A stretch of 53,170 bases of DNA from a virus, in the IMG/VR virus record IMGVR_UViG_3300009703_000024, positions 1 through 53,170 of that record; one strand, 5' to 3'. Shown here piece by piece: positions 1 through 53,170 of the stretch (position 1 is its first letter; each line of letters begins with the position of its first letter). A program made the translations under genes and the position numbers. The notes beneath the pieces are model-generated. The model was not told the origin of the DNA. It searched no databases and worked only from the letters and a program-made list of their open reading frames with translations.

Positions 1-3000
1 GCAACAGGCCAACGCCAATCAGCACCTAGAGTGATAGTTGGTATGTCTTGAACGCTATCGTGTTTACCACCATCAAAACGAGCAGATTTTTGTATTTTTT
101 GTTGAGTAGAGAGTATTTCATTGGGGTCGCCACTTAGCATATTGAGGGCATCACTACCAGTTTTGAATCCCCAAGCCCTTACAGGTAATCTGCGACTTAC
201 ATCTATCGCTACCATTGCGTTTTCTGGTGTCGTTACTTCGTGCCAAATATAGTTATTAGTTGAATCTTTATCGAGTATTCTTCGTGATACAGTTTTTCGG
301 GGATTTAGCCCATCCCCAATACCTTCCCCACGACTCATTCTCTTTACTGCACCATGTTTCACAAAGTGTTGTCGCAATTCAAGGGTTCCACAAGGCTCAC
401 GAAGGCCACTATGACCCATGAGAACCGCACTGGCGGCCCTCTCACCCCAATTAGCACCATGACCCCCTGCATTAAGCGCATTATACCCATAGTTTTGCAT
501 CCATTGGAACGCATACAATCTTTCAAAGGGTAAAGCAGTGCGAACAGAACCCGCCACTAATGAATTAGATGAAGCATTACGCAGTAATAGACCACGAACT
601 GCTGGATATGCTACTGCATTTGGCATTCCCGCTTCACGATAGCGAAACGACATAAAATGCTCACGACTTGTGCCGAATAGTGCAGGGTGGCTATATTCCG
701 CTAACCAAGTGGATAGGAAAGCATCGGGTGTCGCACCCGAATTAGTATTAGTTGATTTGAGTAGTGCCAAATCGTTGTTAGTTGATAGTTGTGTAAAATG
801 CGCTGTATCTATTGCGGGATTTTCAACAATTGGTATGGGAATAGCCGCCGCATTAACCATTTCAACATCATGGGCAAAAAGAGGGGGGACAGTTGCTAAT
901 TCAGTAGCAACACGGGGTTGATACCAACCTCCTTGATGCCCAAGTAATGTATAGGTATGTGGTGTGGCCCCGCTACCCGCTAAATCATATTGAAGCCAAG
1001 CAGGGTTTGGGCGACCACCCATCAATAAATACTGATTGAGGAAAAAACCATTGATAGCGAACTCTTCACCTGCATTATGACGTGTATTTACTGTTCTAGC
1101 AGAAGCAGCAGTAATAGCGATTGGCCCACTATGAGCAACATTACCATACGGCCCCATACTCGTATCTTTACCATGACTACTACTTACGAAATGCGTTTGT
1201 TCAGAAGCACCTTCAACCTTCGTGTGTTCTTGACCGGGTGCAAACAATACATCAAAAGATGTTTCAGGGCTATCGTCATAAAATTTCCTATGATTTGGTA
1301 GCCCATTCCTACTAATTTCACCAAGAGGAAAACCATCAGATGAAAACGAGCCAGTATTGTAGGTTTCTGTTTTGGCTTCTAAAGTGTCTAAATAGTATAA
1401 TGTGCTACTTGGTGAGTCGGTCCCCCCATTATATGCTGATTGGAAACCCCAGTGCTTGTTCTCCGTTTCAGCCTCAAACATGAGGGAATAAGCCGAGCCA
1501 TGAGAACGATGCAATTGTCGTCTTAATGATTTAGGTGTGCCACGCATGGTGAAGGGGGTAATGAAGTGGTGGCCCTGCCTTCCAAATCGTATGCGGTGAT
1601 GTGGGTGCATAAAAGAGGCATCAACCCCATTTTGTGCATCTAATAATACTGAACCTCGTTCCACATGGTCATTAAGACGATGAGCAGAAAATAAACGAGT
1701 TGAACCACTTGGCACAGCACCCGCATTGGCGTTGGGGGATAAGCCAAATTGAGTAGCGAGTTTATCATGTAAAATCCTAACAGGGTGGAAATACAACACC
1801 CTATCGTGAGTGTCGAATTGTGTAGCACCACCAGCGGCAGTATCATTGGGGTCAGTATTGGCTTCTATTGAGCCGGGTGTGTTAGGATATGGTTCAGTTA
1901 AGCCACCCATCCCCCAAGTCATATTACGCCATGCTTGTACCCTATCATGGCCGCTACGCACAAGGATATTACCCGGTATCTCATCCTGTGATGGTAGTTG
2001 TATTTCCATATTTGGTTCAATACCGCTTCCGGGTGTTGATGGCAATATTGTTTCAGTACCATCGGTAGGATTTATCCGTGTTTTATTAAAATTATAATCC
2101 TTTATGACTGTTCCAAATGGTGACCCGCCTTGTAATACCAATTCTTGACCAGTATCATCCACGACTGATAAATCATCCCAAACTCTCTCTTCATTTGATA
2201 TATGTAAATTACCTACTGTTTCAGTATTGACGGCTCTTACAGTACGAAATGGCCTAGTAACATAACCTTGAGAGCCAGTAGTGGAAGTGCTTGAAGTCGA
2301 TATGGTTGTTGCTTCGCTTTTTAGGCCATGTTTCACCACGACTTTGTTAGCGATAGCGTCTGAATTTGTTAAATTAGTAATTGTATGATGATTACCCGTT
2401 GTGGCATCTTTTAACTCTCCAAACTTACTATTCAATTTATGACCGTTTTCAAGAGCCACCTGCCATTTATTAATTTGAGAGGCTTTGTATAGTGTTTCTC
2501 CGTTTTCTAATGAAGTTACATAGCCAGTAATTGAACCAATAGCCGCTTCAAGTGTTATTACATTACAGGCACGATAAGCGGCTGTGGTTGTTGGTATTGT
2601 TTTCAATAATGTGTCACGAGTAATGTTCATCCTACTATAACGATTACCACCTGCTGTTGATGCTGTTGGTGTCGATACATTACCTACTGTGGCATATTTT
2701 TCCCCATTACTATCTAAGAATAATGATGAGTTGCCTTTTAGAACATTATTGTAATCTGCTAAAGTACCCGCACCACCAAATGCTTCGGCATCCCCTATTT
2801 CTTTAGTGCCACCAATAGAAGCCATAACAATAGGTATATTCTCGTCTAAATGTGTTTGGGTATAATCAATGCCTGTTCCCGCAGTATAATTAACCCGTTG
2901 AATATATACATAATCACCATCAAAATAGTTTTGTAAGGTTCCAGCACTAAAGGTAATCGTATCGGGTCCCGTTGTTCTGGTAGTAATGATACCCATACTG

Positions 3001-4715
3001 TTACCATCTTTGTCAGTAGCAGTATCACCAGAAACAGCAATAAGTGAAGTTGGGTCTTGTCTAACAGTTATTGCTGTTGTAGTTCCAGACGCATAATCAC
3101 CATTTATTTGCACTTCAATTTTTTCCATTAATGGCCCCATAGTGGTTAGTGCAGTTGTTTGAATATCGGCTATTGATGATACGACACCAATAGGTGTGCC
3201 TTTTGCGTTGTATAGTGTATCTCCCTTTGAAAAATTATTTTTTGCAGTTGTTGAAGGTGCTACAACATTAATGGTTGTTCCACCAGTAAGAGTTGCATTA
3301 CTACTAACAAAGCAATCAGTTTGATATGGCCCCATCTTATCCATTTTTGTTCCAAATTCGGGTTTCTTAATGAAAAGGTCGTCTTTTTCTTCGGTTGTTA
3401 ATAATGCGTTTTGGCCGGTCCATTGGAAGGGGTCGGCTTCTGTTGAACCCATGATAGATGGGCCGTCAAATGGCATATCTGGTGGTGGGGCGGTTGGTAA
3501 ATCACAGGAATTAAGACCTTCAACAGAAAACCTACTATAACCATGCCCAGTGGAATGAGCCGAAGGTTGCGCCCCCCGTGAATCATAACCTAAACTGGGT
3601 AGCCCCAAATTACCCCCATCCATAGGTTTAGCGGTCATATACCATACTGGTAGTGGCGCACCCAATCCTTGAACAATAGGGCCGCCATTAGCAGTACCCC
3701 AATAGCCACCACCCGTAGGGGTGGGTGTTTCCCAAGACACGATAACGGTGTGTTGTTCTTCACCATCGTTTTGTACTGCAAATGTTCCACCTTCTGCGAA
3801 ATTCGCTGTTGGACCAGCAGAATTCACGACATTTGTTATGTTAAAAGAAACAATATTATGGTTAGAAAGACTAGCATCGTTATTTTCTCTTTTAATCTCC
3901 CAACCATCATAAGTTAGTGTATAATTCCCACCCGTTATTGTACCGTTTTGTGGTAAATCAGTAGGGCTACGATTATAGGTGTAAAATCTGCCATCAAAAC
4001 GCCCCCCTCTAACACTATCACCTATTGTTAAAGCACATTCATTTGTTGATTGAAGATAAACATACACACCATTTATTTCTAAAACTTTACCAATATATGT
4101 GTTTTCAGTATAAAGTGAATCATTGGGTTTAACATGAGCCGATATATCAGTTCCAACATTAATTACTCTAGTGCTACCTTTAGCATGGTCAGCAGAAATA
4201 GCACTACTGGTAATACCTGCTGCGGCATAATGTAACTTATTATGATTAATAGTAGTATAAGAGGTAGCACCACTCATTTTTACATATTTGGCACGAAGAA
4301 AACGCTCTCGACTAGAATGTAATCCCCTTTGCCATACTCTACTTGAGTTGATAGTTGCCGCTATTAGTCGTGAAGCCTCTTCTGTTCCAAGATTATAGGT
4401 TTTGTTAGTTCCCGCATTTGTCGAGGCTTCTGCGGCTCTTTTCAAGTCAATTATTTTGACACCTATTCTCCCGTAATGTGCGAAAGCAGTTGCCGCCGCA
4501 GTAGTATCTCCCGCTAATGGTGTTCTAATAAGAAAGTGCATTCCTTGAGAAGTGCTACCCCCCGCCCAAACAGTATCAGTGGCATCATCATATTCGGTAT
4601 CGGGATATGTGAAAAACATACTGAAATAGCCGCTTGGTGGTCGGGCATTATCAGTTCCTAATGTTTGAACATTGGCGGGGTATTCACGCTTAGGGAATGT
4701 CTTAATTTCCGCCAT
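1..4715 (-). CDS. Giant tail-tip/adhesin-like virion protein, 3' end beyond the window
   Basis: Translating the minus strand from the ATG at 4715 (MAEIKTFPKREYPANVQ...) gives an uninterrupted frame of 1571 codons that leaves the left edge without a stop, so the C-terminus is missing. No other strand or frame here has a comparable ORF. The start lies 1 nt beyond the TAA of the preceding 1717-residue gene, as in a single transcript. Composition is rich in Gly, Thr, Ser and Asn, with many short beta-like stretches, as in tail-tip or fibre proteins. I recognise no specific domain. Its place downstream of the tape measure and next to two LamG-bearing giants suggests a distal tail or host-contact role; that is inference from position. 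Confidence 0.8.
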   Translation of the reverse strand, partial: MAEIKTFPKREYPANVQTLGTDNARPPSGYFSMFFTYPDTEYDDATDTVWAGGSTSQGMHFLIRTPLAGDTTAAATAFAHYGRIGVKIIDLKRAAEASTNAGTNKTYNLGTEEASRLIAATINSSRVWQRGLHSSRERFLRAKYVKMSGATSYTTINHNKLHYAAAGITSSAISADHAKGSTRVINVGTDISAHVKPNDSLYTENTYIGKVLEINGVYVYLQSTNECALTIGDSVRGGRFDGRFYTYNRSPTDLPQNGTITGGNYTLTYDGWEIKRENNDASLSNHNIVSFNITNVVNSAGPTANFAEGGTFAVQNDGEEQHTVIVSWETPTPTGGGYWGTANGGPIVQGLGAPLPVWYMTAKPMDGGNLGLPSLGYDSRGAQPSAHSTGHGYSRFSVEGLNSCDLPTAPPPDMPFDGPSIMGSTEADPFQWTGQNALLTTEEKDDLFIKKPEFGTKMDKMGPYQTDCFVSSNATLTGGTTINVVAPSTTAKNNFSKGDTLYNAKGTPIGVVSSIADIQTTALTTMGPLMEKIEVQINGDYASGTTTAITVRQDPTSLIAVSGDTATDKDGNSMGIITTRTTGPDTITFSAGTLQNYFDGDYVYIQRVNYTAGTGIDYTQTHLDENIPIVMASIGGTKEIGDAEAFGGAGTLADYNNVLKGNSSLFLDSNGEKYATVGNVSTPTASTAGGNRYSRMNITRDTLLKTIPTTTAAYRACNVITLEAAIGSITGYVTSLENGETLYKASQINKWQVALENGHKLNSKFGELKDATTGNHHTITNLTNSDAIANKVVVKHGLKSEATTISTSSTSTTGSQGYVTRPFRTVRAVNTETVGNLHISNEERVWDDLSVVDDTGQELVLQGGSPFGTVIKDYNFNKTRINPTDGTETILPSTPGSGIEPNMEIQLPSQDEIPGNILVRSGHDRVQAWRNMTWGMGGLTEPYPNTPGSIEANTDPNDTAAGGATQFDTHDRVLYFHPVRILHDKLATQFGLSPNANAGAVPSGSTRLFSAHRLNDHVERGSVLLDAQNGVDASFMHPHHRIRFGRQGHHFITPFTMRGTPKSLRRQLHRSHGSAYSLMFEAETENKHWGFQSAYNGGTDSPSSTLYYLDTLEAKTETYNTGSFSSDGFPLGEISRNGLPNHRKFYDDSPETSFDVLFAPGQEHTKVEGASEQTHFVSSSHGKDTSMGPYGNVAHSGPIAITAASARTVNTRHNAGEEFAINGFFLNQYLLMGGRPNPAWLQYDLAGSGATPHTYTLLGHQGGWYQPRVATELATVPPLFAHDVEMVNAAAIPIPIVENPAIDTAHFTQLSTNNDLALLKSTNTNSGATPDAFLSTWLAEYSHPALFGTSREHFMSFRYREAGMPNAVAYPAVRGLLLRNASSNSLVAGSVRTALPFERLYAFQWMQNYGYNALNAGGHGANWGERAASAVLMGHSGLREPCGTLELRQHFVKHGAVKRMSRGEGIGDGLNPRKTVSRRILDKDSTNNYIWHEVTTPENAMVAIDVSRRLPVRAWGFKTGSDALNMLSGDPNEILSTQQKIQKSARFDGGKHDSVQDIPTITLGADWRWPV

Positions 4716-4716
4716 A

Positions 4717-7700
4717 TTAATCCCACACACTCCTTGCGTTGAATAGTGTTGTCACTTCTGATGGCGATAATACTTTATTCCACAGGGCAACTTCACTTAG
4801 CCGACCAAGAAAATATGTAGGGTCATAAGGATTGGAAATAGTAGTACCGTAAAAATAAGTAGCAGGTGGGCCGTAAGTATGTAAACCCAATCCAATCAAT
4901 ACCATATTTTTATCACGCCCAAATAGTGAAGTAGCGGTATGCGCCCCTATCTTAGTCAAGGCTTGATTATTTGCCAAAGCCGTTTCTATTGGTGATTCAA
5001 ATGTGATGCTTGTAGCGTTCATAGATTTTATTTTTCCGTAAAAATTACCACTTGTGGGTAATATTTGTTGAACACTATCTCCAATTGAAAAATAAGATAA
5101 TGGGCTAACAGTATCAACTGCAACAGTATCGGTACTACCCACAGCGTATGTGCCAGCAGATGGGTGATTTATTAGTGGATAAGTACCGGGTGCTAATGGG
5201 TAGCCAATACCAATATTGATATGTGGTAAATGTGGCCCTACGGTTCCACCCCTGTATGTTGCATCATCAGTCAAAGCAATTAATGGGTTGGGTGTTGGTG
5301 TTAGTGTTTTAGCCACGGCATTGATATAACAGGTTGGCCCCGCCGCATTACTATAAGTGAATACAACATGATACCATGCGTCTTTAGCCACAGTACCACT
5401 ACTCACAGATTCAGCATGAAACGCATTTCCAGCACTATCAGTAAAATGACCTATTACCTTAAATTCGTAAGTAGTCATTGCTATTTGCTTACTGACAATA
5501 GAAACGCCCCACGGAAACCCATTATGGTCGATTCCATGTAATACTGGCCCTGTTCCATAAGCATCTTGACTTACTGCGGGCCAAGCACCAACAATATTTG
5601 GGTGCATGAAAAAGGAAATAGACCAAGCCGCATTAGCACCTTTCATTTCATTTAAGACATTCACAAGTGGTTTTATTTTTGGGGTAACGGGGTTATTTTT
5701 CTCTATTTCATGGGCAGCAATATAATCAGTACCACTAAAGATAACTGCCCCCGATTCTCCATCTAAAACAATAGGGCCATTCGCTGCCGTTATGCGTTGA
5801 GCAGATGCCTCCCAATCACTGTAAACCAATAATTTACTACCATGTAGTTTTTCTATGGGCAGTTTTACATGTTGATAGTTTGCATAGTCACCAGTATAGT
5901 CGGCCAAATCTCCTAATCTAATATAAAATTGTGTTTCTTGAGATAGTAAATGACTATTTTCGGGCGTTGTTCCAGTATTGGTAAGGATTTGCCTATGGTG
6001 TAGCCCACGATAGGTATTTTCCTTTACAGTATCAGCATTTTTTAAGTTGGAAAAGTCTAATATTGCGGCTGATGTTTGAACCTCTTGGAGATTTTGAAAA
6101 CCACTATATCCAGATGGCCCCTTTGCGTAATGATGAGTGTAAAAGTCACTATAATCATTAGCGGTTCCATCACTAATATCGAAGGTGACCCCTGTGTGAC
6201 CCCCACCAAAAAATAGTATTCCATGAGCATCTATTAGAGGGTGTATTAATTTGATTTCAACTTGTTTGTATGAACCATCAGAATTAACAAACAAATCTTT
6301 CCATTTGTTACTCAATTGATTCAATGGTTGAACATCAGCAAGTGCGGCACAAGCCCCTGTTCCAGAAACCTTACAATCAGTTCCCCCTTGACCCCCCGCT
6401 ACCCATCTAAAAGTACCATAATCAGTATTATTAACCAATATAGTTGCCCTATCGCTTGCTGATAAATTTCTATCAATTCTCCTAATAATATCTAATGCTT
6501 TGCGTTCAACCCACAAAATGCTTTGAGTTTCGGGGTCATAACTTGGTAGTGTGTTGCCGTATGAATTTTTGGGGTTGAGAACAGTATTGAATGTAATCTC
6601 TTGACCTATTCCACTATAAGTGCGTAGTTCATCACCTGCATTTTCAACTAAACCATGAACACCACCTTGAAAGGTGGTAATTGGTATGTGAGTTTCCCCA
6701 TCCATTCCAATCGGCAATGGGGCAGGGAATGAACCTGCTTGATATGACCTGCTATTTGTGGCTAAAAGCCCACCATGACCCACCGCTTGAATTGGCCGAT
6801 ATGGATAGGGGCTATGATTACTAAACCATACTGCAAAATTACGACCAGTAGCACCGGGTATGGTGCTATGAATAACTATACTCGTGCCACTTTCCCCATC
6901 CCTACTCTCTACACCTTTACCTGCAAATGCTCTTATGTAACCCATGTGTGAACCCGTATCTGTTGAAGAAACGGTATGAGTACCCGCACTTTCACTAAAC
7001 AAAAGGGGCGCATCAAAAGCACTACCGCCGTTTTCGTTTTTCGCCAAAGGGTGACTGGCTTGATTAATAGTGCGTATTAGTTCATTTACTGCTGTATTGA
7101 AATCCGAAACTGACCCCTTACTAGCAATATCTCCCAATTTTATTCGTTGTGGGCGAACATACCAAAGGTCCCCACTACCTTTCTTACCTTGTAGTGCATA
7201 ATAACTAGCCCTACATTCTATTGGTGGTAATAAGGGTAAATCATCGTTCCCGTACAAATAATTACCGGGGTCAAAAGAGAACCCTTCCATTGATGGGCCG
7301 TTGTGGATAAGAATAGTGGTATCATCATCGGGGTCAATACAAATAGAAGTTAATGGGTTTCCAATACGAAGCCCAAGAGCCTTTTCTATTGGGGCTATGA
7401 AGGCTTGGGCCATAGTGCTTGCAGAAGTGCTTACAGCCACAGTAGCACCAGTAATTGCGGCTACTGTACCAACCCCTGCGGAGGCATCATCTGTAAGCCA
7501 ACTACCCAAAGTAACAGGAAGCCCAACAATTAGTTTATTTCTTAAATCTGCTTCTGATAGTGTGTTGTTATCCCAATCTTGATATTGGTCAAAATACATT
7601 TTATAGACATTGCTATTTTGTTCTAAATGTGAAATATGAAGTCTAATACCACGTTGTGAAATTATACCTTCCCCCACAGTTACCAAAAAACCACCATCAG

Positions 7701-9870
7701 GTATGGTCCATTTAGAGGGTAAGGTTGTGGCTACATCAGAAAAACTACTTTCGGTAGTAAAAGGTAAGAAACTATCTACTTCAATATAAGCATCACTACC
7801 ACCTAATGTACCAGTTACAACTTCTGTTTCACCCCCTGCATAAGTATAAGCAGTAAGGTATGTGGTCGCATTTTCTCGCATACACCTTATCCATGCCTTA
7901 CCACTAACAGTAGCCCAATCATTTACAGTTAAAGCCGACACTATATTTTTTAGCCCCCAGTCAATAGACCAGCGATTTTCATAGTTTTGCATTTGAGGGC
8001 GATTAATGGCGGTCATTGTGCAATCTAATGATAATTCCATAGATTGTGACGAAGGGAGGGGGGTGCGGTTATCCGTACTGGTTGCTAAACGCTTTTCAAT
8101 ATCAAAAAACATGGATGGGAAAAGGGGTATTTCCACTAACGCACGAGTTGAAGCATAATATGTGGATGTTTGACGGTCATTTCTCACCGAAGCATTACCA
8201 GACCCAACAACCTTGTCTTTCCATACTGGTAAAAACGGGTGTTCGGTTCGTGAAGGGTTGATGTCTATACCACCCTGCCCCAATCCCCCCATTGACAGGG
8301 TTACTGATGGGCTTCCTAAGTCACCAATTTCTTTTAGGGGATAACCTTCTGATAAATTGAAATCTCGTTGAGATGTTCGGTCTGAAATATCCATCAGTTG
8401 GGAACGCCCTCTCACTATAACGCCACCCTCCATTTCACCACTATTTGGTGTTATTTCTTCTATTCGCCCTTTCATAAGCATTAGTTCAATAGTGCATTTA
8501 TGATATTGGGTATCTGAATCTTGTTTTGTTAATAAAGTGGTCAAAGTGTTGGCTCTTTGCTTATTTTTTGGATGAATGAGCAATAAATGATTATTACCTT
8601 CAATTATATTATCAATAATATCAAACTGTTCTAAAACTACTGGTTGTTGGCTCGCATAAGTATCATCTACTATTGCTACCCCCTCACCTTGAACGGATAT
8701 TGAAAGTAAATTGTAAGCAGATTTACTATCGGTGATTGGTGACCTAGTATTGGGTTGTGCAATCGGTGGCCCGTAGCCTTCGTACCTATCCCCCATTCCC
8801 GCTATTGAATTTTGAATTACTGTATGAGCGCAATTTTCAATATTAATGAAAGGAGAACTGGTAGTATCACCACTAGGATTCATTTGAAGCATGTGTGATT
8901 TTATAGGTCTTTGAAGGTTTGTTTTGGGTATTGATATGATACCACCGGGAGAATGTATTGTAAGTGGGGTCCATGTGTTATCAACTGCACCCGCATAGGG
9001 ATAGCGCAACCAATCTATCAATGGCCTATATTCGGGGCTACCGGTTGGGTCCTCTATGTAAATGGTGTTAGCATCCGGAACTGTGCGTTCCACCACCAAC
9101 CACCCACGACTACTACTTTGATTAATCGCTTGAACATCATTTTCAGTTGTTGCATGAGAGTTAGAACCTCCTACCCCTGCCCCAAAAGCACTACTTTTCC
9201 AACCCGCCACCACTTCCCCAGTGGTATCAATAGCATTGTAATATACTAGAATTTTTGGTGGTCCACCCGCCGCTATAAGGTCGCTTGGGCTTTCAATAAT
9301 AGCAATACGACTCTCTTTTTCTGGTGTCAAATGATGCACATAATCTTCATTTGTTGGTTTTTTGGGGTCAGTGAAATCAAATAAGGCTTCTTGGCTTACA
9401 TCTAAATTTTTAAGGGCAAAAAGACGCACATCTTCTACTGCTATTGCTACAATTGTGTTTTTACCCGATGATAAAACATTAGCCGACCCATCGTGATATG
9501 AATATCCACCCTGTGCCATAATACTACTAACTTTATCACCACTACCAGTAGCAGTTAAAGTACCAATACTTGAACTGGTTTGAATATCATTAATTTCGCC
9601 TTGATAAACAGTTTGTGTGATATTAACTTTTTCATTTTTCGCTATTAATGATTCAATAGTTGTATCTTCATAAGAACTCTCAAATCTGTCAGTTAGTCCT
9701 TGAATTGTACGAGTAATTGATTCATTTTTTGGGCTTGGCATTTTCTTTAAGAAAAAATGCCCACTGACACGATTGTAAGTGGTTAAGCCACACATGCCCG
9801 GAAAATCATCACTAGGTTCTAACAAATCGTTAGATATTGGCACATATCCTTCTGATGGTTCTTCTGGCAT
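4717..9870 (-). CDS. Giant tail/adhesin protein with C-terminal LamG-like domain
   Basis: 1717 residues and one of the largest genes in the window. The last ~300 residues (about 1413-1717) read as a concanavalin A/LamG-like jelly roll: an opening strand AWSISFFMHPN, a central HVVFTYSNAAGPTCYING-like strand pair, and the family-typical ending GRLSEVALWNKVLSPSEV. LamG domains in viruses usually bind glycans or proteins on the host surface. The first ~1400 residues are Gly/Ser/Thr-rich, beta-like and unassigned. It sits 2 nt after the 1142-residue LamG gene and 1 nt before the next giant, so the three are probably made together. Likely role: distal tail, baseplate or receptor-binding component. 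The LamG call is fairly secure; the virion position is inferred. Confidence 0.8.
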   Translation of the reverse strand: MPEEPSEGYVPISNDLLEPSDDFPGMCGLTTYNRVSGHFFLKKMPSPKNESITRTIQGLTDRFESSYEDTTIESLIAKNEKVNITQTVYQGEINDIQTSSSIGTLTATGSGDKVSSIMAQGGYSYHDGSANVLSSGKNTIVAIAVEDVRLFALKNLDVSQEALFDFTDPKKPTNEDYVHHLTPEKESRIAIIESPSDLIAAGGPPKILVYYNAIDTTGEVVAGWKSSAFGAGVGGSNSHATTENDVQAINQSSSRGWLVVERTVPDANTIYIEDPTGSPEYRPLIDWLRYPYAGAVDNTWTPLTIHSPGGIISIPKTNLQRPIKSHMLQMNPSGDTTSSPFINIENCAHTVIQNSIAGMGDRYEGYGPPIAQPNTRSPITDSKSAYNLLSISVQGEGVAIVDDTYASQQPVVLEQFDIIDNIIEGNNHLLLIHPKNKQRANTLTTLLTKQDSDTQYHKCTIELMLMKGRIEEITPNSGEMEGGVIVRGRSQLMDISDRTSQRDFNLSEGYPLKEIGDLGSPSVTLSMGGLGQGGIDINPSRTEHPFLPVWKDKVVGSGNASVRNDRQTSTYYASTRALVEIPLFPSMFFDIEKRLATSTDNRTPLPSSQSMELSLDCTMTAINRPQMQNYENRWSIDWGLKNIVSALTVNDWATVSGKAWIRCMRENATTYLTAYTYAGGETEVVTGTLGGSDAYIEVDSFLPFTTESSFSDVATTLPSKWTIPDGGFLVTVGEGIISQRGIRLHISHLEQNSNVYKMYFDQYQDWDNNTLSEADLRNKLIVGLPVTLGSWLTDDASAGVGTVAAITGATVAVSTSASTMAQAFIAPIEKALGLRIGNPLTSICIDPDDDTTILIHNGPSMEGFSFDPGNYLYGNDDLPLLPPIECRASYYALQGKKGSGDLWYVRPQRIKLGDIASKGSVSDFNTAVNELIRTINQASHPLAKNENGGSAFDAPLLFSESAGTHTVSSTDTGSHMGYIRAFAGKGVESRDGESGTSIVIHSTIPGATGRNFAVWFSNHSPYPYRPIQAVGHGGLLATNSRSYQAGSFPAPLPIGMDGETHIPITTFQGGVHGLVENAGDELRTYSGIGQEITFNTVLNPKNSYGNTLPSYDPETQSILWVERKALDIIRRIDRNLSASDRATILVNNTDYGTFRWVAGGQGGTDCKVSGTGACAALADVQPLNQLSNKWKDLFVNSDGSYKQVEIKLIHPLIDAHGILFFGGGHTGVTFDISDGTANDYSDFYTHHYAKGPSGYSGFQNLQEVQTSAAILDFSNLKNADTVKENTYRGLHHRQILTNTGTTPENSHLLSQETQFYIRLGDLADYTGDYANYQHVKLPIEKLHGSKLLVYSDWEASAQRITAANGPIVLDGESGAVIFSGTDYIAAHEIEKNNPVTPKIKPLVNVLNEMKGANAAWSISFFMHPNIVGAWPAVSQDAYGTGPVLHGIDHNGFPWGVSIVSKQIAMTTYEFKVIGHFTDSAGNAFHAESVSSGTVAKDAWYHVVFTYSNAAGPTCYINAVAKTLTPTPNPLIALTDDATYRGGTVGPHLPHINIGIGYPLAPGTYPLINHPSAGTYAVGSTDTVAVDTVSPLSYFSIGDSVQQILPTSGNFYGKIKSMNATSITFESPIETALANNQALTKIGAHTATSLFGRDKNMVLIGLGLHTYGPPATYFYGTTISNPYDPTYFLGRLSEVALWNKVLSPSEVTTLFNARSVWD

Positions 9871-9872
9871 TT

Positions 9873-12800
9873 TTAGACCCCGTATTTATCTTCAAACCAT
9901 TGTTGCATATCATCATCTTGTGCATCTGTTAATAGTTGTGGCATCCCTATAATTTCGTGAACAATGAAACCCGGTGGTGCTAATTCATTAATGTCGCTTG
10001 TAACACCAGTTCCGTCAACAACTTCACAAAAAAAGTCAACCCCCCCTTGCCTATTTGCGCCAGTGTTTAGATATTTATGGCCCGAAGCCAATGTTATACC
10101 ATATTTTTCAGCCATTTGACCCTCAATCAAATCCCTTTCTGCATTGGTTAGTTGTCTATTATATTGTAATACTTCACCGATATAGCCATCTAATTTGTAA
10201 GTTGTGGGGGTATAACCCACACAATAAGGTTGAGATGTTGCCAATTTATGGTAGTTGACGGTTGCAGTACCCGCCGATGCACCATTAATTCTTAATTCAC
10301 AAGAGGCCGCACCACCAACCCCATTACCACCCGAAATAGTAGCGGTTAAAACTACTGGTGTATCTACCACAGAAGTACCCGTTGCTGCTTGTATTGCTTG
10401 CCAAGCAGAACCATCACCTATCCAAAATTCCCATTGGTTGTTTGAACCAGTCATATCGCTGTATAAATTCCATCCTTTGTATGTAGCATTATTACGATTA
10501 CTTACTATTCCTTCATAAGTAGCATTATCAGCACTTGTTGTCGTTACTACAATAACAGTAATATCATTAGTATTCAAATCTGCATCATAAGCCCTTTCCA
10601 AAAAGTCATTACCATCAAACTGAATTGCTGGTTTATTATTAAAAATACTAGATGGGGAACGGATAGTTGGCCGGTCTGTTCCCGCTGATGGTCCAAAATC
10701 GTGATTATTGCCACTTCTATCCACCCAATCAGCCAATGCTAATCCATCAAATGATGGATTATTAAAGTGATTAGCGTCTAAATGTAATACTAAACCCGAA
10801 CTTGGTAAAAGCCCACCATAATCAAATTGAACAGGTGCAGTGGGGGTCCACCCAGCCACCGCTGCTGCACTACCCCCGGTATTTTGTTGATTTCGCCATT
10901 TCCAAGTGGCATTAGTGCCGTGGTCTATTCGTAGTGAAACAAGAGCCGGAATACCTGCTGTTGGTCTTTGTGTGGTTGGACCTGCAAAGGCCGCCGTACC
11001 ACCCGTAGCGGTTAATTTTGGATTCGGGGTCACGGCGTGACCATCATCCAACAATAATTTGAAGTTATCATTAATTTCACTACGCATTAAAGTCAAAGGG
11101 GTACTGGCTGTATAAGTGGGTGTTATGACATAATAAAAGGTCCAATCACCGTCAGCCATATTTGCCCCTGTGGAGGGATATAATAGTGTTAAGTGTTCAG
11201 AAGCAAAGGGGGCGGCTACTACGCCCGAAACATCTGGTATTCTACCAAAAGTCAATGGCCCATTGACACCATGCCCATTAACCCAACCCGACCCACCATA
11301 GTATTGTTTTCCAGATAAATAGTTAGGAATAGTTGTGGTTGCGTGAACAGTCGGATTACCACCCGGCCATACCATCGGCCCTGTTGGTGGTGTTAGGGCT
11401 TCGGAGGTGGAAACGGCAACCAAACCTGCTCGATTGTTAGCATTACCACAATTTTGTTTCCAACGCCATCCATCACCCCACCCATATAGGGCATAATTTG
11501 TTGATGAAGCCACAATACCCGTTGCTTTGTTGGTCCACCAAAAAACATAATCATCATTTGATACAACATTTGACCCGTTGTATTTTTTGATGGTTGTTTT
11601 ATCATTTGCATCAAACCATAAAGCCACTAAGTGGTCTAAGGGTGGCTCATAAGAACCGGCAGACCCCGAAACACCCGATGTTTGTGTTTGTGTATTAGTA
11701 TTAAAACGAGATTTAGTAGCAATAAAATAGGCATCATTCCCATTACCAGTAATATCACTAAATCGTTGGTTTTGTGTTAGTCTGGCCCTTGTCATTTGGC
11801 CCGTTGGTCTTGTTTCTGTCTTTCCGGGGTCGATTACTAAATCCCCATTACCGAGAGTAAACCATACAGGGGTATTGTCAGGGTGACCAAATAGAAATCC
11901 CTGTGTATTTGGGTCATTATTTGAGGCTAATAAGGTACTTTGAACAACTACACATGGTGGCCTACCAAGTGACCCATTACCATTAAAATCAATAGCCACA
12001 ATTCTCATTCTTTCAATGGGATTTACCATTGGGTCAAGGTCAACACCCCCTTCGGGCGAACTATCATGGTAGCCAAAGGAACTTACAGTACCACCAGTCA
12101 TTGGGTCTGTTCCACTCACGTTTATTATAGCATTCAAATTAGAAACAGGAATACCGTCTGAATGATAAGTGGATTTTGTCACTTCGGCTTGAATATCAAG
12201 AATACCACTAGCCCACCATGTTTGTAATTGTAATTCTTCAACAGGTATTGATAATATATGCGAAGCCAACAATTCTAAAGCAGCAGGTCGTTCTATCACA
12301 CCACCCATAACACTACTAGGAAAATCTCGTATTGCGAAATACCCATAATCATAACCAGCGGCTAGAGTAAGCGGGTGACCACCAGCAGGGTTTACAGGCG
12401 CAGTTACTTCTATGGTAGTGAAATCATATCCTATACACACCATAGGTAGGGGCATTAGCCCCTCATTCTCTCTCCCCACCCCATCCTTACCTTGATGGGG
12501 GTGGGCGGGGTTGCGATTATTAAAAAAATACAAATCGGGTATATCATCTTCATCTTCAAAATTCCATAAACCAACCGCATCTGGTAAAACTGTAAACGGT
12601 TGCATTTTTGGCTCAATAATCCCCCGACTTACCCTAACGCTCTCTATTACACCACGAAACTCTCCACCTTGACCACCAATAAATAAATCAGATGAGCCAG
12701 AACGTATAATTCGTTCTTCACCACCAAAATCCATATCTGCAACCAAATCAGTATTAATATACACTTTCATTCGTTTTCCTGTAAATTGAGCATTAACATA

Positions 12801-13301
12801 TAATAATTCACGAGATGGTAAATCAAGGTCATGTGGCTTACTTTCTCCTGTTGCATAAGACCCCCAATTAGTATTCGTAACATTGGGGAAATTGTATGCC
12901 GATACCACCCTTTCAGCAGCCAAACTACCTTTTGAAGTAGTTGTATATAAATCAAATGTAACAGGACCGGGTTTGTGCGGCTCTCCTACTTTAAGCGTAA
13001 AACAATTGGGTTTATGGAGAATAACACCACCCTTATCAGGTATGAAAAATGATTCGATTGTAAATGGGCCGATTATATTATTAATGCTATTTCCTTCATT
13101 TGGTATGTGCCGTTTACCTATTTTGGTTTCATTACTTTCATAGGATGATACTTTATTACTACCACCTGTTTTTTCACTATGTGAAGCATTAAATAAATCC
13201 ACACCGCTTTCACGAAACGCACCAGTAGGAACTACTAAACCATCAGTATAGCCATTTAGCCTCACGGCTTTAGAATAAACACTATGTATTGGCATATTCA
13301 A
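9873..13301 (-). CDS. Multi-LamG tail/adhesin protein
   Basis: 1142 residues with at least three LamG-like regions. The first is at about 70-235 (FTIESFFIPDKGGVILHK, then a VYINTDLVADMDFGG strand and FRGVIESVRVSRG). A second opens near 554 with LVALWFDANDKTTIKKY. A third opens near 832 with GLVLHLDANHFNN and closes near 1063 with IGEVLQYNRQLTNAERDLIE followed by AEKYG. The extreme C-terminus (IIGMPQLLTDAQDDDMQQW, then EDKYGV) looks like a second copy of the same closing motif, which suggests that the third domain is inserted inside the second. Its start overlaps the end of the 422-residue gene by 4 nt. Such lectin-like modules normally mediate attachment; the target is not visible from sequence. 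Confidence 0.82.
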   Translation of the reverse strand: MNMPIHSVYSKAVRLNGYTDGLVVPTGAFRESGVDLFNASHSEKTGGSNKVSSYESNETKIGKRHIPNEGNSINNIIGPFTIESFFIPDKGGVILHKPNCFTLKVGEPHKPGPVTFDLYTTTSKGSLAAERVVSAYNFPNVTNTNWGSYATGESKPHDLDLPSRELLYVNAQFTGKRMKVYINTDLVADMDFGGEERIIRSGSSDLFIGGQGGEFRGVIESVRVSRGIIEPKMQPFTVLPDAVGLWNFEDEDDIPDLYFFNNRNPAHPHQGKDGVGRENEGLMPLPMVCIGYDFTTIEVTAPVNPAGGHPLTLAAGYDYGYFAIRDFPSSVMGGVIERPAALELLASHILSIPVEELQLQTWWASGILDIQAEVTKSTYHSDGIPVSNLNAIINVSGTDPMTGGTVSSFGYHDSSPEGGVDLDPMVNPIERMRIVAIDFNGNGSLGRPPCVVVQSTLLASNNDPNTQGFLFGHPDNTPVWFTLGNGDLVIDPGKTETRPTGQMTRARLTQNQRFSDITGNGNDAYFIATKSRFNTNTQTQTSGVSGSAGSYEPPLDHLVALWFDANDKTTIKKYNGSNVVSNDDYVFWWTNKATGIVASSTNYALYGWGDGWRWKQNCGNANNRAGLVAVSTSEALTPPTGPMVWPGGNPTVHATTTIPNYLSGKQYYGGSGWVNGHGVNGPLTFGRIPDVSGVVAAPFASEHLTLLYPSTGANMADGDWTFYYVITPTYTASTPLTLMRSEINDNFKLLLDDGHAVTPNPKLTATGGTAAFAGPTTQRPTAGIPALVSLRIDHGTNATWKWRNQQNTGGSAAAVAGWTPTAPVQFDYGGLLPSSGLVLHLDANHFNNPSFDGLALADWVDRSGNNHDFGPSAGTDRPTIRSPSSIFNNKPAIQFDGNDFLERAYDADLNTNDITVIVVTTTSADNATYEGIVSNRNNATYKGWNLYSDMTGSNNQWEFWIGDGSAWQAIQAATGTSVVDTPVVLTATISGGNGVGGAASCELRINGASAGTATVNYHKLATSQPYCVGYTPTTYKLDGYIGEVLQYNRQLTNAERDLIEGQMAEKYGITLASGHKYLNTGANRQGGVDFFCEVVDGTGVTSDINELAPPGFIVHEIIGMPQLLTDAQDDDMQQWFEDKYGV

Positions 13302-14566
13302 ATCCCCAGTAGTTGTTCACAAGCAGCGAAAGTGAGATTGTAAAGCCAAACAGAATCACCCGCTTCATAACTTGGATTGAAAGTTTGAACTACCCCCGGA
13401 ATGGCTATCCCCTGTCTAAAAAATGGGTTTGGCCTAACACTTTCACCACCTATTACATCAATTGGGTCAAATGATGTAGTGTTTTTTTCCGCAGCGTAAT
13501 CAGTTCCCGGTCCAGAAGGTAAAATAAATTGCCTTAATATTTCATTTGCACCACCAGTAGCGGTTACCATAGATTCGTAAGGTATTCGTATTCCAACAAT
13601 ATATTTTTTAACGGCATCGGATTGTGATATGCGTAAAAAGGTAGATACATCTAATGATGATAGTGAATCCGGCATCTCTATTAAATCACCCGTAAATGAT
13701 TGGGTTGATAACATACCCCCACCGGGTGAAGCATTTATGGTCATATTAATAAGGTCTTGAATTTTATCCCCTTTGCTCATTTTAGTTCCCGAAACACCAT
13801 CAGTAAAGGCGGTTGTTGTGTAAAATGAACTAGCCCAATTTTGTGTTGTGCTTACACCAATTGCGCCTGTTTTCACTATTGGTGTATTACCATCACTATC
13901 TTTAGTAGTATTTGTTAAAGTTATCTTTTCGTTTGTTAAAGCGGGTATTGATTGGTCTGTTGAACTATTCAAATTATTCCCAGTAGTTTGAGTTATAGTG
14001 AAAATACTAGAAATAGCAGTTGTAACAGTATTTACTTTTACATTACCTCCCGTTAGGGCGGTGTTAATTGCAGTAGCAATATCACCTGTATTGTTTATTG
14101 TTCCACTAATATCAACTGGAACAATGCTTTTTGTCGCCACAGTTGGTGATAAAGAGCCAGTAGCATAAAACTGCAATGTGATGTTTTCACCCAACCCTGC
14201 CGTCATTTGACCTGCTGATTTGAAAACTATTTGTTTACCCCCCAAAGCCGTCACCATTGCAGCAATATTAGCATTACCCGCTTCGTCTTGTTGTTGTGTG
14301 AACCACGAAGAAAATAAACCAGTAGGGCGTGATAAATCAAAATGTGCTACTGCCCCCGTTGAACCACTAACACTATCATCATCTCTTAAAATCCCATCAA
14401 CAGTAATATTCAATGTGTTTGTATTCAAGTCAAGACCTGCCCTTACACCATAAATCGGTATAGGCCATACCGCCACCCCTCTTGTAACTTGAAATGCTAT
14501 ATTACTTGCTTCTAGTTCTATAATTCCACCGTCTTTTCGTATTAATTGAATTTTTGGCATACTCAA
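13298..14566 (-). CDS. Tail-tip/baseplate-region protein of unknown family
   Basis: 422 residues starting MSMPKIQLIRKDGGIIELEA, with 4-nt overlaps on both sides (tape measure upstream, LamG protein downstream). The N-terminal ~60 residues have alternating hydrophobic strands, and the middle is Thr/Ser/Asn-rich. The position directly after the tape measure is where distal tail or baseplate hub proteins lie in siphovirus and myovirus maps. I see no catalytic motif or transmembrane helix. Function is inferred from synteny only. Confidence 0.75.
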   Translation of the reverse strand: MSMPKIQLIRKDGGIIELEASNIAFQVTRGVAVWPIPIYGVRAGLDLNTNTLNITVDGILRDDDSVSGSTGAVAHFDLSRPTGLFSSWFTQQQDEAGNANIAAMVTALGGKQIVFKSAGQMTAGLGENITLQFYATGSLSPTVATKSIVPVDISGTINNTGDIATAINTALTGGNVKVNTVTTAISSIFTITQTTGNNLNSSTDQSIPALTNEKITLTNTTKDSDGNTPIVKTGAIGVSTTQNWASSFYTTTAFTDGVSGTKMSKGDKIQDLINMTINASPGGGMLSTQSFTGDLIEMPDSLSSLDVSTFLRISQSDAVKKYIVGIRIPYESMVTATGGANEILRQFILPSGPGTDYAAEKNTTSFDPIDVIGGESVRPNPFFRQGIAIPGVVQTFNPSYEAGDSVWLYNLTFAACEQLLGI

Positions 14567-16107
14567 ACACCCCTACTAAAACCACTACCACGAGAACGGC
14601 TCTTGAATACTCTTCCTACTTCCTCACCAACTAATCGGGCTATTTTTCGTGGGTCGCCATTAGCACCAGTCACATTGATATTTACGGTTGTTTCACCACC
14701 ACCAGTACCAGCACCATTAACAGTAACAGGGATGGTGCGGCCATCAGGTAGTGGAACAACTGCTTCTGTTCCATGTAGTGTCATAGGATAACCAGTTGAA
14801 GGACCAGATGCGATACCCCCTCTAGCCATTCCGGGGGCATCATCACCACCGAAACCGAAGAAACCACCAATACCATCAACAACCCACATAACAGCATCTA
14901 TTAATGGTTGGATATAATCTAAAAGATTGTCTATCATTTCACTACCATAGGTCCATATTCTTGAAAATGCGTCTTGAATTGCGGTCCAAACACCAAAAAT
15001 TATTTCTTTGGCCTTTTTGGTATCGCCACTTAATACCGCTACAATTGCTCTAATAACACCAACAACAGTAGTTAGAACTATTCCAATGAAGGTTAAGACC
15101 ATTTTGAATCCACTCATAAATGCCTTCGCTAAGGGTTTAATATACGGCCAAATCCATTTAATAACTTTAATAACTAATGCAATTATTTCTCCCGTAGCCA
15201 TTGCTACTGAACCCACAAGTTCCCCTATCACACTTATTGCATAAACAAGAAAATCAATCATTCCAGAATCTTCAAGGTAAGCAACAAAATCAGCCCACAA
15301 ATCAGTTAATATGGTTATGAATTCTTCCACATCACTAGCACCAAAGGCTTCCATAATGGAATTCAAAGCAGACATAAAACCGTCATAAATATCAGTAAAG
15401 GCTGTAATTATTGTTTCAACTATCCCTGCCTCAACAAAAGCACCCAATAAAAGACCTATTGAATCATAAACGGACCCATAAAACCTGAAATAGAAATTCA
15501 TTATTTCAGTAAGGGTAGGTATAACATCCATTCCAATACCCGCAGCATCGAGTTCGGGCAATACAATATCATTAAAGGCTGCTTTTATATCGTCAATGGC
15601 TATTTGTAAGCCAGCAAATATTTCCCCAATAATAGCCAAATCTTCTAACCATTTCCTTAAAGAGCCACCACCCTCATCAAAGGCAGCGGTAAATAGCATT
15701 AGACCCCCTACTACTGCAAAAATCAAACCTATAATTGGCAATATACTACTTAACATTCCCATAAATAAGTATTTTGTTGCACCAAGAACCTTTGTTAATG
15801 GCATAAATACCTTTGTTAAAAGACCAGTTGAAGCACCAACAACGGCCATTGAGCCACTTAATTTCTTTGTTGCTTCACTAGCCTCTTCTGCACCCTCTCC
15901 CACATCTCCACCAACATCACCAAAAGTAGAACTGATACTTTTTAATGCCATATCCCATTTCATATATGTTGTATAAAGTGGCCCTAATGCTTTCATTAAT
16001 ATTCGGTGTTTATCGGGTAAGACTGTAAGAATATCTGAATACTGTTGGAGAGTTTTTACCGTATTAACAGTATCAAGAGCCATCCCTGCGGTCTTTTCAC
16101 TAGCCAT
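14563..16107 (-). CDS. Tail tape measure protein
   Basis: 514 residues. Two long hydrophobic helical stretches (about 90-165 and 310-395, for example a run containing LLTKVFMPLTKVLGATKYLF) are separated by amphipathic helices. Near 426 comes the tape-measure C-terminal signature ARGGIASGPSTGYPMTLHG followed by TEAVVPLPDGR. It starts inside the end of the frameshifted assembly chaperone gene (8-nt overlap), the classical G-GT-H order. Tape measures span the tail lumen and set its length. At roughly 1.5 angstrom per residue, 514 residues would give a short tail near 75 nm; that figure is a rule-of-thumb inference. Confidence 0.88.
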   Translation of the reverse strand: MASEKTAGMALDTVNTVKTLQQYSDILTVLPDKHRILMKALGPLYTTYMKWDMALKSISSTFGDVGGDVGEGAEEASEATKKLSGSMAVVGASTGLLTKVFMPLTKVLGATKYLFMGMLSSILPIIGLIFAVVGGLMLFTAAFDEGGGSLRKWLEDLAIIGEIFAGLQIAIDDIKAAFNDIVLPELDAAGIGMDVIPTLTEIMNFYFRFYGSVYDSIGLLLGAFVEAGIVETIITAFTDIYDGFMSALNSIMEAFGASDVEEFITILTDLWADFVAYLEDSGMIDFLVYAISVIGELVGSVAMATGEIIALVIKVIKWIWPYIKPLAKAFMSGFKMVLTFIGIVLTTVVGVIRAIVAVLSGDTKKAKEIIFGVWTAIQDAFSRIWTYGSEMIDNLLDYIQPLIDAVMWVVDGIGGFFGFGGDDAPGMARGGIASGPSTGYPMTLHGTEAVVPLPDGRTIPVTVNGAGTGGGETTVNINVTGANGDPRKIARLVGEEVGRVFKSRSRGSGFSRGV

Positions 16108-16408
16108 CGTCTTTCAGCCTCGCATTCATTCGTTCAAAGAAATCAGTATCACTTGTAGTTCGAACAGCCCTACCCTTTGTGTTACCGAAACCCTGTTCAC
16201 GCTTTACTTTATTTATAGATTCGGCTTCAATCTCCTTAAAAACAGACAAAGTAAAATAATCCAACATTACCCGTTCAGGTGTTAAATTATCCCATGAATG
16301 GGGTGGGCATTTGAAAAATTGACCTAGAAAAAAGGTGGGTAAGGCGTGTGCCAGTATTGGTATTTTTTCAATACCAACACTCAAATCACCCTCTCCGTCC
16401 CAAGTCAT
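16100..16408 (-). CDS. Tail assembly chaperone, gpT-like frameshift extension
   Basis: 102 residues from the in-frame ATG (MTWDGEGDLSVGIEKIP...). The reading frame is open further upstream, back to a TGA at 16481-16483, and lies in the -1 frame relative to the gpG-like gene that ends at 16432. A C_CCT_TTG slippery heptamer (16438-16444) sits where the two frames overlap. The likely product is therefore a fused G-T protein of about 237 residues: 125 from gpG, ten linker residues GITLDDVRSF, then these 102. In lambda and most long-tailed phages the G and GT proteins coat the tape measure during tail assembly and are absent from the virion. The next gene is the tape measure, which fits. Independent translation from the ATG cannot be excluded. 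Confidence 0.8.
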   Translation of the reverse strand: MTWDGEGDLSVGIEKIPILAHALPTFFLGQFFKCPPHSWDNLTPERVMLDYFTLSVFKEIEAESINKVKREQGFGNTKGRAVRTTSDTDFFERMNARLKDDG

Positions 16409-16431
16409 AAAACTACGAACATCATCAAGGG

Positions 16432-16812
16432 TTATACCAAAGGGCCAGCAACACCGCCAGCCAATCCCTGCATCAATGAATCAAACGAAGGTAATAATGA
16501 TTGAATCGCCTCTCCTACTTCTGGTTTGAGATTCAGTAGTTCTGACTTACTCAAAATAGGGTCAGTGCGCTCAATACAAGTGCTGTAAACAAATTCCCAA
16601 TATCCACCAAAATCAATATTAGGGGCCATATCCCCTTTACTATTAGGTGTAATACTAACAAATCGTGTTAAAGCATTTTGTCGTTCAATCCAAGAAAGGG
16701 GTTTAATCCATAAGGCTAGTTCCCCGAAGGGGGTATCAACTGTATGCCTAATTGCATCATTTCCTACTACTAAGTCACTCGCTTTCGCTTTCTCCGTCAT
16801 TTTCATCACCAT
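16432..16812 (-). CDS. Tail assembly chaperone, gpG-like
   Basis: 126 residues, mostly helical after an N-terminal strand region (DTPFGELALWIKPLSWIER). It lies between the tail tube gene and the tape measure, the usual place of gpG. The size fits lambda-like G proteins (about 120-140 residues). Its C-terminus ends GGVAGPLV, and the codons for P and L form the slippery site that leads into the -1 frame. Its start overlaps the SAP-domain gene by 38 nt, so the first in-frame ATG (MVMKMTEK) or the fourth residue could be used. The call rests on order, size and the frameshift rather than sequence similarity. Confidence 0.72.
   Translation of the reverse strand: MVMKMTEKAKASDLVVGNDAIRHTVDTPFGELALWIKPLSWIERQNALTRFVSITPNSKGDMAPNIDFGGYWEFVYSTCIERTDPILSKSELLNLKPEVGEAIQSLLPSFDSLMQGLAGGVAGPLV
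16438..16444 (-). other. -1 programmed ribosomal frameshift slippery heptamer
   Basis: In the gpG-like frame the minus strand reads GGC CCT TTG GTA TAA. The heptamer C_CCT_TTG fits X_XXY_YYZ exactly (X=C, Y=T, Z=G) and lies two codons before the zero-frame stop. Slipping by -1 gives CCC TTT GGT and enters the open gpT-like frame. No downstream pseudoknot was worked out by eye. Confidence 0.8.
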
Positions 16813-17170
16813 CAGTTATTGGTTCGGTTTCTTCACTTTCTTCAACTGATTCATCATCGGCAATTAATCGAGCAACAATTTCTGCTTTTGTTCCACTTAC
16901 TGTTAGCCCACGCTGACTACACAAAACCTGTAAATCGGTTTTGGTTGTATCTTCGTAAGTCGTTGGTTCTGTGTTAGCAACGACTGGTGTTTCTGGTGTT
17001 GAAGGAGGTGGGGCGGGTGTTTCAATGTTATTGTGAACGGTAATACCACTAGCCGATAGGCCAGCCCCCTCCACAATACCTTTGTCTGTTATCATCCAAT
17101 TAAGTAATTCTCGCCTTCCGGCAATCGTTACGAACCCTGTTAGCCTTACCATTGTTATCAACCCTATCAT
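16775..17170 (-). CDS. Small protein with C-terminal SAP-like domain
   Basis: 131 residues. The N-terminal ~45 residues are compact (VRLTGFVTIAGRRELLNWMI). A Pro/Thr-rich linker follows, then a SAP/HeH-like helix-extension-helix at about 90-118 (KTDLQVLCSQRGLTVSGTKA with EIVARLI), then an acidic tail of Glu, Asp and Ser. SAP domains usually bind DNA, but small SAP or HeH modules are also common in phage head and tail accessory proteins. It lies between the tail tube and gpG-like genes. A start at the second ATG (MVRLTGF, 17152) is equally plausible. The function is not established. Confidence 0.7.
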   Translation of the reverse strand: MIGLITMVRLTGFVTIAGRRELLNWMITDKGIVEGAGLSASGITVHNNIETPAPPPSTPETPVVANTEPTTYEDTTKTDLQVLCSQRGLTVSGTKAEIVARLIADDESVEESEETEPITDGDENDGESESE

Positions 17171-17263
17171 CCATTACTATTAGTTATTGTGATTATGACT
17201 TAAATTTTCCTTTGTTGCCTAAAAAGTCTTTTTCTTACTATTGGGTCATTTATGATAAAACAC
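17171..17263 (-). promoter_or_regulatory. AT-rich intergenic gap, possible internal promoter or terminator
   Basis: At 93 bp this is the longest gap inside the minus-strand block. It contains a 13-bp palindrome, AAAAAGTCTTTTT (17221-17233), just after the tail tube stop, and an AT-rich AAAATTTAAG (17199-17208) about 30 nt upstream of the next ATG. Together these could end the tail-tube message and restart transcription. The sites are weak and were found by eye. Confidence 0.3.
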
Positions 17264-19549
17264 CTACAAAGTGAAATAAGGATTGGTTTCGGTTACTTTA
17301 ACATGTCTTAATGCAATATGAACATCAGCGGTTACTGGCCCTTTATCATCAGGTAATGGGTGTTCAGCCTTTACTACTGTATAATCTTCAATAGTAATCG
17401 CTGCATTCTGTCTTGTTGCATGGGAACCGGGTTTTGTTAATGTCAAGGTAATATCATTACTATTGGTGTGGTGTTTACGTTGTCGCAATTCATCAAACCA
17501 ACGAGTATCTTCAACTAAAGCAGAAAAACTAAGTTCATAATCACGGGCCGCTTCTGTTATTTCAGCCGCATATTGTGTTGATGCTTCGGCAACTTGGTCG
17601 GCAGCAGCATAAGAACCATCAGTACCCCGAACATACCATCTAGCCTCATTATTATTATTTATTTTCAAATCAATATTGGTAGCACGAAGTATGCTTGCGC
17701 CAAATGCTTCAAATGAAACATGTTGGAATAAATAAGGCTTTTCACCATTAACTGCAATACCCGAAACCCTACGATTTACTTGTGTATTAGCGGTATTTTC
17801 AAACATACGATGTGGTGTAATGAATTTTTCAGTTGTATCTGTAAACATACGACCCGCTTCATAATCACCTTTCACTTTTAGTTCCCCTTCACTATCTGCT
17901 ACACAATTAAGATTTCCAACTTTACAACCAGAATAAACTCTCATCATTTGTTCAGCACCCGGTGTTACATCGGTTTGTCGGAATGATTGTTCAATAGTAA
18001 AAGAGGGTAAGTAAGAATACCCGAAGAAATTGTGGGCTACACCATATTTTAATTCAAAGGTGCTATCAAGTATCGCAGGGCTTCCTCTCTCCCATGCTAT
18101 GCTGTTTGTGCTATCCCATGTGTATTGCATCCTTTCAACACCACATGAAGCGGCTGTGTGTTCAAATAAGAATGGTTCTTCAACATACACATATTCTGCA
18201 TCTCCACCATCGGATGTCCCAACACCAATTACCCTGCGTATCTCGTGTTTGTTGAGTGTTGGTAATTCTGCATCTGCACCGGGGATTTGAACTGTGTCCT
18301 TATCCACGATTTGAATATAATCACCTATTGCGAATTTAGCGGCATTTGTAGCACCCAAATCAATTCTAATATCACCTGCTGAAATATCCGTATCAATTTT
18401 AGCCAATACATAAACTGAACGATTCGCTACTATTGCAGTTGCTACTGCACCTGCGGTAATGTCAACACAACTTGAAATGGCTGTGGTTGCACCCGCACCC
18501 GCACCATAATATCCGTATTGTACACCACCTGTATCACTTTGCTCAAGAACCTTAAAAACACCAGTTGAGCCGATATTTTCGAAAATATCATTATAATTAG
18601 ATGTATTGATATTCACTACACCATTACCAGCAGCAGATGTACCGCTACCAATAGTGGTTTTACCACCAATCAAACAATCTGCATTGATAGCAATATCTGT
18701 TCCACCACCACCCGCTATACCCGTTGCTGTTGATGGTGCAGTAATTACTGTCACATCTTCAACTTGTGATATATCACCCACTTGTTGTGCATAAAATGCC
18801 GCAGTAGCGGGTTTTATGTTAAGAGGTGGTGCTGATAAAATAGTATCTGCGGCAGTAACATTCGAAAACTCGCCTAAACCAAGAGCAGTGTGACCACCAA
18901 GAGCATATTTGAAAAAGCGTAAACTGTGGGCATTCGTGTCAAACGCCCCACCACTAAGGGTTTCTTTACCGCTAGTCAAAACATTAACATCACGCCCCAT
19001 CCCAACAATGTGTTGTTTCCTTACATCTATTTCTGATTCGGGTAGTGAAAATGAGTTAAGTAATCCTAAGAATTGGTCTGCTTTGATACGCTCATCCGTT
19101 CCGGGGTTACAAGACGCATCAAAAGTAGGAACACGAAGGTTATCAATAAGGAAATACTTGTCACTTGTTCCTACTACCGCTGCACCTACTGTTGCTAATC
19201 GTGGTTGAATAGTAATAGTATCAGCGTCATTAGCAGTAATATAAAAGGTGCGTTTTGTTGAAGAATAATCATCAAGTAGATGGTTACCAGCCGCATCATA
19301 AAATCGCAAAGTTGCCCCAACAAGCATATTTTTAGGGACCATCATATTACCAGCCGTATCAACCCAATACATTCCTTCGCCCACATGAATTGTGGATGTG
19401 TTTGTGGTTGGGCCTACTTGAGTCGTTTTCCATCCATCGGTGGCTGTTGTTCCATCGACCCATGTTCCTGTTCCGTGGCCGATAAGACCAGTCTCTTTAG
19501 CCAATGATACTTCGGCCAAATCTCCTTTGTAAACTAAATTCGTTGCCAT
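17264..19549 (-). CDS. Major tail tube protein (large, with insertions)
   Basis: 761 residues from ATG 19549, chosen because GAGATGA lies 5 nt upstream; an earlier ATG at 19558 is in frame. The C-terminal ~200 residues resemble tail tube proteins: a FEAFGASILRATNIDLKINN strand, then DYELSFSALVEDTRWFDELR, then a terminal strand set before NPYFTL. A typical tube protein has 150-250 residues, so this one has large extra regions, probably surface domains; the middle is Gly/Ala/Thr-rich. It lies between the tail terminator-like gene and the assembly chaperones, the expected location. I see no sheath protein nearby, which favours a siphovirus-type tail. Confidence 0.72.
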   Translation of the reverse strand: MATNLVYKGDLAEVSLAKETGLIGHGTGTWVDGTTATDGWKTTQVGPTTNTSTIHVGEGMYWVDTAGNMMVPKNMLVGATLRFYDAAGNHLLDDYSSTKRTFYITANDADTITIQPRLATVGAAVVGTSDKYFLIDNLRVPTFDASCNPGTDERIKADQFLGLLNSFSLPESEIDVRKQHIVGMGRDVNVLTSGKETLSGGAFDTNAHSLRFFKYALGGHTALGLGEFSNVTAADTILSAPPLNIKPATAAFYAQQVGDISQVEDVTVITAPSTATGIAGGGGTDIAINADCLIGGKTTIGSGTSAAGNGVVNINTSNYNDIFENIGSTGVFKVLEQSDTGGVQYGYYGAGAGATTAISSCVDITAGAVATAIVANRSVYVLAKIDTDISAGDIRIDLGATNAAKFAIGDYIQIVDKDTVQIPGADAELPTLNKHEIRRVIGVGTSDGGDAEYVYVEEPFLFEHTAASCGVERMQYTWDSTNSIAWERGSPAILDSTFELKYGVAHNFFGYSYLPSFTIEQSFRQTDVTPGAEQMMRVYSGCKVGNLNCVADSEGELKVKGDYEAGRMFTDTTEKFITPHRMFENTANTQVNRRVSGIAVNGEKPYLFQHVSFEAFGASILRATNIDLKINNNNEARWYVRGTDGSYAAADQVAEASTQYAAEITEAARDYELSFSALVEDTRWFDELRQRKHHTNSNDITLTLTKPGSHATRQNAAITIEDYTVVKAEHPLPDDKGPVTADVHIALRHVKVTETNPYFTL

Positions 19550-19559
19550 ATTTCTCATC

Positions 19560-19991
19560 TCAAATTATTTCTAATGGTTGTGCGAAAGTCACTACCTCCA
19601 CCTGCATAGTATAACGGAACAACCTCTTGCTACGGTCTGACAAATCGGTTCTCGTTTTGAAGATTGCCCTGTCAAAGTTACTACCATCACCTTTTCGGTT
19701 CTTATGGATGATGCGCCGTACCTCATCTCTTAGGTCACTTAAACGCTCACGCCCCTTGACTGTTCGCATATCAATTGTTAAATTAACATGTTCATTTACG
19801 AAATCAAAAAGTAGTTCTGGTTGGGCTTCATTGTGGGCTGTTTCAAAAATTCTGATTATGTCGTGGTCTTGAAGTCTGGTCCTTTTTCCCTCTCCTACAT
19901 CTAATGTAGCAATATCTAAAATAGATGGTTTAGGTGATATATTCCAACCAGTGTCTATTAAAGACTGGATTGCCGAAATTGCATCAACCAT
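19560..19991 (-). CDS. Tail terminator/tail completion-like protein
   Basis: 143 residues starting MVDAISAIQSLIDTGWN. The core has an alpha-beta pattern with strands VNLTIDMRT and LFRYTMQVEVVTFAQ flanking a helix (RERLSDLRDEVRRIIHK). This is the architecture of tail terminator and neck proteins that cap the tube. It lies immediately upstream of the tail tube gene with an 10-nt gap. No membrane segment or zinc motif is present. Assignment is by size, strand-helix-strand pattern and synteny. Confidence 0.55.
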   Translation of the reverse strand: MVDAISAIQSLIDTGWNISPKPSILDIATLDVGEGKRTRLQDHDIIRIFETAHNEAQPELLFDFVNEHVNLTIDMRTVKGRERLSDLRDEVRRIIHKNRKGDGSNFDRAIFKTRTDLSDRSKRLFRYTMQVEVVTFAQPLEII

Positions 19992-19997
19992 TTATCA

Positions 19998-20261
19998 TCA
20001 ACTCACTAATTCGGCTTCCGCTTGCTCAACATCACTAGCGAAAGGACTTGATATTTTATGACTTTTCATTATGTTGGCTAATTCTTCATCATTTAACCCA
20101 CCATATTCATCAGCATTATTTTTCTCAAAAATTAATAGCCGTTCTAAATGGTTTGGCTCTAATGATATTTGCCGCTGTTGCGCTAACAATAAATTCTTAA
20201 CAAGTCGTGATTTCTTTTCCCAAAATTTAATAATTTGTGGATGTGGTACTGTGGCTTTCAT
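19998..20261 (-). CDS. Hypothetical helical protein in the connector region
   Basis: 87 residues, charged and helical (KFWEKKSRLVKNLLLAQQRQ), with a central NHLERLLIFEKNN helix and a short C-terminal tail. The ATG overlaps the stop of the 60-residue zinc protein as ATGA. No family is recognised. Its place between connector and terminator genes suggests a neck or assembly accessory function, as inference. Confidence 0.6.
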   Translation of the reverse strand: MKATVPHPQIIKFWEKKSRLVKNLLLAQQRQISLEPNHLERLLIFEKNNADEYGGLNDEELANIMKSHKISSPFASDVEQAEAELVS

Positions 20262-20440
20262 ACATCATCACCCCTCATTGCGTCTATACCTGCACCTGTG
20301 GCTTTGTCTTTAACATCACATACACGACAAAGATGCTTTCCCGAAAGATTGCTCGCAATAACACCATACGACCCACAACCTTCACAATTATCAATCATTT
20401 TACCCGATGCGGTCCACCGGCGTTCTTTTTTAATTTCCAT
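20258..20440 (-). CDS. Small zinc-ribbon protein
   Basis: 60 residues with two CxxC knuckles (CEGC at 19-22 and CRVC at 37-40), spaced as in a minimal zinc ribbon. It is preceded by the 623-residue connector-like gene and overlaps the next gene as ATGA. The function is unknown. It is one of about ten small cysteine-knuckle proteins in this window. Confidence 0.65.
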   Translation of the reverse strand: MEIKKERRWTASGKMIDNCEGCGSYGVIASNLSGKHLCRVCDVKDKATGAGIDAMRGDDV

Positions 20441-20441
20441 C

Positions 20442-22313
20442 TTAACCGCCCATACCTGCTACAATTATACTTTCTTGGAATGGCACTAATAGTTTTTGTA
20501 CTTCGGCTTCTAATTTTTGGTGTTTATTACTTAAATCAACATTTTGTGTTCCTTCGGGGAATAATACAGAATAATCATCTGACATAATTATATCCATAAC
20601 TACCAATTTAGTACAAGCCTCACTGATAGATTTTTCGACATACCGTTCACCATAAATATAAGCCATTCTCAAAGAATGGTTCTCAAAGAATGGGTATTCA
20701 TTGTTGAATAAAATCATGCCATTTTCTTCAATGGACCACCATGATTTTTGCCGTTCTTCATCATTAATATCACACTTGAAACGAATTTGTAAAATTTCAG
20801 CATTTGCGGCATTCGTAATGTTTTGGTCAGAATCAAGAATAGCAATGGCTACATTAGTAGTAAAACTATTCACCATATCAGTTACTATGGTGAAAATATT
20901 ACCAACTCTTGAGCACAAAGCGACCCTATTAGTTGTACCATCAGACAAATAAACAACACTATGACCATTGACAAAGGTTGAACCATCTGCCACTACAAAT
21001 CCTGTTATTGTCGTGACGGTAGCAATTGTAAATGTAGCATTAGCACCACCTGTTGAAACTGTAATTGTGTCTCCTGTTGTATATCCCGTACCAGCCGCAT
21101 TAATCGCAAGAACAGTAATGACACCACCCACCTGTGTAACATCTACTGTTAGCCCTGTGCCTGTGCCACCAGTTGTGGCTACGCCCGTTCCTGTTGAATA
21201 CCCTGTTCCACCACCCACAAGAGTTATTGTAGCAGGGCTACCAACAAGTTCTGAAACAGTTGAAGAAACTGCCGTGTGGAGATTTCCAACGTAAGTCAAA
21301 CCAGTATTGTGTGTCACCGCTATTGTTGCGTTTTGCCCCCCTTCTGTGCTACGCATTGACGATATTTCCACTACACCATCACCCGCATCACTATTACCGA
21401 CCGCCAAAAATTCGTGATGCACATTAAGAGCAGCGGTTGAACTTGTGGGTGTTTCTGATGTTAATGAACCAATAGCAATAGCCGCTTTGTTAAATTCGGG
21501 GTCCAAATTAATTAAAGCGGCTAAATTATCAGCAGTTGATTTATGGTCAAATTCGGCTCGCCAATTGGTACTGGCTGACCCATCCGTTAAAGTAGCCGTT
21601 CCATTAGCACCGGGGCAAAGAATAACACTTTCACCCGATAATAACGTATGGTCACTAACTTTCAACCCAACACGAGCACAAGCCATCTCCCTGTAATAGT
21701 CACCCTGCCATGCACCCATTTTCAAAACCTGTTGAATAGCACCATGCTTAACGAACACAGCACCTACATAATCTGTATAGTATCGGCGTCTAAAAGGCTT
21801 AAAAGTAGTGAAATTGAGATATTCTTCGGCAACAATACGGGGTCTCCAAGCATGCCTAGTAACAGTATCGATGTAATCCTGTCTATTACGAATAAGAGTT
21901 TTAACATGACTTTTTTTAATTCCTCGTTCATTACTATTAGTAAATACACTTTGATTTTGCACATAAGCACTGTTGGCTGTGGTGAAAGACCCACTACCAG
22001 TACATACTAGGTATATTTGCCCACTAGAACCTACTGATGCGATAGAAGCAATAGTGTATGTAGTGCCAAGAGCAGTAACATCATCATAAACTAAAATAGT
22101 ATCTGCTACCTCAAACCCCCATCTTCGGTAGTTAGCACCCGTGATAGGGAATTTAATGCTACCACCATCAATGACACTGTTACCCGCCAATGCTACTGGG
22201 TCTGGTAAAGGTAGTTGTAAATATTCAGATACTAATTCAGTTGTGGTATAAATTAAATCATCAGGATAAAGGGGTTGACTTGGCCTATGACCCGGTGTAA
22301 ATGTGCGTGGCAT
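20442..22313 (-). CDS. Head-tail connector-like protein with large inserted beta domains
   Basis: 623 residues. The N-terminus (LIYTTTELVSEYLQLPLPDP) and the C-terminal helices (SISEACTKLVVMDIIMSDDY and a QKLLVPFQ end) resemble the helical ends of phage head-tail adaptor proteins, normally 100-200 residues long. Between them are long beta-type inserts. One near 358-438 carries Gly-Thr-rich repeats of the type GTGYTTGDTITVSTGG, a motif seen in phage fibre and decoration proteins. It lies between the capsid genes and the tail terminator, which fits a connector. An extended adaptor bearing surface decoration is my best reading; a neck-fibre protein is the alternative. Confidence 0.55.
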   Translation of the reverse strand: MPRTFTPGHRPSQPLYPDDLIYTTTELVSEYLQLPLPDPVALAGNSVIDGGSIKFPITGANYRRWGFEVADTILVYDDVTALGTTYTIASIASVGSSGQIYLVCTGSGSFTTANSAYVQNQSVFTNSNERGIKKSHVKTLIRNRQDYIDTVTRHAWRPRIVAEEYLNFTTFKPFRRRYYTDYVGAVFVKHGAIQQVLKMGAWQGDYYREMACARVGLKVSDHTLLSGESVILCPGANGTATLTDGSASTNWRAEFDHKSTADNLAALINLDPEFNKAAIAIGSLTSETPTSSTAALNVHHEFLAVGNSDAGDGVVEISSMRSTEGGQNATIAVTHNTGLTYVGNLHTAVSSTVSELVGSPATITLVGGGTGYSTGTGVATTGGTGTGLTVDVTQVGGVITVLAINAAGTGYTTGDTITVSTGGANATFTIATVTTITGFVVADGSTFVNGHSVVYLSDGTTNRVALCSRVGNIFTIVTDMVNSFTTNVAIAILDSDQNITNAANAEILQIRFKCDINDEERQKSWWSIEENGMILFNNEYPFFENHSLRMAYIYGERYVEKSISEACTKLVVMDIIMSDDYSVLFPEGTQNVDLSNKHQKLEAEVQKLLVPFQESIIVAGMGG

Positions 22314-22645
22314 TAAACCACCTTCCTACCCACGGAATGGTGACCTAAATTATAATCCATTGGACCAGAACATACTGCACATTTAGGGGTCCAACAAAAA
22401 TGCAAAGTGCCGCAACTTAAACATCTAGTACCCGAACCAATATTTTGAATATTTTTTCGCTCGTTGCCTTTGATGCGGATTCGTTTTGTTGTACTATCTT
22501 TCATATTCTCTTTTGAAAACGGGCTTTCAGTTTCCTTTACAGAAGATTTGCGCTTATTGGCAATTTCCGCCATACGCACTTTACGGCGTTTTTCAATGTC
22601 AAGCATTTCGCTTAAATCAATGGTTTCTATTTCCATTTGACCCAT
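22313..22645 (-). CDS. Small zinc-finger protein of the head region
   Basis: 110 residues with a good ribosome site (GAGGTGA, 8 nt before ATG). The N-terminal half is a charged helix (LDIEKRRKVRMAEIANKRK). The C-terminal half has CLSCGTLHFCWTPKCAVCSG, that is four or five cysteines arranged as a zinc ribbon. It overlaps the start of the 623-residue gene by 1 nt. The family is not recognised; nucleic acid or protein contact during assembly is possible. Confidence 0.65.
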   Translation of the reverse strand: MGQMEIETIDLSEMLDIEKRRKVRMAEIANKRKSSVKETESPFSKENMKDSTTKRIRIKGNERKNIQNIGSGTRCLSCGTLHFCWTPKCAVCSGPMDYNLGHHSVGRKVV

Positions 22646-22672
22646 GTGTTGTCACCTCGTAAGGCGACAACC

Positions 22673-23044
22673 TCAAGCCCTGCTGCCAGTAATGATTAAT
22701 TCCACACTTAGAAGTGAAAGGTCTGTTGTGGCGGCACATTCTACTAATGGGGCTTGTAAGGCATTAGCCGCAATATCAGCAGTTGGGGTTTGGTCGTTTA
22801 GAGCATTACCACTTTCGTACACCTTTAATGTCTTGTTGGTTGCATCATATCGAATGATGTGACCTGCGCTATCCATACCTGTCACTAGAACTGAATCCGG
22901 ATTTGCGATATAGGTTGTTGCGTCAAATGCTTCTCCACCTGTTGGATATGATGCGTCAAAAGCCACACTTACGAATGCGGTGATTTTACTACCACTTACA
23001 CTGTTTCTTTTCGTGTTAGTTACTGTCAATGCCATGTTACTCAT
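22673..23044 (-). CDS. Small beta-rich virion protein, capsid-accessory type
   Basis: 123 residues, beta-rich with few charges (ITAFVSVAFDASYPTGGEAF near the N-terminus and LLSVELIITG at the end). It belongs to a run of three similar-sized beta proteins just downstream of the major capsid protein, where capsid decoration or stabilising proteins are usually encoded. The second ATG (23035) is an alternative start. No named family is recognised. Confidence 0.6.
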   Translation of the reverse strand: MSNMALTVTNTKRNSVSGSKITAFVSVAFDASYPTGGEAFDATTYIANPDSVLVTGMDSAGHIIRYDATNKTLKVYESGNALNDQTPTADIAANALQAPLVECAATTDLSLLSVELIITGSRA

Positions 23045-23080
23045 TTCTCCGGTTGTCGTTGTTATTTAATAGTGTTACCC

Positions 23081-23620
23081 TCAATCATATACTATAACTA
23101 CGAATAGTGAACCTGTACCAGCGGTCCAAGCACTGGTTGTTGCGACCTTTATTTGCACCGTTCCGCATACCAATCCAGTCCACGGGGTGGGGTCGTCTAA
23201 CGCCACACCATTTACCGTACCTCCACCATTAACCACCAAATGATTTGCGTTTGCCGCTGTTCCATCACTGGTAGCACCACCTTCACTTGTTTGATAGTGA
23301 TATGGTAGCCCTGATGTGGATTTAAAATTAAGAGCAGTAATAGCCGTATGATAAGGATAAAGAGCAGGTGAAGTATGCCCATCAGTCAAATCTGCTGCAA
23401 GTAATTGAAAAGAGCCAGTATTTGTTCCCACCGCAACATCACAACGGGTAGCATCCACATAGATATTGTGAACCTTACCATTTAACTGCACATCAGCCGT
23501 TGCCGATGTGTTACCTGCCAAATCTGCTTGAGTAAACTCATAAACTAAACGATTTACACGAGTACGAGAACCATAGCGGCCTTCGCCGTCATTGATGCTG
23601 TTTGCGGTTATAGCCATCAT
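23081..23620 (-). CDS. Virion structural protein, putative head decoration
   Basis: 179 residues (MMAITANSINDGEGRYGSRT...). The pattern is beta-sandwich-like, ending in the hydrophobic strand GSLFVVIVYD, which resembles the endings of the neighbouring 123-residue proteins (LTILYR, ELIITG). It overlaps the next upstream gene by 4 nt. It may trimerise on the capsid or belong to the neck; this is inference from position. Confidence 0.6.
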   Translation of the reverse strand: MMAITANSINDGEGRYGSRTRVNRLVYEFTQADLAGNTSATADVQLNGKVHNIYVDATRCDVAVGTNTGSFQLLAADLTDGHTSPALYPYHTAITALNFKSTSGLPYHYQTSEGGATSDGTAANANHLVVNGGGTVNGVALDDPTPWTGLVCGTVQIKVATTSAWTAGTGSLFVVIVYD

Positions 23621-24036
23621 TCATCACCTTCGGCTGAAAGTGCCTCGGCACGAGCCGTAAGGGATGCTCTTGTGGCGGTTCGAACTACGGTTTCGCCCCG
23701 TTCTCTAAACCATTTCATCATTTCCCCACGGGTCCATTCGGGGTCAAAGAGTATTTCTTCAACTTCTGGTTCCTCTTCAACCACTGGTTCCTCTTCGATT
23801 GGTAGTTCCTCTTCAACCACTTCTGGTTCCTCTTCAATAACATCAAGCATTTCTTTGTTAGATGGTGTTGATTTAAGACCTTGAACATCCCATTGAGGGA
23901 AACCCGGTTCTTTGAATTGTACTGCTAACTCATGTGGTATATCATCTCGTTCCATACCACGAGAAAATCCGTAAGTGCTACCCTCGTGTTGAAATTCAAC
24001 ATAAGGGCGAGTTCCAATATATTTCACTATTGTCAT
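23617..24036 (-). CDS. Acidic-linker protein with C-terminal HeH/SAP-like module
   Basis: 139 residues. An N-terminal strand domain (VKYIGTRPYVEFQHEGSTYG) is followed by a strongly acidic repeat region (residues ~68-95, EEEP/VVEEE units). The C-terminal helix-extension-helix (WTRGEMMKWFRERGETVVRT and ASLTARAEAL) is similar in kind to HeH/SAP modules. GGAG lies 7 nt upstream of the ATG. The 131-residue gene near the tape measure has the same layout of small head, linker and SAP-like end. Confidence 0.62.
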   Translation of the reverse strand: MTIVKYIGTRPYVEFQHEGSTYGFSRGMERDDIPHELAVQFKEPGFPQWDVQGLKSTPSNKEMLDVIEEEPEVVEEELPIEEEPVVEEEPEVEEILFDPEWTRGEMMKWFRERGETVVRTATRASLTARAEALSAEGDE

Positions 24037-24058
24037 ATTCTCACTCTCCTATACCGAC

Positions 24059-24430
24059 TCAACGGTAAAGGATTGTGAGTCGGTGAGTATCACCAGCAGT
24101 GCCAGATGCTACTGTGAATTGCACTTCACCTGATACAATGGTTGGGATGGTTGGTTCCTCAAAGCCACCTGATAGGTTCTGAATACCGAGAATTGCGTAT
24201 GCACTTGAACCATTTACACCAGTAATTGTGGTGTCGTCAAAGTTTAGTTTTGTTAGTGTGCTTGCCGAAGTTACAATCAAATCCACAATCAATAGATTCA
24301 ATCCACCTTCTGCTGCGTTGCTACCAATTGGTGATTGAAGCCATGCTGTGCTTGCAGGGTCACTACCTGCCCACATTCTGGTATCTAATACTACTGCGCT
24401 TGTTCCTTGCGTAATGTTTGCTGTTGCCAT
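24059..24430 (-). CDS. Small beta-rich capsid-accessory protein
   Basis: 123 residues with a strong ribosome site (AGGAGATGAT). It is directly downstream of the major capsid protein with a 33-nt gap. Beta-rich, with a hydrophobic VDLIVTSASTLTKLNFD strand pair and the terminal strand HRLTILYR. Position, size and expected abundance suggest a capsid decoration protein. No specific family is recognised. Confidence 0.62.
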   Translation of the reverse strand: MATANITQGTSAVVLDTRMWAGSDPASTAWLQSPIGSNAAEGGLNLLIVDLIVTSASTLTKLNFDDTTITGVNGSSAYAILGIQNLSGGFEEPTIPTIVSGEVQFTVASGTAGDTHRLTILYR

Positions 24431-24463
24431 TTTTCATCATCTCCTATTTTTAATTCCTCATAT

Positions 24464-25615
24464 TCAACTCAAGTCACGAATCTTCCCACTTGCCTTAAAG
24501 AAAGTGCAAGCCAATTCTCCCATTGTATGGAATAATCCCATTTGACCTAGACGGTTGATACCGAATGGGTCACCTGTTTCAATTCCGGACTCGTGGTAAA
24601 GTGTAGGTTTTGCTGTTGTGAACCATAGATAATCAGTATCTAGGAAATACATACGACTTGAACCACCGCTTTCCTTGTGAACATCCTTTGATGGAATGAT
24701 TGGTACACCGTTGTAGGTTGCTACTACGAATCCACCTTGAAGGCCCGGAACACCCTTTACGCCATTGACGCCGGGTGTTACACGCTTCATTTCAACGAAT
24801 CGCTGTTGTGGCTGCAAGAGTTGTTGAATGGTCTCAATGGTATCATATCCAGTAAGGATAACCTTTGGCTGACCACCAGCCTCCCATACTTGTCGGAACA
24901 TTCCATCAAGTGTATTGAGAGTTAATGCTCTTTCTGCGCCTGTTGCACCTGCATCCACCTGTGCGTCATACCATGAAGCACTACCACTGCTGGCACGAGT
25001 TAGGTTGTAGATGTTGTGGTCTGTAAGTGCGCTTACATCACCGAATGCCGCTGTTTCCACGAAAGACGAGGAAGTAATGCGGTCAAGTGATTCAAAGTCG
25101 TTACCTGCTGGTGTATCAATGTCTGAAAGCAACATTTGGTTAATACCTTCACTGTGTGCCTTTGCCATTTCCATCTTCATAACTGCTCTTGCATCTCCAA
25201 GACCATCATCCTTGTCTGCCAAGAACATTGCTGTTTCTGACAAGTCAAAGGTGTTAGCGACTGTCTTTGGCTTGGTGCTGACATGAGCAAAGGTTGGCTT
25301 GGTTGTTTCTGGTAGTGTTGCATTTTCACCAACACCAGTTAGCGCACCCGGCTTTGCGGTTACGACTCTCCAACCACTCTTTTCCCACGGTTTCTTAGGT
25401 AGAATGCTAAAAGCATTAAACTCTTGATTAAGTTGGGACCAGACCTTTCGGCCAAAAATTGCTTGGTAAGTTCCTCCTGTGCTGCTCATCAAAGGCGCAT
25501 CTGCCTTCAATAAGTCTGTTCCTGAATACGCCCATGCGTTCTGGCCTGTGCCAGCCCCATAGTAAAGGCGTTCCATATCTTCAATTGTACGAATATATCC
25601 TGTGCTACCACTCAT
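24464..25615 (-). CDS. Major capsid protein, HK97 fold
   Basis: 383 residues, preceded by AGGAGATGA 5-6 nt before the ATG. The pattern is that of HK97-type coat proteins: an N-terminal arm, then FGRKVWSQLNQEFNAFSILP with a following beta segment (WRVVTAKPGALTGVGENATL), a spine-helix region (DARAVMKMEMAKAHSEGINQ) and a C-terminal P-domain strand pair ending in GLFHTMGELACTFFKASGKI. It sits directly downstream of the prohead protease, as in HK97-like modules. Codon use here favours C-ending codons more than in neighbouring genes, as expected for the most highly expressed gene; that impression is by eye. Confidence 0.88.
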   Translation of the reverse strand: MSGSTGYIRTIEDMERLYYGAGTGQNAWAYSGTDLLKADAPLMSSTGGTYQAIFGRKVWSQLNQEFNAFSILPKKPWEKSGWRVVTAKPGALTGVGENATLPETTKPTFAHVSTKPKTVANTFDLSETAMFLADKDDGLGDARAVMKMEMAKAHSEGINQMLLSDIDTPAGNDFESLDRITSSSFVETAAFGDVSALTDHNIYNLTRASSGSASWYDAQVDAGATGAERALTLNTLDGMFRQVWEAGGQPKVILTGYDTIETIQQLLQPQQRFVEMKRVTPGVNGVKGVPGLQGGFVVATYNGVPIIPSKDVHKESGGSSRMYFLDTDYLWFTTAKPTLYHESGIETGDPFGINRLGQMGLFHTMGELACTFFKASGKIRDLS

Positions 25616-25629
25616 TTAATCATCTCCTA

Positions 25630-26958
25630 TTATTCTATGTTCCCCTGCAAGGCTCTTTGGCCTAATTCTTCTAATGCTTTCCAACCATCGATTCCATTAC
25701 CTAAAGCGGCAAATTCATCGTGGGTTGGAACTCTTACATCCGATTGTGCTGGAACTGGAACTGCGGATTTTTGTATTTCCGCATTATCTGTGCGTAGTGA
25801 TTCAATTTCAGCCTTTAGTGCTGCAATTTGTGAGCCGTGGTCGTTTTCCTTTTGAATTGCCAACGCCTGTTGGGTTTCTGCTTCATAGCGGTCATTCCAT
25901 TCTTTCTCAACAAGTGCCTTTACTGCCTCTTCATCACGAATAGCAGAATAAGCACCGTAACCACGCTCAAGAGATTGTGGTGAAAGGTCAAGACCTTGCT
26001 TGATAACTTGTCGGTTACCTTGTGGTGCAGGGTTTTTCATACCTGCAACTTGCGGTTGCTTGATTACATACTTGTTAGATTTTGCATTAGGCAACTTTGG
26101 TGCAGAAGCGAGTGTTGCATCTTCACCACTACCAATCAAGTCGCCTTGACCACGGTGATTAAAGCCATGTGAACCATCAACACCAACCATGTAAGATTTT
26201 CCAAGACCAAAGTGGTCTCGTACTGAATTCAAATCAACACCCTGTTCATGTGCAAATTTTTCCAAACTGTCGATGTAAGCAATTGCCGCTTTCTCATCAA
26301 CATTCGTCTTTTCCACATGCGTAGTAGTTGGTTGTTCCTCCACTGCATCGTTTTCTTCCAATTTCTTTGTTATACGTGATAAAGCATCACGCACTTCGCT
26401 TAGGGTTTCTGTTCCATTTGTCATATCATCATCATCCATTTTTAGTAGTGTATATTGTGATTCGGGGTTAATACCCTTTTTGCACAGGGTAATCTCATGT
26501 AGTTCCATATCTGTAATTTCACGGTGTGAACCGTGTTCAGGTGTAGTCTTATTAATTCTGAAAAGTGCTTGACCACCGATGGAAAATGCTCGTAATTCGC
26601 CACTGCGAACCTGTTTTTGCACTTCACGGGCCTTTTCAATGTCATTGCGAATTTTACAAACAACGAATAAACCGTGGTCGTCAACTTCTGATTTCCAAAC
26701 TCGCCCTTCACTATCACTATAACTAGGGAGAACTTCACCAACTTGAATCCCACTGTGTGCTAATTGCACATTGCGGTATGCTTGATTCTCCATGAAGCCA
26801 TTAAATGCCTTTTTGAGTGCAGATACAGGGATTCTATCTCCCTGCTTATCCACCATATCAACACTAGCATAGCCCGCTATTACCAAATCTCCATTATTAT
26901 CTGACTTCAAAATAAAATCAGAACCAACGGCAGACCAAATAGCAGTAGCGGCTGTCAT
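25630..26958 (-). CDS. HK97-type prohead protease with long scaffold-like C-terminal region
   Basis: 442 residues from ATG 26958. The longer open frame back to 27069 would run into the upstream gene and adds a non-conserved 37-residue His/Cys stretch. Residues ~15-175 match U35 prohead proteases: VIAGYASVDMVDKQGDRIP, then QLAHS with catalytic His68, then RAFSIGG with nucleophile Ser126, then the LHEITLCKKGINPES closing motif. The rest (~175-442) is charged and partly coiled-coil (ALAIQKENDHGSQIAALKA and EIESLRTDN), like a scaffolding domain. The capsid gene follows after 14 nt. A protease-scaffold fusion is known in other HK97-type viruses; here it is inferred. Confidence 0.85.
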   Translation of the reverse strand: MTAATAIWSAVGSDFILKSDNNGDLVIAGYASVDMVDKQGDRIPVSALKKAFNGFMENQAYRNVQLAHSGIQVGEVLPSYSDSEGRVWKSEVDDHGLFVVCKIRNDIEKAREVQKQVRSGELRAFSIGGQALFRINKTTPEHGSHREITDMELHEITLCKKGINPESQYTLLKMDDDDMTNGTETLSEVRDALSRITKKLEENDAVEEQPTTTHVEKTNVDEKAAIAYIDSLEKFAHEQGVDLNSVRDHFGLGKSYMVGVDGSHGFNHRGQGDLIGSGEDATLASAPKLPNAKSNKYVIKQPQVAGMKNPAPQGNRQVIKQGLDLSPQSLERGYGAYSAIRDEEAVKALVEKEWNDRYEAETQQALAIQKENDHGSQIAALKAEIESLRTDNAEIQKSAVPVPAQSDVRVPTHDEFAALGNGIDGWKALEELGQRALQGNIE

Positions 26959-26980
26959 TGTTTCGCTCAATTTTATGTTT

Positions 26981-26990
26981 TTATATTTAA
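26981..26990 (-). promoter_or_regulatory. Possible TATA box for the protease-capsid transcript
   Basis: The minus strand reads TTAAATATAA, 22 nt before the protease ATG (26958), in a short AT-rich gap after the 1155-residue gene. An archaeal TATA box usually lies about 25 nt before the transcription start, which would make this mRNA nearly leaderless. No clear ribosome site precedes the ATG, which agrees. Confidence 0.4.
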
Positions 26991-26992
26991 TA

Positions 26993-29900
26993 CTACTGTT
27001 GAGGGCTTGCCCCTTCAGGTGGCATTGGAGGCATCGGTGGTGGTGTCGGTTCTTCCTTAACAGGCACATTCACTTCTGCCTCTTCCTTTTCCTCTTGTGG
27101 TGTTTTCACAGGAAAACGCAAAGTTGCGTTAGAGCCTTCAATTTCAATCTCACCTTCAATTCCTTCACCCTCTTCATCAATTGTTTCTATTTTGATATGT
27201 TGTGGTTGTGGTGGCATACTACCATCTTGGGTTCGATATGGGTCAAACATTGGTGTTGCCTCTTCATCGGTTAGTTGTGTAGGGCCACGAGGCGCAGTAA
27301 GCATATCCATCATTCCAGACCACCCTCCACTTTGAACACTTCCAGTTACACGAGCAAGCGGGCTACCCATATTTTCAATTATTTCATCATCAATTGCTTC
27401 ATTGACAGACCACAAACCCTCTTCGGTTCGTTCTAAACCATATTCACCACCAAATTCTGTTAGCATTTCTTCTGTAAGGCCACTTATTTTGGCTTTCAAT
27501 TCCGCTGGTGTGAGTGATTCATTCATATCTGTCAATAATTTACGGGCATTAATTAGTAAATGTTGAGAATTAGATTCGTTACCTGCTGTATCTAATAATG
27601 CGGCACGAGTAAACACCATACTAGACTTAGTAGTAATAGTAGGTGGATAAAGACCCACTTGTGGTATATCGTACTTTAACAAATGTGTAGCAACTGGCCC
27701 CCACAACCCCACCTGCATTTTAGCATGAATAGCCAGTGGGCTATCTGGTATTATATTTTCAATGTTTAGGATTTCCCCATTCCAAGAGCCTTTTACTAAT
27801 AAGGGGGTGGTGTGACCAACATATTCCAATACAATATTACCATTGCGTGATGAAACATTGGGTATTGGGCCATTTATTTTAGTTATATCATCACCGTTTG
27901 GTGAAAACAATACCCAACGATGGTGTGTTTCTTTACCTTTAATGAAAGCCGAATTAGCATCACGAAGCCATGTTTGGTTTGTTTCAATAGAATCTATATT
28001 TTTTTGTAAGCCATCTCTATCGGTAAATTTACAATCAATAGGCATAGGGAATGAAACACCTTCATCAGTTTCATACATTGTTCGCAATATTTGTAGCCTA
28101 TCTTCTAATGGTTCCATGTGTATATCATCCCCCTTATGAACCAATAAGTCGATAGCCCTGAAATGTTTATCTTTCAAAACACCATCAAAAACACAATCAC
28201 CATCCTGTTTACGAATACTATCACGAACCTCACCGGGTAAACTAATGTCTTTACCTCGTGCGTTATGGGCCTTTATGTGACCACCTTGTTTAGTGATGTA
28301 AAGGCGTTTACCTTCTGGTTTACTTTGAACCACCCAATCTCCACTAAATCCTTTCAAATCATCCACTGAACTCAAATCATATATTGTGTGGGCAGGTTGT
28401 ACTATTTTTTCAAAGACCCCGGTTGGTTCATAATCATCCGATTTCCATAAGTCACCACTTAAAATTGGTGTATGGCCCCTCTCATTTGTAGCAAAAAGAG
28501 CAGGTATATCATTAATTTTAGGTTGCATTTGATGGTCTATGATGATAGGGTTTACTTTTTTGAGATGATTTTCGTGAACTGTTCGTTGTAATGTTTCAAA
28601 TGGTTTGTCTTTTACATCAAATTGTATTCCTTGTTCATCATTATTCCATTTATACGCAAGTGTAGCGGGCATTTTATGGCCCCAAGCATCCATATCTCCA
28701 GATAAATATACTGGTGGTGTTGTCGCCATAGAATTTGGATGAACTGGCCCAACTGGTACTTCTTGACTAACTAAACCGTCACCAACAAACTGTGGTGCAA
28801 TTGTTTGATGATTTGTATTCCCTCTCATCATCTGATAGTTGGCTGCTTGTGCTAACTGTTGCACATTACCACGAGCAATCGTATTTGCTCTAACATCAGT
28901 TGGGTCTATCGGGGTGAATAAGTTAGAGCCATACTTTTCCATTAGTGGTATTGACATATCTCTCATCATCCTACCTATATTTTCATCACTATTTTCATAA
29001 TGGTCGTTATGATAACTATGATATTCTTCATCTCCTGTGTGTCTTTCAGAACTTGAACCACCACGGGGCCAACCCATATCAGTATGGGCGTTTATCACAC
29101 GACCCAATGGATGAAGAGTAAGTGCTTCTGATGGTAAAATCATCCTACTACCATTACCCTTTATTTCGCTTGGGTGAACTTGGTGGTGATTCGCCACAGA
29201 CGACCAAAGACCCCTGCGCCGATTAAGAGAACGCACCCGTGGGTGGTCAGAATCAGATTCCCAACCAGTAGCGATTGCAGAACGATGTGGGTGGTTCAAA
29301 ATCCTTTCATCATTTGCGGTTTGAGGGAAAAAGGTTGAACCGCTACTGTGAAAACCATCACCACTATCACTTAATGGATGTTCTTTATTGTTCACCATCC
29401 CCATCAATTCATCACCAAGCCAACCACTAAAAGCCGCTGGATATGATTGTTTCAATACTTCGACCAGCGAACTACCATCTCGCCCCACACCCCCTCCATG
29501 TTGAAAGGGTTGCCAGTGATGATGTGTATGAGATGGTAATATCTCTTCATTATCATTAATATATGGAGATTTATAATGACCCAAACCCGATGGTGGTAAT
29601 TCTCCCGACACTGGCCCGTGTCTATCAGAAGGTCTTTTCCACCAATTTAATAATGGCATAAATCTTTCAAACCAATTGCGCTTTGCCCTCCCCCATGAAA
29701 TTCCAGTTTCGGGCGCAAAATCATTCATAATTTTTCTAGCATTGCCCTCTTGAGCATTTTCTGTTTGACCTAATTTTTTCAACATATCCATAAAAGATTC
29801 TCTTTGCTCAAAAGAATTCCATTCTAAACCAAATAAATTAGATAGTAAACCCATTTTTTCCCAATCTTGCATTTTATACTCTTTATACTCATCATCACCC

Positions 29901-30460
29901 AAAAAAGAATGCCTACCCTCTCGGTCGTCTTTGTATAATTGATGTTGGGTTTCGTGGGGTCTGCCCATTAATGCTTCAAATTCTTGTGGCATTATTCCCA
30001 ATCGTTCATTATTAGCCATTTGTTCAAGAACATTTCGACTATCCCATAAATGTTCAATGAAGTGTGGTTCACCCCATTGACTACCATGTAATAATGGCAT
30101 CGTGGGTAGTTCTCTTGAAAAGGGATGCCTCTTTCCAAACGCATTGTTTTCATCTGCTTGGGGCCAGTCTTGAGCATAAGTTGTCGCAAACTTACGTTGC
30201 CCTGCTAAAAAATCATCATAGGCATCTGGTAAACTTAAATTGGTAACTGGTGATGGGTTATCTATATTCCTCATTGAATATGATGATGGATTTTCCATAT
30301 TCATCATACCAAGTAAAGCGGTATCTTCCTTTTCAATCTCTTGACCACTTTCATAAAAATCCGCAAATGCCTTCAAATAAATATTAGAATCAAATGGGTG
30401 ATTCGTCACCAATGACTGAAAAGCATCGGTTCTTATTCTAATGAATTCTTCTTTATCCAT
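26993..30460 (-). CDS. 1155-residue head-region protein with degenerate ATP-dependent ligase-like domain
   Basis: The start has GGGGTGAT 4 nt upstream. Residues 1-680 have no recognised domain and are rich in His, Asn, Gly and Pro. Residues ~690-950 resemble the adenylation domain of ATP-dependent DNA ligases: motif I KPEGKR at 714-719 (K-x-x-G with the usual Asp replaced by Glu), then CVFDGVL at 756-762 where the family has a catalytic DGE (Glu replaced by Val), then HFRAIDLL at 766-773 and EDRLQILRTMYE. Altered motifs suggest a changed or lost nucleotidyl-transfer activity. The end is acidic and proline-rich (PPPMPPMPPEGA), like part of the portal C-terminus. It lies between small head proteins and the protease. 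A virion-internal or packaging-linked protein is possible. Confidence 0.72.
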   Translation of the reverse strand: MDKEEFIRIRTDAFQSLVTNHPFDSNIYLKAFADFYESGQEIEKEDTALLGMMNMENPSSYSMRNIDNPSPVTNLSLPDAYDDFLAGQRKFATTYAQDWPQADENNAFGKRHPFSRELPTMPLLHGSQWGEPHFIEHLWDSRNVLEQMANNERLGIMPQEFEALMGRPHETQHQLYKDDREGRHSFLGDDEYKEYKMQDWEKMGLLSNLFGLEWNSFEQRESFMDMLKKLGQTENAQEGNARKIMNDFAPETGISWGRAKRNWFERFMPLLNWWKRPSDRHGPVSGELPPSGLGHYKSPYINDNEEILPSHTHHHWQPFQHGGGVGRDGSSLVEVLKQSYPAAFSGWLGDELMGMVNNKEHPLSDSGDGFHSSGSTFFPQTANDERILNHPHRSAIATGWESDSDHPRVRSLNRRRGLWSSVANHHQVHPSEIKGNGSRMILPSEALTLHPLGRVINAHTDMGWPRGGSSSERHTGDEEYHSYHNDHYENSDENIGRMMRDMSIPLMEKYGSNLFTPIDPTDVRANTIARGNVQQLAQAANYQMMRGNTNHQTIAPQFVGDGLVSQEVPVGPVHPNSMATTPPVYLSGDMDAWGHKMPATLAYKWNNDEQGIQFDVKDKPFETLQRTVHENHLKKVNPIIIDHQMQPKINDIPALFATNERGHTPILSGDLWKSDDYEPTGVFEKIVQPAHTIYDLSSVDDLKGFSGDWVVQSKPEGKRLYITKQGGHIKAHNARGKDISLPGEVRDSIRKQDGDCVFDGVLKDKHFRAIDLLVHKGDDIHMEPLEDRLQILRTMYETDEGVSFPMPIDCKFTDRDGLQKNIDSIETNQTWLRDANSAFIKGKETHHRWVLFSPNGDDITKINGPIPNVSSRNGNIVLEYVGHTTPLLVKGSWNGEILNIENIIPDSPLAIHAKMQVGLWGPVATHLLKYDIPQVGLYPPTITTKSSMVFTRAALLDTAGNESNSQHLLINARKLLTDMNESLTPAELKAKISGLTEEMLTEFGGEYGLERTEEGLWSVNEAIDDEIIENMGSPLARVTGSVQSGGWSGMMDMLTAPRGPTQLTDEEATPMFDPYRTQDGSMPPQPQHIKIETIDEEGEGIEGEIEIEGSNATLRFPVKTPQEEKEEAEVNVPVKEEPTPPPMPPMPPEGASPQQ

Positions 30461-30471
30461 TTTATCACCCC

Positions 30472-31284
30472 TTAAGAGAGGCGACCCGCTATATTTTCTA
30501 TTTGGCTGGCTATTTCCTCTATAAGCCCAACATTGCCGTAATTACCACTTTTCTTTATTTGTGCAAGGCGTTCTTCCATTGGTGCTATATTCCAATTACC
30601 ATCTGCTCGATTGCCACCATCGTTTAGGTGCATGTGCAAACTACTACTCTTTTCATCATAGCCTGTTTGTGATACTGATGGTATTTGGGCCTTTTCAGAT
30701 ATGAACGTGTTTTTTCGTGAAGGGGCATCAGTATAATTAGGTAGCACTTGATTGGTGCTATAACCCCTTGATTCAACTGGAATGCCGCCACCGTGGTCGT
30801 AAAATTCCGGTACTGATGATTTGTCAGTTGGCTCTTGCTCATACTTGACTACGATACCTTTGCTCTCTAGGAACTCGGTTGTCTTATCCATCTTCGTTTT
30901 AATGTCTGATGGCTTACAACTCGGACAGTATGCCGACCCGCTATCATCTGCGGCTTCGTGGTGCAAACCCTCATAATTCCTAATTTCCGCAGAACAACCT
31001 TCCTTAGAACAAATCCGTTCTTCCTTCCCAAAGTTAGGCTTATCATCGTCACCCTCTTTGGGCTTGTTATGCTTCTGTTTCTTGGATTTGGGTAGTTTTG
31101 GTTTTTTCTCATCACCCTTGTTAGGTTTGAAAGAACTCGCATCTGGTCCACAAACACATGGATTCGGGGGGCAATCATTAGAACAATATGTATTTTTTTG
31201 AATTACTGCACTTTCCAGTTCTTTTACTATTTGTAATAGTTCTCCTTCAAGAGTCTGTGCTGGGTCTTTCCATGTTGGTTGCAT
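30472..31284 (-). CDS. Cysteine-rich, lysine-rich head-region protein
   Basis: 270 residues with AGGTGATAA upstream of the ATG. After a short helix comes a Cys/Pro cluster (YCSNDCPPNPCVCGP, 33-47), then a Lys-rich disordered region (about 55-85), then a likely zinc site (ICSKEGCSAE ... YCPSC, ~90-122). The C-terminal half is polar, with a last helix (GLIEEIASQIENIAGRLS). No family is recognised. The gene lies between the portal-proximal accessory genes and the ligase-like gene. Confidence 0.65.
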   Translation of the reverse strand: MQPTWKDPAQTLEGELLQIVKELESAVIQKNTYCSNDCPPNPCVCGPDASSFKPNKGDEKKPKLPKSKKQKHNKPKEGDDDKPNFGKEERICSKEGCSAEIRNYEGLHHEAADDSGSAYCPSCKPSDIKTKMDKTTEFLESKGIVVKYEQEPTDKSSVPEFYDHGGGIPVESRGYSTNQVLPNYTDAPSRKNTFISEKAQIPSVSQTGYDEKSSSLHMHLNDGGNRADGNWNIAPMEERLAQIKKSGNYGNVGLIEEIASQIENIAGRLS

Positions 31285-31290
31285 TTGTTA

Positions 31291-31647
31291 TCACCTATAC
31301 TTTAATGAAGAGGGGGTTTGATTAGGGGATGGCATTGCCTTTTCCATCTCTTTCCACTCATGTAGTGTTTCACTGGGGCTTTTAACAATTGACGAATCAG
31401 TATTAAAACCAGAAGTAAATGTTGTTTCATCAATTTCACGCTGCAATGGGTCGAATACCTCTTCTGCCATTGGTGTTACGGCACGAAGCCACCCTGCCTT
31501 TTTCATCATGGTTTCAGGGTCATCCATTGCTTTGAGTAATGATGTATTATGTGATTCTAATGTATCTATTCGCTGACGGAGAGTGCGTATCTCTTCGACC
31601 ATCTCTTTGAGTAAGTCTGCTGTTGCTTCACCAATATCGTCAGTCAT
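31291..31647 (-). CDS. Coiled-coil accessory protein downstream of portal
   Basis: 118 residues from ATG 31647, which lies 1 nt after the stop of the preceding gene; an open frame to 31707 would overlap that gene's Pro/Gly/Met tail. The N-terminus is a long coiled coil (EATADLLKEMVEEIRTLRQR with IDTLESHN). The rest is polar and ends PNQTPSSLKYR. Scaffold, portal or packaging accessory roles are possible; there is no direct evidence. Confidence 0.65.
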   Translation of the reverse strand: MTDDIGEATADLLKEMVEEIRTLRQRIDTLESHNTSLLKAMDDPETMMKKAGWLRAVTPMAEEVFDPLQREIDETTFTSGFNTDSSIVKSPSETLHEWKEMEKAMPSPNQTPSSLKYR

Positions 31648-31648
31648 A

Positions 31649-32254
31649 TCACATAGCCCCCATTCCGGGTGGCATTCCACCCATTGGTCCGGGTGAAGGC
31701 GCACCACCGGGTGGCATACCCATTGGACCGGGTGCTGGCATATTTTGAAGGCCCATCAATTCGGGTGGCAAACCACCCATTTCATCACCACCGATAGGAT
31801 GATTTGTCATACTCGCATCCATATTACGAACTGCACCCACCCCTTTTCGCAGTTGTTCAATAGCATCTCTAAAACTTTGTAGTAATTCTTGATGTACTTC
31901 AACAGGCATATCGTCTAAATTGTCACCATAACGAGTTTGCCCGATTGTTCCAACATGGGCGGTAATATCAATTGCCATTTCAGATAAGCGTTGTTCCAAA
32001 TCTGAACACATCTCTTCTGTTGAAGAATAGACTTTGGGGCTATTTGTTAAAGCATCCATTTCTTGAAGTGTAGGACCACCAGACATTTCAGCACTTGGTG
32101 GTGGTGTAAGTGGTGCTGGTGGTGTAACTTGAGCCGGCATATTGGCTAATTGCCCACCTTCACCAGTTGCATCGTCAGCCTTTCTTAGTAAATTATGTTG
32201 AAAATCAATAACCTGCATACGGCCCGCAATATTAGGTTCAGACCAATATGTCAT
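31649..32254 (-). CDS. Helical accessory protein with Pro/Gly/Met-rich tail
   Basis: 201 residues from ATG 32254, where GAGTGAT is well spaced; a GTG at 32263 that overlaps the previous stop is the alternative. The sequence has a proline-rich linker (~45-57), a helical core (EEMCSDLEQRLSEMAIDITA and QELLQSFRDAIEQLRKG), and a tail of PMGMPPGGAP-type repeats (last ~35 residues). Such tails also end several other genes in this window. The function is unknown. Confidence 0.62.
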   Translation of the reverse strand: MTYWSEPNIAGRMQVIDFQHNLLRKADDATGEGGQLANMPAQVTPPAPLTPPPSAEMSGGPTLQEMDALTNSPKVYSSTEEMCSDLEQRLSEMAIDITAHVGTIGQTRYGDNLDDMPVEVHQELLQSFRDAIEQLRKGVGAVRNMDASMTNHPIGGDEMGGLPPELMGLQNMPAPGPMGMPPGGAPSPGPMGGMPPGMGAM

Positions 32255-32259
32255 TAATA

Positions 32260-32634
32260 TCACTCACTTTGGGGTCTCCAAATAGTTGAGGAACGGCCCA
32301 TGCGTGAAATACCAAGAACAACTGCCCCTTCGGTTCCATCATAATCGCTCACAGTATTGTTGTGTTGTGAAATGTTACCCATAGGCAATCCCTCACCAAC
32401 TACCCCTTCACTATCACTTTTTGTAATGCTCGCTGTTTGTTCAAATGATTGTACTAAATTCAAATCTTTTTTGAGAGCAGAAAGGGCATTTTCAGCATCT
32501 TCAATGTGCTTACTAACATCTTCTGTATTCTTATGAACCAGTGCATTTTGCATTGCCTCTAGGCTCGCTAAAGCCCTACGAGCCATAGGTTCCATTTTTT
32601 CCAATAATCCAAAATCAAGAAAGCCGTCTGTCAT
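32260..32634 (-). CDS. Small helical protein downstream of portal
   Basis: 124 residues from ATG 32634 (GGGGTGG lies 5 nt upstream; a GTG at 32643 is in frame). Helical N-terminal half (EKMEPMARRALASLEAMQNA, then EDVSKHIEDAENALSALKKD), and a polar C-terminal half. It follows the portal after about 50 nt. No family is recognised; a scaffold-like or portal-associated role fits the size and place. Confidence 0.62.
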   Translation of the reverse strand: MTDGFLDFGLLEKMEPMARRALASLEAMQNALVHKNTEDVSKHIEDAENALSALKKDLNLVQSFEQTASITKSDSEGVVGEGLPMGNISQHNNTVSDYDGTEGAVVLGISRMGRSSTIWRPQSE

Positions 32635-32683
32635 CTTAACCACCCCTTCCGAAAGCCTCCCATTTATTCAAGGTTCCCCTTTA

Positions 32684-34462
32684 TTATAACCCATATCTCC
32701 GATTCATATTATTTATGCGCTCATCCACATTCTTTTCTGAAACACTTGCTTTGTCCCTTTTATCCTGTTCTGTTTGGCTCATGTGGTGCTCACCATCAAA
32801 GCGACTAACATCTTTAGGTGATTTGCCCCCACTTCGCCTACTATTGATATTTAATTGTGAATCACCCTCCATGCGTAAAGGTGGTAAATCAGTATCAAGT
32901 GTAGTCATAAGAGCAGCGGGTACTGGAACTGACCCATGTATGGGGTCTGATGTGGTACGCTTCAATATATTAGCCATTGACGGGGGTATATTATCCCACA
33001 TTGCTTTTTGAACTGGTGCAGGTGCTACTGCCCCTTCGGGTGGCATCGGTGGTGCGGGCGGTGCTTCCTTGTAATCGAAGTGCAAATAGCCATCATCATC
33101 ACGGAGGGATGCTTCATAGCCCGATTGTTTCATTTGCATCATGTTCCTAATCGCCATTTCATCACGGCGCATAGTCATAATTTCATCTTCCTCTTCATGT
33201 GGTTGTAAAGACATTTTCCATTCAGTAATTTGTAAGGCTTGTATTAATAATGGTAGTAGTTTATCATTGTATAAATTTTGACTAGCGGCTAAAGCACGAT
33301 TAGTCACCACGATTTGCATACCTTCATTGTTAAGACCTCCACCAGATACATCATTCATAAACACATTTGATACACCAAAGAATGATGAAATACGCTGTCT
33401 AATGTCGTCTTTAATAGGGATATATTGTAGTTCTTCAAGTGTGTCCATCATACGAACATACTCAAGGCCACCACGCCCACTCTCCGTTTCAACACCAACA
33501 GTAGGGATATACTGCGGGTCACGCTCAAGGTGTTCCTGTATGTTTCGTGCTGTTCTCTCCACCGTTTCAAGGTTGGATGATTTGATAACCATAACCCCTC
33601 TTGGCATCCTACGCTTTTGATATGCAGCATAGACATAATTATCCATAGCAATTAATGTATTCACTTGACGCCATAATGTGGCTACTGGTGACCGCCCATA
33701 CAATTTAGATGGTGACCATTTACTGATATGAATAACCTCACCTTCGGTATAGACTTGACCTGCACCTACACCCGCCAAATTCATAAATTGAATAGGTATT
33801 ACTGGTAATCCAGTTTTAGGGCATGTTTCATCAGGGTCACTGGTTCGGAATGAACGGTCAAGTAAACTTGTATATTGTTTACCTCCACGAATACCCCTCT
33901 TATCAGCAACAATACGCATAAAAATTGGGTCAGCACGAGTTATCTCTTTGATGCGATAGAATTTTGGTTTGCCCGTAGCAGGGTCTACAAAGTATTCTTT
34001 TGTTAGGATAATATAAGCATCATCAACGATATTCAAATCCATCTCAATTTCACGTAAAACTTCAAGGAATGATTGCCCCATACGGTTATCACTTTCAAGT
34101 AGTGCCTTTGCATACTCTAATTGCCCTTTATCCGCAGGGCGTGTTTCAGAACCGCACTTTTCACATTCTTTTATTTCTTTATTGTATGTTTCTTCACATT
34201 CACGACATTTCGCCACAAATTTCGGTTCCCATTTCCAACCTTTTCGGAATGTTTCAGTAGCCAAATGATTGAGAATTGAACGCAATACTAAACATTCATA
34301 CGCAGCCGCATAAAGAGCAGGGATGGTAATTCCTTGTAATAGTGGTGGTTCTTGAACACCAGAAGTAAACAACGGCATTTCAGGTGTTGGGGTGCTATGT
34401 CGCTCCATATCGACCCCAAGAGCCGCAAAAAGACGGTCAATTCGTTTCTTTTCAGTAGTCAT
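32684..34462 (-). CDS. Portal protein with zinc-ribbon insertion
   Basis: 592 residues with the window's best ribosome site (GGAGGTGAT). Portal features: the N-terminal ILNHLATETFRKGWKWEP region, a wing with NIVDDAYIILTKEYF, a clip region (VIHISKWSPSKLYGRSPVAT), the long stem/crown helices (ETVERTARNIQEHLERDP) and the SSFFGVSNVFMNDVSGGG loop near the C-terminal third, then an Ala/Pro-rich tail. Unusual is a four-cysteine zinc ribbon at residues 86-103 (C86, C89, C100, C103). The protein forms the dodecameric DNA gate at one capsid vertex and docks TerL. TerL lies two genes upstream. Confidence 0.87.
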   Translation of the reverse strand: MTTEKKRIDRLFAALGVDMERHSTPTPEMPLFTSGVQEPPLLQGITIPALYAAAYECLVLRSILNHLATETFRKGWKWEPKFVAKCRECEETYNKEIKECEKCGSETRPADKGQLEYAKALLESDNRMGQSFLEVLREIEMDLNIVDDAYIILTKEYFVDPATGKPKFYRIKEITRADPIFMRIVADKRGIRGGKQYTSLLDRSFRTSDPDETCPKTGLPVIPIQFMNLAGVGAGQVYTEGEVIHISKWSPSKLYGRSPVATLWRQVNTLIAMDNYVYAAYQKRRMPRGVMVIKSSNLETVERTARNIQEHLERDPQYIPTVGVETESGRGGLEYVRMMDTLEELQYIPIKDDIRQRISSFFGVSNVFMNDVSGGGLNNEGMQIVVTNRALAASQNLYNDKLLPLLIQALQITEWKMSLQPHEEEDEIMTMRRDEMAIRNMMQMKQSGYEASLRDDDGYLHFDYKEAPPAPPMPPEGAVAPAPVQKAMWDNIPPSMANILKRTTSDPIHGSVPVPAALMTTLDTDLPPLRMEGDSQLNINSRRSGGKSPKDVSRFDGEHHMSQTEQDKRDKASVSEKNVDERINNMNRRYGL

Positions 34463-35699
34463 TAATAATCACCTCCTTCCATTTTTCTATTTCCTCTTCT
34501 GATACATTCCATTTTTTTAGAAGTAATGGTTGTTTTTTAAGTGATGATTGTTGATATGCCATAATCCTACCAGCATTTTCATTTTTCTTAATAGCAGAAA
34601 TTAGAATACATACTTCGGATTCTTTTTCCCCTAAAAATGGCATAGCCAGTTGAGAGGCTTTAAGAACTGCTTTTTCACCCTCAAACACAAACTGCCGACC
34701 CTCCCATGTTATATTTTCCACACCCAATTCCTTTTTTAGAATAGTGGTATAATCACCGGCTCTTTTAGTATTAAATGGTAATAAAATTCGTGGCTGGCCT
34801 AAACTACCAATTTCCACCGAACCACCGACTTCCCACAAACTACCAATAAATGGGCCGACCGCTTTGAGGAATATTGGTGGTTTATTAGTACCATAATAAA
34901 GGGTTCTATCATCAGACTTTTTACCTTGACCCACCACTTTCACATCATACAAAAACCCATACGATTTAATCAAAGAACCTAACTCTTTGGTATTGGCACA
35001 AACGCCATAAGAAGTCAAAGTTAGCGCATTCATATCACCGTGTTTTCGTATGGTATCATAAGTAGTTGAAAGAATGTTTCTTTCACGGCGACTTAGACGT
35101 TGTTCAGCATTTAGCCTAATGTTCCATTGTTCCCATACTTTTTCAATATTATCACCCCTCTTCAAAGCCGCTAGTGTTTGCCTTAATGGTAATTCTAATC
35201 TGTTGGGATAAGAACGTAATAAATTAAAATCATTATCACGAAGTTGCAGTAATGACCAATCCTTATCATCCCACCAATCAAATGTTTTCATTATTGCATT
35301 TTGTTCATTTTTTAACATATCGACTACTTGGGGTATTAATGACTCTTCACCACCCTCTTTCAATAATTCAATTAAATCCCCACCATTAATACCAAAACTA
35401 TCCATAAAAAAGGATTTACCAACATACGCTACATCGGTCAATTCTGTTCCCGGTTGCTCATCTGGTATTGATTCATTTTCATTGCCTTGTAATCCTTGAA
35501 TATCTCCATCAGGTGCAAGGGATTGTTCTTGTTTTGGCTTTTCAAGGGCTTGTTGTATTTGCTCTATGGTTTCCTTTGAACCTTCTAAATTTTGGTCTAA
35601 ACCTTCATTTGTTGATGGTTGTTTAATACCACTATCTAGCACTTTATGGATAGCATCTTCAATGCTTCGTATTTGTGGGTCCCAGTGTATTTCTATCAT
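34452..35699 (-). CDS. Unknown protein between TerL and portal
   Basis: 415 residues from ATG 35699, which forms ATGA with the TerL stop; the open frame continues 10 codons further upstream. The N-terminal ~100 residues are acidic, Gln-rich and probably disordered. The central part is helical and charged (NIEKVWEQWNIRLNAEQRLS). The C-terminal part has alpha-beta character (GQPRILLPFNTKRAGDYTTI). It overlaps the portal gene by 11 nt. No family is recognised. Conservation of place between TerL and portal would suggest a packaging or portal-assembly partner. Confidence 0.68.
   Translation of the reverse strand: MIEIHWDPQIRSIEDAIHKVLDSGIKQPSTNEGLDQNLEGSKETIEQIQQALEKPKQEQSLAPDGDIQGLQGNENESIPDEQPGTELTDVAYVGKSFFMDSFGINGGDLIELLKEGGEESLIPQVVDMLKNEQNAIMKTFDWWDDKDWSLLQLRDNDFNLLRSYPNRLELPLRQTLAALKRGDNIEKVWEQWNIRLNAEQRLSRRERNILSTTYDTIRKHGDMNALTLTSYGVCANTKELGSLIKSYGFLYDVKVVGQGKKSDDRTLYYGTNKPPIFLKAVGPFIGSLWEVGGSVEIGSLGQPRILLPFNTKRAGDYTTILKKELGVENITWEGRQFVFEGEKAVLKASQLAMPFLGEKESEVCILISAIKKNENAGRIMAYQQSSLKKQPLLLKKWNVSEEEIEKWKEVIINDY
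34468..34476 (-). promoter_or_regulatory. Consensus Shine-Dalgarno site of the portal gene
   Basis: The minus strand reads GGAGGTGAT, 5 nt before the portal ATG, a full complement to the archaeal 16S rRNA 3' end. The site lies inside the end of the preceding gene. Shorter versions (GGAGATGA, AGGTGAT, GGGGTGAT) precede many other genes. Confidence 0.75.
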
Positions 35700-37132
35700 G
35701 CGTCTGCCCACCCTAATCTCTTGGCCCATGATGAACCATCAAGAACTACTATATTGTCTTTATATTCCTTAGTCGCTTGTACTGCCAAAGCCAAAGCGAT
35801 TACACTATCGTCATGTTTACCCAATGATTCCATTCTCCCGTTTGGTAACATAGTAAACATAGATAGTTCGGATAATAAAATATCTATTAGTCTAAGAGTA
35901 GCACCTTCATCCTTTTGAGGGATAATCAAATGCCGTTGTTCAAAGTGCAATTGAAGTGCATGGATAACTGCCTCTTTACGCATACGACTCATAGTAAAGG
36001 GTTTGATAGGTAAATCACTAATCTCCTTCAATACTTGATGGAATGCCTGTGCGAAATTGTTTGTTTCCAATTCAACAATAACTGGATTGTACCTAGCACT
36101 TAACTCTATGATTTTATCAATTTGAGAGTTAAAATCCATACCCTTTTCACGGTGCATCCACACTATCCGCTTATGTCGGTTTTCATCCATAGCGATAACT
36201 ACCATACAAGTATAATCGGCTTTTCGGTCAGGGCTAATAGCGGGGTCCCAACCAATGTAGTAGTTCTCTTCAACATCATCATCACCTTTTTGTGAATCAA
36301 ACTCAAAGGCATAATCAGCATTTTTACACGGGTCGGTCATTTCGTTAGGGAATAAACTAGATTCACTCGCTATTGGTTTACATAGATATTCACGAGTAAA
36401 TGCAATAGAAGTCATTTCATTACGGCGAGAGTGTAGTGCTTCTAGTGACCACCGATTAGGCCATAGGGGTTCACCAGTAGCCTCACTAATAGCGGGGTAT
36501 TCCCTCACTTCATACCCACTTAATGATTTCAATTCACTATACAAATCAGTATAGGAGAACGGCGTTCCAACAATACACAGTTGCGCTGTGTGGTGAAGCA
36601 CAGGTAATAGAGCAGTATAGAACCATTGAGCAATAGAAGCCAATTGAGTATCGGCTTCACTAGATAATATATCGTCAAGCACCACAATATCAGGGTGCGC
36701 CCCACGAACCGATTTACCAACAGACATAGCAGTAATTGATGATTTATTGGTCATTTTGAACTTTTGTTTCGCCCAACCTCTTTTTGGTTTCAAATGCGAA
36801 AGAACGGGGCTACTCATAATTAACTCATCCATTTTTGCCATGTGGTCAATAGATTGGTGCTGACTATGTGAAAAGAATAATACTTCTGTGCCGGGATTGT
36901 ACGCCATTTTCCATAGCAAATAACAACGGTAAAAGACTGATTTACCGTGGTCACGAGATGCTATTACACAGGTTTTATTATTTTTTTCCGACATTTCATA
37001 CCATTCGTTGTGAAAATGAGCCAATTCGTATTTTTCATTTACACTACAAACATCTTCAAAAAAGTATCTGAAATCACGGCGACCCATCTCCCAATCAACC
37101 TTACTGGCAAGGTTGAGTACAGATTCGCTCAC
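35696..37132 (-). CDS. Terminase large subunit (packaging ATPase-nuclease)
   Basis: 478 residues from GTG 37132, which overlaps the previous stop as GTGA; an earlier GTG at 37153 is possible. ATPase: Walker A ASRDHGKS at ~58-65, Walker B DIVVLDD at ~148-154, coupling motif VGTPFS at ~188-193. RNase H-like nuclease: first Asp in GWDPAIS (~296), middle acidic VELETNN (~354), last GKHDDSV (Asp ~441/442). All key residues are present. It pumps DNA through the portal and cuts concatemers or headfuls. The next gene downstream is the 415-residue unknown, then the portal. Confidence 0.93.
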   Translation of the reverse strand: MSESVLNLASKVDWEMGRRDFRYFFEDVCSVNEKYELAHFHNEWYEMSEKNNKTCVIASRDHGKSVFYRCYLLWKMAYNPGTEVLFFSHSQHQSIDHMAKMDELIMSSPVLSHLKPKRGWAKQKFKMTNKSSITAMSVGKSVRGAHPDIVVLDDILSSEADTQLASIAQWFYTALLPVLHHTAQLCIVGTPFSYTDLYSELKSLSGYEVREYPAISEATGEPLWPNRWSLEALHSRRNEMTSIAFTREYLCKPIASESSLFPNEMTDPCKNADYAFEFDSQKGDDDVEENYYIGWDPAISPDRKADYTCMVVIAMDENRHKRIVWMHREKGMDFNSQIDKIIELSARYNPVIVELETNNFAQAFHQVLKEISDLPIKPFTMSRMRKEAVIHALQLHFEQRHLIIPQKDEGATLRLIDILLSELSMFTMLPNGRMESLGKHDDSVIALALAVQATKEYKDNIVVLDGSSWAKRLGWADA

Positions 37133-38214
37133 GATACGCCACCTTCCGCCCACCCACCGGGCAGAAGGCTATAATCAGAAGCACCTTCCTGTGGTGGCTT
37201 CGTGTCTTTAATTAAACCAAAAGGTAGTAGTGATACATCATCATCTGCACTTAATTCAAAGTCTTCACCTAACCAGTTGGTAAGGTTCTCTCTAGCAGCA
37301 CCTTCAGGTTCCTTCTTTTTAGCAGGGTCATATATGGAATGGTCAGGTGGTGTAGCCGCAGGTGCAGGTGGTGTAGCCGCAGGTGCAGGTGGTGTAGCCG
37401 CAGGTGCAGGTGGTGTAGCCGCAGGTGCAGGTGCAGGTGTAGCCGCAGGTGCAGGTGCAGGTGACATAGCGTCTACTGCGTTTGCTGCCCTTTGTGCTTC
37501 CAAGCCAGCAAGGGCTTCATCCCTTTTTGCTTGCGCTTTAGGAACAGTCATTCTTTGAGTGTTGCCAAGAAATTGTTGATGAATTTTATCTTTTTCTGCG
37601 TTCACACTTGGTGGTGTTGCTGTTTGTTGTGGAACAGAAGCACCGCCTTTCAATCCTTGAAGTTCTGCACTACGTTCTTTGCTTCGCCTATCTAATTGCC
37701 CTGCTGTGGTGTTATCAGTTGCAGTTGGAAGTGACGGTGGGGTTGCTTGAACTGACTGGGCCATACCTGTCAAATTGGAATTATCTCTAGGTTTCGCCAT
37801 ATCTGCCCTCATTGCATCCACTTTAGGGGTGGGTTTGGGTGCTTGAACATCTTGAATCAAACCACCGTGTTTTTGTGCAAACTTTTGTGGTGTTACTTCA
37901 TTTTCTTTTGTGTGCTGTTCTTGTAACGCATACCATTCTTTACGCCTTTCAGGGCTTAATGCCTTTATGTCTTTGTGGCGTTGCCACCATGCACTAGGAC
38001 CACCTTGTGGGCGGTGTTTCCACCATGCTCTAGGACCACCTTGTGGGGCATTTAATGTTTCGTCTACCCCTTGATTAAAGTTCCTCGGTGCTTTAATGAC
38101 ATCATCCCAAACAGCATTGAAAACACTATCAGAATCGACACCTTTGCGTAAGGTTGTTTTACCTATCATTTCACTACGGGCTTTGAGCAAAAGTAAATCA
38201 TAACGGTCTGACAA
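37129..38214 (-). CDS. Pro/Ala-rich disordered protein upstream of TerL
   Basis: 361 residues, probably starting at a TTG (38214) with GGGGG 8 nt upstream. Near the N-terminus it carries the F-x3-W-x2-V peptide (SVFNAVWDDVIK, 30-41). A tandem peptide repeat follows (PRAWWKHRPQGG / PSAWWQRHK, about 60-80). The middle is Pro/Gln-rich, and residues ~250-290 are seven-residue Pro-Ala-Ala-Thr repeats. It is mostly disordered. The stop overlaps the TerL GTG. A small terminase role is possible from position, but there is no helix-turn-helix, so I leave it unassigned. Confidence 0.62.
   Translation of the reverse strand: MSDRYDLLLLKARSEMIGKTTLRKGVDSDSVFNAVWDDVIKAPRNFNQGVDETLNAPQGGPRAWWKHRPQGGPSAWWQRHKDIKALSPERRKEWYALQEQHTKENEVTPQKFAQKHGGLIQDVQAPKPTPKVDAMRADMAKPRDNSNLTGMAQSVQATPPSLPTATDNTTAGQLDRRSKERSAELQGLKGGASVPQQTATPPSVNAEKDKIHQQFLGNTQRMTVPKAQAKRDEALAGLEAQRAANAVDAMSPAPAPAATPAPAPAATPPAPAATPPAPAATPPAPAATPPDHSIYDPAKKKEPEGAARENLTNWLGEDFELSADDDVSLLPFGLIKDTKPPQEGASDYSLLPGGWAEGGVS
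37344..37462. repeat. In-gene 21-bp tandem repeat (Pro-Ala-Ala-Thr coding)
   Basis: A unit close to TGTAGCCGCAGGTGCAGG plus TGG is repeated about four times, with two shorter or longer variants, coding the PAPAATPP tract. High identity between copies suggests recent slippage expansion. It is not a CRISPR array: the copies are contiguous and in frame. Confidence 0.85.
37984..38047. repeat. 28-bp tandem duplication coding a WW-containing peptide
   Basis: The two copies, 37984-38011 and 38020-38047, differ at one base and encode GGPSAWW and GGPRAWW peptides in the 361-residue protein. A recent in-frame duplication. Confidence 0.8.
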
Positions 38215-38226
38215 ACTTCAAACCCC

Positions 38227-39159
38227 CTACAATGTGCGCCTAATTTTAATATGTGCTATGTTTTTGTGAATGTTATTTGCTGAATCATAGGCGGTAGTAG
38301 GGTCGTCAAACGAAGTAGTGAAATTACCTTGACCCTGTTCTCGTAGTTTGTTTCGCCCTTGACGCCGTTGATTCCAGTTACTCAATCCTTGAATAGCCCC
38401 CGAACCACCAAAAGTGGCAAGATTCAACAACGGATTCATCCCTATACCACCTGTCTTTTGTGATTGGGCCGTAGCATTGGCAACTTGGGCTTGTTGTGCC
38501 ATTGTTGCTGGGTCATTACTAACACCGCCTCCGCCACCACCTGCTGGTGCTGGTGCTGGTGCTGGTGCTGGTGCTGGTGCTGGTGCGCCGGGTACACCGC
38601 CACCTCCCATATTGAAGTTTATACCACCAGCAAACCCAGTTGGACCTTGTGGACCTGCGGCTGGGCGTGGTCGTGCTGGTGGACCTTGTGGGTGGCCGGG
38701 TGGAAATTTCCCCCCTCTCGATGGTGTAGTTACTGGTACTGGTGGTTGTGTTGGTCGTCTTGGACCTGCTGCTGCTGGTCCCGCTGCTGCTGCTGGTGCG
38801 CCGGCTGGTGGTGCTGGTGCGCCGGCTGGTGGTGGTGGTGCGCCGGCTGGTGGTGGTGGTGCGCCGGCTGGTGGTGGTGGTGCGCCGGCTGGTTGTGCGC
38901 CGGCTGGTGGTGGTGGTGCGCCAACTGGTGGTGGTGCTGCTGGTGTTGTAGCACCGGGTGGACCTGCTGGTACGGTGTGTTGTGTTGTTGGTTTTTGGGG
39001 ATTTGAACCCTTTGGTAATGCGAATTGATTAGGTTTGAAAAAGTCAGCATTTGTATTTTGTTGTGTTGTAGTTAGGTTTTTACTAATCATTTCACGCTCT
39101 CTACGCATTAACAACATTGCTCGCCTATCCGCACCAAACTCGTTTCTCATATTAACCAT
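38227..39159 (-). CDS. Pro/Gly/Ala-rich low-complexity protein
   Basis: 310 residues with GGTGG 8 nt upstream of the ATG. A basic N-terminal helix (ADRRAMLLMRREREMISKNL) is followed by ~180 residues of collagen-like Pro/Gly/Ala sequence: seven-residue GAPPPPA units (~80-120), then Ala-Pro dipeptides (~190-205). The C-terminus returns to ordinary sequence (NPLLNLATFGGSGAIQGLSN). The last third is Gln/Asn/Gly-rich and basic. No family. Possibly a fibre-like or disordered virion protein. It lies 13 nt before the next gene. Confidence 0.6.
   Translation of the reverse strand: MVNMRNEFGADRRAMLLMRREREMISKNLTTTQQNTNADFFKPNQFALPKGSNPQKPTTQHTVPAGPPGATTPAAPPPVGAPPPPAGAQPAGAPPPPAGAPPPPAGAPPPPAGAPAPPAGAPAAAAGPAAAGPRRPTQPPVPVTTPSRGGKFPPGHPQGPPARPRPAAGPQGPTGFAGGINFNMGGGGVPGAPAPAPAPAPAPAPAGGGGGGVSNDPATMAQQAQVANATAQSQKTGGIGMNPLLNLATFGGSGAIQGLSNWNQRRQGRNKLREQGQGNFTTSFDDPTTAYDSANNIHKNIAHIKIRRTL
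38541..38587. repeat. GGTGCT hexamer tract (Ala-Pro repeat)
   Basis: Roughly seven to eight tandem six-base units on the plus strand (coding Ala-Pro on the minus strand) inside the 310-residue gene. Likely to vary in length between relatives through slippage. Confidence 0.85.
38797..38910. repeat. 21-bp tandem repeat (GAPPPPA coding)
   Basis: A unit close to GCGCCGGCTGGTGGTGGTGG is repeated four times, with shorter variants at both ends, coding seven-residue Gly-Ala-Pro units in the 310-residue gene. Confidence 0.85.
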
Positions 39160-40951
39160 TAAAAGCCACCTTCACTAATTGTATGTAATCAAATGGCATA
39201 TCCATTGATTTTGAAAGTTCACGCCAATCGCCCCTGCTATTCAACACAGCCACTACATCAGAAGCAGGGCGTTGTATCTGCCCTGCCATTATAGCAATAT
39301 CAGAAGCATTGTCACCATTCATGGGTGTATGTGGTAGTAGTTTTGTGATAGTTTCATCCTGTAAAGCCATCTCATGTTGAACACTCTCAAGAGCATTTTC
39401 AATCTCTTCTTTGGTGAGCCAACGGCCAACGGTTCCAACCCCTTGACCTACACGATAACCTAATTCACGAGCCATGCCTCTCCAACCACCCAATTCATCT
39501 GGTTGAGGTGCGGGAGGTTGTTCGCCTTGATTAGTATTTAGGTTTGACGGTGGTATTTGGGGGGGATTAGGGGGTATTTCCCCCCTTACGGGGGGTGGGG
39601 CAACAACTGGTTCTCGTTGTTGAACAGGTGGTGCTTGTGGTCGTTGTTGAACAGGTGGTGCTTGTGGTTGAGGAACGGGTACTTCGGTAGGTACTGGTGT
39701 GGGTAATTGTTCTGGTGGCGGTGTTGGTGTGGGTTGTGGTTCTGTTTGTGGTGGCCTATCACCAAGCAAACTAGCAAAACCAGATAGTAGCCGGTCCACA
39801 TTGTGACCACCCTTGCCCCGACTTTGCACATCTGCCATATCCAAACCCTCCATATCGTATTTTTTACCCATAGCGGCGAGTAATTGTGGGCCATAATAAC
39901 GCCAATTAGCACGAGCATTAGCAACCATATCAGTTCCCTTTTTGCTTTGTAAATCTTCTGGTTGAAAATAGTCAGTATGTGTTGGTGATTGTTGTGCTTC
40001 GACTTGTTCTTGGGCGACATCAGCAACAGGGGCGACAGCGGGCGAATTCTGATGGCGAAGGCCATAGTGATATTGAACAGGGGTCATTTCATGTGGTAAA
40101 TGATTTCGTAATACTGGATGATTGGTCCATTGATTTCTCAAAGTATCGGGTGATATAGGAACGCCTTGAAGTGTCATTGTTTTTATCATATCCTTGATAT
40201 GTTTATATGCCTCAATATTAACATATACACTATTGGGTTGCACTTTGTGAGATTCAATAAATTCCTTTGTATCTCCTGTATGGCCCTGCGTCCCTCGTAA
40301 TTCTTTAAGCCCCTCGTGGTAAGGTCGATTCCATGATTCAGCATCCACATTTTCCTTATCACGATTACCTATTCTCAATTTAGGTATTCCGTATTGGTCG
40401 TATTGCCACGGGGTATTCTTATCCATTGGCCCCCAAACCCCCTCACGCCACGGTTGGCTCAATACTGCTTGGCCTAAATCTAAATCAAAGGCATGGGGTA
40501 TGTCTTGTGGTATTTTGTCGGCGGGTTTACCTGTCATGGTTAATTCCTGTCTTTTTTGTTCCCAATTAGCATTTTGAACATCAATGGCTTGATTGATAAA
40601 AGGCGCACCTGCGGTTATTGCTTGTCTTAAGGCTTGTTTGTAGTTTTCCTCTTGACCCGGTATTGGCCCTGCGTGAATAATCGCCGCCGTTTCAAAAGGA
40701 ATGAGTCGCTGATAAATGGCCTCTTTTACCGCATCTGCTTCAACACCAGTCATGTTCCCACCACCTATATCCCCATCAGGAACAGGGAAACCTAGCATTT
40801 TACCAGTTTCATCCACAGGCATTTGTGATAACTGTTGTAGTAAATCTTCAAAATCAAAATGACCTATACCTTTGGTAATCCTACAATTATCTAGTATTAT
40901 ACTGGCGTTTTCCCGAAAGGGTATTGTGCCAATACTAACATATTGATTCAT
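39152..40951 (-). CDS. 599-residue protein of unknown function with Pro/Gln-rich linker
   Basis: It starts by an ATGA overlap with the preceding 599-residue gene. The N-terminal ~380 residues are ordered-looking alpha-beta sequence (TIPFRENASIILDNCRITKG; NWEQKRQELTMTGKPADKIP). Residues ~395-480 are Pro/Gln-rich, with a 9-residue QAPPVQQR repeat. The last ~110 are helical (KEEIENALESVQHEMALQDE), ending RELSKSMDMPFDYIQLVKVA, which could be a small winged or UBA-like fold. No family is recognised. It belongs to the block upstream of TerL. Confidence 0.62.
   Translation of the reverse strand: MNQYVSIGTIPFRENASIILDNCRITKGIGHFDFEDLLQQLSQMPVDETGKMLGFPVPDGDIGGGNMTGVEADAVKEAIYQRLIPFETAAIIHAGPIPGQEENYKQALRQAITAGAPFINQAIDVQNANWEQKRQELTMTGKPADKIPQDIPHAFDLDLGQAVLSQPWREGVWGPMDKNTPWQYDQYGIPKLRIGNRDKENVDAESWNRPYHEGLKELRGTQGHTGDTKEFIESHKVQPNSVYVNIEAYKHIKDMIKTMTLQGVPISPDTLRNQWTNHPVLRNHLPHEMTPVQYHYGLRHQNSPAVAPVADVAQEQVEAQQSPTHTDYFQPEDLQSKKGTDMVANARANWRYYGPQLLAAMGKKYDMEGLDMADVQSRGKGGHNVDRLLSGFASLLGDRPPQTEPQPTPTPPPEQLPTPVPTEVPVPQPQAPPVQQRPQAPPVQQREPVVAPPPVRGEIPPNPPQIPPSNLNTNQGEQPPAPQPDELGGWRGMARELGYRVGQGVGTVGRWLTKEEIENALESVQHEMALQDETITKLLPHTPMNGDNASDIAIMAGQIQRPASDVVAVLNSRGDWRELSKSMDMPFDYIQLVKVAFNG
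39614..39667. repeat. 27-bp direct repeat (QAPPVQQR coding)
   Basis: Two adjacent 27-bp copies (39614-39640 and 39641-39667) beginning CGTTGTTGAACAGG encode the doubled nine-residue peptide in the 599-residue protein. Confidence 0.75.
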
Positions 40952-42747
40952 CGTGGCGGCCCCACTAAATGACCGTTATTACCATGTGATAAATCCAAAA
41001 ATCGCCATGATTTATCTTCCTCTCTTTCAAGTGATTTTTCACCGGGGTCGGTTCCAGTATTGCTAGTTGGCCTACTACCTCTTTTCGCCTCATTACCTAA
41101 TTCGGGTGTTGCTTTAGATAATTTACCTAACATTTCAACCAATTTTTTAACATTGCGTCTCAAATCCAATAGTTCTGAACGGTTCAATCCTTTCAATCCT
41201 TTACCACCTAAACCCAAACCTAAATTCTTAGCGATTGCCATTTTAAGAGGGTCACTGCCCAACGGGTCATGTATAAGAGAACCCTCTCGTTCTGCACTTT
41301 TTGGTTTTTTGAAGCCAGATAGTGAAGTACCTTTGCTACTTTGTGGTTGTGAAGGCATTTTTGTTCCTTTACCCTCCATACCTATTGTTTGTATTTTACC
41401 CTTAATTCCACGAGTATCGTGGTGAGCCGTCATATCACGGGGTAAAGCACCTTGTTGACGAGCCATACGTTCATTTGCTAATTTTCGTTGATAAGCAATA
41501 GGGTCACGAATTCTCAAAGGAACGGATTTAGCACGAGGGTTTCCACCCATCATTCTCCGTGGTGCAAATGCTTGACCTTTTGGGCTACGGCCCACATTTT
41601 GTTCAACCGCACCTGCCCTTCTAGCAGTTAGACCTTTAATATCACGACTACCTCTTCGGCGGTTCTTTCCTCTTTTCAAAGCCCTTTTTCTTTTACGTTG
41701 ACGCTTTTTTTTGGATTTCTTTTCCTCTTCTTCTGATTCTTCATCTTCCTCATATTTACGCCCACGCTTTTTACGGCGTTTCGCCTTACTAATATCACTA
41801 ATAAATACAGGGTCACTGGATGTGAATTTATCAACGAATTCTATATCCTTATCGGGGTCAATGTGCCAATTACCAATACGGCGGTCTAAAACATTGTGGA
41901 GGCTATTAGGCATATCACTATAACGTGGGTCGTCAGGTTCATACCCTATGTCTGGAACTGCACTATGTTTAGGTACAGGTGAAAATAATGTGGTATCTTC
42001 TAAATCCCAATTTTTGTCACGATGCACCCCCTCTATTGCTTCCGTCATTTCTTCGGGAGAATCCCCCGGTGTAGTACCACTGATTGGTGTTGCTGTTAAT
42101 CGTGTACCCTGTTTACTCGGTGTTCTACTAATATTGATATTGGTCCATGCTTGGTCTTGTGATATTTCACCATTATCAAATTGTTCATTGTATCTTTGTT
42201 GTGATTCTTGAAGTTCTTTATCAGCCAGTCTTTCTCTCAACCTTTTTTCTCTTTCATCATCTTCATCACCAAACGCACCTGTTTTCACTAAAGACCAAGC
42301 ATCTTCAAAAGCATCATCACTACGACCAAAAATTAACCCCGGTCCTTCACGTTGTACGGGGCCAGTATTTGCACCTGTTGATATGCCGATACCATTTGAC
42401 ATGTGGCCCATATCAACACCAAGACCAGTTTCGAGTAGTTTTGATTCATCTTCAAACATGGGTGTTTCATTGAGCATTTCCCCTATTACTTCGGGTTTTA
42501 TAGAAATGTGGGGCATCCCCCCCTCCATATCCCTCATAGCCTTTTCACGGCGTTTTTTGGGATTTATTTGCTCTTGGAATTCTTCGGTGCTAGTTCCCTC
42601 TCTATTATGATGAGATAAACCATCTGCATTTTCATTAGGGTTTACATCAAAATCCCCAACCATTTCACGGGGGCGAGCACCCCCAGTGAATTCCATAATA
42701 CGGCCTGACCACTGGTCAATCCCTCGTGGATTAGCAGCACCGGGCAT
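40948..42747 (-). CDS. Large basic protein with Lys/Arg-rich core, possible DNA-binding virion protein
   Basis: 599 residues. The N-terminal ~330 are polar. At 143-155 there is an SDDAFEDAWSLVK copy of the shared F-x3-W peptide. Residues ~335-400 are extremely basic (long Lys/Arg runs interrupted by a Glu-rich stretch), like a histone tail or core DNA-binding protein. Residues ~460-560 hold helices (GLGGKGLKGLNRSELLDLRR). It may condense packaged DNA or be a capsid-internal protein; only the charge pattern supports this. It overlaps its neighbours by 1-4 nt. Confidence 0.62.
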   Translation of the reverse strand: MPGAANPRGIDQWSGRIMEFTGGARPREMVGDFDVNPNENADGLSHHNREGTSTEEFQEQINPKKRREKAMRDMEGGMPHISIKPEVIGEMLNETPMFEDESKLLETGLGVDMGHMSNGIGISTGANTGPVQREGPGLIFGRSDDAFEDAWSLVKTGAFGDEDDEREKRLRERLADKELQESQQRYNEQFDNGEISQDQAWTNINISRTPSKQGTRLTATPISGTTPGDSPEEMTEAIEGVHRDKNWDLEDTTLFSPVPKHSAVPDIGYEPDDPRYSDMPNSLHNVLDRRIGNWHIDPDKDIEFVDKFTSSDPVFISDISKAKRRKKRGRKYEEDEESEEEEKKSKKKRQRKRKRALKRGKNRRRGSRDIKGLTARRAGAVEQNVGRSPKGQAFAPRRMMGGNPRAKSVPLRIRDPIAYQRKLANERMARQQGALPRDMTAHHDTRGIKGKIQTIGMEGKGTKMPSQPQSSKGTSLSGFKKPKSAEREGSLIHDPLGSDPLKMAIAKNLGLGLGGKGLKGLNRSELLDLRRNVKKLVEMLGKLSKATPELGNEAKRGSRPTSNTGTDPGEKSLEREEDKSWRFLDLSHGNNGHLVGPPR

Positions 42748-43172
42748 TATCGTTCCCCTCTTAGACGATTATAGATTTCTTTTGCTTTTGTGGGTAGTGA
42801 AGAATACCATTGAGCCAAAAAAGGTGTGCCAGAATAAGAACGCACTAAAGCAAAAAATGATATTGTTAAATTATCAAAAACTTTTTTAGCCTCTTTTTTG
42901 GTAACTTGTGGTTTTGTTTGTAGTAAATCAAGGAATAGTAGTCGTGTCATTACAACATTGCCAAAAATGTCAGGGGCGTTAATTTCTTGACTCAATAGGC
43001 CAAAAGCATCTAATCCCTCTTTCCAAACTATTACGACCTCTTCTAAAGCATCACAAAACACCAAAGCATCATCAACACAAAAAATGTCACTTTCGCCATG
43101 TAATAATGGTGCGTAATCGGTGTTCTTGAGCATCAAGGCGGGGATGGTCTGGTAGCCACTATCGTCAGTCAT
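42747..43172 (-). CDS. Small helical protein, unknown
   Basis: 141 residues from ATG 43172, which overlaps the previous stop as ATGA. Mostly helical and hydrophobic-acidic (DALVFCDALEEVVIVWKEGL; VTKKEAKKVFDNLTISFFAL), ending in a basic SLPTKAKEIYNRLRGER. Its stop overlaps the next start by one base. No cysteine motif, unlike its upstream neighbours. The size and acidic-helical character recall tail or packaging accessory proteins, but no family is recognised. Confidence 0.6.
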   Translation of the reverse strand: MTDDSGYQTIPALMLKNTDYAPLLHGESDIFCVDDALVFCDALEEVVIVWKEGLDAFGLLSQEINAPDIFGNVVMTRLLFLDLLQTKPQVTKKEAKKVFDNLTISFFALVRSYSGTPFLAQWYSSLPTKAKEIYNRLRGER

Positions 43173-43486
43173 AGAATACCCCCCCAACAATCGTCACCAC
43201 AACATTCAGAACACATCCCACATTCTAAACAAGAAGCATCTTCATCACAATCAGGACATTTTGTCCGTTTTGCTTTCACCACAGACCAACCAGTATCAAA
43301 CGCTCGGTCATTGGATTTTATTTCTCTAGGAACAGATTGCGGCATACCAGTTTTCTTATTTGTTGTTTCAACGGGCAACCAATTAGGTTGCATTGTTGAA
43401 GGGCAATTACAGTGGCCTCTTGGAGAACCTTCAGTGGATTTATAATTCTTTACTCGCTTACCACAGCCACCGCATTCATAACTCAC
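43169..43486 (-). CDS. Zinc-ribbon protein 3 of a local family, with shared F-x3-W peptide
   Basis: 105 residues, GTG start (GTGA overlap with a 26-residue ORF). The N-terminal CGGCGKR ... CNCPS knuckles and the C-terminal Cys cluster CPDC / CLECGMCSECC / DDC flank the peptide SNDRAFDTGWSVVK (58-71). The peptide and its flanking DNA are shared with the two zinc-ribbon genes upstream, so the three are probably duplicates. The ends are similar as well (cysteines then GG). The function is unknown; tight zinc-ribbon packing suggests protein contacts. Confidence 0.68.
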   Translation of the reverse strand: MSYECGGCGKRVKNYKSTEGSPRGHCNCPSTMQPNWLPVETTNKKTGMPQSVPREIKSNDRAFDTGWSVVKAKRTKCPDCDEDASCLECGMCSECCGDDCWGGIL

Positions 43487-43563
43487 GAGTAATTTCCCCT
43501 GTATTTGTAATATCCTTTACAGAATGCGCTACCTGCCTTTGACTGTTCATAGGCTTCACCCAT
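43483..43563 (-). CDS. 26-residue small ORF between zinc-ribbon genes
   Basis: The ATG at 43563 is 2 nt after the previous stop, and the TGA overlaps the next GTG. The peptide runs MGEAYEQSKAGSAFCKGYYK with a short NYS end. The SAFCKGY segment resembles a worn copy of the shared F-x3-W peptide (Tyr for Trp). Its ribosome site and start codon lie in a 25-bp block identical to the one that starts the 162-residue zinc-ribbon gene, so it may be a remnant of that gene. Confidence 0.45.
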   Translation of the reverse strand: MGEAYEQSKAGSAFCKGYYKYRGNYS

Positions 43564-43579
43564 CTTCAAGCACCCCCGC
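43555..43579. repeat. 25-bp direct repeat, copy 1 (ribosome site plus start)
   Basis: Identical to 44376-44400. On the minus strand it carries GCGGGGGTGCTTGAAG then ATGGGTGAA. It ends one gene and starts the next, but the upstream gene uses a different frame in each copy (CGGA-stop here, GVLEDG-stop at the other). Confidence 0.8.
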
Positions 43580-43895
43580 ATCTACACATATTCCACTGAC
43601 TTGTAGGGTCATTGGGGTTCAAACCTGCTTGTGCCGCATATTGGGGCTTTATTTGTGAACATTTTTGACAATATCTCGAATCCGGAGCCGTTGGTTGCCC
43701 ATATCGCATAATATTACCCAAGCCACCCAATAATCCCGGCTGTTGTGTTTGTTTCACCACAGACCAACCTGTGCGGAATGCCTTGCTAACATCACACTTC
43801 GGACAATAGGATTCGGAAAGACCACCAATACCACCCTCCCCTCTATGGGTTTGGGTCATTGGCCCCTTACATTTTCTGCACACCTTTTCAGCCAT
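43566..43895 (-). CDS. Zinc-ribbon protein 2 of a local family, with shared F-x3-W peptide
   Basis: 109 residues. Knuckles CRKCKG (6-11) and CPKC (31-34) precede the peptide SKAFRTGWSVVK (37-48); a second pair, CQKC and CRCGG, lies near the C-terminus. The stretch 43752-43781 is identical at DNA level to 44130-44159 in the next gene upstream. This supports recent duplication or conversion. The middle is Gly/Gln-rich and probably flexible. A DNA-binding or structural zinc role is equally possible. Confidence 0.68.
   Translation of the reverse strand: MAEKVCRKCKGPMTQTHRGEGGIGGLSESYCPKCDVSKAFRTGWSVVKQTQQPGLLGGLGNIMRYGQPTAPDSRYCQKCSQIKPQYAAQAGLNPNDPTSQWNMCRCGGA
43752..43781. repeat. 30-bp direct repeat, copy 1 (shared peptide coding)
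   Basis: Identical to 44130-44159. It encodes AFRTGWSVVK in the 109-residue zinc-ribbon protein. The first 18 bp also occur at 43274-43291. Confidence 0.85.
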
Positions 43896-44384
43896 CTAAA
43901 GACCACCACCATTACATCCACAGACACACCTTAGACCAGCCAATTTCCATTCTTCGGGGTCGTCTCTCATTTCGCAAATATGGTCGGGTAACATCTCACC
44001 CATCTCTCTTGCTATTTGCTCTTGGTCTAAATGTTCTTCATCACCCGCAGAAGCAAATGGGCCGTATGAATGTTCTTGAATCATATCGTATGCGGCTGTT
44101 AAGCAGTTATCACATACTATGGGTTTCATTTTCACCACAGACCAACCTGTGCGGAATGCTCGGTCATTGGATTTTAAGTTCCCGCTATCTCGGCTAATCC
44201 ATCCTTTCGGGGGAGGATTGGTTTCTTTCTGCCCTAATTGGTAGCCAACATCTTTGCCACAATGTATGCAATTGTCATAATAGTCAGGTGATTCTTTTTT
44301 ACAATGTGGGCAATAGACCTTACCATGCTTCGGTCTATGTGGCAAATCGTCAATCATATCTTTTTGGTCATGTTGTTCACCCAT
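43896..44384 (-). CDS. Zinc-ribbon protein 1 of a local family, with shared F-x3-W peptide
   Basis: 162 residues from ATG 44384 (MGEQHDQKD...); a TTG at 44390 is possible. CPHC (27-30 in the longer frame) and CIHC (41-44) form a first ribbon, and CDNC plus a C-terminal CVCGCNGGG form a second. Between them lies SNDRAFRTGWSVVK. It is the longest of three local paralogues. The 30-bp block at 44130-44159 and the start block at 44376-44400 both recur downstream. No enzymatic motif is seen. Confidence 0.68.
   Translation of the reverse strand: MGEQHDQKDMIDDLPHRPKHGKVYCPHCKKESPDYYDNCIHCGKDVGYQLGQKETNPPPKGWISRDSGNLKSNDRAFRTGWSVVKMKPIVCDNCLTAAYDMIQEHSYGPFASAGDEEHLDQEQIAREMGEMLPDHICEMRDDPEEWKLAGLRCVCGCNGGGL
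44130..44159. repeat. 30-bp direct repeat, copy 2 (shared peptide coding)
   Basis: Identical to 43752-43781. The next 17 bp (to 44176) match 43302-43320 in the third zinc-ribbon gene, so different parts of this copy match different paralogues. Confidence 0.85.
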
Positions 44385-44400
44385 CTTCAAGCACCCCCGC
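44376..44400. repeat. 25-bp direct repeat, copy 2 (ribosome site plus start)
   Basis: Identical to 43555-43579. Here it codes the last residues GVLEDG of the 236-residue protein and supplies the ribosome site and ATG of the 162-residue zinc-ribbon gene. Confidence 0.8.
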
Positions 44401-45087
44401 TTCGGCTAATGCCTTACGCAGAACTCGCCACTCATCGGGCGATTTCTCGGAGAAATGTGCTTGGATGATTGTTAGCACATTGACCTGTTCATTAGAACCA
44501 ATGCCTTCCATTCTCTCCAGATAAATACCCACATCAGTTAATGTATCACGGATTTCCTTATGAAGTTTAACTGCGGTATCTAACCCCTTATAATCCAACA
44601 TACCAGTTTCATTGCGTTCATCGTGCAACGAATCAATATGTATATTGAATAGATTATTGAGGCGTTGTAGGTTTTGTTCTGTTTGGCCCATCGTGTCTTG
44701 TACTGTTCTCAAAACAGTAGGGACCATTTCTAATTCCACTTGTTGTTGTATGACGGGGGTAGTATGATTTTCAATATGATGTGATAATGTTTCTGATGAT
44801 GTTTCCAGTTCTATTGCCATATCATCTAAGGAAATAAGACCATTAAGGATAGATTCTTCAATGTTGGCCCTTTCGGGATGAGTACATAAAACACATTCAG
44901 AATTACTGTTGTTATGATATTCCCCTGCGTGTCGCCTCATGTGTCGGTGACCAGTACCTTCGGCCCATGATTGGTCGCTATCTATTTCACTACTTTCTAG
45001 TAGGCCAATTCTTATCTGCCGTTCATAATCATCACGCTGTGGGTGTTGACAAAAAGGACAATTTCTTCGTGTCCTACGACCTACCAT
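44377..45087 (-). CDS. Zinc/helical protein, candidate terminase small subunit
   Basis: 236 residues. The N-terminus has two similar units of CxxC plus downstream His residues: CPFCQHPQRDDYERQI with H..H near 50, and CVLCTHPERANIEESI followed by HHIENH. Each ends in a helix-turn-helix-like segment (LISLDDMAIELETSSETLSH). The C-terminal half is a long coiled coil with a QAHFSEKSPDEWRVLRKALA end. A DNA-binding N-terminus plus a coiled coil for oligomerisation is the plan of a terminase small subunit. TerL, however, is ~7 kb downstream, so the call is tentative. Confidence 0.5.
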   Translation of the reverse strand: MVGRRTRRNCPFCQHPQRDDYERQIRIGLLESSEIDSDQSWAEGTGHRHMRRHAGEYHNNSNSECVLCTHPERANIEESILNGLISLDDMAIELETSSETLSHHIENHTTPVIQQQVELEMVPTVLRTVQDTMGQTEQNLQRLNNLFNIHIDSLHDERNETGMLDYKGLDTAVKLHKEIRDTLTDVGIYLERMEGIGSNEQVNVLTIIQAHFSEKSPDEWRVLRKALAEAGVLEDG

Positions 45088-45116
45088 GATTTAGTCGCAC
45101 CCTGTGGCCGTTTAAG

Positions 45117-45305
45117 TTATTTGTTATTGCTCTTATGGTGAATGTTGCAGTATGGGCTATTTTTCATCTTTCCGTTTTTACATCTTGAACCGCTTTTAGT
45201 TACCGCAATACATTTGTGCGGTTCATCATCAACCACCTGAACTGGTGGTTGAATTGGTGGTTGAATACTGGGTGGGTGCTGCCACCTAGTATCGAAAGGA
45301 AGCAT
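45117..45305 (-). CDS. Small zinc-binding protein of the C-C-C-H type (DUF5763-like)
   Basis: 62 residues from ATG 45305; a TTG at 45320 is in frame. A proline-rich N-terminus is followed by CIAVTKSGSRCKNGK and YCNIHH. The spacing C-x8-C and C-x2-H is typical of short proteins I know as DUF5763, common in phages and of unknown role. It overlaps the end of the membrane protein gene by about 20 nt. Confidence 0.62.
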   Translation of the reverse strand: MLPFDTRWQHPPSIQPPIQPPVQVVDDEPHKCIAVTKSGSRCKNGKMKNSPYCNIHHKSNNK

Positions 45306-45537
45306 ATTGGCGTATAGCAACCGTGAGTGTAAGAATTAAACCAAAGAACATAGCCATCATTTCACCTGTTCCAAGTGTTGGCCCTTTCCAAATAAGAATA
45401 ACTAATGAGAACAACATAAATGCTAAAATGAAAATCATTGTGGCACTTTCCACTAACATTTTTTTAGGGCTTAAAATATCAAGCGTTGTGCTGGTCCAAT
45501 TAACTTCACCCTGTGCTGATAAATTCTTTTCATCCAT
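45286..45537 (-). CDS. Two-helix small membrane protein, holin-like topology
   Basis: 83 residues from ATG 45537 (AGGTGG upstream; a GTG at 45552 is in frame). Two hydrophobic helices, ATMIFILAFMLFSLVILIW and EMMAMFFGLILTLTVAI, are joined by a short Gly-rich loop, with a polar N-terminus and a basic end. Small two-helix membrane proteins near late genes often act as holins. No lytic enzyme is seen nearby, so membrane remodelling or virion membrane contact are alternatives. Confidence 0.62.
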   Translation of the reverse strand: MDEKNLSAQGEVNWTSTTLDILSPKKMLVESATMIFILAFMLFSLVILIWKGPTLGTGEMMAMFFGLILTLTVAIRQYASFRY

Positions 45538-45548
45538 AATAACCACCT

Positions 45549-46220
45549 TCACAATATAGCCGCACCTTTAGCCGCCATATTTACACCTTGCCCCATAGTA
45601 GCACCAAAGCCACCTTGATTCTGAACTGCATTACCCATTATCCCACCAAGCATACTACCAAAGAATCCCGGTTGGTCTTGACCCATCATTTGTTGTTGCA
45701 TATATCCTTGTTGATGGGCCGCTAAAAACATTTGAATTTGTTGTTCATTTTGATTTAGGGTGTTTTGTGCCGCCCCTTGTGCTTTTTGTAATGTTAGTGC
45801 TAAATTTTCCGCTGATAATGTAGTAAGGGCAGGTGGTAATGTGTTTGTATCTATTTTCATAGCACCTTTATCATCAGTTAAGAATGTAGTATTTGTGAAG
45901 AACTCTTTAATTGAAAGCATCACTATTTCTCCTATTAAATCCATAAGCAAAGCCATATTACCACTAATAATAAATTGTGATATTGGGTCATGTAAATTTA
46001 ATAGTTGTGAAGTAGCAACGATTGGGTCATTAGCGGCCTGTTGCATTAATGGGTTTTGGGCCTGTTGCATCATACCAAGACCACCCATGCCCATATTCTG
46101 TGGTTGTTGCATCCCATAGGGGTTTTGTTGAAAGCCATTGTATTGTTGACTGGCTAAATTGGGTGCGCCAAATTGTTGTGTTTGTTGTGTTTTATTACCA
46201 CCAAGACCAAAAAATCCCAT
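45549..46220 (-). CDS. Gln/Met/Gly-rich protein with a hydrophobic core
   Basis: 223 residues with AGGTGA before the ATG. The Gln/Gly/Asn-rich N-terminus (~1-65) and the Met/Gln/Gly C-terminus (~165-223) flank a more ordered middle (LLNLHDPISQFIISGNMALL, then DLIGEIVMLSIKEFF). The ends look disordered or aggregation-prone. No family is recognised. It lies between the HNH-like gene and the holin-like gene, with 2-nt spacing on one side and an overlap on the other, so it is co-transcribed with the GTPase. Confidence 0.6.
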   Translation of the reverse strand: MGFFGLGGNKTQQTQQFGAPNLASQQYNGFQQNPYGMQQPQNMGMGGLGMMQQAQNPLMQQAANDPIVATSQLLNLHDPISQFIISGNMALLMDLIGEIVMLSIKEFFTNTTFLTDDKGAMKIDTNTLPPALTTLSAENLALTLQKAQGAAQNTLNQNEQQIQMFLAAHQQGYMQQQMMGQDQPGFFGSMLGGIMGNAVQNQGGFGATMGQGVNMAAKGAAIL

Positions 46221-46222
46221 AT

Positions 46223-47131
46223 TTATTCACCTATTTCCATTTGCCTTATCATTTGTTGTTGAGTCATATTATCTAAAGGAATTGGGGGTACGCCTATCAT
46301 TTGTTGTTGTGTCATTTGTTCTAATTGCATGGCCCGTAAATCAAATGTTATCGTTACCAAATCCGCCACCCCTGATAATGGGTTTGTGTGTTGGGTGAGG
46401 GTAACCCCCTTTGAGTGTTGTGCGTCAATATGTACCAATTTAAAGAATTCTTCATATTTGGCTAGAGATTCAGGTGTTGAACGATTTTGGCTTTTATTCC
46501 TATTTAAACCCGGAACTCGTAAAAATCTAGTGCCTTTAGATACATTTTTCGTAAAACCCTCTTCGGCCATTATTTGTTCTTCAACCAAACTTCGTAAAGT
46601 ATGGAAAATATGTAAATGAGCAGGGCATAGGGTACTATTCATTTCGTCACCGTGGTCACCATGAGAACGAGCATGGGGTTTACGGGCCTGTCCTGTATCT
46701 TCATCAAACCAATAAATATCAGCCAATGATAAACCAACACGGTCGTCCACAATATGAGAATACGCATTATCGCCTTCAAGAAATCTCCGGACATCGACAC
46801 CACAACAGGCACATTCATACGCTGCATTATAACGATAAATTTTGAAAAGGCCAAGATTGTAATTCGGTGGCCTCAATGCTTTACGAAGCATTTTAATATT
46901 CTTTTTACGGGCTTTGGCGGGATTTTTAGGGTTTGTTTTAAGTTTTATTTCCACGGTTGGTATCAATTCTTCATTCCCAACTTCACCTTGAGAACCGGCA
47001 CTCGCCATTTCTGCTCGTTGTTGCGCTTTCAATAACTCAAAAGAAATACCAGTATTGGCTGATAAAAGCCGCAATTCATCATCAGAAACGCCATTCAGCG
47101 TGATACCGCCGCCCATGAATGGTAAGCCCAT
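46223..47131 (-). CDS. Zinc protein with degenerate HNH-like fold and MTQQQM repeats
   Basis: 302 residues. A basic region (~65-90, KARKKNIKMLRKALRPPNYN) is followed by YECACCGVDVRRFL (Cys pair), YSHIVDD and LCPAHLHIFHTLR. This order, Cys pair then SHIVDD then C-x2-H, resembles an HNH nuclease with its first catalytic His position occupied by Ser-His. Activity is uncertain. The C-terminus carries two MTQQQMI repeats. It lies just after the GTPase. HNH proteins often assist terminases; a structural zinc domain is the alternative. Confidence 0.58.
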   Translation of the reverse strand: MGLPFMGGGITLNGVSDDELRLLSANTGISFELLKAQQRAEMASAGSQGEVGNEELIPTVEIKLKTNPKNPAKARKKNIKMLRKALRPPNYNLGLFKIYRYNAAYECACCGVDVRRFLEGDNAYSHIVDDRVGLSLADIYWFDEDTGQARKPHARSHGDHGDEMNSTLCPAHLHIFHTLRSLVEEQIMAEEGFTKNVSKGTRFLRVPGLNRNKSQNRSTPESLAKYEEFFKLVHIDAQHSKGVTLTQHTNPLSGVADLVTITFDLRAMQLEQMTQQQMIGVPPIPLDNMTQQQMIRQMEIGE

Positions 47132-47171
47132 ATACCCTCTCTCCCAATCCTGTGAGGGCTAACAACATCAA

Positions 47172-47184
47172 AAGGGTTCCCCTT
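47172..47184 (-). terminator. Short hairpin after the GTPase gene
   Basis: The minus strand reads AAGGGGAACCCTT: a 5-bp stem with a GAA loop that overlaps the stop codon, followed by TTG. Only a very short T-run follows, so any termination would be weak. The 51-bp gap after it holds no ORF. Confidence 0.25.
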
Positions 47185-47908
47185 AAATCATGTGTATTGT
47201 GTTAATAACTGCACTTTCCACCTTTAATCCATATTGTGCGGCCATTGCTTCAACATTTGTAGCAATACTCGCTCGCCTTAAACGCCTCATATCTTCCTTA
47301 AATGGTTTCACTAAAGGATGTTGTCGTTTCAAACCCCAATCCCAAAGGACACTGGCTTGCTCATCCCACCATAAATCCATTTTATTTAATACTAAACAAA
47401 CGACTGTTGGTTTATACTTTTTTACTTTTTTACGCAAACTTCGAGAAAAGGTGTTTGGTATTTTCTTATTCACAATAATATCTGTTAAATATTTGAACCC
47501 TGCTACTGCCTCTTGCATTAAAAATGGCGAAGTGGCTAAACGGTGGTCCACCACATAAAATATAACTGACACATTCCGTTTAACCATATCTTCGGCCCAC
47601 ATATTCCAAAACCTTTGTTGCCCCCCTATATCCGTAGTGGCTATGGGTATGCGTTCACCTTTCCAACGAACCTGTTTTTTAGAAGAATGCGGCATTTGGA
47701 AAGAACCATTTTTTACAGCATGTGTGGTTCTTAACTCTTCTGGTATTGGGTCTATATCACCCGGAACAGTCAAATATTGGTCTAAAGTGGTTTTACCCAC
47801 CATAGATGGCCCGTAAATACCAATTTTATGTGGCTTCAATAACCTATACAAATAGTTGGCTATTTGTGCTGAACCTAAGAGAATATGACCCGCAAAGACC
47901 CACGACAT
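47183..47908 (-). CDS. Arf/Ras-like small GTPase with hydrophobic N-terminus
   Basis: 241 residues. P-loop GPSMVGKT at 33-40, a possible switch-I Thr in RTTH (61-62), switch II DIGGQQRFW at 93-101 (the Arf-type D-x-G-G-Q), and NKMD at 175-178 give G1, G3 and G4. The strand VSVIFYVVDHR matches the region after switch II. A hydrophobic N-terminal helix (1-24) could sit on a membrane. Arf-family GTPases recruit effectors to membranes. They are common in eukaryotes and present in Asgard and some other archaea, but I know of none as a standard tailed-virus gene. Neighbours are small membrane proteins. Confidence 0.82.
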   Translation of the reverse strand: MSWVFAGHILLGSAQIANYLYRLLKPHKIGIYGPSMVGKTTLDQYLTVPGDIDPIPEELRTTHAVKNGSFQMPHSSKKQVRWKGERIPIATTDIGGQQRFWNMWAEDMVKRNVSVIFYVVDHRLATSPFLMQEAVAGFKYLTDIIVNKKIPNTFSRSLRKKVKKYKPTVVCLVLNKMDLWWDEQASVLWDWGLKRQHPLVKPFKEDMRRLRRASIATNVEAMAAQYGLKVESAVINTIHMI

Positions 47909-47914
47909 ACCACT

Positions 47915-48136
47915 TCACTTCCCCCGAATCCATGACCATACGGCTTCGGGGCTGATATTAAGCCAAATATCCAATCCTACAAAAATAAAAAAGGTGACGG
48001 CAATACCACCAATGAGTGCTAATAGTGTTTTAATTTGATTTGTTGCTCTTTCTAAACGGCGTTCATAGGCATTTTCAGCGAGAATCATAGACATTGCTTC
48101 GGCCTGTCTTTCCTGTTGTGTGTTAAACGGCCACAT
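47915..48136 (-). CDS. Single-pass small membrane protein
   Basis: 73 residues. An N-terminal amphipathic helix (QERQAEAMSMILAENAYERR) precedes one transmembrane helix (LLALIGGIAVTFFIFVGLDI) and a short WSWIRGK end. It lies 6 nt before the GTPase, so it is probably co-translated and a possible membrane partner. A spanin- or holin-like role is an alternative. Confidence 0.6.
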   Translation of the reverse strand: MWPFNTQQERQAEAMSMILAENAYERRLERATNQIKTLLALIGGIAVTFFIFVGLDIWLNISPEAVWSWIRGK

Positions 48137-48147
48137 AATACCTAACC

Positions 48148-48624
48148 CTATTCTTGGTCCACAACATCACCGTTTTTGGATGTATCGTTTTCATCTGTGG
48201 GTTGATTAGGTAAGCCAAATGTTTGATTTGGTGTTGGTTGTTGATTATAATAATAATTAGGATTATTTATTTGTTGCATTTGTTGGTCTTTTCTCATTCG
48301 GCGTTCTTGAAGCCGTTGTTGCCCTCGCATCCACTTATCATAGCGGGTTTCTTGAGAAAATTCAGCCCGCATAGCCAGTGAATCACGAATTCCGCCCACA
48401 TGAAACAATACCATAGCCAAACAAAGGAAACCAAAGCAAATTAAACCATATTGTAATCCCATTTCTGCTGGCCCTGCATCTGGTAAATACCAATCTAAAT
48501 GCGATACTGTTACTGCAACGCCTGTCAAAAGGGATTGCCATAGTAACATGGCTATTAAATTAATATCTATTCTATTCTGTTCTTCACCCCACGGTGGTAT
48601 ATTTCTTATTTCTGGTGGTTTCAT
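48148..48624 (-). CDS. Two-pass membrane protein with Gln/Asn-rich cytoplasmic tail
   Basis: 158 residues from ATG 48624, where AAGGAG lies about 11 nt upstream; an ATG at 48645 is possible. Two hydrophobic helices (INLIAMLLWQSLLTGVAVTV and YGLICFGFLCLAMVLFHVGG) are followed by a charged helix (RYDKWMRGQQRLQERRMRKD) and a disordered Gln/Asn/Pro tail. It overlaps or abuts the ribbon-helix-helix gene. With the single-pass protein it precedes the GTPase, suggesting one functional set. Confidence 0.6.
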   Translation of the reverse strand: MKPPEIRNIPPWGEEQNRIDINLIAMLLWQSLLTGVAVTVSHLDWYLPDAGPAEMGLQYGLICFGFLCLAMVLFHVGGIRDSLAMRAEFSQETRYDKWMRGQQRLQERRMRKDQQMQQINNPNYYYNQQPTPNQTFGLPNQPTDENDTSKNGDVVDQE

Positions 48625-48628
48625 TCTT

Positions 48629-48778
48629 TCACTCTCCTTTTTCATCTATTTCTTTCTTAAGAATAAAATACTGTGCTAAAACATGATTGACAAAAGACGA
48701 CTTAGATTCTCGACCTCTAGCGGCCTCCATTTTAGCGAACAAATCATCCGGCATCACCACAGATACATGCCGGCTCAT
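48629..48778 (-). CDS. Ribbon-helix-helix DNA-binding protein (CopG/Arc type)
   Basis: 49 residues, found by translating the gap between two larger genes. A beta strand (RHVSVVMPDDL) is followed by a first helix (FAKMEAARGRESKS) and a second (SFVNHVLAQYFILKKEID), the RHH_1 layout. These proteins dimerise and bind operator DNA through the strand. It is the only obvious transcription factor in the window, and it sits in the middle of the minus-strand transcript. A relaxed-size antitoxin is an alternative, but no toxin gene is adjacent. Confidence 0.75.
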   Translation of the reverse strand: MSRHVSVVMPDDLFAKMEAARGRESKSSFVNHVLAQYFILKKEIDEKGE

Positions 48779-48817
48779 AGTAAATTGGCAATCCTGTTAA
48801 GGTTATCAAGGTTGTGA

Positions 48818-50005
48818 TTAAAAATCCTTAAAATTGTCATATAGGCCTTGAAGTTCATTTTCTGTCAATCGTGTAGGTTGCATCATAGCCAAACCATGTG
48901 CTACTGCATCAGGGTTATCGTGGTCAAGATAAGAAACGTGGTCTTTATTTCTAAAACACACACGGCATACTGATTCACCAGTAATTGGGTCGGGGTGTGT
49001 ATCACAACCACCACCGAACACAGTCTTAGGACAAGTTACTGCATTTGGTGAATGAACATTGTATGCTGCACTCTTGATACGGGGATGTTGCATTAAATCA
49101 TATAAATCAGTTCCTAAATATTCGGTGCCGGGAACAATATCATCAATAGTCATGGTTCCGGGTAGTGAAACACGAAGCCCCATATTTTCGGGGATGGCAT
49201 CATCTTCCCAACCCCTCGCATCAAGGAATTGTTCAACAAAGGGATATTGTCGGGTATTCATCCATAAATCCATTTTTTCATTGTCGTTCAAACTAGCCAT
49301 CAAATCACTAACCATTGATAGTTCCCCCGGTCCTTGTATGTCACCCGCTGTTTTTGACCTTACTACTGGTTTTTCCCCTCTTGGGGTGACACCCAATGCA
49401 GATGGGTAAATCGTTTCTTGTAATGCCGATTGAACATCTAAAGGTGAATCAAGTAGCATATCCAACATACGCCACCTTGCGTTTTGAGTATCGTTGAATC
49501 TTTCTTTATGGTCACAAGCATAACAATTACCACATGCTGTATTTGGGTCGCCCCGTGTACTATAAGGACAAGCCATAGCAGGTACATCAAGAATGGAATT
49601 TCCCGGCATAGCCGATGGTTTGGCGAAACCACCGTGTGTCTTTATCGCAGCCGGTGTTGATTTCTTACCCCTATAAGGTAAATTAAGTTCTCGTGCGGTT
49701 TCTCGCCACGGAACAACCTCACGACCTTCAAGTGGATATTGAACTAATTTACGGTCTTTACCCCTTCCCAATGCGTCACCGATAATACGAGGGTTACTTT
49801 GAATGAAATCGTGTATCTCCATAGCCCCGCCTCCACCTGTCTCTTTTGTTCCTGATTGCTTACCAGTAGGGTAGCCACCACCATAACGAGGGTCCCAATC
49901 CCACAGTTTTTCCCATTCATCAGGATTATCTGATACGGCCTTTACTAACATTTTCGACAAAGCAGTAGTAAATAACTGCGGTAAATCTTCAATTATTAAT
50001 GTCAA
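48818..50005 (-). CDS. Cysteine-cluster protein resembling phage Gp88-type family
   Basis: 395 residues, TTG start inside the methyltransferase stop (TTGA). Two cysteine clusters stand out: MACPYSTRGDPNTACGNCYA at ~146-165, and TCPKTVFGGGCDTHPDP with SVCRVC in the C-terminal third. This arrangement is like that of a mycobacteriophage-type family I know as gene product 88, which looks related to radical-SAM-like proteins, but I am not certain. Both clusters could hold zinc or an iron-sulfur centre. Function unknown. Confidence 0.5.
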   Translation of the reverse strand: MTLIIEDLPQLFTTALSKMLVKAVSDNPDEWEKLWDWDPRYGGGYPTGKQSGTKETGGGGAMEIHDFIQSNPRIIGDALGRGKDRKLVQYPLEGREVVPWRETARELNLPYRGKKSTPAAIKTHGGFAKPSAMPGNSILDVPAMACPYSTRGDPNTACGNCYACDHKERFNDTQNARWRMLDMLLDSPLDVQSALQETIYPSALGVTPRGEKPVVRSKTAGDIQGPGELSMVSDLMASLNDNEKMDLWMNTRQYPFVEQFLDARGWEDDAIPENMGLRVSLPGTMTIDDIVPGTEYLGTDLYDLMQHPRIKSAAYNVHSPNAVTCPKTVFGGGCDTHPDPITGESVCRVCFRNKDHVSYLDHDNPDAVAHGLAMMQPTRLTENELQGLYDNFKDF

Positions 50006-51273
50006 GCCACCCGCCTCCCTGCCCTTCGCCCTAATACTGCATTACCTATACTGCGAGCCGCTAGTGGATTTACTGCATTACCAACAATCTTTTGGGCCTG
50101 TTGATTGTTTAAGCCACTTAAATCATAATCAAGAGGGAAATTACCTAACATCAATATCTCTTCATTCGTCAAGGGTCGGTTCCAAGCATGGGTTGGCCTA
50201 TTGCTGCCAGTAAGTGACGACATGTGCATATCCATAGGTCTAAGTGCAGTTTGGGTTCGTGTCTTACCCCCCCTACTACCGGGGTTTGTTGCTGCTGATT
50301 CGTGTAAATGTGGTTTTGCCAAGTATTCATTATATTTTTGTTGATTTATACTACCATGCACATTTAATAGTTCATCAAGGCGTTCTTTTTTATGGCCCCT
50401 AATTTCTTTTTCCTCTTCTTCAAAATGTGGTAAATAATCCAATACACTATTCCAACCACTGCGGAATGCCCCTTTCGGGCTTTTCTTGGGTCTTTCAATA
50501 TCATTATCATCCCACCCAGTTCCAGTTATGAAGCGGTCACGTTGTTGAGCACTACCCATATCGGCTGCTCTCATTGTTTTGGCTTCCCCTGCCAATTGTT
50601 GCCAACGAGGAGGTGTATTACCAGATATATTACTACTGGTTAATTTCTTAACTGTTGGTACATTTTCCACCGATGAAGTAAAATCCCCTTCCTTGAAACG
50701 TGGCTCTAAAGCATCTATTAACCTATACTGCCAATCTTGAAGCCTCATCGTTTTACCCTCATCTCGCTGGTCGGCTGGTAGTGCGTGGCTTGAATGCACA
50801 CAGGGTGGCGAACCGTGAGCATGTAATGGGCGACCATCTGCTACGCCCTCAATATGGTCGGCTATGGCTTCAACTGACCCTTCATCACCTTCACCTAACA
50901 TAGTTTGCATGGTGGCGGCTTTGGGGAAATTTTGCCTAAAGGCTCTTAGTGGCGCATCTTCCGCTTCAACACCCATAACAGTAGGAATACCTGCCATTTC
51001 AAGACCTAAATCAGCACCACCACCACCCGAAAACAAACTAACAGCCACCACATCATCAACATTTTCAAATTTTGGTTTTTGGTTCATCAAGTCGTGATAA
51101 ACCGAATATATATCTGGATTGTCAAAATCATACCCCTTTTGAATTATATCCCATACAACATCAAAAATATCCCTAGAAGCAGTGAAACTATACCATTCAT
51201 CATCTGCTTCGTTGTATTTTTGAAGCCGAGGACTACCCTTGCGAGAGGCAGTAAGAGAGTAGTCACTCGGCAT
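50002..51273 (-). CDS. C5 cytosine DNA methyltransferase
   Basis: 423 residues from ATG 51273 (a TTG at 51276 is in frame). Motif I SLFSGGGGADLGLEMAG (~80-96), motif IV HGSPPC with catalytic Cys near 158, motif VI SVENV (~202-206), motif VIII QQRDRF (~243-248), and motif X GNAVNPLAARS near the C-terminus. All core motifs are present, so it is probably active on C5 of cytosine. No restriction enzyme is adjacent, so it is an orphan viral methylase, likely protecting the genome from host restriction. The N-terminus (34-47) and the variable region (266-280) each carry a copy of the shared F-x3-W peptide. Confidence 0.88.
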   Translation of the reverse strand: MPSDYSLTASRKGSPRLQKYNEADDEWYSFTASRDIFDVVWDIIQKGYDFDNPDIYSVYHDLMNQKPKFENVDDVVAVSLFSGGGGADLGLEMAGIPTVMGVEAEDAPLRAFRQNFPKAATMQTMLGEGDEGSVEAIADHIEGVADGRPLHAHGSPPCVHSSHALPADQRDEGKTMRLQDWQYRLIDALEPRFKEGDFTSSVENVPTVKKLTSSNISGNTPPRWQQLAGEAKTMRAADMGSAQQRDRFITGTGWDDNDIERPKKSPKGAFRSGWNSVLDYLPHFEEEEKEIRGHKKERLDELLNVHGSINQQKYNEYLAKPHLHESAATNPGSRGGKTRTQTALRPMDMHMSSLTGSNRPTHAWNRPLTNEEILMLGNFPLDYDLSGLNNQQAQKIVGNAVNPLAARSIGNAVLGRRAGRRVA

Positions 51274-51436
51274 CAAATTAGCCCGAAAGGATGTTTGGCC
51301 TAAAATGTTGGCCTTGATTCCCCCCTTCTGTGTGTCTTTTCACTGTTTTATTTATTAGCCGTAAAAGTATGTTAGGGCTGACAGGAATGAGAGGGTTCTT
51401 AAGGTGTATTGAGTTCGGGGGCGTTAGGAGAGTCAG
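51274..51436. promoter_or_regulatory. Divergent intergenic region between methyltransferase and thermosome
   Basis: 163 bp without ORF. A plus-strand TTTTATTTATTAG (51346-51358), read on the minus strand as CTAATAAATAAAA, could serve as a TATA element in either direction. On the plus strand, AGGAG at 51426-51430 is 6 nt before the thermosome ATG. It is the only divergent pair in the window, so it is a likely control point, perhaps for the RHH protein. Confidence 0.5.
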
Positions 51437-53059
51437 ATGATGATACCAAATACCAATGGGCCGATATTTATTATGAAAGAGGGGACCGAAAGAAATCAAG
51501 GGAGAGCCGCCCAGTCTAACAACATTGCCGCCGCTAAAGCAGTGGCCGATGCTATTAGAACTACTTTAGGGCCAAAGGGAATGGATAAAATGCTCGTGGA
51601 TGAGGGTGGTGATGTAATCATCACAAACGATGGGGCCACTATTCTTCGTGAAATGGATATTGAACACCCTGCTGCTAAAATGATTATTGAAGTTGCTAAA
51701 ACCCAAGAACAGGAATGTTATGATGGAACAACCACAGCGGTTATTCTAGCAGGTGAACTACTCAAAAAATCAGAAGAATTGGTTGAGCAAAATATTCACC
51801 CTACTGTTATTTGCAGTGCGTTCCGTAAATGTGGAGACCAGATACAGACAACTCTTGATGATTTAACAATGAGTGATATTGACTATCTCAATATAGCAAA
51901 AACCGCATTAACTGGAAAATCCGCAGATTCAATAAAAACATTTCTAGGTCAAATATGTGTCGATGTTGTTGCAGCCTTAGATAACAATAGCCGTACTACC
52001 CAACTGAAAGGTTCCGTGGATTTGGATTTGGTAAATGTAGTGAAGGCGATTGGTGGTGAAGTTCAAGATAGTACAATGTATGATGGTATTATCCTACCAA
52101 AAGAACGATGTCATAGTGGTATGCCCCACCGTGTTAATACACCTAATATTTTAATAACAAATTCCCCCATTGAAGTAAAAACTACCGAAATGGATGCCAG
52201 CATACAAATCACCGACCCCAACCAAATTACAGCCTTTCTCGAACAGGAAGAGAAACAAATCAAGGATATTGTTAATTTAATTGTGAGTAAAGGTATCAAT
52301 GTGGTGGTGTGTCAAAAGGAAATCGATGATTTAGCAAAACACTATTTTGCTAAAGTAAATATATTAGCAATTGAAAAAGTTAAGAAATCTGACATTGATG
52401 CCCTTTCATTAAGCACTGGTGCTAAAATAGTGACTAATTTAGATGATTTGAAGGATGATGATTCTGATTATGATTTAGGCCAATGTTACGGTGCAGTAGA
52501 GGAAAAGAAAGTTGGTGAAATGCCTATGATATTTTTTGACGACCCTGTATGTGGTGCAGTAACCCTATTACTTCGTGGTGGCACAGTGCCATTCGTTGAA
52601 GAAATCGAAAGGGCATTTGACGATGCAGTGGGTGTTGTGGCGGTGGCTTGGGCTGACAATACAATAGTTACTGGTGGTGGTTCCACATTCCTCGCTCTTT
52701 CCGGTGCATTGCACAAATTAAGTAAAGAGAACAGTAATGGCAGGGAAAGAATGGCTATTGAAGCATTTGCCGATGCTTTAGAAATTGTACCACGCACCTT
52801 GATAGAGAATGCGGGTTTGGACCCAGTGGATGAAATGGCTACTTTGCGTAATATCCACCGTAATAAAAAGCCAACCAAAGAATATACCCCTACTCATTAT
52901 GGGGTAAATGTCGAAGGTGGTGTTATGGATATGGCAGAAGCGGGTATTTGCGAACCACGCCGTGTTGTTGAACAGGCCATTAAGTCGGCCATTGAAACTG
53001 CTACTATGATTTTGCGTATTGATGATGTAATTTCATCACGAAAGGCTGGGCCTCAATAA
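51437..53059 (+). CDS. Group II chaperonin (thermosome/HSP60) subunit
   Basis: 540 residues, normal length for archaeal thermosomes. Landmarks in order: [26 protein letters not shown], and ATP-binding DGTTTAV in the equatorial domain; [20 protein letters not shown] and the apical/lid segment [53 protein letters not shown] and [12 protein letters not shown]; the C-terminal [20 protein letters not shown]. The end (SSRKAGPQ) lacks the Gly/Met-rich tail of many thermosomes. It forms a double-ring folding chamber, here perhaps for the giant tail or capsid proteins. It may be host-acquired. The gene stands alone on the plus strand. Confidence 0.93.
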
Positions 53060-53170
53060 TTATCGTGTTGCCAACCTTCACCAAGTAGGCCAGCGGCTAT
53101 ACGCCGTCTAATGAAATCATCTTCATTTGTATCTGCCAGAATCTCATCCATAGCAGGGCGGTTGCGTAAA
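53053..53170 (-). CDS. Unknown protein, C-terminal fragment
   Basis: A minus-strand frame enters from the right edge and ends at a TGA at 53053-53055, overlapping the last 7 nt of the thermosome gene. The 38 visible residues (RNRPAMDEILADTNEDDFIR, then [17 protein letters not shown]) are acidic then basic. Too little is visible to name it. The convergent layout means no shared transcript with the thermosome. Confidence 0.55.
   Translation of the reverse strand, partial: LRNRPAMDEILADTNEDDFIRRRIAAGLLGEGWQHDNY

Follow-up and report, generated by a model that had tools for sequence, protein, structure and literature searches.

An ORF of 1155 aa that starts with ATG and lies on the minus strand at 26993..30460 of the window (the whole 53,170-nt stretch of viral DNA analysed here) on balance probably encodes a conserved magrovirus head-assembly or virion protein carrying an exapted, non-catalytic nucleotidyltransferase domain of the DNA ligase type. 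A preliminary description made from the sequence alone had reported the ORF and proposed a repurposed ligase fold. The ORF is real, with its minus-strand encoding added here as a clarification, and the repurposed fold is well supported by a predicted ligase fold, a family-wide loss of catalytic residues and purifying selection on the domain. The features of this region, with the motifs tallied on 27 family sequences, are as follows:

32684..34462, minus strand: portal protein (PF04860; phrog_18178, E 8e-58)
30472..31284, minus strand: upstream neighbour of 270 aa, no assigned function, C-terminal ~130 aa conserved among relatives
26993..30460, minus strand: whole ORF, head-cluster protein with a ligase-like domain, 1155 aa, family members in IMG/VR
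28421..30460, minus strand: N-terminal residues 1-680, family-conserved by its conserved columns, no known domain, model mostly of low confidence
27881..28363, minus strand: predicted nucleotidyltransferase (ligase-like) core, residues 700-860, from AlphaFold2 and Foldseek, the most conserved region
28304..28321, minus strand: motif I, residues 714-719, KPEGKR (ligase K-x-D-G-x-R)
28178..28186, minus strand: motif III, residues 759-761, DGV (ligase DGE)
28136..28153, minus strand: motif IIIa, residues 770-775, IDLLVH, adenine-stacking aromatic lost, D771 and H775 invariant
27962..27979, minus strand: putative motif IV equivalent, residues 828-833, NQTWLR (ligase E-G-x-x-x-K/R), register taken from the model strand 830-834
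27902..27916, minus strand: putative motif V equivalent, residues 849-853, WVLFS (ligase W-x-K-x-K)
27656..27880, minus strand: beta-rich segment, residues 861-935, in the position of the ligase OB domain, from strands in the domain model
26996..27655, minus strand: C-terminal residues 936-1155, helical, then an acidic and proline-rich tail, no known domain
25630..27069, minus strand: downstream prohead protease (S78; PF04586 E 1.2e-9, phrog_23555), given as the longest ORF, true start probably internal
24464..25615, minus strand: major capsid protein (phrog_24667 E 3e-50, SU10_MCP)

In the order of transcription, the portal gene is followed by four small genes, the 1155-aa gene, the prohead protease and the major capsid protein, and this order was kept in 18/18 relatives compared, with the near-identical copy L003 counted separately. 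The location between portal-side genes and the prohead protease, as first described, was thus confirmed in the window by Pfam and PHROGs and in the 18 relatives. By this conserved position among head genes, the 1155-aa protein is quite likely a head or virion protein, and it is solely from the position that we infer a virion-internal or DNA-end protein, as the preliminary description had suggested; a gene in a head operon need not encode a virion protein. The N-terminal ~680 residues, described at the outset as lacking a known domain, indeed had none in Pfam, PHROGs, NCBIfam or PDB sequences. A tblastn search of annotated phages with the 1155-aa protein yielded no match, and the search of PDB sequences with the protein and its alignments yielded no meaningful one, the sole listed match, an ankyrin design at E 0.35, being ascribed to chance. 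Two weak PHROG matches were not relied on, namely phrog_4938 (a 50-aa family without assigned function; E 2e-4, residues ~858-893 of the family members L033 and L036) and phrog_7857 (internal virion protein; E 0.08, in one family member).

Two neighbouring genes had features of their own. The 270-aa protein (30472-31284, minus strand) was always encoded immediately upstream of the 1155-aa gene, was conserved only over its last ~130 residues and had Cys-rich N-terminal parts in many relatives; a MuF homologue was considered for it and rejected, since Pfam gave no match and nothing MuF-like was seen by eye in the relatives. The portal protein (32684-34462, minus strand) has a zinc-ribbon-like insertion, C-x2-C...C-x2-C, at residues ~85-106 with weak Pfam zinc-ribbon matches.

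The window is best called a magrovirus, i.e. a virus of Marine Group II archaea, because of the following combined features: a Caudoviricetes head module (Pfam, PHROGs); a capsid protein whose nearest counterparts among annotated phages belong to the Druskaviridae haloviruses HVTV-1 and HCTV-1; a thermosome chaperonin; a family B DNA polymerase (PolB) found on six long relative contigs, not in the 53-kb window itself; and one relative that sits in the single-cell genome of an uncultured Poseidoniales archaeon. The chaperonin, of archaeal type and encoded at 51437-53059 on the plus strand, opposite to the head operon, is consistent with clade 1 of Nishimura et al. 2017 (PMC5332604). No end repeats were found in the 53-kb record.

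As judged from its structural model, the region of residues ~672-936 almost certainly has the nucleotidyltransferase fold of DNA ligases and capping enzymes. AlphaFold2, supplied with an alignment of virus sequences only, modelled residues 672-936 with a pLDDT of 82.3 and a pTM of 0.73, and in the Foldseek comparison the best PDB matches of this model were ATP-dependent DNA ligases (E 3.8e-10, probability 1.00), the top ones all being DNA ligases, with capping guanylyltransferases and snurportin ranked below them. Foldseek against viral structures agreed (best match A0A516LT18, E 4e-15), and the full-length model, poor as a whole (pLDDT 52) and better at ~700-930, again placed ATP-dependent DNA ligases first. 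The listed PDB matches had query-normalised TM-scores of ~0.45-0.54, so that the fold family is clear, yet the model is no close copy of any ligase. Directly C-terminal to the core, the domain model has a beta-rich segment where ligases carry their OB domain, a candidate OB domain.

At the sequence level, Pfam did not detect PF01068 above its cut-off in the 1155-aa protein, and gave two sub-threshold matches, SPN1_m3Gcap_bd at 704-802 (E 0.046) and DNA_ligase_A_M at 766-800 (E 0.14), which go beyond chance in that both families have the nucleotidyltransferase fold. With hhalign against archaeal ligases, the motif IIIa block alone was aligned (E 1.7e-4, probability 50%). Given such weak sequence similarity, the case for a ligase rests on the predicted fold and the motif order, and these two agree with the ligase-like order that had been read over residues ~690-950, the structure prediction having been the check proposed for it.

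The catalytic motifs were tallied across 27 family sequences including that of the window. Motif I reads S713-K714-P-E-G-K-R719 and motif III F758-D-G-V761, confirming the KPEGKR in place of K-x-D-G-x-R and the DGV in place of DGE that the preliminary description had singled out. The retention of K714 (24/27) and G717 (27/27) is a counterweight to a loss of catalysis; the Asp at +2 of motif I was found in 0/27, and its Arg in 19/27 (His in 8/27). Motif III kept its Asp in all 27 and its Glu in none, while motif IIIa kept the Asp in 27/27 and the aromatic in 2/27. At the motif IV equivalent, Glu828 was present in one sequence and Arg833 in 27/27, and in the motif V equivalent Trp849 was invariant (27/27) and each of the two lysines was absent from all sequences. 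A register of 836-841 for motif IV was replaced by 828-833, since the domain model has its strands at 830-834 and 845-852. If motif IV were shifted by one residue, D/E829, found in 25/27 (the window has Q here, and L018 has S), might supply the acidic residue in those 25 sequences. As read from the alignment, the motif damage is therefore wider than the motifs I and III first pointed out.

K714 itself was replaced on two branches, by Arg in the sister contigs L033 and L036 (support 100/100) and by Gln in L018, and therefore is not essential to the family; K713 was considered as a substitute nucleophile and rejected, residue 713 being S in the window, L033 and L036. From ligase biochemistry, lysyl-AMP should no longer form once the nucleophile, the metal-binding acids and the lysines of motif V are gone, and the standard route to this intermediate, judging from the sequence, would very probably be closed to the domain. 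Compared with the ATP-dependent DNA ligases of PF01068 (Thermococcus, Pyrococcus and human LigIV), with which it has the predicted fold and the motif order in common, it retains the motif I Gly, the Asp of III and IIIa, the Arg after IIIa and the motif V Trp, whereas the motif I Asp, the motif III Glu and the motif V lysines are absent, the motif IV Glu is nearly so, the nucleophile is not conserved, and the domain is embedded in an 1155-aa head-operon protein.

The ligase-like domain is nonetheless the best conserved part of the 1155-aa protein and is under strong purifying selection. Mean pairwise identity was 0.59 in the domain, 0.50 in the N-terminal part and 0.43 in each of the two following parts, and dN/dS of the domain was 0.012-0.095 in the ten pairs where it was computable. 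Decay as a pseudogene was rejected on the open frames and the low dN/dS. Invariant residues were also found outside the ligase catalytic set, among them H775, D834, K841 and H846.

The reading that we prefer is that a DNA-ligase-type nucleotidyltransferase domain was incorporated into a magrovirus head-assembly or virion protein and then exapted, so that it would no longer transfer AMP. Its role would instead be to bind as a rigid module, the most likely target being DNA or a partner head protein close to the portal at the stage of assembly or packaging, and the contacts would be made by invariant residues outside ligase catalysis, H775, D834, K841, H846, W849 and others. Direct contact of the domain with DNA is a tentative part of this proposal. 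Exaptation is supported by the same head-operon slot in the 18 relatives together with the strongest constraint on exactly the ligase-like domain. A precedent is T4 gp63 (RNA ligase 1/tail-fibre attachment), a viral protein of the ligase superfamily whose morphogenetic role in tail-fibre attachment is separable from its RNA ligase activity (PMC3004832); it differs in being an active RNA ligase that acts on tail fibres, and is no giant head-operon protein.

An unlikely but still live alternative is that the protein travels in the virion as a 'polyvalent' protein and is injected into the host together with the DNA, where its dead ligase domain would bind DNA-repair or defence factors of the host or serve as a decoy for them. 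It is kept alive by the giant proteins with enzyme domains that related archaeal viruses encode at the matching head-operon slot, just before the protease: HVTV-1 gp115 and HCTV-1 gp109 contain a zeta-toxin kinase domain, with an additional ADP-ribosyltransferase in HVTV-1, domains by which they differ from the 1155-aa protein. Effector domains fused to head proteins are moreover a known theme (PMC5512222), and the gene lies among virion genes, in the head operon, in the window and the 18 relatives. However, hhalign detected no homology of the 1155-aa protein to HVTV-1 gp115 or gp113, and effector domains usually vary among relatives, whereas the ligase-like domain is always present and most conserved. 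Pfam and PHROGs scans recognised no effector domains in the protein.

It is improbable that the domain is instead a pseudo-enzyme sensor, still binding a nucleotide, a cap-like or an adenylated end as the snurportin fold binds the m3G cap. In favour of it are the sub-threshold Pfam match to the snurportin cap-binding domain and the Foldseek matches to the snurportin chains 3nc0_B/E, but the adenine-stacking aromatic and the phosphate-contacting lysines of ligases are lost. Snurportin-1, a eukaryotic import adaptor and not a nucleotidyltransferase, has the same superfamily fold in its m3G cap-binding domain (PF21974), and the likeness, consisting of weak profile and Foldseek matches, is therefore no proof of function.

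The published annotation of an ATP-dependent DNA ligase in magrovirus genomes (PMC12999244, PMC10768690) implies that the protein, with its altered motifs, is still an active ligase or nucleotidyltransferase and seals the viral DNA. This is very improbable: K714 and G717 are retained in most members and a viral enzyme could add something to a host order in which no ATP-dependent ligase was detected, but metal- and phosphate-contacting residues are missing, K714 is changed to R or Q in three contigs, the gene lies within the head operon, and the host single-cell genome already has an NAD+-dependent ligase.

The host data behind these points are that PF01068 was found in 0/21 genomes of the host order (G006, G011-G030) and in 37/60 genomes across the phylum, and that the NAD+-dependent ligase was detected in the one single-cell host genome tested. 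On the viral side, motif scans and profile searches, which detected the T7 and archaeal ligase controls, revealed no other ligase in relatives of 99.9, 100.9 and 108.3 kb; completeness of these contigs is uncertain, and the absence of any other ligase is therefore likely, not proven.

The exaptation reading also bears on the published gene inventories. DNA ligase is counted with the replication genes in the ICTV profiles of Apasviridae and Aoguangviridae and in a 2023 survey. For group A magroviruses, an 'ATP-dependent DNA ligase' adjoining the prohead protease is given for contig_156409 (Philosof et al., as cited in PMC7318539), and from this adjacency the annotated ligase is very probably the same gene as the 1155-aa ORF, matched by gene position as cited there; that gene carries a ligase annotation, whereas no intact catalytic centre was found in the protein described here. 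Crediting a DNA ligase to the replication genes thus looks unsafe for this magrovirus lineage, and what is listed as a 'DNA ligase' of these viruses may in fact be a protein repurposed for another, probably structural, role. The wider proposal, that the magrovirus ligase has turned lineage-wide into a non-enzymatic part of the head or portal region, so that the viral ligase invoked as an argument for host-independent replication would be missing from the lineage, which would rely on the host NAD+-dependent ligase, is close to an even call, though falling slightly short of one. If it is true, one replication function has been mis-assigned for this lineage and the view of host dependence for DNA ligation changes, in viruses that infect some of the most abundant archaea of the surface ocean and are known solely from sequence. 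The family would also offer, with many members sampled, an example from a viral head operon of an enzyme fold that stays under strong selection after its catalytic residues were lost.

Two minor observations were made elsewhere. At 37129-39159 on the minus strand of the window, two adjacent proteins of 361 and 310 aa, without assigned function, have Pro/Ala- and Gly-rich low-complexity tracts, encoded by DNA with tandem repeats of 6-42 bp, a local G+C of 0.50 versus ~0.41 and a reversed GC skew. In HVTV-1, gp115 (L128:6623-10564; 1313 aa), annotated as a zeta toxin only, also has an ADP-ribosyltransferase exoenzyme domain at 1148-1297 (E 1.4e-8), a domain pair that fits a virion-delivered multi-enzyme protein.
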